The notes below the pieces were generated by a model, which was not told where the DNA came from, searched no databases, and was given only the letters and a program-made list of their open reading frames with translations. Made by a program: the position numbers and the translations under genes. Below, one piece after another: positions 1 to 36,288 of a stretch of DNA of 36,288 nucleotides. Where the stretch lies: NCBI GenBank assembly GCA_024401215.1, contig JAKSLL010000031.1:1-36288 (forward strand), read 5' to 3'. Each line of letters begins with the position of its first letter. Position 1 is the first letter of the stretch. Source of the stretch: Bacteroidaceae bacterium. GTDB taxonomy: Bacteria; Bacteroidota; Bacteroidia; Bacteroidales; Bacteroidaceae.

Positions 1-62
1 GCTTTAATTTACTGTATTGCGAATTTCATCGAACAAACATACCGCATGGCACCCCCTCCCTC
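1..62. repeat. 62-bp perfect direct repeat, copy 1
   Basis: Bases 1-62 are identical to 134-195. The copy starts at the window edge, so the repeat may extend further left. Its 3' part runs into the GC-rich palindromic element of the CCCTCCCT family. Confidence 0.9.
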
Positions 63-90
63 CCTGTGAGGGAGGGAGTGGGAAGTTACT
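49..90. repeat. GC-rich palindromic repeat (CCCTCCCT family), copy 1
   Basis: CCCTCCCT and GGGAGGGA surround a short CTGTGA loop, giving a REP-like hairpin. The right flank (GGGAGGGAGTGGGAAGTT) resembles the element next to the susD stop near 27288-27333. Confidence 0.65.
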
Positions 91-133
91 CCGCTATCGG
101 AATTGTCAATAGGTTGGGAATTATGTTTCATTT

Positions 134-195
134 GCTTTAATTTACTGTATTGCGAATTTCATCGAACAAACATACCGCATGGCACCCCCTCCCTC
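134..195. repeat. 62-bp perfect direct repeat, copy 2
   Basis: Identical to bases 1-62 at a distance of 133 bp. It ends inside the GC-rich palindrome that touches the uxuB stop codon. A local duplication or tandem insertion of one repeat unit would explain it. Confidence 0.9.
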
Positions 196-219
196 ACAGG
201 GAGGGCCGGGGTGGGTCTT
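173..219. repeat. GC-rich palindromic repeat (CCCTCCCT family), copy 2, at the uxuB 3' end
   Basis: It abuts the uxuB stop codon (TAA at 222-220, minus strand). Read on the minus strand it forms a CCCTCCC/GGGAGGG hairpin just after the stop, so it may end or protect the transcript. The reverse complement of 36159-36205 matches it with a single mismatch over about 47 bp. Confidence 0.75.
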
Positions 220-1830
220 TTATCTTGCTTGAGTATATTTATGCAATGTCTTTCTCACAGCACCCTTTCCTGCATAAAGTTCCTTGACCATACCTTCAAT
301 CTTCTCGCCAAGACCAACCTCATAAAGATTAACTCCAAAGATGTCTTCGCGTGAATATAATTTATAGAGGCATTCGTGCCAGTCCACATTTGGATCTGCG
401 TCCCCTCCCTCATAGGGAGGGATAGGGAGGGTCTCCACGATTGCCATGAGCTCATCAAGCTTAGGGTCTGATGATGGTGAGAATGGTTCGAGGTTGTCGT
501 CGAGTGCCTTGAGGAAACGAGCGTAGCCTGCAAGAGTGAGTGGAATGAGAACGAGATTCTTCATGTCGAGACCACGAGCGACATACTTCTTTATTGTCTC
601 GCCGAAGCGGATAGGGAGCTTCTGAGAAGTATCAGTAGAGATACGCTGTGGAGCATCTGGCATGAATGGGTTAGGGAGACGCTTGTTGATGACGTCACCA
701 ATGAACTCGTATGGGTTGAGAACACCTGGGTCAGTAACAACAGGCATAGCCTCCATGTAGCCAATCTTCTGGATGAATGGACGAAGATCCTCGTCTGCCA
801 TCTCAGCTGAGATGAGAGTGTATCCGAGCATCACGCCGTAGATAGACATTGCTGTGTGGAGAGGGTTGAGACATGTTGTCACCTTCATTGTCTCTACCTG
901 GTCAACTGTCTCACGAGTTGTGTAGAGGGCACCTCCGAGGTCGAGTGGAGGACGGCCGTTAGTGTAGTTATCCTCGATGACGAGGTACTGCACCTCTTCT
1001 GCATTCACGAATGGAGCTGTGAATGTATGCTTCTCTGTTTCAATGTAGTCATTATCCTCGAAGCCATCAGCAGCAAGCATCTCCTTCACCTTCTGATGAG
1101 GACGAGGAGTGATCTTGTCAATCATAGACCAAGGGAAAGTAATCTTTGTCTCGTCTTTGAGGTAGTCGAGGAACTCAGCTGGAGCAAGTCCGTCAGCCAC
1201 CCACTTCTCAGCATATCCAAACACGCCAGCCTTAACCTTGTCACCATTGTGCGAGCAGTTGTCCATAGACTGAACGGTGAGTGGAAGCTTGCCAGCGTTG
1301 AAGCGCTCAAGCAAGAGTGCTGTGACCTTACCCATAGCGAACACAGGAGTGAGACCGCGTGCAAGGTCGGCATCGTTATAAGTGTAGCCCTTCTCTGTGA
1401 TTGTGAACGAAATCATCTGAAGGGATGGATTCTTGAAGATTTCAACAAGGCGGCTCCAGTCTTCAAACTGATAGTCAGCCTTCAGCGATTCTGTGACAGA
1501 GGCAATGATTTTCTTCTCAATAGTGCCGTTTGAGCAGAGCGAAACGGCAAGCGAGAGATTGTCGTAAGGAGCGTAAGCCTTGTCGATAACCTCGTAGTCG
1601 AAAGTCTCTGCTACGATAACACCACGGTCGTACTGGCCAGTGTTGAGTGCGTCGTTGAGGATTGTTGCTGGGAATGCACGGAAGATGTTGCCTCCTCCGA
1701 AGTGAACCCAAGTTGGTTCGTCATGAGTCTTCTTCTGTACGGCAGCAATATCAAATTTAGGAAGTTCGTATCCTTTAGCTTCCCATTCTGAGGCATTAAA
1801 ATTGCCTGAAGAGATATCTTTTAACTTCAT
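220..1830 (-). CDS. uxuB: Fructuronate reductase (D-mannonate oxidoreductase), mannitol dehydrogenase family
   Basis: This is a 536-residue cytoplasmic NAD-dependent long-chain polyol dehydrogenase. It interconverts D-fructuronate and D-mannonate in hexuronate catabolism. The N-terminal nucleotide-binding segment reads HFGGGNIFRAFPA (about residues 43-55), and the family signature K-x5-N-x2-H is present as KVTTCLNPLH (about 316-325), as in UxuB-type members. The ATG at 1830 gives a full-length N-terminus. It diverges from a GH115 glucuronidase, which fits a glucuronate-processing pair. An oddity lies near the C-terminus: the segment ETLPIPPYEGGDA is encoded by a GC-rich repeat (398-435) inserted in frame, making this stretch probably absent from relatives. 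It could be a general mannitol dehydrogenase homologue, but the CLNPLHTA motif and the neighbour favour UxuB. Confidence 0.88.
   Translation of the reverse strand: MKLKDISSGNFNASEWEAKGYELPKFDIAAVQKKTHDEPTWVHFGGGNIFRAFPATILNDALNTGQYDRGVIVAETFDYEVIDKAYAPYDNLSLAVSLCSNGTIEKKIIASVTESLKADYQFEDWSRLVEIFKNPSLQMISFTITEKGYTYNDADLARGLTPVFAMGKVTALLLERFNAGKLPLTVQSMDNCSHNGDKVKAGVFGYAEKWVADGLAPAEFLDYLKDETKITFPWSMIDKITPRPHQKVKEMLAADGFEDNDYIETEKHTFTAPFVNAEEVQYLVIEDNYTNGRPPLDLGGALYTTRETVDQVETMKVTTCLNPLHTAMSIYGVMLGYTLISAEMADEDLRPFIQKIGYMEAMPVVTDPGVLNPYEFIGDVINKRLPNPFMPDAPQRISTDTSQKLPIRFGETIKKYVARGLDMKNLVLIPLTLAGYARFLKALDDNLEPFSPSSDPKLDELMAIVETLPIPPYEGGDADPNVDWHECLYKLYSREDIFGVNLYEVGLGEKIEGMVKELYAGKGAVRKTLHKYTQAR
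398..435. repeat. GC-rich palindromic repeat (CCCTCCCT family) inside uxuB
   Basis: Read on the minus strand, this segment aligns with the element at the uxuB 3' end: AGACCC, then CCCTCCCT, TGAGGGAGGGG and GC occupy the same positions with about six differences in 37 bases. It lies in frame within the coding sequence and codes for roughly 13 residues. Confidence 0.75.
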
Positions 1831-2062
1831 AATTTGTTATGTTTTATTATATTTTTCAAGTTGTTTCTATTCATTCACCAAAACTGAAGCGCAAAAATTG
1901 GTTAAGTCTATCGCTTCTCGCAAATTAGTGCTTTTAGTTTTCCATGTTGCAATCATTTTGCAAAGATATATAAAAAATATAGATAGCAATAATAAGTTTT
2001 GTATCAATTTTATTCATACTTGTATCAATAATTCTTAATTTTGCATAATAATATATAATGTG
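1831..2062. promoter_or_regulatory. Divergent uxuB/GH115 promoter region
   Basis: For GH115 (plus), a Bacteroidota -7 box TAATTTTG lies at 2036-2043, about 20 bp before the start; no clear TTTG -33 box is seen. For uxuB (minus), CAAAGATA at 1961-1968 is a possible -7 box (TATCTTTG). The decamer TTGTATCAAT occurs twice in direct orientation, at 1999-2008 and 2020-2029, two helical turns apart and just upstream of the GH115 -7 box. It is a candidate operator. Confidence 0.5.
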
Positions 2063-4243
2063 ATGATGAAGAAAATTCTATATTTTTTATTGTTGGTGAT
2101 ATCTTGCGTTAATTCTTATGCTCAGGATTTCACTGTCAGCCAAGGTCAGAGGCTTTCGATATTCATGCAAGAGATCGACACGCCAGTAGCTAACACCGCT
2201 CTTGAAATGCTCACTGAAGATGTGAAGGCTGTGCTCGGAAGCGAACTGACACGAGTAATCAACAGGAACAAAGCCGACATCATAGCCACCATTGACACAG
2301 AACTGCCACGCGAAGGCTTCCGACTGCATGTAGAGGAAGGCAGACTCATCATTGACGGAGCTGACGCTCACGGATTGGCATACGGACTTTTGGAATTTTC
2401 AAGGATTATGGGTGTCTCTCCATGGGAGTGGTGGGCAGACTGTGTGCCAGACAAGGCGAACGTAGCACTCTACTCTGACTTCATCACAGAGCAATGCCCT
2501 GCTGTGACTTACAGAGGCATCTTTATCAACGATGAGGATTTCGGCATACTCCCTTGGAGCGGCGGATTTATCGGACCTGAAACGAACGAGAAAATTTTCC
2601 AGCTGATGCTCCGCCTACGAGCAAACTACTACTGGCCATCAATGCACGAATGCTCAAGACCATTCTTCACGATTGCCGGCAATCGTGACATGGCTCACAA
2701 ATACGGCATTTATGTTGGCGGCAGCCATTGCGAACCTTTGGCAACTACACCTGCCACAGAATGGATGCTAAGAGGAAAGGGCGAATACAACTACGCAACA
2801 AATGCCGAACGAATAAAATCGTTCTGGAGCGAACGCATCCGACAGGTAAAAGACCAGGAGATGGTCTATACAATAGGCATGAGAGGCTTGCACGACGGAG
2901 CAATGCTGGGGGCTAAAAATGACAGCACAAAACTCGCCCTCCTCCAAAAGGTCATATTAGACCAGCGCGCGCTGCTTGCCGACGAACTCAAAAAGAAGCC
3001 AAAGGAAATACCACAGGTGTTCATCCCTTACAAGGAGGTGCTGGATATCTACAATAACGGTCTCCAAGTGCCAGAAGATGTGACAATAATGTGGACTGAC
3101 GACAATTTCGGATACATAAGGCACTTCCCTACTGAGGACGAGATGCTGCGCGACGGAGGTAATGGACTTTACTATCATGTGTCGTACTGGGGACGACCTC
3201 ACGACTACCTATGGTTAGGAACTGCATCTCCATTCTTGATGCGCCAGCAGCTTACAGAGGCATACATGAGAGGCGTGCAGCAAATATGGGTGCTCAATGT
3301 GGGCGACATCAAGCCTGCAGAATACCTCATAGAAGACTTCCTGAATATGGCATGGAACGGACTACGCAAGAAGACTGACGAGCAGAAAGAGCTGCTCAAA
3401 TTCATGAGAAGGGAGTTTGGCAGAGATGTTGCAGACTCACTTGTGTCAATCATGGCCGACTATTACCATCTTGCATTCCAGCGCAAACCTGAGCATCTCG
3501 GAGGCTCACGCACAGAAGAAGCAGACAAAGAGACATGGAATGCCATAAGGCCTATTGCCGAATGGTCAAAAGAAGATGTTGACGCACGAGTGAAGGAGTA
3601 CAAGAGGATATCCGACGCAGTACAAGCTTTAGAGAAGCAAATCCCTAACAACAGAAAGAGTGCGTACTTCCAGCTTGTGAAATACCCTGTACAGGCATCG
3701 GCTCAGATGAATTTCAAGTTTTTTGGCGTAGCAGACAACCAGAGAGTAAATCCATACGACTCTATCGTTGCCCTTACGCGTACATATAATAATAAGAAGT
3801 GGAATGGCATAATGGATATGGCTCCACGCAACCTGCCTGTATTCTCTCCATTGACGCGAACTGTGCCATACGCAGAGTCAAAAATAAAAAGCGACATTCT
3901 TTTCACAACAAAGACATGGAAGAGTGTTGCACGCGATGAGGAATTGACTTTCACCTTCACAAATACAGACTTGACACCACAACTGGAAATCAGGCTTCTG
4001 CCAAACCACCCTATCGAGGGAAAGACTCTGTCTTTCTCTGTGTCGATAGATGGCGCTAAACCTGTCGTATATGAATATCAGACAGTAGGACGCAGCGAAG
4101 AGTGGAAACAGAATGTGCTCAGGAACTACGCTGTCAGAAAGCACAACTTACAGTTCACAGACAAAGGAGAGCACAAGATAGTATTCAAGGCTTTGACAGA
4201 AGGCGTAAATCTCACTCACATTGCTGTCAACTCACCAAAATAG
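2063..4243 (+). CDS. GH115 family xylan alpha-1,2-glucuronidase, secreted
   Basis: The protein is about 726 residues with a signal peptide (MKKILYFLLLVISCVNSYAQ), so it is exported. GH115 enzymes remove (4-O-methyl-)glucuronic acid from xylan side chains. Family-typical stretches are visible: an N-terminal alpha/beta domain with EGRLIIDGADAHGLAYGL, then YRGIFINDED, RANYYWPSMHE and YGIYVGGSHCEPL (about 217-229), then IMWTDDNFGYIRH and YYHVSYWGRPHDYLWL. The C-terminal beta-sandwich is compact, retaining RLLPNHPIEGKTLSFSVSID and EEWKQNVLRN. Characterised GH115 proteins are usually above 800 residues, so this one appears shortened between the catalytic part and the C-terminal sandwich. Start codons at 2063 and 2066 are both possible. 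The divergent uxuB would use the released uronate. Confidence 0.88.
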   Translation: MMKKILYFLLLVISCVNSYAQDFTVSQGQRLSIFMQEIDTPVANTALEMLTEDVKAVLGSELTRVINRNKADIIATIDTELPREGFRLHVEEGRLIIDGADAHGLAYGLLEFSRIMGVSPWEWWADCVPDKANVALYSDFITEQCPAVTYRGIFINDEDFGILPWSGGFIGPETNEKIFQLMLRLRANYYWPSMHECSRPFFTIAGNRDMAHKYGIYVGGSHCEPLATTPATEWMLRGKGEYNYATNAERIKSFWSERIRQVKDQEMVYTIGMRGLHDGAMLGAKNDSTKLALLQKVILDQRALLADELKKKPKEIPQVFIPYKEVLDIYNNGLQVPEDVTIMWTDDNFGYIRHFPTEDEMLRDGGNGLYYHVSYWGRPHDYLWLGTASPFLMRQQLTEAYMRGVQQIWVLNVGDIKPAEYLIEDFLNMAWNGLRKKTDEQKELLKFMRREFGRDVADSLVSIMADYYHLAFQRKPEHLGGSRTEEADKETWNAIRPIAEWSKEDVDARVKEYKRISDAVQALEKQIPNNRKSAYFQLVKYPVQASAQMNFKFFGVADNQRVNPYDSIVALTRTYNNKKWNGIMDMAPRNLPVFSPLTRTVPYAESKIKSDILFTTKTWKSVARDEELTFTFTNTDLTPQLEIRLLPNHPIEGKTLSFSVSIDGAKPVVYEYQTVGRSEEWKQNVLRNYAVRKHNLQFTDKGEHKIVFKALTEGVNLTHIAVNSPK

Positions 4244-4315
4244 CGATTTTCTGTAAACCTCTAATTGCTTGCTAAATCTTAACTAAACTTTCCCACCCTT
4301 TTTATCAAGAATTTA

Positions 4316-4568
4316 GGTAACTACTCAGCCATGCTACTTTAACCTACATTATTCATGCTTCATAATGTAGGAGTTAATAGTTATAAGTTAATAGTTAAAA
4401 GTTGCCATTCGGAACCGTTTTTCCGCAAACTTGCAACTTTACAACTTAAAAACTCAACTTTTAACTTTTAACTATTAACTTTTAACTCCTGTATGAATAA
4501 TACAGGTTAAAAACAAGGATTGGCTTACGCCGAGCTTTGTTTGAAAAAAGCATGGCTGAGTAGTTACC
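4316..4568. repeat. Nested 253-bp inverted-repeat element between convergent genes
   Basis: The outer arms of 20 bp are perfect: 4316-4335 is the reverse complement of 4549-4568. Inside, the arm near 4340-4356 pairs with 4493-4509 (15 of 17), and an AT-rich arm (about 4371-4404) pairs with about 4455-4489. It fills most of the gap between the GH115 and CotH genes, which converge here. It could be a small non-autonomous mobile element or a bidirectional termination structure. No clear target-site duplication is visible. Confidence 0.75.
4511..4542. repeat. 32-bp hairpin repeat, copy 1
   Basis: It matches 35612-35643 with one mismatch in 32 bases. The two halves pair into a hairpin with a TTAC loop (ATTGGC/GCCGAG with wobble pairs, AAACAA/TTGTTT at the base). 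This copy lies within the right arm of the larger inverted repeat. Confidence 0.8.
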
Positions 4569-4608
4569 GTTACACGCAGTTTCAAATATATGTTACATAG
4601 AATCCCAC

Positions 4609-7242
4609 TTACTTTACCACAATCTTTTTGCCCTCCACAATATAGATGCCAGGGGTGAGTCCTGACGTACAATTAATATATGGTACGCGTGTGCGCACGC
4701 ATGTACCATGTAGGGTGAAGACATCGACAGGCTTGTTGACCACCTTGGATATGTCGATAAAGTTAGGCTGTCCAAAGTCGTAATCCTCTGGGGTTTCGAC
4801 AATGTCATCGCTGAGGTCGTAGGGAGTCAGGCATGAGTAGATGTAGTTGGCTCGACTTTTCAACCATGCCTTAGCCTTCTCCGTTACATCCTCGTACTGG
4901 CGACCGTCTCCCCATTGTTGATGATTGTGGTCGAACGAAGGCTTGGCGTAGGCAAAATAGTCATCGCAGAATTCGATAAGCTCGTCGAGCTTACCAGCAT
5001 TGAGGAATTCTGTCCATATCTTGTAATAGTGCTTCTTTACGCTTTCGCTACCACGAAGTAGCTGGCGGAAGAATGGTATTCCCCTGTTGGAATAGTTGAA
5101 GAGGTCGGTTTCGGCGTCATAGACAAAGTACTGGCCGTGTCCTTCATAGCCGTAGCTCCAGTCGAAGTCCCAAACAGGTCCGAACACCCAGGGAGAGTCT
5201 TCTGACTGCAAACTTTCGTTGTAGACGTACCAGCTTTTTGGATGTTGCAACTCGGTGTTGCGTACGAGGTCATTGACAAGCATAGTACGGCAGAAGGCAT
5301 CAACATCAAGCATCGCAGTGTATTCGCCGCTGAAGACTGCATCGCTGAAATTGTTGAAGGCTGTCGTGATATCAGTATATGCCAAACTTGTCACCTCATC
5401 TTGGTCGGTGAAGTCGGGCAACTTGACATTGACAGGCAAGTTGTAACTGTTGCTGCGGAACTTGTACTGCTCATCGTAATAACTGTCGAGTTCGAGCATT
5501 ACTGCGTAGGACTCGTCATCTATGTCGATACTGTTGTTGGAGAATCCTATCTTCTCCGTAAAATTGTACTGACCACGATATTGGCCGTTGACGTACAACT
5601 CTACGGGAATGATGTGGTTGCATCCAACGGTCTCTACCATGTCTGCCACCTTCATGGCAATGGCGTTTGTGGTTAACGAACCGCTCATCTTGTTGGCAAG
5701 CAGTACCCAGTTCTTACCTTTGGTGAGACCGAATGGTTGTTCTTTTTCATCAAACTTAATGCGGTAGGGATTCTTGCTCGACCAGCTGTTGCTCCATGAA
5801 GAGTTGCCGCGTCCACGAATCACAATTGGCGTTTCTTCCATGTCGGGAAACACGCCTGCTCCATTGATGGCAATGCTGGCATCTTCCCAGACCTTCTTAC
5901 CATATCTGCCAATCCAATTGCTCTGGCTCCATGTCTGACCATCGCCAAAAGTTATATCTACTCGCGGCACATTGTACGATGAAGTAGGATTGTCGGTCAG
6001 GTAGTCCACGTGTATCTTATAGTCGCGTCCGAAGGGTACAAATCCATGCTTATAGACTGCAGGAGTGAGCATCTCGGGCACGAAGTTTTCCTTCACATTT
6101 TCGTAGTTAGGGTTAGGAGTGGCCTTGCTGATAGACAACTCGCTCAATACTAGGTAGTTCTTGCGTGTGGTTTTTGTAAGCTGCAGGCGCAGGTGGTTGT
6201 AGGACTTGCCGAGATGAAGCACCGCACTGGTGAATTGCCTGTTAGCTCCGATGGGCAGGTTGTCTTTCTCATCGTCGAGCGTCAGAACTTCCTCCCATGT
6301 CTGACCGTCATTGCTGCACATGATGATGAAACCTTGAGGTGCGTAGCCATTGTGCTGCTCCCAATTGCGAGTGATATAGCCCAGTTGAAGGTTCTCTATG
6401 CTTTCGGGAAGGTCAATCTGGATGTAAGGCCACGTCGTGACGCCATCACCATAATAGGCTCCTTCGCTCCAGTTGTTGGATGCGCTCCAGTTGGAGTGAA
6501 AGTAACTGTCGGCATTACCATCGAGTATGTTGGGAAGGAGCTGGTCGCTGTTGGCGCTGGGCCAATTGCAAGAGAGCATGTCTGCCGTCAAGTTAAGCGG
6601 GGTGATGATCCAAGGATCCTCTTTTTCTTCAGGAGGTGTACTCCATACGGCATCGCTTATCTTCTGGACTCTATATATCCAGTTGTTGGGATAGGCAAGC
6701 GTGTATGTCACATCGCTATCGAAACGTCGACGGGATATTTTGCTGTGCTGCTCCTGGTCGTCAACATAGGCATGGACTCCTTCCGGTACCTTGAATGAGG
6801 GCGTGAGGCTTTTTCCGATGCAAGCGACGCGGATTTCTATGGTGTTCTTCTCGTTATCGATGAGTCCGTCAGCATCGGTGTATAGCTGGTCGTTGAACTT
6901 GTTGTTGAACTTGAAGTTTTCGAATACGGGAAGGTCGCCTTGATAGGTGGTTCCCTCGTATGCCAACTTGCTATTTCTGTAACTGAAGACGGTATCGCCC
7001 GTCAACGTGATACTTACCGTTCCATTCTCTTCTTTGCGGTTTACTATGTATTTTTCGGGGATGGCAATCAGCTGTCCGTCGTTCATTGTAAAATAATGTA
7101 CTACGTCCAAGTCATTGTTGTCTTTATTCGTATATTCGTTTACGCCCTCCATTCCTCGAGACGTTTTCTCGTCTTCGGTCATTTGAGCATGGATTGTCAA
7201 GGTGGCAAATGTCATTATGACAAGTAGTAAACTCTTCTTCAT
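4609..7242 (-). CDS. Secreted discoidin / CotH-kinase protein with type IX secretion tail
   Basis: This is an 877-residue exported protein. The start is taken at the ATG at 7242 because it opens directly with a signal peptide (MKKSLLLVIMTFATLTIHAQ). About residues 215-380 form an F5/8 type C (discoidin) carbohydrate-binding-like domain. About residues 415-800 are a CotH-type domain, with IVIRGRGNSSWSNSWSSKNP, VELYVNGQYRGQYNFTEKIG and the acidic DFDWSYGYEGHGQ stretch. The C-terminus (VFTLHGTC... LTPGIYIVEGKKIVVK) looks like the type A sorting domain of T9SS cargo, implying a surface-attached or released protein. CotH family members are protein kinases in spore coats, and their role in Bacteroidota is unclear. 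No linked partner gene is obvious; the gene converges on GH115. Confidence 0.82.
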   Translation of the reverse strand: MKKSLLLVIMTFATLTIHAQMTEDEKTSRGMEGVNEYTNKDNNDLDVVHYFTMNDGQLIAIPEKYIVNRKEENGTVSITLTGDTVFSYRNSKLAYEGTTYQGDLPVFENFKFNNKFNDQLYTDADGLIDNEKNTIEIRVACIGKSLTPSFKVPEGVHAYVDDQEQHSKISRRRFDSDVTYTLAYPNNWIYRVQKISDAVWSTPPEEKEDPWIITPLNLTADMLSCNWPSANSDQLLPNILDGNADSYFHSNWSASNNWSEGAYYGDGVTTWPYIQIDLPESIENLQLGYITRNWEQHNGYAPQGFIIMCSNDGQTWEEVLTLDDEKDNLPIGANRQFTSAVLHLGKSYNHLRLQLTKTTRKNYLVLSELSISKATPNPNYENVKENFVPEMLTPAVYKHGFVPFGRDYKIHVDYLTDNPTSSYNVPRVDITFGDGQTWSQSNWIGRYGKKVWEDASIAINGAGVFPDMEETPIVIRGRGNSSWSNSWSSKNPYRIKFDEKEQPFGLTKGKNWVLLANKMSGSLTTNAIAMKVADMVETVGCNHIIPVELYVNGQYRGQYNFTEKIGFSNNSIDIDDESYAVMLELDSYYDEQYKFRSNSYNLPVNVKLPDFTDQDEVTSLAYTDITTAFNNFSDAVFSGEYTAMLDVDAFCRTMLVNDLVRNTELQHPKSWYVYNESLQSEDSPWVFGPVWDFDWSYGYEGHGQYFVYDAETDLFNYSNRGIPFFRQLLRGSESVKKHYYKIWTEFLNAGKLDELIEFCDDYFAYAKPSFDHNHQQWGDGRQYEDVTEKAKAWLKSRANYIYSCLTPYDLSDDIVETPEDYDFGQPNFIDISKVVNKPVDVFTLHGTCVRTRVPYINCTSGLTPGIYIVEGKKIVVK

Positions 7243-7560
7243 GGTTAGTTCCCGTTTATACATTAGTTAATTGTTTGCAAATACACTCTTTAAGTCCGCT
7301 TCAAAAAGTCGGACAGTTTCCATCGACGCAACGGAAAGAAAATCAGAAAATCATTAAACAAAATTACAAATTAAATCTGAAACTAAAGTACGAGTCAAAG
7401 CTTTTTGAATGTTTTTGACAAAAATCCAATAGCAATTATGCAATAATCAAAATAATTATTGTAAATTTGCACCCGTTTTGGCGAAGCCGCTGTCTTGGGA
7501 AGAGTAACCAGAGAATGCTTCGCTGTAATTCTTTAATTATTTAATAAACAATATCCACTC
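7243..7560. promoter_or_regulatory. Divergent CotH / rplS upstream region
   Basis: No gene is seen here. TAAATTTG at 7462-7469 is a good -7 box for rplS, leaving a leader of about 85 nt; a -33 box is not evident. A small inverted repeat (GTCCG...CGGAC) lies around 7291-7313 on the CotH side. An L19 leader of this length could carry regulatory structure, but none was recognised. Confidence 0.4.
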
Positions 7561-7938
7561 ATGGCAGTAGATTTAATTAAAGTTGCTCAGGAAGCAATGC
7601 AGACTTCTGAGCCAAAGCAGTTCCCAGCATTCAAGGCTGGTGATACTATCACAGTAGCTTACAAGATTATCGAGGGTTCAAAGGAGCGTATCCAGCTCTA
7701 CCGCGGTGTTGTAATCAAGATCGCTGGAGAGTCTAACAAGAAGCGTTTCACTGTTCGCAAGATGTCTGGTACTGTTGGTGTAGAGCGTATCTTCCCAATC
7801 GACTCACCAAACATCGAGTCTATCGAAGTTAACAAGATTGGTAAGGTTCGTCGCGCTAAGCTTTACTACCTCCGCGCTCTTACAGGAAAGAAGGCTCGTA
7901 TCAAGGAGAAGCTTTCTGGCAAGAAGAACGAGGCATAA
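7561..7938 (+). CDS. rplS: 50S ribosomal protein L19
   Basis: The protein is 125 residues and full length. L19 sits at the interface of the 30S and 50S subunits. Recognisable conserved segments are [44 protein letters not shown] and [23 protein letters not shown]. Upstream is a TAAATTTG -7 box and downstream a strong hairpin terminator, so it appears to be a single-gene unit. It is housekeeping and useful as a phylogenetic anchor for the window. Confidence 0.97.
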
Positions 7939-7960
7939 TCCTTCGAACCTCGTATGGTAT

Positions 7961-7996
7961 AGAGAGAATCGTAAAAACGGTTCTCTCTTTTTTTAT
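7961..7996 (+). terminator. rplS intrinsic terminator
   Basis: AGAGAGAATCG pairs with CGGTTCTCTCT across a short A-rich loop and is followed by a run of T. It starts 22 bp after the rplS stop. Confidence 0.85.
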
Positions 7997-8012
7997 GGAA
8001 TCATCTTCATAT

Positions 8013-8129
8013 TTGTTCAAGTTTGCAACTTACTCAGTTTAGGGAGTTAAAGGGATGTTTGCCATATACAGACATTTGTCGCTTCAACTACCCTTTAACT
8101 TCACAACAAGTGGAGCGGAGCTTGAACAA
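8013..8129. repeat. Intergenic palindromic repeat family (GTTAAAGGG type), copy A
   Basis: The ends are inverted (TTGTTCAAG at 8013-8021, CTTGAACAA at 8121-8129). Inside, GAGTTAAAGGG pairs with ACCCTTTAACT. Bases 8086-8116 match 14214-14244 with one mismatch in 31, identifying a second copy inside the aryl-acid cluster. Confidence 0.7.
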
Positions 8130-8239
8130 TTTGTCATTAAAAACACCCCACAATGCTCATTTAACGCATAAATGTGCGCATTCTTCAATTTGTAATTGAA
8201 TTTGTTCATATTATTCGTCATTCTTCACGATTTTTTCTT

Positions 8240-8247
8240 TAACTTTG
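8240..8247 (+). promoter_or_regulatory. -7 box of the MaoC-like gene
   Basis: TAACTTTG fits TAnnTTTG and lies 24 bp before the ATG at 8272. No TTTG was found at the usual -33 distance. Confidence 0.45.
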
Positions 8248-8271
8248 CACCATAATATTAAATACAGGAAT

Positions 8272-8736
8272 ATGGCAAAGCTTATAGTAAATTCATACGA
8301 CGAATTCGCTTCTCACCTTGGCCAAGTAATAGGAGAAAGCGAATGGCTCGAAGTGTCTCAAGAGCGTATCAATCTCTTCGCAGATGCAACACTTGACCAT
8401 CAGTGGATACACGTTGACAAGGAACGTGCAGCAGCAGAAAGTCCTTATAAGACAACTATTGCTCATGGCTACCTCACGCTTTCACTTCTCCCACACCTCT
8501 GGCAGGAGATTATCCAGGTGAACAATGTGAAGATGCTGGTTAACTACGGAATGGATCAAATGAAGTTCGGTCAGCCAGTATTGTCTGGTCAGCGCGTCCG
8601 CCTTACTGCCTCTCTCCACGAAATCTCTAACATCCGCGGAATCTGCAAGGCTCAGATCAAGTTCAAGCTTGAAATTGAAGGTCAGCGCAAGCAAGCTCTT
8701 GAAGGACTCGCTACTTTCCTCTACTATTTTGAATAA
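8272..8736 (+). CDS. MaoC-like (R)-hydratase / NodN-like hot-dog fold protein
   Basis: The protein is 154 residues and cytoplasmic. The start at 8272 (MAKLIVNSYDEF) is preferred over an upstream in-frame codon because it follows the -7 box and fits the family N-terminus. The hydratase signature is intact: FADATLDHQWIHVD followed by TIAHGYLTLSLLPHL, with the Asp/His pair of (R)-specific enoyl-CoA hydratases (about residues 41-46). The single hot-dog domain spans the full length, and members hydrate trans-2-enoyl-CoA or related thioesters. The actual substrate is unknown; it is monocistronic with its own terminator. Confidence 0.85.
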   Translation: MAKLIVNSYDEFASHLGQVIGESEWLEVSQERINLFADATLDHQWIHVDKERAAAESPYKTTIAHGYLTLSLLPHLWQEIIQVNNVKMLVNYGMDQMKFGQPVLSGQRVRLTASLHEISNIRGICKAQIKFKLEIEGQRKQALEGLATFLYYFE

Positions 8737-8763
8737 TTACTACTGCTACTTATAACACACAAG

Positions 8764-8799
8764 ATACCAAGGCATATATTGTCTTGGTATTTTATTTTT
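8764..8799 (+). terminator. Terminator of the MaoC-like gene
   Basis: ATACCAAG (8764-8771) pairs with CTTGGTAT (8783-8790), followed by TTTATTTTT. Confidence 0.8.
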
Positions 8800-8962
8800 A
8801 AATCAATCCAAGGGGGGAATTTCGTTATTCAAAAACATAGGTGGAGCATGCGGCAAAGATTGTTGCAAACACAAAATGATGGAAGAAAACCGAGGTGAAC
8901 ACCCCATTTTTGTGTCCAAAAACATAAAATAGCGCATCTTTCGTAAAAAAAAGCACGAAAAG

Positions 8963-8994
8963 TTTGGTAGATAGAGAAAAATGCCATACCTTTG
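8963..8994 (+). promoter_or_regulatory. tRNA-Phe promoter, complete Bacteroidota type
   Basis: TTTG at 8963-8966, a 20-bp spacer, then TACCTTTG at 8987-8994. This matches the Bacteroidota sigma-ABfr consensus at the right spacing, 44 bp before the first tRNA. The rest of the gap 8800-8962 shows no gene. Confidence 0.8.
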
Positions 8995-9038
8995 CACTCG
9001 CTAAACGAAAGTAAGGCAAGATAAAACAAAAAAGTGAC

Positions 9039-9111
9039 GGTGCCATAGCTCAGTTGGTAGAGCATCGGACTGAAAATCCGTGTGTCCCCGGTTCGAATCC
9101 TGGTGGTACCA
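9039..9111 (+). tRNA. tRNA-Phe (GAA), copy 1
   Basis: A 73-nt cloverleaf. The acceptor GGTGCCA pairs with TGGTACC with A as discriminator, the D-arm is AGCTCAGTTGGTAGAGC, the anticodon loop is CTGAAAA with anticodon GAA, and the T-loop is GGTTCGAATCC. CCA is not encoded. Confidence 0.95.
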
Positions 9112-9138
9112 CTCACTTTAGAAATTGTCAAAAACGTT

Positions 9139-9211
9139 GGTGCCATAGCTCAGTTGGTAGAGCATCGGACTGAAAATCCGTGTGTCCCCGGTTCGAATCC
9201 TGGTGGTACCA
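9139..9211 (+). tRNA. tRNA-Phe (GAA), copy 2
   Basis: Identical in sequence to the first copy and separated from it by a 27-bp spacer. Both are probably made from the one upstream promoter and processed from a single transcript that ends at the following hairpin. Confidence 0.95.
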
Positions 9212-9212
9212 C

Positions 9213-9251
9213 AAAAAAGGAGAACTTCTAACGAAGTTCTCCTTTTTTGTT
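9213..9251. terminator. Bidirectional terminator between tRNA-Phe and the PHP gene
   Basis: A 16-bp perfect stem: 9213-9228 pairs with 9233-9248 across a TAAC loop, with A and T runs at the outer ends. It can stop the tRNA transcript and the minus-strand PHP transcript ending at 9288. Confidence 0.9.
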
Positions 9252-9287
9252 ATACAACAACACCATCATAATGCCATACATCTTTTG

Positions 9288-10010
9288 TCACTTCCCTATC
9301 ATGCTAAGGAACAGTTCAGGCTTATCATTCATCACCAGTTCGTCAGGGAAGCACGTCTCCTCCAGCAGAGGAAGGGCAAAGCGATAATCACAAATCGCAG
9401 AAGTATGATGCGCATCCGAACCAAGCAATATAGGATTGTCATAACGCTTACTGTATTCCAGCATTGAAACAAACATATCATGCGCCAGATGCTTGCCCCT
9501 CTGCGGATTCAACGAACTGCTATTAAGCTCAAGCAGAGTGCCTGTTCGCTTTGCTGCAGCAACAACAGCTTCTATATCAAAATCCGATGCAGTACCATCA
9601 CAAGGATGAGAAATTATATTGACATTGGGGTTTTCTATTGCCCCAATCAAAGCCGATGTGTTTTGACTGCGATTTCCATCGTTATAACATAAAGCATGAA
9701 GACCTGCTATAACATGATCAAAGCACGACATATACACAGGTTCGTCCAAATCTATACGTCCCTCATAGTCGAGGATATTCAGTTCAGCACCCATAAGCAA
9801 ACGCAATTCTCCATACTGACGAGGCACGACATGCATATTGCGGAAATATATAGGATTGCAAGTGCCAGGAATGCCAGGTCCATGCTCAGTAATGCCAAAC
9901 ACCTTCAAATTACGCCGCATAGCCTCTGCTACCATTTCGTTGACAGTAGAAAAAGCATGCCCTGAAGCTACAGTATGACTATGCACATCAACAAGAAAAT
10001 TCTCTATCAT
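9288..10010 (-). CDS. PHP-domain phosphatase (YcdX-like)
   Basis: The protein is 240 residues and cytoplasmic, predicted to be a metal-dependent phosphoesterase. Metal-ligand motifs of the PHP fold are in order: DVHSHT near the N-terminus, GITEHGP, a central GAELN, HVIAGLH, IISHPCDG and GSDAHH near the C-terminus. The start at 10010 (MIENFLVDVHSH) is favoured because the PHP motif begins within ten residues and a GGAAG sequence precedes it. A longer frame would overlap the paaI stop. It follows paaI at 41 bp and is probably co-transcribed with it. The substrate is unknown. Confidence 0.85.
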   Translation of the reverse strand: MIENFLVDVHSHTVASGHAFSTVNEMVAEAMRRNLKVFGITEHGPGIPGTCNPIYFRNMHVVPRQYGELRLLMGAELNILDYEGRIDLDEPVYMSCFDHVIAGLHALCYNDGNRSQNTSALIGAIENPNVNIISHPCDGTASDFDIEAVVAAAKRTGTLLELNSSSLNPQRGKHLAHDMFVSMLEYSKRYDNPILLGSDAHHTSAICDYRFALPLLEETCFPDELVMNDKPELFLSMIGK

Positions 10011-10051
10011 AAACAGACTTCCGTAATTATAAGTTTCTATCCAGTCGCATC

Positions 10052-10465
10052 TCACATCAACTCCTCAAAAGGGAAATCTCGCTTCATCCTGTATGCAAGT
10101 CCTGTCATCACAGCCAACAATTCTCCTTTGTTATTCGTCACTTTGATATCACAATAAGGCAGTTTATGATGATCCAGCAATTCAACGCATTCTGCTATGA
10201 TGCGTTCACCAAGCTGTCCTGACTTAAGGAATGTAATTGTGTTTGATATACCCAGAGTGAGTATGCCATGGCAGTTGGCAACACCTGCAAAGGCAAGGTC
10301 TGCAAGAGTGTACATCACACCGCCCTGACACACATTCGCACCATTAAGATGGCGCTCTTCTACCACCAACTCTGCTCGCGCATACCCCTCACGTATTTCC
10401 GTCAGCTGCGCACCAATAGAGTTAGCAAAACGGTCGTTTGAATTTAATGTTTCTAAAAGTGTCAC
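10052..10465 (-). CDS. paaI: PaaI-family acyl-CoA thioesterase
   Basis: A 137-residue single hot-dog domain protein. PaaI enzymes hydrolyse aryl-acetyl-CoA thioesters and so relieve CoA trapping. The active-site helix reads CQGGVMYTLADLAFA (about residues 47-61): the GG and the catalytic Asp of LAD are present, while the His that precedes GG in E. coli PaaI is Gln here. The gene lies downstream of two paaK genes, but a strong terminator and its own promoter separate it from them, so it is a neighbouring and probably functionally linked unit rather than the last gene of that operon. Confidence 0.85.
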   Translation of the reverse strand: MTLLETLNSNDRFANSIGAQLTEIREGYARAELVVEERHLNGANVCQGGVMYTLADLAFAGVANCHGILTLGISNTITFLKSGQLGERIIAECVELLDHHKLPYCDIKVTNNKGELLAVMTGLAYRMKRDFPFEELM

Positions 10466-10560
10466 TATATGATTGTTTTAACATTAGTAAAAAGCAATAT
10501 CCGCAACACAAAGGATACGAATAATACACCACGATACACAGTTCAAAAACTATGCAAATG

Positions 10561-10592
10561 CAAAATTACAAAGCTTTTAAGTAATAACCAAA
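10561..10592 (-). promoter_or_regulatory. paaI-PHP promoter
   Basis: On the minus strand TTTG (10592-10589), a 20-bp spacer and TAATTTTG (10568-10561) give a complete Bacteroidota promoter. Predicted transcription starts about 90 nt before the paaI ATG. The remainder of the gap 10466-10736 holds no gene. Confidence 0.7.
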
Positions 10593-10736
10593 CAATTACA
10601 CTTTTAGGTCGCAAAACTATTAAGTAATGGGAAAAAATAACTTCATAATGTTTCTTGAGCAATCAATATCAACAGCTTTGACTTGTCTTTTTGTCCAAAT
10701 CTTCCGAAGTTATTATTTCATCATTACTAAAACAAC

Positions 10737-10786
10737 AAAAGGAAACTGTGCAATCTGCAAAAACACAAATTGCACAGTTTCCTTTT
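10737..10786 (-). terminator. Terminator of the paaK-aminotransferase unit
   Basis: An 18-bp perfect stem (10737-10754 with 10769-10786) with a 14-nt loop. On the minus strand it ends in TTTTGTTGTTTT. It lies 22 bp after the aminotransferase stop. Confidence 0.88.
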
Positions 10787-10807
10787 ATATCAATGGCAAT
10801 CCACATT

Positions 10808-12118
10808 TCAGTGGTTCGCCTTGAAAGCTTCTATCCTCTCCTTAAACATCGCCTCCTGCTCCTTCTTGAAGAAGGAAGTGCAGATACGAACTCCTTGCTC
10901 ATTTGAGCCCATAGTGTCGAGCGGATACACAGCTATGCCATAGTACATAAGTTCGCGTGTAAGCTGCAAGTCATTCATTCCCGGATACTGTACTGTGAAA
11001 TAGAAGCCGTCAGCAAGCGGAGCCCCCATGTCGTTGTCATACACGAGATAGAAGCCATTAGACAGAAGCACTTCTTTCATAAACTTTGCACGGCGGCCAT
11101 ACTCCTTCACATCGTCAAGGAAGTTGTACTTACCCTCGCATGCAGCCTCCATAAGTGCCGCCATAGCATGCTGAACACTATGAGTTGTACCACTTGACAG
11201 CGTGTACATAAGTCTGTTGCAGAAGAAGTTGCCAAACTCACCCACCCCAAACTTGCTTGCCAATGGCTCATACACACGGTGGTAAAGCTTATTACTTATG
11301 CAAGTCACACCTATACGCTGACCAGCATAAGAGAAAGCCTTAGAGCCAGACACCCACAGCACATAATTGTCTGTGTATTTAGCCACAGTAGCCTGATATG
11401 GCGCCTCAAAAGGATGAGAAAGGTCACGGCGGAAGTCCATAGCGAAATAAGCCAAGTCTTCAAGCACTATAACATCATACTTATCCGCCAACTGTCCGAT
11501 GCCCTTCAACTCATCTTCCGTGAAACACACCCATGACGGATTGTTAGGATTTGAATACACAATGCTGTTTATGTTGCCTGCTGAGAGAATCTCATCCAGC
11601 TTAGCGATAAGAGCGTCACCACGATAGTCATGAATGTCGAGACCTACATGTTTCAGACCTATCACGTCGCATTGCGTTGTCTGCACAGGAAATCCTGGCT
11701 GGATGAGCAGCACTGTATCTTTCTTTGTGCCAGCGCAAGCATGGTAGATAGCTGTGAATGTGGCGAAAGTGCCTTGCATGCTGCCTGTTGTTGGGATGCA
11801 GCACAGAGGGTCAATGTCAACACCGATGAACGCCTTAACGAACTGTGACGAAGCATTTTTTATTCGAGGTATTCCTCCATTAGGAGGGTAGATTGTTGCA
11901 CAGCCCTCTTCAAGCGCCTTCTGCTCTGCCTTGAGAGCGATTTCTGATGGCTGCAGTCCAGGGACTCCCATTTCAAGATGTATGACTGGCATTCCTGCTT
12001 TCTCCTCTATCTGCTTTGAAAGAGCCTGAATGTCCCTGATTGTCGCTTGCGAAAAATCACCGAGCCCCATGGACTCGATGATTTCTGTTATAATATTTCT
12101 ATTATCCATTTCAAGCAT
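10808..12118 (-). CDS. PLP-dependent class I/II aminotransferase (probable aromatic amino acid)
   Basis: The protein is 436 residues, fold type I. Visible features: the N-terminal substrate segment HLEMGVPGLQP, YPPNGGIPRIKNA, the cofactor region IVYSNPNNPSWVCF with the conserved NPNNP, the Asp of VLEDLAYFAMD, and the Schiff-base Lys in VSGSKAFSYAGQRIGV. It follows paaK by 5 bp, so it is translationally close to it. Next to indolepyruvate oxidoreductase and two aryl-CoA ligases, the expected job is interconversion of aryl-pyruvate with Phe, Tyr or Trp; that specificity is inferred from context only. Starts at 12118 or 12109 are both plausible; AAGG precedes the first. Confidence 0.82.
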   Translation of the reverse strand: MLEMDNRNIITEIIESMGLGDFSQATIRDIQALSKQIEEKAGMPVIHLEMGVPGLQPSEIALKAEQKALEEGCATIYPPNGGIPRIKNASSQFVKAFIGVDIDPLCCIPTTGSMQGTFATFTAIYHACAGTKKDTVLLIQPGFPVQTTQCDVIGLKHVGLDIHDYRGDALIAKLDEILSAGNINSIVYSNPNNPSWVCFTEDELKGIGQLADKYDVIVLEDLAYFAMDFRRDLSHPFEAPYQATVAKYTDNYVLWVSGSKAFSYAGQRIGVTCISNKLYHRVYEPLASKFGVGEFGNFFCNRLMYTLSSGTTHSVQHAMAALMEAACEGKYNFLDDVKEYGRRAKFMKEVLLSNGFYLVYDNDMGAPLADGFYFTVQYPGMNDLQLTRELMYYGIAVYPLDTMGSNEQGVRICTSFFKKEQEAMFKERIEAFKANH

Positions 12119-12123
12119 ACACC

Positions 12124-13425
12124 TTAAAACTTGCGTTTGTCATTTACGTGCTTAGCTTTGCCCATTGAACGCTGGATAGTGTTAGGAGGCAAAATATGGA
12201 TGTTTGGCTTGATGCCTATCACACTCACGATACGATCGTAGAGAGGCTTGATATAAGGCATCTGCTTTGATGGATTTGGTGAGAAATACTCCTCACGAAG
12301 TTCAACATCAAGATCAAACATATCCTCATTGTCCTTGCGGTCAACAGTAATGAAATACTGTGGAGAGTAAACAGGGAATTCGGTAAGGATTGCCTCAATT
12401 GTAGAAGGGAACACATTCACACCACGAATGATGAGCATGTCATCAGAGCGGCCGAGGATGCGGTCCATTCTCACTGCCGTACGTCCGCACTTACATGGCT
12501 CGTATATGAGGCGTGTGAGGTCACGAGTACGATAACGGAGAATTGGCATCGCCTCTTTCTTCAGAGATGTGAATACAAGTTCGCCGAACTCTCCCGGAGC
12601 ACATGGCTCAAGAGTGTCTGGGTTGATAATCTCTGGATAGAAAAGATCTTCCCAAAGGTGAGTTCCATTCTGGCATTCACACTCACCGCCAACACCCGGT
12701 CCACACATCTCTGTGAGTCCGTAGATATCTATTGCTTTGATGTGGAGCTTCTCTTCAAGTTCCTTGCGCATGCCCTCTGTCCAAGGTTCAGCACCGAAGA
12801 AACCGACACGAAGCTTCATATCCTCAATGTTCACCTTATCGCTCTTATCTATGCACTCTGCAAGATGAAGAGCGTAGGAAGGTGTACATGCAAGAACAGT
12901 AGAGCCGAAGTCCTTCATAAGCATAATCTGCTTTTCTGAATTTCCTGCTGATGTAGGAAGCTGAACAGCTCCACGCATAGCAGCTGCGTCGTGAGCGCCA
13001 AGACCGCCAGTGAAGAGTCCATAGCCGTATGACACCTGAACAGTATCGCCAGGACCTACATCTCCTGCTGCCATGACACGAGCTGCACCCTCAGCCCACA
13101 TTTCAAGGTCGTTCTCTGTATAGGTGTCAACAACAGGCTTGCCTGTTGTGCCAGAAGAAGCATGGATGCGACGAACTTCAGAATGAAGAACAGCCTGCAA
13201 ACCAAAAGGATATTCATCACGAAGGTCATGCTTTGTTGTGAAAGGCAGACGGTGGATGTCCTCAATGCTCTTGATGTCTTCAGGCTTTACACCCATCTTG
13301 TCCATCTTCTTCCTATAGAATGGAACTTTCTCATAACATGTTTTTACTGTCTTAATAAGACGCTCTGTCTGGAGTTTAGTCATGTCCTCGCGAGACATAC
13401 ACTCCATTTCGGGATTGTGAATCAT
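12124..13425 (-). CDS. paaK: Phenylacetate-CoA ligase, copy 2
   Basis: A 433-residue AMP-forming aryl-CoA ligase. ATP-binding motif SSGTTGKPVVDTY, adenylate motif IYGLTEMCGPGVGGEC, hinge segments RYRTRDLTRLIYE and RMDRILGRSDDMLIIRG, and the C-terminal catalytic Lys in QRSMGKAKHV are all present. Cys-rich CKCGRT precedes the hinge. It converts aryl acetate, CoA and ATP to aryl-acetyl-CoA, or generates ATP in reverse. It is clearly diverged from the other paaK in the cluster and therefore may have a different aryl preference. It ends 5 bp before the aminotransferase. Confidence 0.92.
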   Translation of the reverse strand: MIHNPEMECMSREDMTKLQTERLIKTVKTCYEKVPFYRKKMDKMGVKPEDIKSIEDIHRLPFTTKHDLRDEYPFGLQAVLHSEVRRIHASSGTTGKPVVDTYTENDLEMWAEGAARVMAAGDVGPGDTVQVSYGYGLFTGGLGAHDAAAMRGAVQLPTSAGNSEKQIMLMKDFGSTVLACTPSYALHLAECIDKSDKVNIEDMKLRVGFFGAEPWTEGMRKELEEKLHIKAIDIYGLTEMCGPGVGGECECQNGTHLWEDLFYPEIINPDTLEPCAPGEFGELVFTSLKKEAMPILRYRTRDLTRLIYEPCKCGRTAVRMDRILGRSDDMLIIRGVNVFPSTIEAILTEFPVYSPQYFITVDRKDNEDMFDLDVELREEYFSPNPSKQMPYIKPLYDRIVSVIGIKPNIHILPPNTIQRSMGKAKHVNDKRKF

Positions 13426-13531
13426 TTTTTGTCTAAGGTATTAGCGCCCTCTCTCATCTCCTGCACTTTTGGTACAAGAAACCATCCGTGGGCATTAGGT
13501 TGAAAAAATTGTTTTATTGTAAGATACTAAA

Positions 13532-13565
13532 GAACATGCAGCAGCTTTTCTTGCCGCACATGTTC
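13532..13565 (-). terminator. Hairpin overlapping the ACT-gene stop codon
   Basis: On the minus strand GAACATG (13565-13559) pairs with CATGTTC (13538-13532), with GC-rich inner pairs. The following T-run is short (TTTAG), so it may be a weak terminator or attenuator between the ACT gene and paaK copy 2. Confidence 0.4.
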
Positions 13566-13986
13566 ATGCCTTGAAATCCATCTCTGTCAAGAAAGGCATC
13601 TTCTTTATAGAGATGATTTCTTTAGCTTTCTCTGCAGGGTCAGTACGTAGAACGAGCACACCCTTTCCTTTCCACACAAATGAATACATATATAATATGC
13701 TCACATCTGCTGACGAAAGTTCGCTGACAGCCTTCGCTGCACATCCCGGAGTATCATCGATGCTAAGCGCAATGACATCCGAAAGCTGAACATTGATGCC
13801 TGCTTCACGAAGCATAAGATAAGCCTGTGTTGGCTGGTCACAAAGCACACGGAAAATTCCATATTCCTTAGTGTCAGATACCATCGAAGCTATAATCTGT
13901 ATGCCACCCTTGCTGAGCAAGTCGAGAACTTTGATGAGAGTGCCACCCTTGTTCTCTATGAATATTGATAATTGTTTGATAGTCAT
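13564..13986 (-). CDS. Tandem ACT-domain protein, aryl-pathway associated
   Basis: The protein is 140 residues and made of two ACT domains. The first (about 1-68) begins MTIKQLSIFIENKGGTL and continues through ILDLL-like helices; the second (about 69-140) begins VIALSIDDTPGCAAKAVSELS. ACT domains bind small ligands, usually amino acids. There is no catalytic domain, so it is likely an allosteric partner or sensor. Its place between two paaK genes suggests control of aryl-CoA ligase activity by the aromatic amino acid; this is inference. The ATG at 13986 is chosen because the ACT strand starts there. Confidence 0.85.
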   Translation of the reverse strand: MTIKQLSIFIENKGGTLIKVLDLLSKGGIQIIASMVSDTKEYGIFRVLCDQPTQAYLMLREAGINVQLSDVIALSIDDTPGCAAKAVSELSSADVSILYMYSFVWKGKGVLVLRTDPAEKAKEIISIKKMPFLTEMDFKA

Positions 13987-14075
13987 AAATGTCCACCCCA
14001 CTCTTCCTGTAAAGGATAGTAATAGATACTATAATTTAAGAATAGTAAGTAATCAATAAAATTATTATATTTATT

Positions 14076-14260
14076 CAACTTTCGCAAAGTTTCAACTTGC
14101 TCGTTTTGGGGAGTTAAAGTGGAGTTAAAGAGGAGTTATCGCTTCGCTCGGAGTTAAAGGGACATTTGTCTTGTCGGACATTTGTCACTTTAACTACCTT
14201 TTAACTTCTCTTTAACTACCCTTTAACTCCACAACAAGTGGAGCTTGCGAAACTTGTATT
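14076..14260. repeat. Intergenic palindromic repeat family (GTTAAAGGG type), copy B
   Basis: A complex inverted repeat: the left arm carries GGAGTTAAAG units (three copies) and the right arm the mirrored CTTTAACTACC units, around two GACATTTGTC copies. Bases 14214-14244 match 8086-8116 with one mismatch in 31. It occupies the gap between paaK copy 1 and the ACT gene and may uncouple their expression. No gene was seen in 13987-14358. Confidence 0.7.
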
Positions 14261-14358
14261 GATTATAATAATATTTTTGACCAGATACTTATCGCCCCGA
14301 GGGTGAAAGGGTTCTTTAGTTCGAAAAATAAAGATACATTAAGTTGTTTTGGCAACTT

Positions 14359-15690
14359 TTATTGATACACCTTTCTCTTATCTACGACTCTGACAGCCTT
14401 GCCTTCGCTCACAGGCAGAGAGCCTTTAGCAACAAGCTTAACATGTGGAGTTAGAAGTATCTCGTCTTTTAGAGCTCGTGTCACATCCTTCTGCAGTTTC
14501 TGCAGACGAGGGAAATCATCTGTGAATAGTTCTTCCAGTTCAACCTCCACTGTCATGTTGTCGTTGTCGTCATCGGTAGTCAGAGTTATGAGGTAGTTAT
14601 TGGCAAGTTCAGGGAACTGCATAAGAATCTTCTCAATCTGTATTGGGAAGATGTTCACACCTCTAAGAACCATCATATCATCAGAGCGGCCACGCATACG
14701 GTCAAGACGCACATGATTGCGACCGCAAGGGCATGAACGTCCAAGCACACGGGTGAGGTCGCGAGTGCGGTAGCGGAGAAGAGGCATAGCCTCACGACAG
14801 AGCGTTGTAAGCACAAGCTCGCCTATCTCGCCGTCAGCAACAGGTTCAAGAGTCTCTGGATTGACAATCTCCACAATGTAGTAATCCTCCCAGAAATGAA
14901 GACCGTTCTGCTCCTGACACTCAAATCCCACGCCTGGGCCACACATCTCACTCATACCGAATGAGTTATATGCCTTTACGCCCATCATATCCTCTATGCG
15001 CTTGCGTTGCTCCTCCGAATGCGGTTCGGCACCTATGGCAAGCACTCTGAGCTTTGTATCCCTACGAGGGTCAACGCCCTGCTCCTGCATAACTTCATAA
15101 AGACGAGTGACATAAGATGGGACAGCATGTACTGCTGTTGTTCCGAAGTCTGTCATGAACTTAATCTGACGCAGCGAATTGCCCGCAGCGGCAGGAATGG
15201 TAAGCATGCCTAAGCGCTCTGCTCCATACTGAAATCCAAGTCCACCAGTAAACATACCGTAGCCGCTTGAATTCTGGAACACATCACTTGGACGAAGACC
15301 TACCATCCACAAATTGCGAGCCACCTGATTCGCCCACTCGTCAAGGTCATTTTGTGTGTGAAGGATAACAGTAGGATTGCCCGTAGTGCCTGATGAAGAA
15401 TGCAGACGAACGCAATCACGGAGAGGCGCACTGGCAATGCCAAATGGATAAGTGTCACGCAAATCCTGCTTTGTAGTAAAAGGAATCTTACGTACATCAT
15501 CGAGTGTCTTGATATCCTCAGGCTTGAGCCCTATCTCTTCAAAACGCTTCTTATAAAAAGGTGAATTCATGCAATGCTTGACTGTTGCCTGCAACCTCTC
15601 AAGCTGCAAAGCCTCAATCTGCTCACGAGTCATTGTCTCTTTATCCTCGTTGAAATACTGGCATGAATCCTCTGGAATAAACTTTTTCAT
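14359..15690 (-). CDS. paaK: Phenylacetate-CoA ligase, copy 1
   Basis: A 443-residue AMP-forming aryl-CoA ligase. It has the ATP motif HSSSGTTGNPTVILHT, the SFGMSEMCGPGVGFEC adenylation motif, RYRTRDLTRVLGRSCPCGRN, RLDRMRGRSDDMMVLRG, and a C-terminal Lys in VSEGKAVRVVDKRK. The ATG at 15690 (MKKFIPED) is preferred to a TTG six bases upstream. It begins 8 bp after iorB and is evidently in the same operon, so ligase and oxidoreductase probably share the aryl-acetyl-CoA intermediate. Confidence 0.92.
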   Translation of the reverse strand: MKKFIPEDSCQYFNEDKETMTREQIEALQLERLQATVKHCMNSPFYKKRFEEIGLKPEDIKTLDDVRKIPFTTKQDLRDTYPFGIASAPLRDCVRLHSSSGTTGNPTVILHTQNDLDEWANQVARNLWMVGLRPSDVFQNSSGYGMFTGGLGFQYGAERLGMLTIPAAAGNSLRQIKFMTDFGTTAVHAVPSYVTRLYEVMQEQGVDPRRDTKLRVLAIGAEPHSEEQRKRIEDMMGVKAYNSFGMSEMCGPGVGFECQEQNGLHFWEDYYIVEIVNPETLEPVADGEIGELVLTTLCREAMPLLRYRTRDLTRVLGRSCPCGRNHVRLDRMRGRSDDMMVLRGVNIFPIQIEKILMQFPELANNYLITLTTDDDNDNMTVEVELEELFTDDFPRLQKLQKDVTRALKDEILLTPHVKLVAKGSLPVSEGKAVRVVDKRKVYQ

Positions 15691-15697
15691 ATACAAA

Positions 15698-16276
15698 TTA
15701 TTTCTTGCTTGCCTTTACGCCCTCATCAAAAGCTTTCAGATTAGCCTCAACGATTGCCTCACCTTTGCGCGCAAAGACAGTTGCGATAGCACTTCTCAAC
15801 TGTTCCACGCTGAGAATCTCAATAAACGGAGCTGCCATGCCTAAAAGCACCATATTAGCACCTCGAGCATTTCCTGCATCCTTAGCAACATCCTCAATGT
15901 CAAGCTTTACCACTGATGGAAGAGCATCAAGCTCAGCATTAAGCTCTGCCTCATCTGGATAATTTGGGATATTAACAAAAGGCTTGCTTGATGTCACAAT
16001 AGTGCCTGTCTTTGCGAGGTAAGGCAGATAACGCAAAGCCTCCATTGGCTCCATAGAGATGACAACATCTGTGCCACCAAGAGCAATGAGGTCGCTATAG
16101 ATTGGGTCGGTAGACAGACGAAGGTTTGACTGCACATCGCCACCACGCTGGCTCATTCCGTGCACTTCCGCCTGCTTCAAGTTCAAACCTGCCTTTGTTG
16201 CTGCTTCACCTATGATTGTTGCGATAGAGAGTATGCCTTGACCACCCACACCGCAGAGTATTATATCTTTTTTCAT
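15698..16276 (-). CDS. iorB: Indolepyruvate:ferredoxin oxidoreductase, beta subunit
   Basis: The protein is 192 residues, the gamma-type domain of the 2-oxoacid:ferredoxin oxidoreductase family. Conserved segments are CGVGGQGILS (about 8-17), EVHGMSQRGGDVQSNLRLS and SMEPMEALRYLPYL. With IorA it interconverts aryl-pyruvate and aryl-acetyl-CoA plus CO2, using ferredoxin. Its ATG overlaps the iorA stop (ATGA), the usual sign of translational coupling of subunits. Confidence 0.93.
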   Translation of the reverse strand: MKKDIILCGVGGQGILSIATIIGEAATKAGLNLKQAEVHGMSQRGGDVQSNLRLSTDPIYSDLIALGGTDVVISMEPMEALRYLPYLAKTGTIVTSSKPFVNIPNYPDEAELNAELDALPSVVKLDIEDVAKDAGNARGANMVLLGMAAPFIEILSVEQLRSAIATVFARKGEAIVEANLKAFDEGVKASKK

Positions 16277-17856
16277 TTCTGTGCCTCCTTTGCTTTCTTT
16301 GCTTCACGAGCGTGGCGTGCTGCTGTCTGGATGCACTCACGGCGTGGAATGATTACTGAAACTCCGTTGTAGTTGAGTTCCTCACGAATAATGTTTGTAA
16401 TCTCTGGCATATTCTTTGGAAGCGGAACAACCACACGAACATGCTCTGGTTCAACACCAAGACCTATACATATTGCCTCAAACTTGTTTGTGCCTGCACT
16501 ATCCTGACCGCCAGTCATACCTGTTGTCAGGTTGTCAGAGATTACAACGACGATATTACTGTTGTCATTCACAGCATCCAGAAGGCCTGTCATGCCTGAG
16601 TGGGTGAATGTAGAGTCACCTATCACAGCGACAGATGGGAACAAGCCAGCATCGGCAGCACCCTTAGCCATAGTTATTGACGCACCCATGTCAACGCATG
16701 ATGACAAAGCCTTGAATGGTGGAAGAGCTCCAAGTGTGTAGCATCCTATATCGCCAAAGATACGATAGTCAGGATATTCAGCAAGCACCTGATTGAGTGC
16801 TGTATATACATCTCTGTGGCCACATCCCTGGCAGAGCTGCGGAGGACGAGCGGCAAGATTCTTTGCAGCGTCGTAAACTGGTCCTGCAGACTTACCGAGA
16901 GCCACTGCCACACAGTCAGGAGTGAGTTCGCCTGTGCGTGGAAGATCGCCAGTGAGGCGTCCCTTGACAGGATATCCTGTGCCAAAGAGCTTCTTCACAT
17001 CCTCCTCAACAACAGGCTGCCCATCCTCAACCACGAGAATAGCGTCATTCTCCTCAGCAAGCTGTTTGATGGCTTTCTCTGGAAGCGGATATTGTGACAC
17101 CTTGAGGATATTTGTCTCGTCGCCAACAGCCTCCTTCACATAATTATAACCTATACCGCAGGCGATGATGCCGAGTTTGCCGCCACCCTTCTCAACCTTA
17201 TTGAAGACAGACTTCTCTGCGCTCTCCTCCATCAATGGCTGCTTCTCGAGAAGTTCAGCATAACGTTTTCTTGCAATGCCAGGAAGGAGCACCCAGCGCT
17301 CGGTGCTGACATTGAGAGCGTTCTCAGCTTTCTGCTCGCTGATTTCTACAGCAGCACGGCTGTGTGCCAATCGTGTCACAACGCGAAGAAGCACAGGCTC
17401 CTTGATTGCCTCTGAATACTCGAATGCCACCGCCATCATATCGTAAGCCTCCTGCTGGTTGCTTGGCTCGAATATAGGAATCATGGCGAATTTGCCATAG
17501 AAACGGCTGTCTTGCTCATTCTGTGAAGAATGCATAGAAGGGTCATCAGCGGCAAGCACAACAAGTCCGCCATTCACACCTGTTATTGCACTGTTCACAA
17601 AAGCATCAGCACACACATTCATACCTACATGCTTCATGCAGACAAGCGCACGCTTGCCGGCAAAAGACATGCCAAGAGCAGCCTCCATGGCTGTCTTCTC
17701 ATTTGTACACCAACGGCTACGCACATGCTTAGCGTTGGTTTGAATAAACTCTGTAATTTCGGTTGAAGGCGTACCTGGGTAAGCATAAACGCCTGAAAGA
17801 CCTGCGTTTATTGCACCAAGAGCTATTGCCTCGTCACCAAGTAATAATTTCTTCAT
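16273..17856 (-). CDS. iorA: Indolepyruvate:ferredoxin oxidoreductase, alpha subunit (no ferredoxin domain)
   Basis: The protein is 527 residues. The N-terminal pyrimidine-binding domain holds YAYPGTPSTEITEF and ALVCMKHVGMNVCADAF. After a linker domain comes the thiamine-diphosphate domain with CQGCGHRDVY, GDIGCYTLGALPPF and GDSTFTHSGMTGLLDAVNDN (GDS...N cofactor motif). Archaeal IorA proteins continue with a C-terminal two-[4Fe-4S] ferredoxin module; this one stops at IIPRRECIQTAARHAREAKK, right where that module would begin, and overlaps iorB. Electron transfer must therefore use the remaining cysteines or a separate ferredoxin. It carries no sign of a frameshift. It is the first of the tightly packed iorAB-paaK group. 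Confidence 0.92.
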   Translation of the reverse strand: MKKLLLGDEAIALGAINAGLSGVYAYPGTPSTEITEFIQTNAKHVRSRWCTNEKTAMEAALGMSFAGKRALVCMKHVGMNVCADAFVNSAITGVNGGLVVLAADDPSMHSSQNEQDSRFYGKFAMIPIFEPSNQQEAYDMMAVAFEYSEAIKEPVLLRVVTRLAHSRAAVEISEQKAENALNVSTERWVLLPGIARKRYAELLEKQPLMEESAEKSVFNKVEKGGGKLGIIACGIGYNYVKEAVGDETNILKVSQYPLPEKAIKQLAEENDAILVVEDGQPVVEEDVKKLFGTGYPVKGRLTGDLPRTGELTPDCVAVALGKSAGPVYDAAKNLAARPPQLCQGCGHRDVYTALNQVLAEYPDYRIFGDIGCYTLGALPPFKALSSCVDMGASITMAKGAADAGLFPSVAVIGDSTFTHSGMTGLLDAVNDNSNIVVVISDNLTTGMTGGQDSAGTNKFEAICIGLGVEPEHVRVVVPLPKNMPEITNIIREELNYNGVSVIIPRRECIQTAARHAREAKKAKEAQK

Positions 17857-17895
17857 CTATTTCTTGAAGTTATTTTGATTGTTATTTATTGATTG

Positions 17896-17903
17896 CAAAG
17901 ATA
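17896..17903 (-). promoter_or_regulatory. Possible internal promoter before iorA
   Basis: CAAAGATA reads TATCTTTG on the minus strand, a good -7 box about 40 bp before the iorA ATG. No -33 TTTG at the usual spacing. Confidence 0.35.
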
Positions 17904-17918
17904 AAGATTATTTATGAA

Positions 17919-19445
17919 TTACTTCTTATAGCATTCAAAAATTTTATCCACATATTCGGCATTCATCTTCTTGCTGATAAGACTTACTACAGCAACAACA
18001 ACAAATCCGCCAAGCATAGCTATCGCGCCGCAATTTATAGGATTTATTGGATTGCCGAGCATCATATTAACAACCGTAAGACCTACGCCCCACACAAAAC
18101 ATGCCCACACGCTGCTTGTTGTCACGCCCTTCCAGTAAAGGCCGAGCATGAATGGAGCGAGGAATGCCCCTGCCAATGCACCCCATGATATTCCCATGAG
18201 CTGGGCTATGAATGTTGGCGGGTTCAAAGCTATCAACAGAGAGATTGCAATAAAGAATACGATGAGAAGTCGCATGATGATGACTTTCCTCTTTTCTATG
18301 TTGCCCTTCACCGTGTCGTCAAGTTCACCTTCCTTAACCTCATCTCCGCTTGCTTTCTTCTCACGATAGATAAGGTCAAGAGTCATGGTTGATGATGACG
18401 TGAGCACCAAACTGGCAAGGGTACTCATCGAAGCAGAAAGCACCAGCAGCACAACTAAGCCAATAAGCGCGTCATCGAGAGTGACAAGCATTGACGGTAT
18501 GATGCTGTCGAATGCCAGCCTACCATCAGGCAGAGTGGCAGGAGTGTCGAACAGACGACCGAAACCACCAAGGAAATAACATCCGCCAGCTACGATAAGA
18601 GCAAATACAGTAGATATTATTGTGCCTCGCTTGATTGCTGACTCATCTGTTATGCTGTAGAACTTGCCCACCATCTGAGGAAGGCCCCAAGTACCAAGCG
18701 AAGTAAGTATCACCACACCAAGAAGGTTAAGCGGATCAGGTCCGAACAACTCCGCAAACATACCGTTCTGAGCGGGATTGTCATCGGACGGCAAAGCAGC
18801 AAGCTTGTCAACAGCAGCTGTCAATCCGCCTTGTGAGTTAAGTACAGCGGCGATGACCATAACAATGCCGAAAAGCATTATTATTCCCTGAATGAAATCG
18901 TTTATAGCTGTTGCCTTGTAACCTCCAAGAATCACATAAACAGCCGTAAGCACAGCCATGATTATCACGCAGTATTCGTATGGTATGCCAAAGCCCATCT
19001 CAAAAAGCGTGCTTATTCCCTTATACACACCTGCTGTGTAAGGAATAAGGAATATGAATGCAATGATGCTTGCCACAACACGCAATCCCTGGCTTCTGAA
19101 TCTCGTGCCGAAAAAGTCTGGCATCGTGCGGCTGTTGATGTGCTGTGTCATCTGCTTTGTCTTCTTTCCCAGCACAAGCCACGCAAAGAGCGAGCCTATC
19201 ACAGCGTTGCCGATACCTATCCATGTGCTTGAAATACCATATTTCCATCCAAACTGACCTGCGTAGCCTACAAATACTACCGCAGAAAAATAACTTGTTC
19301 CATAAGCGAAAGCTGTAAGCCAGCCGCCCACCGAACGACCGCCAAGCACAAAGCCATCCACCGAATTGGCTTGCTTGCGAGAGTATATTCCCACTCCAAT
19401 CATTATGATGAGGAATATAACTGTAAGAATTATCTTGATTACCAT
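17919..19445 (-). CDS. Sodium:solute symporter (SSS family)
   Basis: A 508-residue inner-membrane protein with about 13 hydrophobic helices, typical for the SSS family. Family features include FVLGGRSVGGWLTAFAYGTSYFSAVVFVGYAGQFG near the N-terminus, NSRTMPDFFGTRF, and GGYKATAINDFIQG in the middle. It uses the sodium gradient to import a small organic solute. It lies between a porin and iorA, 62 bp before iorA, so import of an aryl acid or aromatic amino acid is the best contextual guess; the sequence alone does not define the substrate, and pantothenate- or proline-type transport is also possible. Confidence 0.85.
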   Translation of the reverse strand: MVIKIILTVIFLIIMIGVGIYSRKQANSVDGFVLGGRSVGGWLTAFAYGTSYFSAVVFVGYAGQFGWKYGISSTWIGIGNAVIGSLFAWLVLGKKTKQMTQHINSRTMPDFFGTRFRSQGLRVVASIIAFIFLIPYTAGVYKGISTLFEMGFGIPYEYCVIIMAVLTAVYVILGGYKATAINDFIQGIIMLFGIVMVIAAVLNSQGGLTAAVDKLAALPSDDNPAQNGMFAELFGPDPLNLLGVVILTSLGTWGLPQMVGKFYSITDESAIKRGTIISTVFALIVAGGCYFLGGFGRLFDTPATLPDGRLAFDSIIPSMLVTLDDALIGLVVLLVLSASMSTLASLVLTSSSTMTLDLIYREKKASGDEVKEGELDDTVKGNIEKRKVIIMRLLIVFFIAISLLIALNPPTFIAQLMGISWGALAGAFLAPFMLGLYWKGVTTSSVWACFVWGVGLTVVNMMLGNPINPINCGAIAMLGGFVVVAVVSLISKKMNAEYVDKIFECYKK

Positions 19446-19505
19446 TCTGTTTTTACTATAAAAAAGATTTGTATGAACAGTTGCTCAAAAAAACATGAGC
19501 ACCCC

Positions 19506-20675
19506 TTAATTAAATCTCACCTGCATCTGACACATTATACCATGATTAGCACCATGATGGAACTCTCCTCCTGCCACCCATGCGTTCTTGTAAATATACT
19601 GCACCTGAAAACGGCATTTGTCGTAGAACCAGTATTGGAATCCGCCAACAGCCTTGTGCTGATCCATGTGGAGAGACTTATTGAAATTGAAGAAGTCGTA
19701 ACTTGCCACAAAATCGAGATTTGGAGCAAGATTCACGCTGCCAGTCATATAAGCACCTCTACTTATTGCCTTGCCATCCTTGCCTTCAAGGTATTCGCCA
19801 TGCATATTGAATGGTTTGGATTTGTAGTCAAAACCTACTGAATAACGGTTACGCTCATAATTCTGCCCTATCTGGATTTCAGGGTTGTAAACCGATGCTG
19901 CAACAGCATTACCACGACCAAGCTGTCCTGTTGCAACTATATTAAGCCCCTTTGCCGGACGCATCTCCAGTCTTCCAATGATATCCTTCTGATTGTTTCT
20001 GTCTTTTCTGTTTATGCCTTGTCCATTCATGAGCTGAAGTTCATAACGGAGGAACTTGTCATTCGTCTCACCATACAACGACATACCGAGGTCACGACCA
20101 TATTGCACTCCAAACAGAGGGTCGCTGCCACATCCTGTGAGATAGGTGACACCTTCTGAATACACATCTATTGTTTCCATAGATGTTGGCGAAAGAGGAT
20201 TCTCAAAAGTGCAACAATTCTTAAACTGACCGAGTCTGACAGTAAGAGCATTATTGTTTGTCACACGGTAATCTGTATAATACTCTTGAACCACACTTGA
20301 GAAATCATGCATGAAAAGGAAAGACCATCGGTCTGTTATCTGAGCATTAGCCCAAAACAGCACACGCTTAATCTCGAAGCTGTTCACATTCTCGCCATCT
20401 TTATTATTATAGAAATATCCTCCCTGCGCATATCCATGAAGTTTGATACGCTGGTCTAAGCCCTTAAGCAGATCATCCATAGCGCCATTGCCAGATTGAA
20501 GGCAATTAGGCACACTCAAGCAATTCGGGCTTTCTTCATTCGCGCCATCGACAGTCACCGACGCATCAGTAGGCAGACTCTCATTGGCTAACTCCTGCGA
20601 CATTTCTGCTCTGGCTTGCAACGGCAAAAGCCCAGCAAGTACGGCACAAACTGCCGCAATCTTCTTTTTATTCAT
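19506..20675 (-). CDS. Outer-membrane porin, phosphate-selective porin O/P-like
   Basis: The protein is 389 residues with a signal peptide ending near LPLQARA. After an unusual Ser/Asn/Cys-containing spacer (about residues 24-70) the rest is amphipathic beta-strand, beginning RIKLHGYAQGGYFYNN and ending in the C-terminal aromatic signature MCQMQVRFN. OprO/OprP-type features include IKRVLFWANAQITDRWSF and VRLGQFKNCCTFENPLSP. It is the promoter-proximal gene of the aryl-acid cluster, 60 bp before the symporter, so it probably provides the outer-membrane entry for the same anionic substrate. A CC pair and several other cysteines are uncommon for a porin. Confidence 0.8.
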   Translation of the reverse strand: MNKKKIAAVCAVLAGLLPLQARAEMSQELANESLPTDASVTVDGANEESPNCLSVPNCLQSGNGAMDDLLKGLDQRIKLHGYAQGGYFYNNKDGENVNSFEIKRVLFWANAQITDRWSFLFMHDFSSVVQEYYTDYRVTNNNALTVRLGQFKNCCTFENPLSPTSMETIDVYSEGVTYLTGCGSDPLFGVQYGRDLGMSLYGETNDKFLRYELQLMNGQGINRKDRNNQKDIIGRLEMRPAKGLNIVATGQLGRGNAVAASVYNPEIQIGQNYERNRYSVGFDYKSKPFNMHGEYLEGKDGKAISRGAYMTGSVNLAPNLDFVASYDFFNFNKSLHMDQHKAVGGFQYWFYDKCRFQVQYIYKNAWVAGGEFHHGANHGIMCQMQVRFN

Positions 20676-20760
20676 TACTATTAGATTTGATTAGATAATT
20701 TAAATTGTTGATATTAGTGAATTCTCAGTAAAGATTGTAACATTACTTTCAAAAAGCAAA

Positions 20761-20768
20761 CAAATGTA
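20761..20768 (-). promoter_or_regulatory. Possible -7 box upstream of the porin gene
   Basis: CAAATGTA reads TACATTTG on the minus strand, about 86 bp before the porin start. The -33 element is unclear; CAAA repeats occur nearby. Apart from this and the two terminators, the gap 20676-20986 is AT-rich and without a gene. Confidence 0.35.
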
Positions 20769-20898
20769 GTAAAAAAACAAACAAATAGAAATCATCATTC
20801 AAATTAATATCAAAATCATTCTAATATATGACAGCATTATGATTTGAATTAAGCATTTTCGTGTCATTTATGATGAGTAGGTGTCGGTTTTCACCTGA

Positions 20899-20938
20899 CA
20901 AAAAAAGTAGGTGTCCATCATTCATTGAACACCCACTT
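20899..20938 (-). terminator. Fructan-locus terminator 2
   Basis: On the minus strand AAGTGGGTGT (20938-20929) pairs with ACACCTACTT (20914-20905) with one G-T pair, followed by a T-run. It is the second of two tandem hairpins after the fructokinase gene. Confidence 0.8.
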
Positions 20939-20956
20939 AAACACAAAAAACTTATG

Positions 20957-20982
20957 AAAAATCACCTGCTACAATAAGCAGG
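20957..20982 (-). terminator. Fructan-locus terminator 1
   Basis: CCTGCT and AGCAGG form a stem with a six-base loop (20965-20982), followed on the minus strand by TGATTTTTC. It starts just 5 bp after the fructokinase stop. Confidence 0.6.
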
Positions 20983-20986
20983 GGCA

Positions 20987-21970
20987 TTACTTCAATTCAT
21001 CAGGGATTGTTGGCATGGCTCCATGCTGTGTACAAACAAAAGCAGACACACGAACTGCAGTCTCATGAGCGTCCTTCAAAGACTTTCCATTGAGGATACA
21101 TGCAACAAAAGTTGCTGTGAATGAATCGCCTGCGCCCACAGTATCAGCGACAGTAACTTTCGGAGTACCCTCGAAGTTCATCTCATCGGCTGTTATTACA
21201 TAAGAGCCATAAGCACCACAGGTAAGGACAACCATCTCAAGGTTGTAGATGCGAATGAGGTCATGAATCTGATCCTCAAAATCTACTGGCTGAAGAAGCT
21301 TCTCGCTCTCATTCTTTGCATTGTTGATATCGCGAATCTCGCCAAGGTCAAGCATCTTTGCGACCTTAACAACCTCTTCATCATTTATTTTCAACACATT
21401 GCAACGTTCGAGAGACTCCTCGATAATCTCTTTTGAATACCAATTCTGACGGAGATTGATATCAAACACTCGAAGAGTGCCAAGCGTAGGCATCGAATCG
21501 AGGAACTTCTGGATTGTGCCGCGAGAAACAGCTGTTCTCTGAGCAAGTGAGCCAAAACATACGGCACGAGTGTTCTTTGCTATCTCCTCGATGGCAGGAG
21601 TCCAAGGTATGTTATCGTATGCCACACCAAGGCAGATGTCATACTGTGGTATTCCGTTGCCCGACAATGTTACCTGCACTGTGCCTGTAGGATATCCCAC
21701 CTTCTCAAGATGAAACGCCCCTTCAAGAGAGCAGCATTGATAATTATCAATTTCGGTTCGCCTTGCGCATGGTTTAGCAACAGAATGCTCCTTTAGCTGA
21801 CGCACAACCTCACGACCATCTTCGTCATCACCTATCGCTGATATAGCAATACCATTAAGACCGAACTGACTCACATGGTAGGCAAAGTTAGCAGGTGCAC
21901 CACCAAGTTTTTTTCCTTCTGGGAGACAATCAAAAAGCACTTCTCCAATTCCAACTATGTAGTTATTCAT
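20987..21970 (-). CDS. PfkB-family fructokinase
   Basis: A 327-residue cytoplasmic sugar kinase. The ATG at 21970 gives MNNYIVGIGEVLFDCLPEG, the standard fructokinase start, followed by the substrate motif KLGGAPANFAYH. The PfkB C-terminal signature with anion hole and catalytic Asp is VTVADTVGAGDSFTATFV (about residues 270-287). It phosphorylates fructose released by the two GH32 enzymes upstream and delivers it to glycolysis. It is the last gene of the fructan locus and is closed by two terminators. Gap to the preceding GH32 gene is 107 bp. Confidence 0.92.
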   Translation of the reverse strand: MNNYIVGIGEVLFDCLPEGKKLGGAPANFAYHVSQFGLNGIAISAIGDDEDGREVVRQLKEHSVAKPCARRTEIDNYQCCSLEGAFHLEKVGYPTGTVQVTLSGNGIPQYDICLGVAYDNIPWTPAIEEIAKNTRAVCFGSLAQRTAVSRGTIQKFLDSMPTLGTLRVFDINLRQNWYSKEIIEESLERCNVLKINDEEVVKVAKMLDLGEIRDINNAKNESEKLLQPVDFEDQIHDLIRIYNLEMVVLTCGAYGSYVITADEMNFEGTPKVTVADTVGAGDSFTATFVACILNGKSLKDAHETAVRVSAFVCTQHGAMPTIPDELK

Positions 21971-22077
21971 GTTATATAGTCCCACTACCCTTGCAGATGC
22001 TAAAAAACGGAGCTGTAGGGCTGCCATCTTATATTGTGGGATATAATGGCAATTTATGGGTTAGTGTTTCGTATATT

Positions 22078-23757
22078 CTATTTCATTATTGTCAAAGGAC
22101 TTTTTGGGAAGACAAGGTTGGTAAGCACAACCTCGCCATTATTGCCAAACACCTCGACAGAAGAATTGTCAATAAAGATACGGATAGATGTCAACTTACG
22201 ATGCACGGGTGCTGTTGTCTTTGTCGCAAAGTTCTGGCTGAAATCTGTTTGTCCACACTTGCTCCTATCGAAAGTGAGCGTCATAGCCTTTTGGTCATAT
22301 ATGATGACAGCCTCATCTCCCTCAGCATTAGAAAGCTTTATTGTACAAGAGCCCTTCACCTTGACTGTCTTGTCAAGTCCCGCATTATTATATTCTGGTG
22401 CTGGACGCGAACCAAGGAAATAGTCCTTGCCCACCTTATATAGATATGCATCGCGAACTATCGAGTTGGAGCTGCGATACTGCATTGTAGGCACATCATT
22501 TGCATACTCCCAGTTACTCATCCACGCAATCATCGGATGTCGGCCATCAGGAGCGTTAGAGAAAGACACCGTTGCATAGTGATCCTTGCCATAGTCCTGC
22601 CAAAGAGCATTGCCATTCTGATAACGGGCCTCATCGTCAACGGTGAACTTATGACCGTCAAAATCTCCGACAAAATACTGAGTGGCTGAACCACCAAATA
22701 TGAAACCAGGATTGATATTTCCAATAAGCACCCACTTGCTCTCCTTCGAACCTTCAACAGGTAGCTTCATGAGGTCTGGACATTCCCACACACCACCATG
22801 ACAACCTAAGTTTAGTCCAAAACGTGACTCTTCGTGCCAATCTTTGAGATTAGGAGAGGAGTATATGCGCATCTCCTGCCCTGCTGACATGATGAGGTTC
22901 CACGCCTTTATGTCTTCGTTCCAGAACATATTAGGGTCACGGAAATCAGCAATATCTGCAGTAAGGATCGGATTACCTTCATATTTTTTAAAAGTATGCC
23001 CTCCATCTGTGCTGTATGCAAGTGACTGAAACTGTATGTCACCTCTTGGTGTTGCAGTAGCAGAAGTGTAGAGAGCAATGACTGCCCCCTTTCCGAAACC
23101 AGCTGTGCCATCTTTATCAACAACACACGATCCAGAAAAGATGGTTCCATGTGCATCGGGTGCCAAAGCTATAGGTTCATGCTTCCAGTTAATGAGGTCT
23201 GTAGATGTAGAATGTCCCCAATTCATGTTTCCCCACATAGAGCCGTATGGGTTATACTGATAGAAGAGATGCCATACGCCATCAAGGTAGAACATGCCAT
23301 TAGGGTCGTTCATCCAAGCATATTCAGGGGTGTGGTGGAAGGCAGGACGGAATTTTTCCTTGTTGGAAGAGTCGAAGGTGTCAGAGAGGCGTATGTCTTT
23401 GAGCCTTACGTCAGCGCCCACACCACCACGATTGCTGCGGTCAATATTGAGAGTAGCAGAAAGCACAAGTTCTTTCCCTCTGAACTCATCGAGGAGGAAA
23501 GGGACATAGTAGTCCACCTTATTCTGCGCAAGGCGTACATTGATTGTGCGCTGTAAATCGTTGTTCGCAATGACGCGGATATTTGCCTCAGGAGCCTTGT
23601 CTTCGATAGGAAGCAACAGGTATTTACTCTGTTCGGAAGCAGCAACACGAATATTGCAGTTGTCATGCGCAAGACGTTCAATCTTCATCTGCGCACTGGC
23701 TGATGTGGCAAACAATGTTGACAAGAGTAGGCCGAAGGTAAGAGTTTTGGTTGTCAT
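22078..23757 (-). CDS. GH32 exo-fructanase / levanase-like, with DUF4980-type N-terminus
   Basis: A 559-residue secreted protein (signal peptide ending SASA). An N-terminal beta domain of about 100 residues, of the DUF4980 type found in Bacteroidota GH32 enzymes, precedes the five-bladed propeller. Catalytic triad residues are intact: nucleophile D151 in WMNDPNG, transition-state stabiliser D274 in FRDPNMFW, acid/base E325 in WECPDLM. A C-terminal beta-sandwich ends with IRIFIDNSSVEVFGNNGE. It should release fructose from fructan chains or sucrose in the periplasm, feeding the importer and fructokinase. Exo action is inferred from this architecture. Confidence 0.92.
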   Translation of the reverse strand: MTTKTLTFGLLLSTLFATSASAQMKIERLAHDNCNIRVAASEQSKYLLLPIEDKAPEANIRVIANNDLQRTINVRLAQNKVDYYVPFLLDEFRGKELVLSATLNIDRSNRGGVGADVRLKDIRLSDTFDSSNKEKFRPAFHHTPEYAWMNDPNGMFYLDGVWHLFYQYNPYGSMWGNMNWGHSTSTDLINWKHEPIALAPDAHGTIFSGSCVVDKDGTAGFGKGAVIALYTSATATPRGDIQFQSLAYSTDGGHTFKKYEGNPILTADIADFRDPNMFWNEDIKAWNLIMSAGQEMRIYSSPNLKDWHEESRFGLNLGCHGGVWECPDLMKLPVEGSKESKWVLIGNINPGFIFGGSATQYFVGDFDGHKFTVDDEARYQNGNALWQDYGKDHYATVSFSNAPDGRHPMIAWMSNWEYANDVPTMQYRSSNSIVRDAYLYKVGKDYFLGSRPAPEYNNAGLDKTVKVKGSCTIKLSNAEGDEAVIIYDQKAMTLTFDRSKCGQTDFSQNFATKTTAPVHRKLTSIRIFIDNSSVEVFGNNGEVVLTNLVFPKSPLTIMK

Positions 23758-24018
23758 ATATATAATTGTTATTTTTTGTTATTTATATTCTACATATAAA
23801 GCAAACCTGCCGGAGTGCTAAAGTCATCCTTTGAACAATCTTTTACCTGACAAAAAACTAATAAATATAAAGTAAGAAATGTTACAAAACCTAAATCTAA
23901 CCTAACTAATATGAATAATCCTAACCAATATTATGAAAAAAACGAACAGCATCGCCTTGCCACTCTTTTTGTTTTTGATTCTATTGCAAATTTATGCTGA
24001 ATCTATGATTTAGAATGT

Positions 24019-24066
24019 AAAAAATGTTTCATTGTCAACGAAAATCGTTGCATTGAAACATTTTTT
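24019..24066. terminator. Large hairpin downstream of the second GH32 gene
   Basis: A 13-bp arm (24019-24031 with 24054-24066) and an inner CAACGA/TCGTTG stem form a long hairpin with T-runs in both directions, 18 bp after the upstream GH32 stop. The arms contain the AAAAATGTTTCATT motif also found upstream of susC and the sugar importer, so it may also be a regulatory site for the downstream GH32 gene. The rest of the gap 23758-24018 shows no gene. Confidence 0.65.
24020..24033 (+). promoter_or_regulatory. Shared 14-bp motif, site 2a
   Basis: AAAAATGTTTCATT, identical to the minus-strand copies at 32379-32392 and 35510-35523. A mirrored version with one mismatch is at 24065-24052. Confidence 0.45.
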
Positions 24067-24083
24067 ATCATTTTGAAACAGAC

Positions 24084-25676
24084 TTAATACTGTGTCACGC
24101 TCACATTAGAAACTTCAATCGTTCCTCCATAACTATTTATACTCCAGCAGTTTTTCTGAGTGCCGTAGATGCGCTGAGTCGTGCCGTAGTCGCCATTGAT
24201 GTATGTGACAACAACGGAGTTGTCGGTGTAGATGTCCACCTTGTAGGTGTTGTCTGCTGGACGTGGGAAGATGTAACCATCAGCACCTGCAACGAACCAC
24301 TTCAAATTTTCGCCTGTGCCCTGCTGCTCGAAGTTCACCTTGCGGCGACCATTCTCCCACTCTGGGTTGAACACGATGCTGTACCAGCGGTCAGCGTCTG
24401 TGCCACGCACGAAACTTACGCCGAAGCGGTCGCCATCGCCAGCTGTCTTCACTGTGAATGAGATGTGGTTGTGGTAGCCGAGGCGGTTGTAGAGCACGTA
24501 AGCGTCGCCTGTGAGCTTGCCGTCAACATAGCCTTCGCTCTTCACCACCTTCATCTCTGTTGGCTTGTTGTACTTAGCAGCCATAGCAGGAACCTCGCCC
24601 ACGGAGAGTGTACCGTCCTCATGCTGGATGAGCTTGTGGCAGACGAGTGCGCCCGACCAGTTTGGCTCGCCATCAGCACCAACAGCAAGGTTCTTGTCGT
24701 GGATAGTGTTGCCTGTGCGGTATGGCGACCAGCCCCAGATGTAGCGGTCAGTGCCGTTAGAGGCTGTCTTGCCTGCATAGAATGCACGAGTCTCAAGCAC
24801 GCCTTCGCGATTGTCAGCTGGCCACCAGCGAGCTGGGTCGGTGAAGCACATCTTCAGGTCCCACCATGACTTAGCCATCATGTACTTAACCTTGCGGCTC
24901 CAGTCTCTCTGAAGTGCCTCGCTGTAAACGAGATACCAGTAGTCGCCCATCTTGAAGATGTCTGGACACTCGCACATACGATCCCATACCATGTTGAAAT
25001 CGCCTTCGAACTTCCAGTTTTTCATGTCGGTAGAAGAGAATTCTGCAAACTTTGGATCACGACCTTTGTAAGAAGAAATGACCATGCGGTATGTGCCATT
25101 GTCCTCGAAGATCTGTGGGTCGCGGAAGTCCTGACCAGAGAGTCCGAAGTCTGTGCCCTTGAGCGACCAGAGGTTATCCTTAGTCCATGTCTTGAAGTCT
25201 GGCGAAGTGGCACGCATCACAACCTCACGGTTTGTGCAGTTGCCGTTGTGGCCAGTGTAGTAGATGTAGTAGAGCCCCTCTTTCTCGTTGTAGTAGCAGC
25301 ATCCTGTGCCAAGAGCAGCGTCCTGCTGCATACGTGATTCGCCTACAGGGATAATTTCTCCCAAAGAATTATAGTTACATCCGTCAGTAGTGCTTACCGC
25401 CCAGAATGGGTGGAAACGCTTGTCGTCATTATTTGGGTATTCCTGAAGATAAAGCACCTTGAAGTCGCCAGCCTTTGCATCATAGAAAGGCATTGGGTCG
25501 CCCACGCGACCGATGGCAGGCTTGTAGTATGTGCTGTAGGCTTCCTCCTCTGTAGGGATGAAGGTCTCAGTAGTGCCATTCCAATCCTTTGGAGCGTCGC
25601 CGTCGAAAGATTCGTCGCTGCATGCTGTCAGCGCAAGGGCTGACAGCAATATAGTTGAAAATATCATAGATTTCAT
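24084..25676 (-). CDS. GH32-related lipoprotein (probable endo-acting levanase), DUF4975-type C-terminus
   Basis: The protein is 530 residues. The start at 25676 is chosen because it opens directly with a lipoprotein signal (LLSALALTAC, Cys at about 19); the upstream frame only translates a simple repeat. The propeller keeps the GH32 triad positions: D60 in VGDPMPFYD (a divergent nucleophile motif), D186 in QDFRDPQIF and E236 in CECPDIFKM. A beta-sandwich of about 160 residues follows, resembling the DUF4975 region. In the Bacteroides levan locus a surface GH32 lipoprotein acts as endo-levanase, which is the likely role here. Surface anchoring and endo action are inference. Confidence 0.85.
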   Translation of the reverse strand: MKSMIFSTILLSALALTACSDESFDGDAPKDWNGTTETFIPTEEEAYSTYYKPAIGRVGDPMPFYDAKAGDFKVLYLQEYPNNDDKRFHPFWAVSTTDGCNYNSLGEIIPVGESRMQQDAALGTGCCYYNEKEGLYYIYYTGHNGNCTNREVVMRATSPDFKTWTKDNLWSLKGTDFGLSGQDFRDPQIFEDNGTYRMVISSYKGRDPKFAEFSSTDMKNWKFEGDFNMVWDRMCECPDIFKMGDYWYLVYSEALQRDWSRKVKYMMAKSWWDLKMCFTDPARWWPADNREGVLETRAFYAGKTASNGTDRYIWGWSPYRTGNTIHDKNLAVGADGEPNWSGALVCHKLIQHEDGTLSVGEVPAMAAKYNKPTEMKVVKSEGYVDGKLTGDAYVLYNRLGYHNHISFTVKTAGDGDRFGVSFVRGTDADRWYSIVFNPEWENGRRKVNFEQQGTGENLKWFVAGADGYIFPRPADNTYKVDIYTDNSVVVTYINGDYGTTQRIYGTQKNCWSINSYGGTIEVSNVSVTQY

Positions 25677-25684
25677 GTTGAAAA

Positions 25685-25764
25685 TATTTTTGGTGGTTTG
25701 GTAGTTTAGTGGTTTAGTGGTTTGGTCATTTAGACGTTTAACCATTTATCCCTTTAACCTTTTA
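25685..25764. repeat. Low-complexity GGTTTAGTGGTT tract
   Basis: Degenerate tandem units of GGTTTAGTGGTTTGGT on one side and AACCATTTATCCCTTTAACC on the other lie between the DUF4960 and GH32 genes. The two halves can pair imperfectly. A similar tract is found at 27150-27255. Confidence 0.65.
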
Positions 25765-25768
25765 ATCT

Positions 25769-27148
25769 TTACTTAATCAAATGGTTGATTGCATTACCAG
25801 TGATGATGCCCATGTTCTTGTGGAAGTTCTCCTCGAATGGGTTTGGAGAGTACCAGTCGTAGCAGCCTGAGCCGAAGCAGATGATGCCTCCCTTGCCGAA
25901 TGTGCCATCGGCAGCAGGGCACTCCCACATTGTAACAGCCATATCCCAGCCATGAGCAAGAACCTTACAGCCTGTCTTCTCTTCCCAAACATTCAGGTCG
26001 CCATCGTTGTGGAACCATTTGCCCCACTGTGACACGCAGTTAGAAATCTGGTAGTTAGCATCGAGAGTCTTGACAGGGAAACCACCGATGATGCCTTCCC
26101 AGAGATAGCAAGACTCATCCTTGACAGGGAAGTCCCATGAACCACCGATGATATCGCCGCCATCGTCGCTTGAACCCCAGCAGTTGTTAGCGCAAAGCTG
26201 ATCCTTCACAGCACCGAGCTCAGCAGCGAAGTTGATTGCAGCACGGCTGAGGATGAATGCACCGCCATTCTTGTAGTGATCCTGAAGCACGTTGATGCAA
26301 GCCATAGCTGTGTTCTTAGCACCATTCTCAAAGTCGCCGATGTTCTCTGTTGGCTGGTTCTGCCAATGCCACCATACGAGCTTGCACTTGCTCATATCGA
26401 CAGCACCGTTGCGGAGCTCTTCCCATGACACGAACATTGAGTTGTCCACATTTGCAAGCATCCACTTGCAAGCTTCCTGCTCCTCGCCGCAGAGGTCTTC
26501 CATCTTCTGAGCACCGTTGCTGCCAAGGAAGATCACCTCAGGAGCTGTCACCTTCTCCACGATTACTGTGTATGTTTCGCTTGCGGTGTTGTCGGTAACA
26601 GTATATTTCACAGGATCTGAGAAGTCTGTAGCAACGTCAACCTTAGGAGATATTACAGCATCCTCCGTCAGTTCGACAGTTGGGATAATCTTTGTAACAT
26701 CTACCGATGCTGGCAACTTAGCTGTGATGGTCTTTGTAGTCTCATCTACGCTTGCCTTGTAGGTGCCGTTGATGATGAACGAAAGGATGCGAGCCTCGTC
26801 ATTCTTCACGTTGATTGTCCAGTCGAGGTAGAGATCGCCATTAGTGATATGAAGATTCTTAGGAGCCTCAAAGTTCACCTTCTCGCCCTGGGCGATGTTT
26901 GCCTTAGCACCCTTCGAGATGCTAAGAGAAGAAACTGTCATTGCTTGCTTGGCTGTAAAATCAACAGGAACCTTAACTTTGATGGTGCGAGTCTTGGCAT
27001 TGATGATGCCCTCATACTTTCCGTCAAGCGTAAAAGCTTCTACCGAGCAGTCACCGCTAACATCGAGGTCGCTAATGTTCTCGTCACTGCAGGACATTGC
27101 CAGCATGCTGAGAATTGCGACACATATTATATTATATATTTTTTTCAT
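25769..27148 (-). CDS. Surface glycan-binding lipoprotein, DUF4960 type
   Basis: A 459-residue protein with a lipoprotein signal (LSMLAMSCSDEN). Residues about 30-200 form two beta-sandwich domains with VEAFTLDGKYEGIIN and LSFIINGTYKASVDETTKTI repeats, which are homologous to each other. The C-terminal domain (about 205-459) begins VIFLGSNGAQKMEDLCGEEQEACKWML and is rich in Trp and Gly, matching the DUF4960 region. It has no catalytic motif. The homologue in the Bacteroides thetaiotaomicron levan locus binds levan at the cell surface, so the same role is inferred here. It sits directly after susD, in the usual place for a surface glycan-binding protein. Confidence 0.85.
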   Translation of the reverse strand: MKKIYNIICVAILSMLAMSCSDENISDLDVSGDCSVEAFTLDGKYEGIINAKTRTIKVKVPVDFTAKQAMTVSSLSISKGAKANIAQGEKVNFEAPKNLHITNGDLYLDWTINVKNDEARILSFIINGTYKASVDETTKTITAKLPASVDVTKIIPTVELTEDAVISPKVDVATDFSDPVKYTVTDNTASETYTVIVEKVTAPEVIFLGSNGAQKMEDLCGEEQEACKWMLANVDNSMFVSWEELRNGAVDMSKCKLVWWHWQNQPTENIGDFENGAKNTAMACINVLQDHYKNGGAFILSRAAINFAAELGAVKDQLCANNCWGSSDDGGDIIGGSWDFPVKDESCYLWEGIIGGFPVKTLDANYQISNCVSQWGKWFHNDGDLNVWEEKTGCKVLAHGWDMAVTMWECPAADGTFGKGGIICFGSGCYDWYSPNPFEENFHKNMGIITGNAINHLIK

Positions 27149-27149
27149 T

Positions 27150-27255
27150 TGTTGTTTAGTTGTTTAGTTGTTTGGCTGTTTAGTTGTTTGGTTGTTTAGT
27201 TGTTTGGCTTTTTAACCATCTAACCGTTTTACCATATAACCATTTAACCGTCTAA
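27150..27255. repeat. Low-complexity GTTGTTTAGTTGTTTG tract
   Basis: About five degenerate tandem units followed by complementary AACCATCTAACC-type units, between susD and the DUF4960 gene. It is analogous to the tract at 25685-25764. Confidence 0.7.
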
Positions 27256-27285
27256 TTATACCGAGATTCTATTCCCTCCCTTTGG

Positions 27286-27333
27286 CAACTTCCAACTCCC
27301 TCCCTATGTGGGATGGCTGGGGAGGGGCTTTTC
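27286..27333. repeat. GC-rich palindromic repeat (CCCTCCCT family) at the susD 3' end
   Basis: CCCTCCCTATGTGGGATGG and GGGGAGGGGC are packed against the susD stop codon. On the minus strand the order (stop, AAAAGCCCCTCCCC, hairpin) resembles the element following the uxuB stop. Confidence 0.65.
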
Positions 27334-29067
27334 TTACCACTTATTCGAGTTCTGCTTATAATTGCCATTTGCTGCACTCATCTGCTCGAATGGAATAGGG
27401 AGATACTCGTTCTTGTCGGCTGTAAAGCTTGCCTCGTTGTAGATAGTGCACTTCTCCTTCTCCGACGCGAAGTAGTTATTGAGTACAGGTTCTGCATCGC
27501 CCCAGCGAACAAGGTCGAAGAAACGCTCTGACTCCATGGCAAATTCAAGACGACGCTCCATCTTCACAATCTTCATTGCCTCATCTTTAGAGTATGAGCC
27601 AGTGTAAGGCTTGCAGTAGAACTTCACGCCATACTTGTTAGGATAGTTAGCGATAGACTGAGTAGAAGCAGCAGCGCGCTCACGAATCTTGTTCACCTCC
27701 TTGATAGCCTCTGCAGTCTTGCCCTGCTGTGCGTATGCCTCTGCACGCATAAGGATAACGTCGGCATAGCGGAACACGATGCGGTTCATCGAGCTTGCCC
27801 AGTATGAGCCGTGAATGAGGTAAGAACCGATAAGCTCTGGATCGACATTCTGCTTGAGAGTGACGTTGTAGCCGTAGAGACCACCTGAGCGGCTCCAGCT
27901 TGCAGAGCGATCCATGATGAACTTCTCGTTGAACATGTATGGAAGACCTGTCACACCTACTGTGAGGTAGAGACGTGGGTCTGTGTTGTCAGCTTTGTAG
28001 TCGAGGTCCTTCTTGTTGAAGTCGTTAAGCAATGGAAGACCGTTGCCATCTGTGCGGTATGCATTGACAAGGTTCTGTGAAGGCTTGTAGAAGTCGCAAC
28101 CACCATCAGTAACCTCTGAGATGTTTGGCACGATCAGACCGTATGACCAGTTGAGGTTGCCGTAAGTAGAACCGTCGTTGCGTGAGTACTGAATAGCCCA
28201 GAGAGACTCAGGACCGTTCTCATACTGCTCTTCAGGACGGAAGTTGTTGTGGATGTCCTTCTCAAGGCTGTAGCCAGCATAGATAGAAGGCTCTGTGTAG
28301 TCAAGCACCTTCTGAAGGTCTGCCTCGTTGATTGAAGTCACCTTGTTTGAAAGCTCTGTGTCCTGACGGTATGCCTTATAGAGATAAACCTTAGCGAGGA
28401 AAGCAGCACATGCAGCCTTTGTTGGGCGACCCTTGTCTGCCTGAGTTGCAGGGAGAGCATTGTAAGCGAACTCAAGGTCTTCGGCAATCTTTGCCCAACC
28501 TTCATCATTTGTAAACTCTGTGTTTGAGATCTTTCCATATTCCTCGTAAGTGTAATCTGTGCGAGTAACAAAAGGAATCTGCTTGAACAGGCGCTTAAGC
28601 TGGAAATGAGCGTATGCACGGAGGAAACGAAGTTCGCCGAGACGAGCCTGCTTCTGAGTGTAGCTGTCATCGCACTTCTCTACTGAAACGATTGCAGCGT
28701 TCACACGAGAGATAGCGTTGTAGAAGCGCTCCCAGATGCCGTTGATGTTCCAGGCGCGAGTGTCGATGCCCTGCTCCACTTCGAGCTGGTGGAACACGTC
28801 ACCGTCTGAAGTGTTGGAACCTCCCTTGTATGCGTCGTCAGAACGAACGTCGAAGTTCCAGAGTGAGAAAGAAGAGTTGATATCTTCTGCTGTGGTGAAG
28901 ATGGCGTAAGCCGAAGTCACCATATTGTCAATGTAGGCAGGATCCTTTACCTGCTCATCAGTGAGCGTGCCCTGTGGCACCTGCTCCTCAAGGAAATCTG
29001 AACAGCTGTTTAAACCTACGAGAGCAGCTCCTGCCAAAAGTATTGTTGAAAATATATGCTTTGTCAT
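27334..29067 (-). CDS. SusD-like nutrient-binding outer-membrane lipoprotein
   Basis: The protein is 577 residues with a lipoprotein signal (LVGLNSCSDFLEEQVPQG, Cys about 22). The tetratricopeptide-like helical SusD fold is shown by FLRAYAHFQLKRLFKQIPFV and KAACAAFLAKVYLYKAYR, and the C-terminal RYADVILMRAEAYAQQGKTAEAIKEVNKIRERA and FAMESERFFDLVRWGDAEPVLNNYF are characteristic. It caps the SusC channel and captures fructan oligosaccharides. It begins 15 bp after the susC stop. Confidence 0.95.
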   Translation of the reverse strand: MTKHIFSTILLAGAALVGLNSCSDFLEEQVPQGTLTDEQVKDPAYIDNMVTSAYAIFTTAEDINSSFSLWNFDVRSDDAYKGGSNTSDGDVFHQLEVEQGIDTRAWNINGIWERFYNAISRVNAAIVSVEKCDDSYTQKQARLGELRFLRAYAHFQLKRLFKQIPFVTRTDYTYEEYGKISNTEFTNDEGWAKIAEDLEFAYNALPATQADKGRPTKAACAAFLAKVYLYKAYRQDTELSNKVTSINEADLQKVLDYTEPSIYAGYSLEKDIHNNFRPEEQYENGPESLWAIQYSRNDGSTYGNLNWSYGLIVPNISEVTDGGCDFYKPSQNLVNAYRTDGNGLPLLNDFNKKDLDYKADNTDPRLYLTVGVTGLPYMFNEKFIMDRSASWSRSGGLYGYNVTLKQNVDPELIGSYLIHGSYWASSMNRIVFRYADVILMRAEAYAQQGKTAEAIKEVNKIRERAAASTQSIANYPNKYGVKFYCKPYTGSYSKDEAMKIVKMERRLEFAMESERFFDLVRWGDAEPVLNNYFASEKEKCTIYNEASFTADKNEYLPIPFEQMSAANGNYKQNSNKW

Positions 29068-29082
29068 AATTGGAATTACTGA

Positions 29083-32000
29083 TTAGAATGAAACATTAAG
29101 TCCGAATGTGACATTCATTGGAATTGGGTAACCAAATGTTGGCACTTCAGGATCTACACCAGTGAAACTCTTGCTCTTGATAGTGAACAAGTTCTGTGCT
29201 GAGAGATAGAAACGCAAACGCTGCATGTAAAGTTTCTTTGCTACAGCATCAGGTACATTATATCCAAGTTGGATTGTACGAAGCTTTATGAATGAGCCAT
29301 CCTCAACATAGTATGTAGAGAGGCGCTTCTCGTTGTTGTTGTCGTAAGTTGAGAGAGCAGGAATCTTAGAGCCTGTGTTTGTTGGTGTCCAAGCGTCGAG
29401 CACACGGTCGCCCTTGTTGAGGTTTGGCACATTGACGCCAGCCCAGAGGTCTGTCTGTGTTTTGTAGTCGAAAGTCATCACATCAACATCCTGCACGCCC
29501 TGCCAGAACATAGTGAGGTCCCAGTTCTTATATTGGAGGTAGATGTTCAAGCCGTAAGTGAATGATGGTGTTGGACTGTAAATCCACTGTTGGTCAGCCT
29601 CTGTAATGCGACCATCCTTGTTGAGATCCTTGAAACGCATACGACCAACGCCTGCACCTTCCTGAACTGCATGGTTGTCAACCTCCTCCTGAGTCTTGAA
29701 GATGCCATCATACACATAGCCAGCCTGCGAACCCATAGCGTGACCAACTACGCTCTTCACACCGTTGCCGCCGAATGTGCCCTTAGCAGCGATAGTCTCA
29801 GGAATCTTAGTGATTTCGTTGTGGTTAGAGCCGATGTTGCCAGCAAGATCCCACTGGAAGTCGCCCTTGCTGCCACGCCAGCCGATGTTGAACTCAACGC
29901 CTCGGTTGAGCATCTCGCCAGCATTGATCCACATTGAGCTGCCCTCACCCATAACTCCGATGCCTGGCATATAAACGAGGATGTCCTTAGTGCGTTTGTC
30001 ATAGAACTCGAAGCTACCATAGATAGCATTTCGCAAGAAACCGAAGTCGAAGCCAAGGTTTGTCTGAGTTGTTGTCTCCCACTTGATGTCGTCGTTGCCA
30101 AGCTGATCGCGCTTGAAACCACTATCAAGTGTATGACCGCCATTTGTTCCCTGAATATCGTAAGAAGTACCGTATGACTGACCACCGAAACCTGCCTCGC
30201 CATAATTAGAGGTATAGAGCGTATAACGTGCTGTATTAGAAATCTCCTGATTACCTGTCTGGCCCCAAGATGCACGAAGTTTGAGGTTGTCAAGCCAGTT
30301 CACCTTATCCCTAAGGAAATTTTCCTCGCTGATGCGCCAGCCTGCGCTGACTGACGGGAATGTACCATACTTATTGTTCTTGCCAAATCGACTTGAGCCA
30401 TCACGGCGTACTGTCAAGCTACCCATGTACTTCTCATTGTAAGTATAGTTAACCTTGCCGAAGTATGACATGAGCGAGAAGCCACCACCACCGCCGTATG
30501 CTTCGCTTTCGCCAACACCAGCATTTGGCCACATGTAGTCAGGAGTGAGAACTGCGTAGTCGTAGCGCTTGCCCGAGAACCAGATGTCGTCCTGACGGTT
30601 AGTCTCCACACCGAGCATAGCATCACCGCGGTGTTTACCAACTTCAAAATTGTATGTTGCGATAGCATTCCACATCCATTTCATCCAGTGCTCCTGCTTA
30701 GCTTCAACAGCATTTGTTGAACTTGACACATTACCATTAGCAATTGGATAAGTGAAGATGCGCTGCTCCTTCTGCGAGTAGTCGATGCCGTAAGTAGAGC
30801 GGATGTTAAATCCTTTGAAAAGAGCGAGGTTGACGTGAACATCGCCAAACATACGCCAGTATGTATAGCGGTTGTCACCATTACGTGTGAGAACAGAGAG
30901 AGGGTTCTCGCGGTCAGCATAGCCGCCTGTGAGGTTGGCATACTCGCCCTTATTATTATATATTGGATAGTTAGGGTTGAACTGAAGCACGTTGCCAAGG
31001 AAACCGCCTGGAGCCTGGAGCTCATTTGTGCGGTTGAGGGTGAAATTCTCACCTATTGTCACAATGTCCTTAACGAGTTTATAGTCTGCATTGAAACGAG
31101 CAGAGAAACGCTCAAAGTCAGAATGCTTGATAACACCAAGATTCTTATAATAGCCAAGTGACATGTATGAATTACCACGCTCGCTGCCATTGCTAACACT
31201 GAGATTATAATTCTGAATCACACCTGTACGAGTGCTCTCGTCGAACCAATCAGTGTTGCCAGCAGGAACTGTGCCTGCCTCGTCCAGATACTTATTCATA
31301 GTGATTCCGTAGAGAGCAGGATTTCCGTTCTTGTCGTAACCCCAGTTGAAGTGATAGCCAAGATTGTTTGTATTTGGATTGAGACCGTCATTGACATTAG
31401 CTTGCCAATACGCACGTCCCCATTCCTCAGCGTTGAGCACCTTCATCTTGTGAGCGTATGAAGACATGGCAACGCTTGCGTCGAAGTCAACCTTCACCTT
31501 GCCTTCCTTGCCCTTCTTTGTTGTGATGATGATTACACCATTGGCAGCGCGCGAACCGTAGATAGAAGCTGAAGCGGCATCCTTCAACACCTGAATGCTC
31601 TCGATGTCGTTGCCATTGAGCTCGTGCATGCCAGCCTTTGTTGGCACACCATCAATAATGTAAAGAGGGTCATTGTCGTTGAGTGTTCCCACACCACGGA
31701 TGCGGACAGTTGCAGCACCAGAAGGATTACCATCAGCGCTGATATTCATGCCTGGCACACGTCCCTGCAAAGCCTTGATTGGGTTGTTCTCGTTCTGCTT
31801 GGCGATGTCGTCAACGCTGACCACGCTCACAGCACCAGTGAGGTCAGCCTTGCGCTGAACAGTATAGCCAGTAACAACCATCTCCTGAAGAAGGTTATCC
31901 TCCTCCATCTGAATGTTCATCGTTTGTTGAGCTTGAAGTACCAGTTTCTTATAACCCACGTAAGAAAATGTGAGTGTATTCTTATTAGACTGCATGGTAA

Positions 32001-32184
32001 GGGTGAACTTACCATCAATATCAGTCACTACTCCATTGGTAGTACCTGTCTCTTGCACAGTGGCAGCCATGAGTGGATCACCGAACTCATCAACGACCGT
32101 GCCGCTGACTTTCATTCCTTGAGCCAACGCCATCACCGTGCTTAACAAAAAGAGGATTGCTCCTAACAAAATTTTTCCTTTCAT
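29083..32184 (-). CDS. SusC-like TonB-dependent outer-membrane transporter
   Basis: The protein is 1033 residues. The ATG at 32184 is chosen because it gives a signal peptide (MKGKILLGAILFLLSTVMALAQ); an extended frame would add 49 residues of AT-rich leader. A carboxypeptidase-regulatory-like domain (about 22-105; VSGTVVDEFGDPLMAATV) is followed by the plug (about 115-225; GYTVQRKADLTGAVSVVSVDDI, with the SusC hallmark RGVGTLNDNDPLYIIDGVP) and a long beta barrel ending in MNVTFGLNVSF. It imports fructan oligosaccharides with SusD, powered by TonB. It is first of the susC-susD-DUF4960-GH32 unit, and a -7 box lies 130 bp upstream. Confidence 0.96.
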   Translation of the reverse strand: MKGKILLGAILFLLSTVMALAQGMKVSGTVVDEFGDPLMAATVQETGTTNGVVTDIDGKFTLTMQSNKNTLTFSYVGYKKLVLQAQQTMNIQMEEDNLLQEMVVTGYTVQRKADLTGAVSVVSVDDIAKQNENNPIKALQGRVPGMNISADGNPSGAATVRIRGVGTLNDNDPLYIIDGVPTKAGMHELNGNDIESIQVLKDAASASIYGSRAANGVIIITTKKGKEGKVKVDFDASVAMSSYAHKMKVLNAEEWGRAYWQANVNDGLNPNTNNLGYHFNWGYDKNGNPALYGITMNKYLDEAGTVPAGNTDWFDESTRTGVIQNYNLSVSNGSERGNSYMSLGYYKNLGVIKHSDFERFSARFNADYKLVKDIVTIGENFTLNRTNELQAPGGFLGNVLQFNPNYPIYNNKGEYANLTGGYADRENPLSVLTRNGDNRYTYWRMFGDVHVNLALFKGFNIRSTYGIDYSQKEQRIFTYPIANGNVSSSTNAVEAKQEHWMKWMWNAIATYNFEVGKHRGDAMLGVETNRQDDIWFSGKRYDYAVLTPDYMWPNAGVGESEAYGGGGGFSLMSYFGKVNYTYNEKYMGSLTVRRDGSSRFGKNNKYGTFPSVSAGWRISEENFLRDKVNWLDNLKLRASWGQTGNQEISNTARYTLYTSNYGEAGFGGQSYGTSYDIQGTNGGHTLDSGFKRDQLGNDDIKWETTTQTNLGFDFGFLRNAIYGSFEFYDKRTKDILVYMPGIGVMGEGSSMWINAGEMLNRGVEFNIGWRGSKGDFQWDLAGNIGSNHNEITKIPETIAAKGTFGGNGVKSVVGHAMGSQAGYVYDGIFKTQEEVDNHAVQEGAGVGRMRFKDLNKDGRITEADQQWIYSPTPSFTYGLNIYLQYKNWDLTMFWQGVQDVDVMTFDYKTQTDLWAGVNVPNLNKGDRVLDAWTPTNTGSKIPALSTYDNNNEKRLSTYYVEDGSFIKLRTIQLGYNVPDAVAKKLYMQRLRFYLSAQNLFTIKSKSFTGVDPEVPTFGYPIPMNVTFGLNVSF

Positions 32185-32313
32185 TCTGTTTTGGTTTTTG
32201 TTGTTAGTAATGATGTTATTATTGATTTTATCTATTTTCTCCGGTTTTTGAATCATATAAACATAACGGAAAAATGATTCAAGAAACATGATTTGCATAA
32301 TAATTTCACTATG

Positions 32314-32321
32314 CAAAATTA
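32314..32321 (-). promoter_or_regulatory. susC -7 box
   Basis: CAAAATTA reads TAATTTTG on the minus strand. The position expected for -33 (around 32342-32345) is not TTTG, as is common for activator-dependent promoters. The leader would be about 125 nt. Confidence 0.5.
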
Positions 32322-32378
32322 TGTCAATCAATAATATTCATTAAAAACAATTGTTGCAACCGCTCACAAATTCGTTTC

Positions 32379-32392
32379 AATGAAACATTTTT
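32379..32392 (-). promoter_or_regulatory. Shared 14-bp motif, site 1 (upstream of susC)
   Basis: AAAAATGTTTCATT on the minus strand, 57 bp upstream of the susC -7 box and overlapping the palindrome GTTTCAATGAAAC. Two TTGCAAC words flank it (32354-32360 and 32401-32407). Confidence 0.5.
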
Positions 32393-32414
32393 GTGTACGA
32401 TTGCAACATTTCTA

Positions 32415-34067
32415 TTATTTCTTTTTCAGAGCCTCTGTTGGATTCACTCCATAAAGGTCTTTATAGCATTTGGCAAAATAGGAAGGACTTGAAAAACCAA
32501 CGTCATAAGCTATTTCCGAGACATTCAGTTCGCCTTTGTTTATTAGCTCCCTCGCCTTTGCCAGACGCGTCTCTCGAAGCACCTCATTAGGTGATTTACC
32601 CGTCAGACCTTTTATGCGTCGATAGAGCTGCACACGTCCGAGACCCATCTCAGCGCCAAGAGCATCGACTGTCACATCAGGATTCTGTATATTTTTCTGT
32701 ATCACCTTCTCAAATTTCTCAAGGAATTTCTTCTCAAGAGTGTCAAGCCCTCTTTCTTCGACCTGCACAGCCTCCTTTTCAAGCTCCTCCTTCTCATCCA
32801 CAGTGAACTGCGCTTCTATGCGCTTATCTCGCTCTGCCTCAAGTTCATCGCGCTGCCTCTCTGCCAACTCTTTCTGTTTGGCAATCTCATCGCGCTGCTG
32901 CTGAAGCAATTCATTTTTCTTTCTCAACTTGCTGTTCAGTTTGTTCTTGACAACAAAAAGACGCATGATAACGGCAAGAAGTCCGCAGGCAAGGACAGCA
33001 ATGATGATAAAGGTCCACATCACAAGCTTCTGTGCGTTATAGTCCTTAAAGAACTTGTCGAGCTTGTCATTAAGAAATTCTATCTTGCTGTCCTGCTCAC
33101 CTATATGGCTCGCCTGAATACGCATCAGATGAACATTTCCTTTATTCACCAAGCTGGTCTCAAACACCTGGTCCCTTTCGTAAGGCATACCGTCAAGTAT
33201 GCAAGCAACGGTATGTATGGCTTTGTCGCCACCTGTCTGATAGAGGAAAGAAGCCTCAAGAGTGCCATCTTCCACACGACCTATTCCCAATGTGTCATCA
33301 AGCAGAGCATCCACACCAATAAACAGCGGTTTCTTATCCATCTTGATGTCACCATTTTTCAAGTGTTTCTCAAGACATTCATGCGCACCGATAGCCATCC
33401 TGTCATTATAAGCAAAAACTATATCTATATTTTTGTCAACCAGGTTTTTGCCAATACTGTCCATCATCTTATGAGCATCCTCTCTTCTCCAATTCGCCAC
33501 AATATCTGCCTCCACTTTTATTTGAGGGAAAGAGTCAAGCACCTCATGCAACCCTTGCTTTCTCTCTTGCGAAGATGTGCTGCTTGCAAGTCCCTCAATC
33601 TCCACTATCGAACCTCCTTCTGGCAATAAATCAACAATATAGTGAGCAGCTTTTCTGCCTACCTCAACATTATCACCACCTACAAAAGCAGTATATTTCT
33701 CACTATTTATCTTTCTATCAATAAGTACAACAGGTATTCCTTGGTCGTACGCCTTCTCTATGACAGGACGCAGAGGCTCCCACTCGTTAGGAGCAACTAC
33801 GATTGCGTCAACCTTACGTTTGACAAAACCTTCTATATCTTTTATCTGCTGTTTTGTGTTGTCAGGCGTAGAGTGAATCTCCACTTCAAGGTCTCGATGA
33901 AAAAACGCCTCGCGCTCCATCTCCTTGTTCATCTGATTGCGCCATTCATCCATAGAGCATTGAGATACAGCTACAATCTTATGCTGCTCTTTTTTACACG
34001 AACCAGCTATAAAAGTAGCAAATATACAAATTGCTATTGATAGAATGCCGTAAAAGTTTCTTTTCAT
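32415..34067 (-). CDS. Membrane-spanning sensor with sugar-binding domain and AraC DNA-binding domain
   Basis: The protein is 550 residues; start at 34067 (MKRNFYGILS), where the signal or lipoprotein-like sequence ends FIAGSCKKE. Residues about 27-320 form a type-1 periplasmic sugar-binding (LacI/RbsB-like) domain with VAPNEWEPLRPVIEKAYDQG and PVVLIDRKI. One helix (about 345-370, FIIIAVLACGLLAVIMRLFVV) crosses the membrane. A charged coiled coil (about 375-440) leads to a C-terminal AraC domain with two helix-turn-helix units, VTVDALGAEMGLGRVQLYRRIKG and NVSEIAYDVGFSSPSYFAKCY. No histidine-kinase, ATPase or receiver domain is present, unlike hybrid two-component regulators of Bacteroides fructan loci. 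It probably senses fructose and activates the locus directly from the membrane. Confidence 0.88.
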   Translation of the reverse strand: MKRNFYGILSIAICIFATFIAGSCKKEQHKIVAVSQCSMDEWRNQMNKEMEREAFFHRDLEVEIHSTPDNTKQQIKDIEGFVKRKVDAIVVAPNEWEPLRPVIEKAYDQGIPVVLIDRKINSEKYTAFVGGDNVEVGRKAAHYIVDLLPEGGSIVEIEGLASSTSSQERKQGLHEVLDSFPQIKVEADIVANWRREDAHKMMDSIGKNLVDKNIDIVFAYNDRMAIGAHECLEKHLKNGDIKMDKKPLFIGVDALLDDTLGIGRVEDGTLEASFLYQTGGDKAIHTVACILDGMPYERDQVFETSLVNKGNVHLMRIQASHIGEQDSKIEFLNDKLDKFFKDYNAQKLVMWTFIIIAVLACGLLAVIMRLFVVKNKLNSKLRKKNELLQQQRDEIAKQKELAERQRDELEAERDKRIEAQFTVDEKEELEKEAVQVEERGLDTLEKKFLEKFEKVIQKNIQNPDVTVDALGAEMGLGRVQLYRRIKGLTGKSPNEVLRETRLAKARELINKGELNVSEIAYDVGFSSPSYFAKCYKDLYGVNPTEALKKK

Positions 34068-34094
34068 AATCTTTATATTTCTACAAATAACTGA

Positions 34095-34102
34095 CAAATA
34101 TA
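34095..34102 (-). promoter_or_regulatory. -7 box of the sensor/AraC gene
   Basis: CAAATATA reads TATATTTG on the minus strand, about 28 bp before the start. The -33 box is not clear. Confidence 0.45.
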
Positions 34103-34144
34103 AAGAAAAAATAGCCACCCTGCATTTTTTTCCGTATAAATTAA

Positions 34145-34192
34145 AAAAGAAAAACAAAAATAGGCCAAAACCATTTACGATTTCAGCCTATT
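34145..34192 (-). terminator. Terminator of the sugar importer gene
   Basis: AATAGGC (minus strand, 34192-34186) pairs with GCCTATT (34165-34159), followed by TTTGTTTTTC. It separates the importer from the downstream regulator. Confidence 0.7.
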
Positions 34193-34216
34193 CCGCCAAC
34201 TAATAAGACACACTGC

Positions 34217-35374
34217 TTATTTTTTCATCCAGAAAAAGAAGAGATAAACAACACCACAAGCCATCACAGTAACTGCTCCTGCCTGTCCCATGGCATCGCT
34301 TGCAAATCCCATCAGCAATGGGAATATTGTGCCGCCAAATAATCCCATAATCATCAATCCGCTCACCTCATTCTGCTTTTCCGGCACGGCATCCATAGCT
34401 TTTGCGAAACAGAGGGAGAATACATTTGAATTGCCATAACCAACAAGTGCAATTGCTGTATAAAGAATCCATTTTTCTGTTCCAATAAACATGCCCACCA
34501 TAGAAAGAACCATGAGGATTACTGAAATAAGCAGGAAGGTTCGATTACTTATTTTCTGCAGAATTATGCTGCCTGTAAAGCATCCAATAGTACGGAAAAT
34601 AAAATATAAACTTGTTGCAAAGGCTGCTTCATTCAATGTCATACCCAAACGCTCCATCAATATCTTTGGCGCCGTTGTATTAGTGCCTACATCTATGCCC
34701 ACATGACACATAATGCCAAGAAAGCATAAGAGCACAAGAGGATTTCCTAACAGCTTCACAGCATCGGTAAATGCTTTACCTATAGATTCATTCTTATTGT
34801 CCGCTTTCTCTTCTTCAATCTTTGTTGAGAATAGAAGGACTGTTGCCATCATACCAATAATCATATATGTAGGGAAGAGCACTCTCCACTCTAATCCAAA
34901 ACTTGGAATTGAAGCCTCAGCACCCCACATGGCAATATATGGAGCCATGAAAGACGCTATCGCCTTAACAAACTGTCCAAAAGTAAGTGTGCTGGCAAGA
35001 TTGCCCCCTTTCATAACTGTTGCTACAAGCGGATTAAGACTTGTCTGCATCAATGCGTTTCCAATGCCAAGAAGAGAGAATGACACAAGCATTATTTCAA
35101 ATGACTCTCCAAAGATTGGCAACAAAAGAGATATTATTGTAACAAGCAACGACAATACAACGGTTTTCTTGCGTCCAATCTTATTCATTAAGATACTTGT
35201 AGGAACAGAGAATATCAAAAACCAGAAGAACACAAGACTTGGAAACATATTCGCCATCGAATCTGACAAATCCAAGTCTTCCTTCACATAATTGCTGGCA
35301 ATGCCTACAAGGTCAACAAAACCCATTGCAAAGAAGCAAAGCATCACAGGAATGATTTTCGAAAGATTTTTCAT
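34217..35374 (-). CDS. MFS sugar (fructose-type) permease, FucP-like
   Basis: A 385-residue inner-membrane protein with about 12 transmembrane helices. FucP/glucose-galactose permease features include FFAMGFVDLVGIASNYVKEDL, an NKIGRKKT loop after helix 2, and GIGNALMQTSLNPLVATVMKGG. It ends in AVTVMACGVVYLFFFWMKK. It probably imports fructose released by GH32 enzymes with proton symport. It is the most upstream gene of the fructan locus and has its own promoter region and terminator. Substrate is inferred from context. Confidence 0.85.
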   Translation of the reverse strand: MKNLSKIIPVMLCFFAMGFVDLVGIASNYVKEDLDLSDSMANMFPSLVFFWFLIFSVPTSILMNKIGRKKTVVLSLLVTIISLLLPIFGESFEIMLVSFSLLGIGNALMQTSLNPLVATVMKGGNLASTLTFGQFVKAIASFMAPYIAMWGAEASIPSFGLEWRVLFPTYMIIGMMATVLLFSTKIEEEKADNKNESIGKAFTDAVKLLGNPLVLLCFLGIMCHVGIDVGTNTTAPKILMERLGMTLNEAAFATSLYFIFRTIGCFTGSIILQKISNRTFLLISVILMVLSMVGMFIGTEKWILYTAIALVGYGNSNVFSLCFAKAMDAVPEKQNEVSGLMIMGLFGGTIFPLLMGFASDAMGQAGAVTVMACGVVYLFFFWMKK

Positions 35375-35423
35375 TGTTGTAAAAAATACTGATAAAGATT
35401 GTTATTATTTCATTAAAACACTG

Positions 35424-35431
35424 CAAAAGTA
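35424..35431 (-). promoter_or_regulatory. -7 box of the sugar importer
   Basis: CAAAAGTA reads TACTTTTG on the minus strand, about 50 bp before the start codon. Another possible -7 box (TACTTTTG) lies near 35495-35502. Confidence 0.45.
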
Positions 35432-35509
35432 TTGCAATATGCATTCATAACTGAAAAATATTGTTTCTTAGTAGCACATTTTTGTTTCTATGCAACAAAA
35501 GTACAAACA

Positions 35510-35523
35510 AATGAAACATTTTT
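35510..35523 (-). promoter_or_regulatory. Shared 14-bp motif, site 3 (upstream of the importer)
   Basis: AAAAATGTTTCATT on the minus strand, 78 bp upstream of the importer -7 box at 35424-35431. TGTTTCTATGCAAC lies close by. Confidence 0.5.
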
Positions 35524-35611
35524 CATTCCAAAAATACTATGGAACTTCGGTTCAACCAAATTCTTGTAAACTGTACGGTGAAAACACCAAAAACTCCGAG
35601 ATTTTTATTTT

Positions 35612-35643
35612 AAACAACGATTGGCTTACGCCGAGCTTTGTTT
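35612..35643. repeat. 32-bp hairpin repeat, copy 2
   Basis: Matches 4511-4542 with one mismatch in 32 bases. This copy stands alone, not in a larger inverted repeat. Confidence 0.8.
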
Positions 35644-36000
35644 AAAAATACTCCTCGTGTAGTCATTTTCATGTATTCCGTGCATTCGATGTACAATGTC
35701 CTGATATGGCGAAACTTTCATGCTAAGCAGATGCTGCCATTCTGTTCGGGTGAATAGTGTCATTCATGCCGTGTGTATGATGTCATTCACACCAGCTGCA
35801 TAGCAGCATTCACGCTTTGAGTGCATAGTGCTGGTGTAAGGTACTGATTGTATGGCTTGTATGGTATAGATTGTTGGTGATACATAATTAGTTTATACTG
35901 CTCAGGTTGACACTTGCCTTGAATACGTACTGAGTTAGTTGATAGTGCCTTGCGGTTAACGCTAAAAAAGTTGACACCTGCGGAAATGAATTTTGCAACT
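35644..36000. other. Non-coding intergenic stretch
   Basis: No gene could be supported. The short minus-strand frame 35787-36056 has no family resemblance and runs into the repeats to its right. CATTC words and short palindromes (AGCTGCATAGCAGC) are present. Confidence 0.5.
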
Positions 36001-36145
36001 AACTCGTCACTCGTCACAATCCGTCCGTAAACGACTGAAATATAAACCTTTAGCACTGTGACGAGTCATTTGCAACTCGTCACACACTCGTCACACTCAT
36101 ACGGATGTGATTTACAAGAAGTTAAAGGGTGTTTGTGACGAGTGA
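36001..36145. repeat. CTCGTCAC/GTGACGAG repeat cluster
   Basis: The octamer CTCGTCAC or its complement occurs six times (near 36003, 36010, 36058, 36076, 36087 and 36135), partly mirrored, together with an AATCCGT/ACGGAT pair. It forms an imperfect palindrome with no coding potential. Confidence 0.7.
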
Positions 36146-36158
36146 TGAGTGTTTTTAA

Positions 36159-36205
36159 AAAGACCCACCCCTGCCCTCCCTGTGAGGGAGGGGGTGCCAT
36201 GCGGA
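36159..36205. repeat. GC-rich palindromic repeat (CCCTCCCT family), inverted copy
   Basis: Its reverse complement matches 173-219 with a single mismatch. It lies 36 kb from that copy in opposite orientation, so the family is dispersed rather than tandem. Nothing coding was seen from here to the end of the window. Confidence 0.85.
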
Positions 36206-36288
36206 TGAGATGTGCAATGCCAGATGTCCCGAATTGAGGAGTCTTAGAGGGGGCCATGCACTACTAAGCGTAGCGGATAATAACCAAT

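Follow-up and report, generated by a model that had tools for sequence, protein, structure and literature searches.

The window, which is the whole stretch of 36,288 nucleotides that was analysed, carries on its minus strand, from 20675 to 10808, eight collinear open reading frames running from a porin to an aminotransferase. We conclude that this unit is probably an aromatic amino-acid scavenging module, in which the uptake of aryl acids is followed by reductive synthesis. In the proposed mechanism, the porin would admit aryl acids, with 4-hydroxyphenylacetate, phenylacetate and indoleacetate as putative substrates, and the sodium symporter would take them up into the cell, where two AMP-forming ligases would convert them to aryl-CoA esters, which IorAB, with one conserved cysteine set and no built-in ferredoxin domain, would carboxylate to arylpyruvates using reduced ferredoxin, the direction that we infer for the window's strain. 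Transamination by the unit's aminotransferase would then turn the arylpyruvates into Phe, Tyr or Trp. The protein with tandem ACT domains may sense an aromatic amino acid, its presumed ligand, and restrain the adjacent ligase, and where esters stall, a PaaI-like thioesterase, in its putative role, would free their CoA. Some relatives, forming one branch, would switch the symporter, either alone or along with the ligase and ACT genes, by attenuation through Tyr-codon leaders. What the sequence itself establishes is the gene content, the families, the recurrent linkage, the leaders and the hairpins. The chemistry was proposed earlier; the coupling to uptake and the control by Tyr are new. We give about even chances to a broader proposal for rumen and hindgut Bacteroidota, that a dedicated set of porin, symporter, two ligases, ferredoxin-domain-less IorAB, ACT protein, aminotransferase and PaaI scavenges aryl acids, with ligase and symporter switched by Tyr-tRNA shortage in one branch, replacing lost prephenate enzymes.

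The source bacterium is a rumen-type, gut-dwelling member of Bacteroidaceae/Prevotellaceae. A sequence-only reading of this DNA had described eight collinear, tightly packed genes ended by a strong terminator. All eight frames do lie on the minus strand in that order, and an intrinsic terminator with a 20-pair stem (10785-10738, minus strand) stands 3' of the aminotransferase. The packing is tight at five of the seven junctions, none longer than 62 bp (60, 62, -4, 1 and 5 bp), but not at the other two. The paaK1-ACT gap of 357 bp contains an interspersed palindromic repeat (14044..14289, no strand), and the ACT-paaK2 gap of 138 bp contains a terminator-like hairpin (13561-13534, minus strand); because of these two gaps, a single unbroken transcript across the eight genes is not assured. 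The repeat has 40 near-full copies in its own genome, the paaK1-ACT copy counted in, and an RNA fold z of -8.79. The 357-bp gap was rejected as a module-specific regulatory element, its content being this genome-wide repeat. About 85 bp 5' of the porin start lies a Bacteroidota-type promoter-like site, TTTC-19-TACATTTG (20761..20791, minus strand). It has 9 of the 10 letters of what we take to be the Bacteroidota-type consensus, a weak signal, since 14 kb hold 8 such sites where simple shuffles give 4.3. Behind the terminator, the PaaI-like gene has its own promoter-like site at 10568. Rfam at gathering thresholds gave no RNA at the module, and only two tRNA genes in the whole window. The sequence-only account had included neither the PaaI-like thioesterase nor the repeat insertion.

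The porin (20675-19506, minus strand, 389 aa) is a Porin_O_P-like outer-membrane protein. It has no Pfam or NCBIfam match at E<=0.001, scores 16.3 bits against Porin_O_P (PF07396), under the cut-off of 20.9, and found no match in a sequence-profile search of the PDB; 27 of 34 aligned relatives match PF07396 at E<=0.01. Its predicted structure (mean pLDDT 81) is rich in beta strands and is read as a beta barrel. The symporter (19445-17919, minus strand, 508 aa) belongs to the sodium:solute symporter (SSS) family, with 184.1 bits against PF00474 (cut-off 22.8) and 166.8 against TIGR00813, under 184, and it matches SGLT-type chains and SiaT (5nv9). Its nearest named families are the proline and pantothenate types, PutP (194.7 bits) and PanF (179.6 bits), both below their equivalog cut-offs of 515.5 and 328.05. 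We dropped an assignment of substrate from plasmid relatives; the best 25 of 294 records are all below 30% identity, and those with names are mostly PutP or PanF.

The same reading had suggested that porin and symporter would complete a scavenging or export system, and had proposed the synteny of porin, symporter, iorAB and paaK as a check. Relatives of iorA, symporter and porin recur together across the family more than expected by chance, and the porin is conserved beside the symporter. In 22 of the 52 symporter-bearing family genomes, iorAB, paaK, ACT or aminotransferase genes lie no more than 3.5 kb from the symporter and on its strand, and these linked loci fall in about eight arrangements, by our own grouping. 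The synteny named as a check is therefore conserved, and the pair recurs inside the module, but the proposal of a complete system holds only in part, as in 26 of the 52 genomes the neighbourhood contains none of these genes; several of the 26 are short contigs in which linkage may be missed. On the symporter tree, built without the duplicate rows L167 and L196, the linkage label changes 11 times, at least 8 of them forced by starred branches. The tree labels G088 'near' from an incomplete stretch and was drawn without the locus of G050; both are linked on fuller data, which gives the 22 of 52. The iorA gene is found in 48 of 52 genomes with the symporter and in 58 of 99 without it (within-genus permutation p 0.0014). 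Separately from this family sample, porin and symporter occur together in 15 of the named loci, two of which duplicate family-sample loci; among all 80 named loci, nine repeat DNA already in the family sample, and the two sets were kept apart.

A housekeeping porin and symporter might lie beside an unrelated ior-paaK cluster by chance, which would suit the 26 genomes without a nearby module gene, six of them in the window's genus. The recurrent arrangements, the forced label changes and the co-occurrence within genera speak strongly against this, and we hold it highly improbable. Those six, which are all the same-genus relatives with the symporter, bear on another explanation, in which porin and symporter import not aryl acids but Tyr, Phe or a branched-chain compound, be it an acid or an amino acid, and the linkage reflects shared regulation of amino-acid supply instead of a single pathway. 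In all six the pair lies by leuA and a second LeuA-like gene, and two further genes nearby are read as leuC and leuD. This neighbourhood, like the proline and pantothenate types among the symporter's nearest families, favours amino-acid import, but the strands differ, with no evident operon shared with the pair, and elsewhere the pair recurs inside the module, not merely near it. We consider this explanation unlikely, and the leaders described below touch both of its sides.

The enzymes of the unit fall into known families. IorA (17856-16273, minus strand, 527 aa), the alpha subunit of an arylpyruvate (indolepyruvate) oxidoreductase, matches TIGR03336 best among NCBIfam models, at 525 bits over profile positions 1-545 of 595, below the curated cut-off of 650.9; the TPP domains PF01855 and PF02775 of the OFOR catalytic core were both found. 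Cysteines 342, 345, 372 and 508 are invariant in 154 of 154 iorA sequences, and a C-terminal ferredoxin-type CxxCxxC motif occurs in none of them (some genomes are duplicated in the set). The window's protein lacks a C-terminal ferredoxin domain and any ferredoxin Pfam match, and its four conserved cysteines may hold one proximal cluster. IorB, the beta subunit (16276-15698, minus strand, 192 aa), exceeds the cut-offs of PF01558 and NF005324 (302.9 bits against 222 for the latter). The two arylacetate-CoA ligases, paaK1 (15696-14359, minus strand, 445 aa, with a true start perhaps a few codons downstream) and paaK2 (13425-12124, minus strand, 433 aa), are 47% identical. Both exceed the cut-offs of PF14535 and PF00501, and score 477.5 and 525.1 bits against TIGR02155 (PaaK), under 646.3; the top PDB match of paaK1 is the phenylacetate-CoA ligase 4r1l (671 bits). 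Between them lies the tandem ACT-domain (ACT_8) protein (14001-13564, minus strand; PF19571, 182.9 bits, cut-off 23.5; PDB match 2f06), and 107 of 108 ACT genes, duplicate genomes counted in, adjoin a paaK. The class I/II aminotransferase (12118-10808, minus strand, 436 aa) exceeds the PF00155 cut-off, with 3g0t as top PDB match. Beyond the terminator, the PaaI-like hotdog thioesterase (10465-10052, minus strand) is above the cut-off of TIGR00369 (57.5 bits) and under that of TIGR02286 (87.9 against 118.9). The gene is present in 26 of the 80 named loci, and many relatives have it in linkage with the module.

The sequence-only reading had allowed either reductive synthesis or the reverse fermentation of amino acids with gain of ATP. 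Two observations weaken the fermentation: the ligases are both of an AMP-forming family, and profile searches found neither a kinase nor an ADP-forming synthetase among the eight genes. An oxidative direction would see aromatic amino acids transaminated, arylpyruvates decarboxylated by IorAB, aryl acids exported, and CoA freed by the ligases or PaaI. The nature of the ligases argues against it, and so does the symporter, as known SSS carriers are uptake systems. On its side, OFOR reactions are reversible, and PaaI could hydrolyse aryl-CoA. The excerpt of PMC13285125 suggests a biosynthetic role for IOR and ligase and states that AMP-forming ligases typically favour acyl-CoA synthesis, while for the reverse it refers to work of 2023 in Cell Host and Microbe, in which the B. 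thetaiotaomicron IOR is reported to take part in the conversion of Phe to phenylacetate. Phenylacetate is also reported in B. fragilis cultures in a part of PMC11304471, while in the section of PMC13290082 concerned, which does not give iorAB carriage, 0 of 66 Bacteroidota strains had quantifiable indoleacetate under its conditions, a point against oxidation. With the leaders also weighed, we hold the oxidative direction quite improbable.

Uptake with reductive synthesis is favoured over fermentation because Tyr leaders in relatives resemble the leaders of pheA. Nine relatives, all within one symporter clade of 15 genomes, carry upstream of the gene a short leader frame with 4-7 consecutive aromatic codons, nearly all Tyr, followed by a terminator. 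Frame and terminator fit the general scheme of an attenuator, in which a short frame with control codons, alternative pairing and a terminator are combined, and attenuation is how the Tyr leaders would act. In five genomes the leader heads paaK1, ACT and symporter together, which speaks against mere amino-acid import; in G006, G034, G068 and G117 it precedes a symporter that stands apart from ior, paaK, ACT and aminotransferase genes, as that explanation would have it. A model built from the nine leaders found 16 further matches in the family, 12 of them directly before pheA, with a Phe/Tyr-rich frame in 12 of 12. Tyr leaders thus precede ligase and symporter as Phe/Tyr leaders precede pheA, which counts against the oxidative direction. 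A scan of 393 genomes of the order, under stricter filters that lose weak matches, gave 5 matches at E<=0.01; the 4 that are new all precede aminotransferases 42-62% identical to one in a pheA operon.

Other results on the leaders are less favourable to uptake with reductive synthesis. With the ribosome masked, the antiterminator is clearly favoured by energy in 4 of 9 folds, the register is shifted in 1, and the terminator has the lowest energy in 4 of 9. The fitted structure has little covariation, with both sides changed in 2 of 13 pairs, and in a control scan around module genes, leader-like frames of other residue classes outnumbered the aromatic ones; both count against that reading. So do the window and its genome, where the leader model found no Tyr leader, and the window's symporter clade, with none in any locus searched. 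An aromatic-rich short frame 5' of the porin was rejected as a leader for the window's operon; it has no counterpart in relatives and no match to the model. At eight leader loci, Rfam at gathering thresholds returned only a cobalamin riboswitch.

Several known systems resemble parts of this arrangement. As in the Bacteroides system of PMC13285125, whose excerpt reports a ligase assay, an IOR lies beside an AMP-forming arylacetate-CoA ligase; the window adds a second ligase, tandem ACT, aminotransferase, PaaI and the porin-symporter pair, and relatives add Tyr leaders. The inferred chemistry matches one described from the rumen, where phenylacetate is reductively carboxylated to Phe (Allison 1965, cited in a passage of PMC7356843), a point in favour of the reductive reading. 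The 1965 report is said to name no genes; the window offers a proposed set of them, uptake genes included. Membrane transport is likewise coupled to a phenylacetate-CoA ligase pathway by paaL/paaM of the Pseudomonas phenylacetyl-CoA catabolon (PMC3224230, in part), a likeness of role, and that pathway degrades phenylacetate, unlike the route inferred here. In frame and terminator the leaders follow the general scheme of amino-acid-operon attenuators such as Bacteroid-trp RF01692 (PMC2864571, in part), and they are comparable to the structured 5' elements that Flavobacteriaceae carry before pheA (PMC9723704, in part). Unlike these, the Tyr-run leaders of relatives head an operon of arylacetate ligase, ACT and symporter. 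Judging from the excerpt of PMC13285125, published work is divided on which way IOR and ligase run in gut Bacteroidota, and uptake genes and Tyr leaders offer a genetic handle on this question. If uptake with reductive synthesis is true, these bacteria would consume phenylacetate, hydroxyphenylacetate and indoleacetate, given in that excerpt as precursors of toluene, p-cresol and skatole, and members without prephenate enzymes would depend on cross-feeding.

Of the 9 Tyr-leader genomes, 6 lack prephenate dehydratase, compared with 18 among the 142 others (Fisher 5.4e-4). In the window's assembly, neither prephenate dehydratase nor prephenate dehydrogenase was found above cut-off. Both observations favour the reductive reading, but the absence of pheA and tyrA from the assembly may be an assembly gap, because the genome is 93.55% complete in 234 contigs and pheA is present in all 8 other same-genus genomes sampled. 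The flanks of the pheA operon vary within the genus, and a DNA search for the missing operon gave only short matches. A role of iorA as family-wide stand-in for lost pheA/tyrA was rejected for want of enrichment, with iorA in 14 of 20 genomes lacking both enzymes and in 92 of 131 others, a result that counts against the reductive reading.

The composition of the loci varies further. Among the loci examined from genus g3, iorAB has a single ligase linked to it in L102, L103, L106 and L108, and none in L109. In G066, one of the 26 genomes without linkage, a PaaI-like gene adjoins the porin-symporter pair.

The module is real and conserved, and its most likely reading, held with moderate confidence, is the uptake of aryl acids and the reductive synthesis of aromatic amino acids from them. 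Eight minus-strand genes run from the porin at 20675, through the symporter, the IorAB oxidoreductase genes (iorA, iorB), a first arylacetate-CoA ligase (paaK1), the ACT gene and a second ligase (paaK2), to the aminotransferase at 10808. The gene names proposed by the sequence-only reading agree with the families found, through profile matches or, for the porin, through its predicted fold and relatives, and the strong terminator placed at the module end is borne out as a 20-pair structure at 10785-10738. The paaK1 product matches phenylacetate-CoA ligase 4r1l with 671 bits and is 47% identical to that of paaK2. IorA covers positions 1-545 of the 595 in its family model, with TPP domains present. 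Its Cys 342, 345, 372 and 508 are invariant in 154 of 154 relatives, none of which contains a CxxCxxC motif, and we infer that IorA holds one proximal cluster, with an external ferredoxin. The symporter resembles SGLT-type structures, and the model of the porin predicts many beta strands (pLDDT 81).

This reading is a variant of an already proposed pathway. PMC13285125 places the IOR of Bacteroides beside an AMP-forming ligase, which assays reported there confirm as an arylacetate-CoA ligase; amino acid biosynthesis is suggested, and a 2023 study is cited for the reverse direction in B. thetaiotaomicron. PMC7356843 cites Allison 1965 for rumen Phe from phenylacetate, and PMC13290082 reports quantifiable indoleacetate in 0 of 66 Bacteroidota strains. 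Three further sources describe the part of PaaL and PaaM in the phenylacetate uptake of Pseudomonas (PMC3224230), leader-peptide-like short ORFs in 5' UTRs of B. thetaiotaomicron (PMC7366714) and, in Flavobacteriaceae, attenuation clues from leader peptides and a structured 5' element of pheA (PMC9723704). In the accessible part of the open-licence literature, no report was found that connects iorAB-paaK with a porin-symporter pair or with a Tyr leader.

Among the 151 family genomes, iorA is found in 106 (E<=1e-50), the symporter in 52 (E<=1e-80) and a porin relative in 64 (E<=1e-20). The proposed link of porin and symporter to iorAB-paaK held in part: in 22 of the 52 symporter genomes, an ior, paaK, ACT or aminotransferase gene lies at most 3.5 kb from the symporter and on its strand, but the stretches fetched from 26 show no such gene nearby. 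In the remaining four the symporter lies 5-7 kb from one on the same contig, sharing the strand of a ligase in two (G019, G084) and on the opposite strand in two (G038, G124). Around iorA, 80 named loci, many of which end at contig edges, contain both porin and symporter in 15, PaaI in 26, paaK2 in 61, paaK1 in 45, ACT in 50 and the aminotransferase in 58. The full module also occurs in Prevotella sp. P2-180 (L194), apparently an isolate. The pair occurs before iorA, after ACT, or between paaK2 and the aminotransferase in either arrangement of these two; both internal orders are found, as is the symporter without the porin. On the symporter tree, where the row of G088 is mislabelled, the linked label must change 11 times, at least eight of them forced by starred branches. 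Presence of iorA also follows the symporter, at 48 of 52 symporter genomes vs 58 of 99 others (Fisher 1.0e-5; within-genus permutation p 0.0014).

A different cargo, either an amino acid or a branched-chain acid, is a less likely alternative for the porin-symporter pair. In six genomes of the window's genus (L037-L042), the neighbours of the pair, not all on one strand, are leuA, another LeuA-like gene and two genes that we read as leuC and leuD. This leu neighbourhood hints at a possible further role of the pair in supplying branched-chain acids. Four same-genus stretches are identical DNA to the named loci L154, L157, L158 and L162.

Aryl-acid uptake gains a regulatory argument from nine relatives that carry a Tyr-codon leader, upstream of paaK1-ACT-symporter in five (G050, G070, G088, G104, G119) and of the symporter alone in four (G006, G034, G068, G117). 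Each leader is a short ORF with 4-7 consecutive aromatic codons, all Tyr in eight of nine and with one Phe among four in G104. Behind the ORF come a GTGGG-type segment and then a terminator, which opens with a complementary CCCAC-type segment. All nine are among 15 genomes in which the symporter shares 56-64% identity with that of the window; five others (G024, G133, G089, G120, G148) show no leader in the 280-300 bases inspected, and the contig of the fifteenth, G147, begins within the symporter gene. A control scan for leader-like ORFs near module genes, which recovered four of the nine Tyr leaders, gave 13 for KRN, 11 for LIV, 6 for SCT, 4 each for GAP and FYW, and 2 for DEQ. Since other residue classes match as well, the count is insufficient by itself, and the case rests on the runs of Tyr codons, the design common to the leaders and the covariance-model matches. 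In predicted folds with a stalled ribosome masked, the antiterminator is clearly favoured in four of nine, appears in a shifted register in one, and the terminator is lowest in four; once the ribosome is placed on the stop codon, the structures predict the terminator hairpin in all nine. A terminator-like hairpin between symporter and iorA in G119 may limit the range of the leader to paaK1-ACT-symporter. The stretch from G068 also holds a cobalamin riboswitch (L244, 15861-16033).

A covariance model built from the nine leaders and run on the 151 family genomes (E<=0.05) returned 25 matches, the nine and 16 more. Twelve of these 16 sit immediately before a gene that shares 66-87% identity with same-genus pheA, every one with a Phe/Tyr-rich leader frame; the match in G019, where the contig ends, is a Phe/Tyr leader as well. 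Two matches (G005, L279; G033, L276) lie upstream of leuA, with short Ile-rich frames and a hairpin, and are probably branched-chain attenuators that share this design. The last, in G040, falls inside a leuA-like coding sequence and was taken as spurious. Across 393 genomes of the order, five matches at E<=0.01 include four new ones, all upstream of aminotransferases 42-62% identical to that of a same-genus pheA operon and with aromatic-rich leaders. All five same-genus pheA operons inspected (L140-L144) carry a YYYFYFYF leader, apparently a Phe/Tyr attenuator, and a GC-rich hairpin, followed by a five-T run in two. In the Tyr-leader branch, the symporter and ligase are thus preceded by a leader of the type that heads the canonical Phe/Tyr operon.

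As to direction, prephenate dehydratase is absent from six of the nine Tyr-leader genomes vs 18 of 142 others (Fisher 5.4e-4) and, among symporter genomes, from six of nine vs three of 43 (2.9e-4), both tests overstating independence because the nine come from three genera. On the other side, genomes missing pheA and tyrA carry iorA no more often than the rest (14 of 20 vs 92 of 131), and no Tyr leader was found in the window, its genome or the searched loci of its symporter clade. In the window's assembly, no prephenate dehydratase was found, prephenate dehydrogenase gave a sub-cut-off match only, and TrpA is present. The window is an entire contig of this 4.35-Mb draft (93.55% complete, 7.04% contaminated), and a draft gap is a possible cause of the missing prephenate enzymes.

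Within the module, the intergenic gaps are, in order, 60, 62, -4, 1, 357, 138 and 5 bp. The 357-bp paaK1-ACT gap, vs a median of 30 bp in 82 pairs from relatives, contains an interspersed palindromic repeat, perhaps a MITE or a REP-like element (14044-14289, core about 190 bp), with a very strong predicted hairpin. The genome holds at least 40 near-full copies, among 40 scored of 272 candidates, the 39 outside the window being 82-98% identical to it. The 138-bp ACT-paaK2 gap contains a terminator-like hairpin. The neighbouring unit on the 5' side, which encodes a pfkB kinase and a GH32 enzyme, is separate and closed by its own terminator-like hairpin at 20938-20905. On the 3' side, the terminator of the module is followed by genes for a PaaI-like thioesterase and a PHP-domain protein, and just beyond them, on the opposite (plus) strand, by a tandem pair of tRNA-Phe (GAA) genes at 9039-9112 and 9139-9212. 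Near each contig end (52-81 and 36157-36196) is a copy of a repeat of about 40 nt, which occurs at least 15 times in the genome and may have caused the contig breaks.
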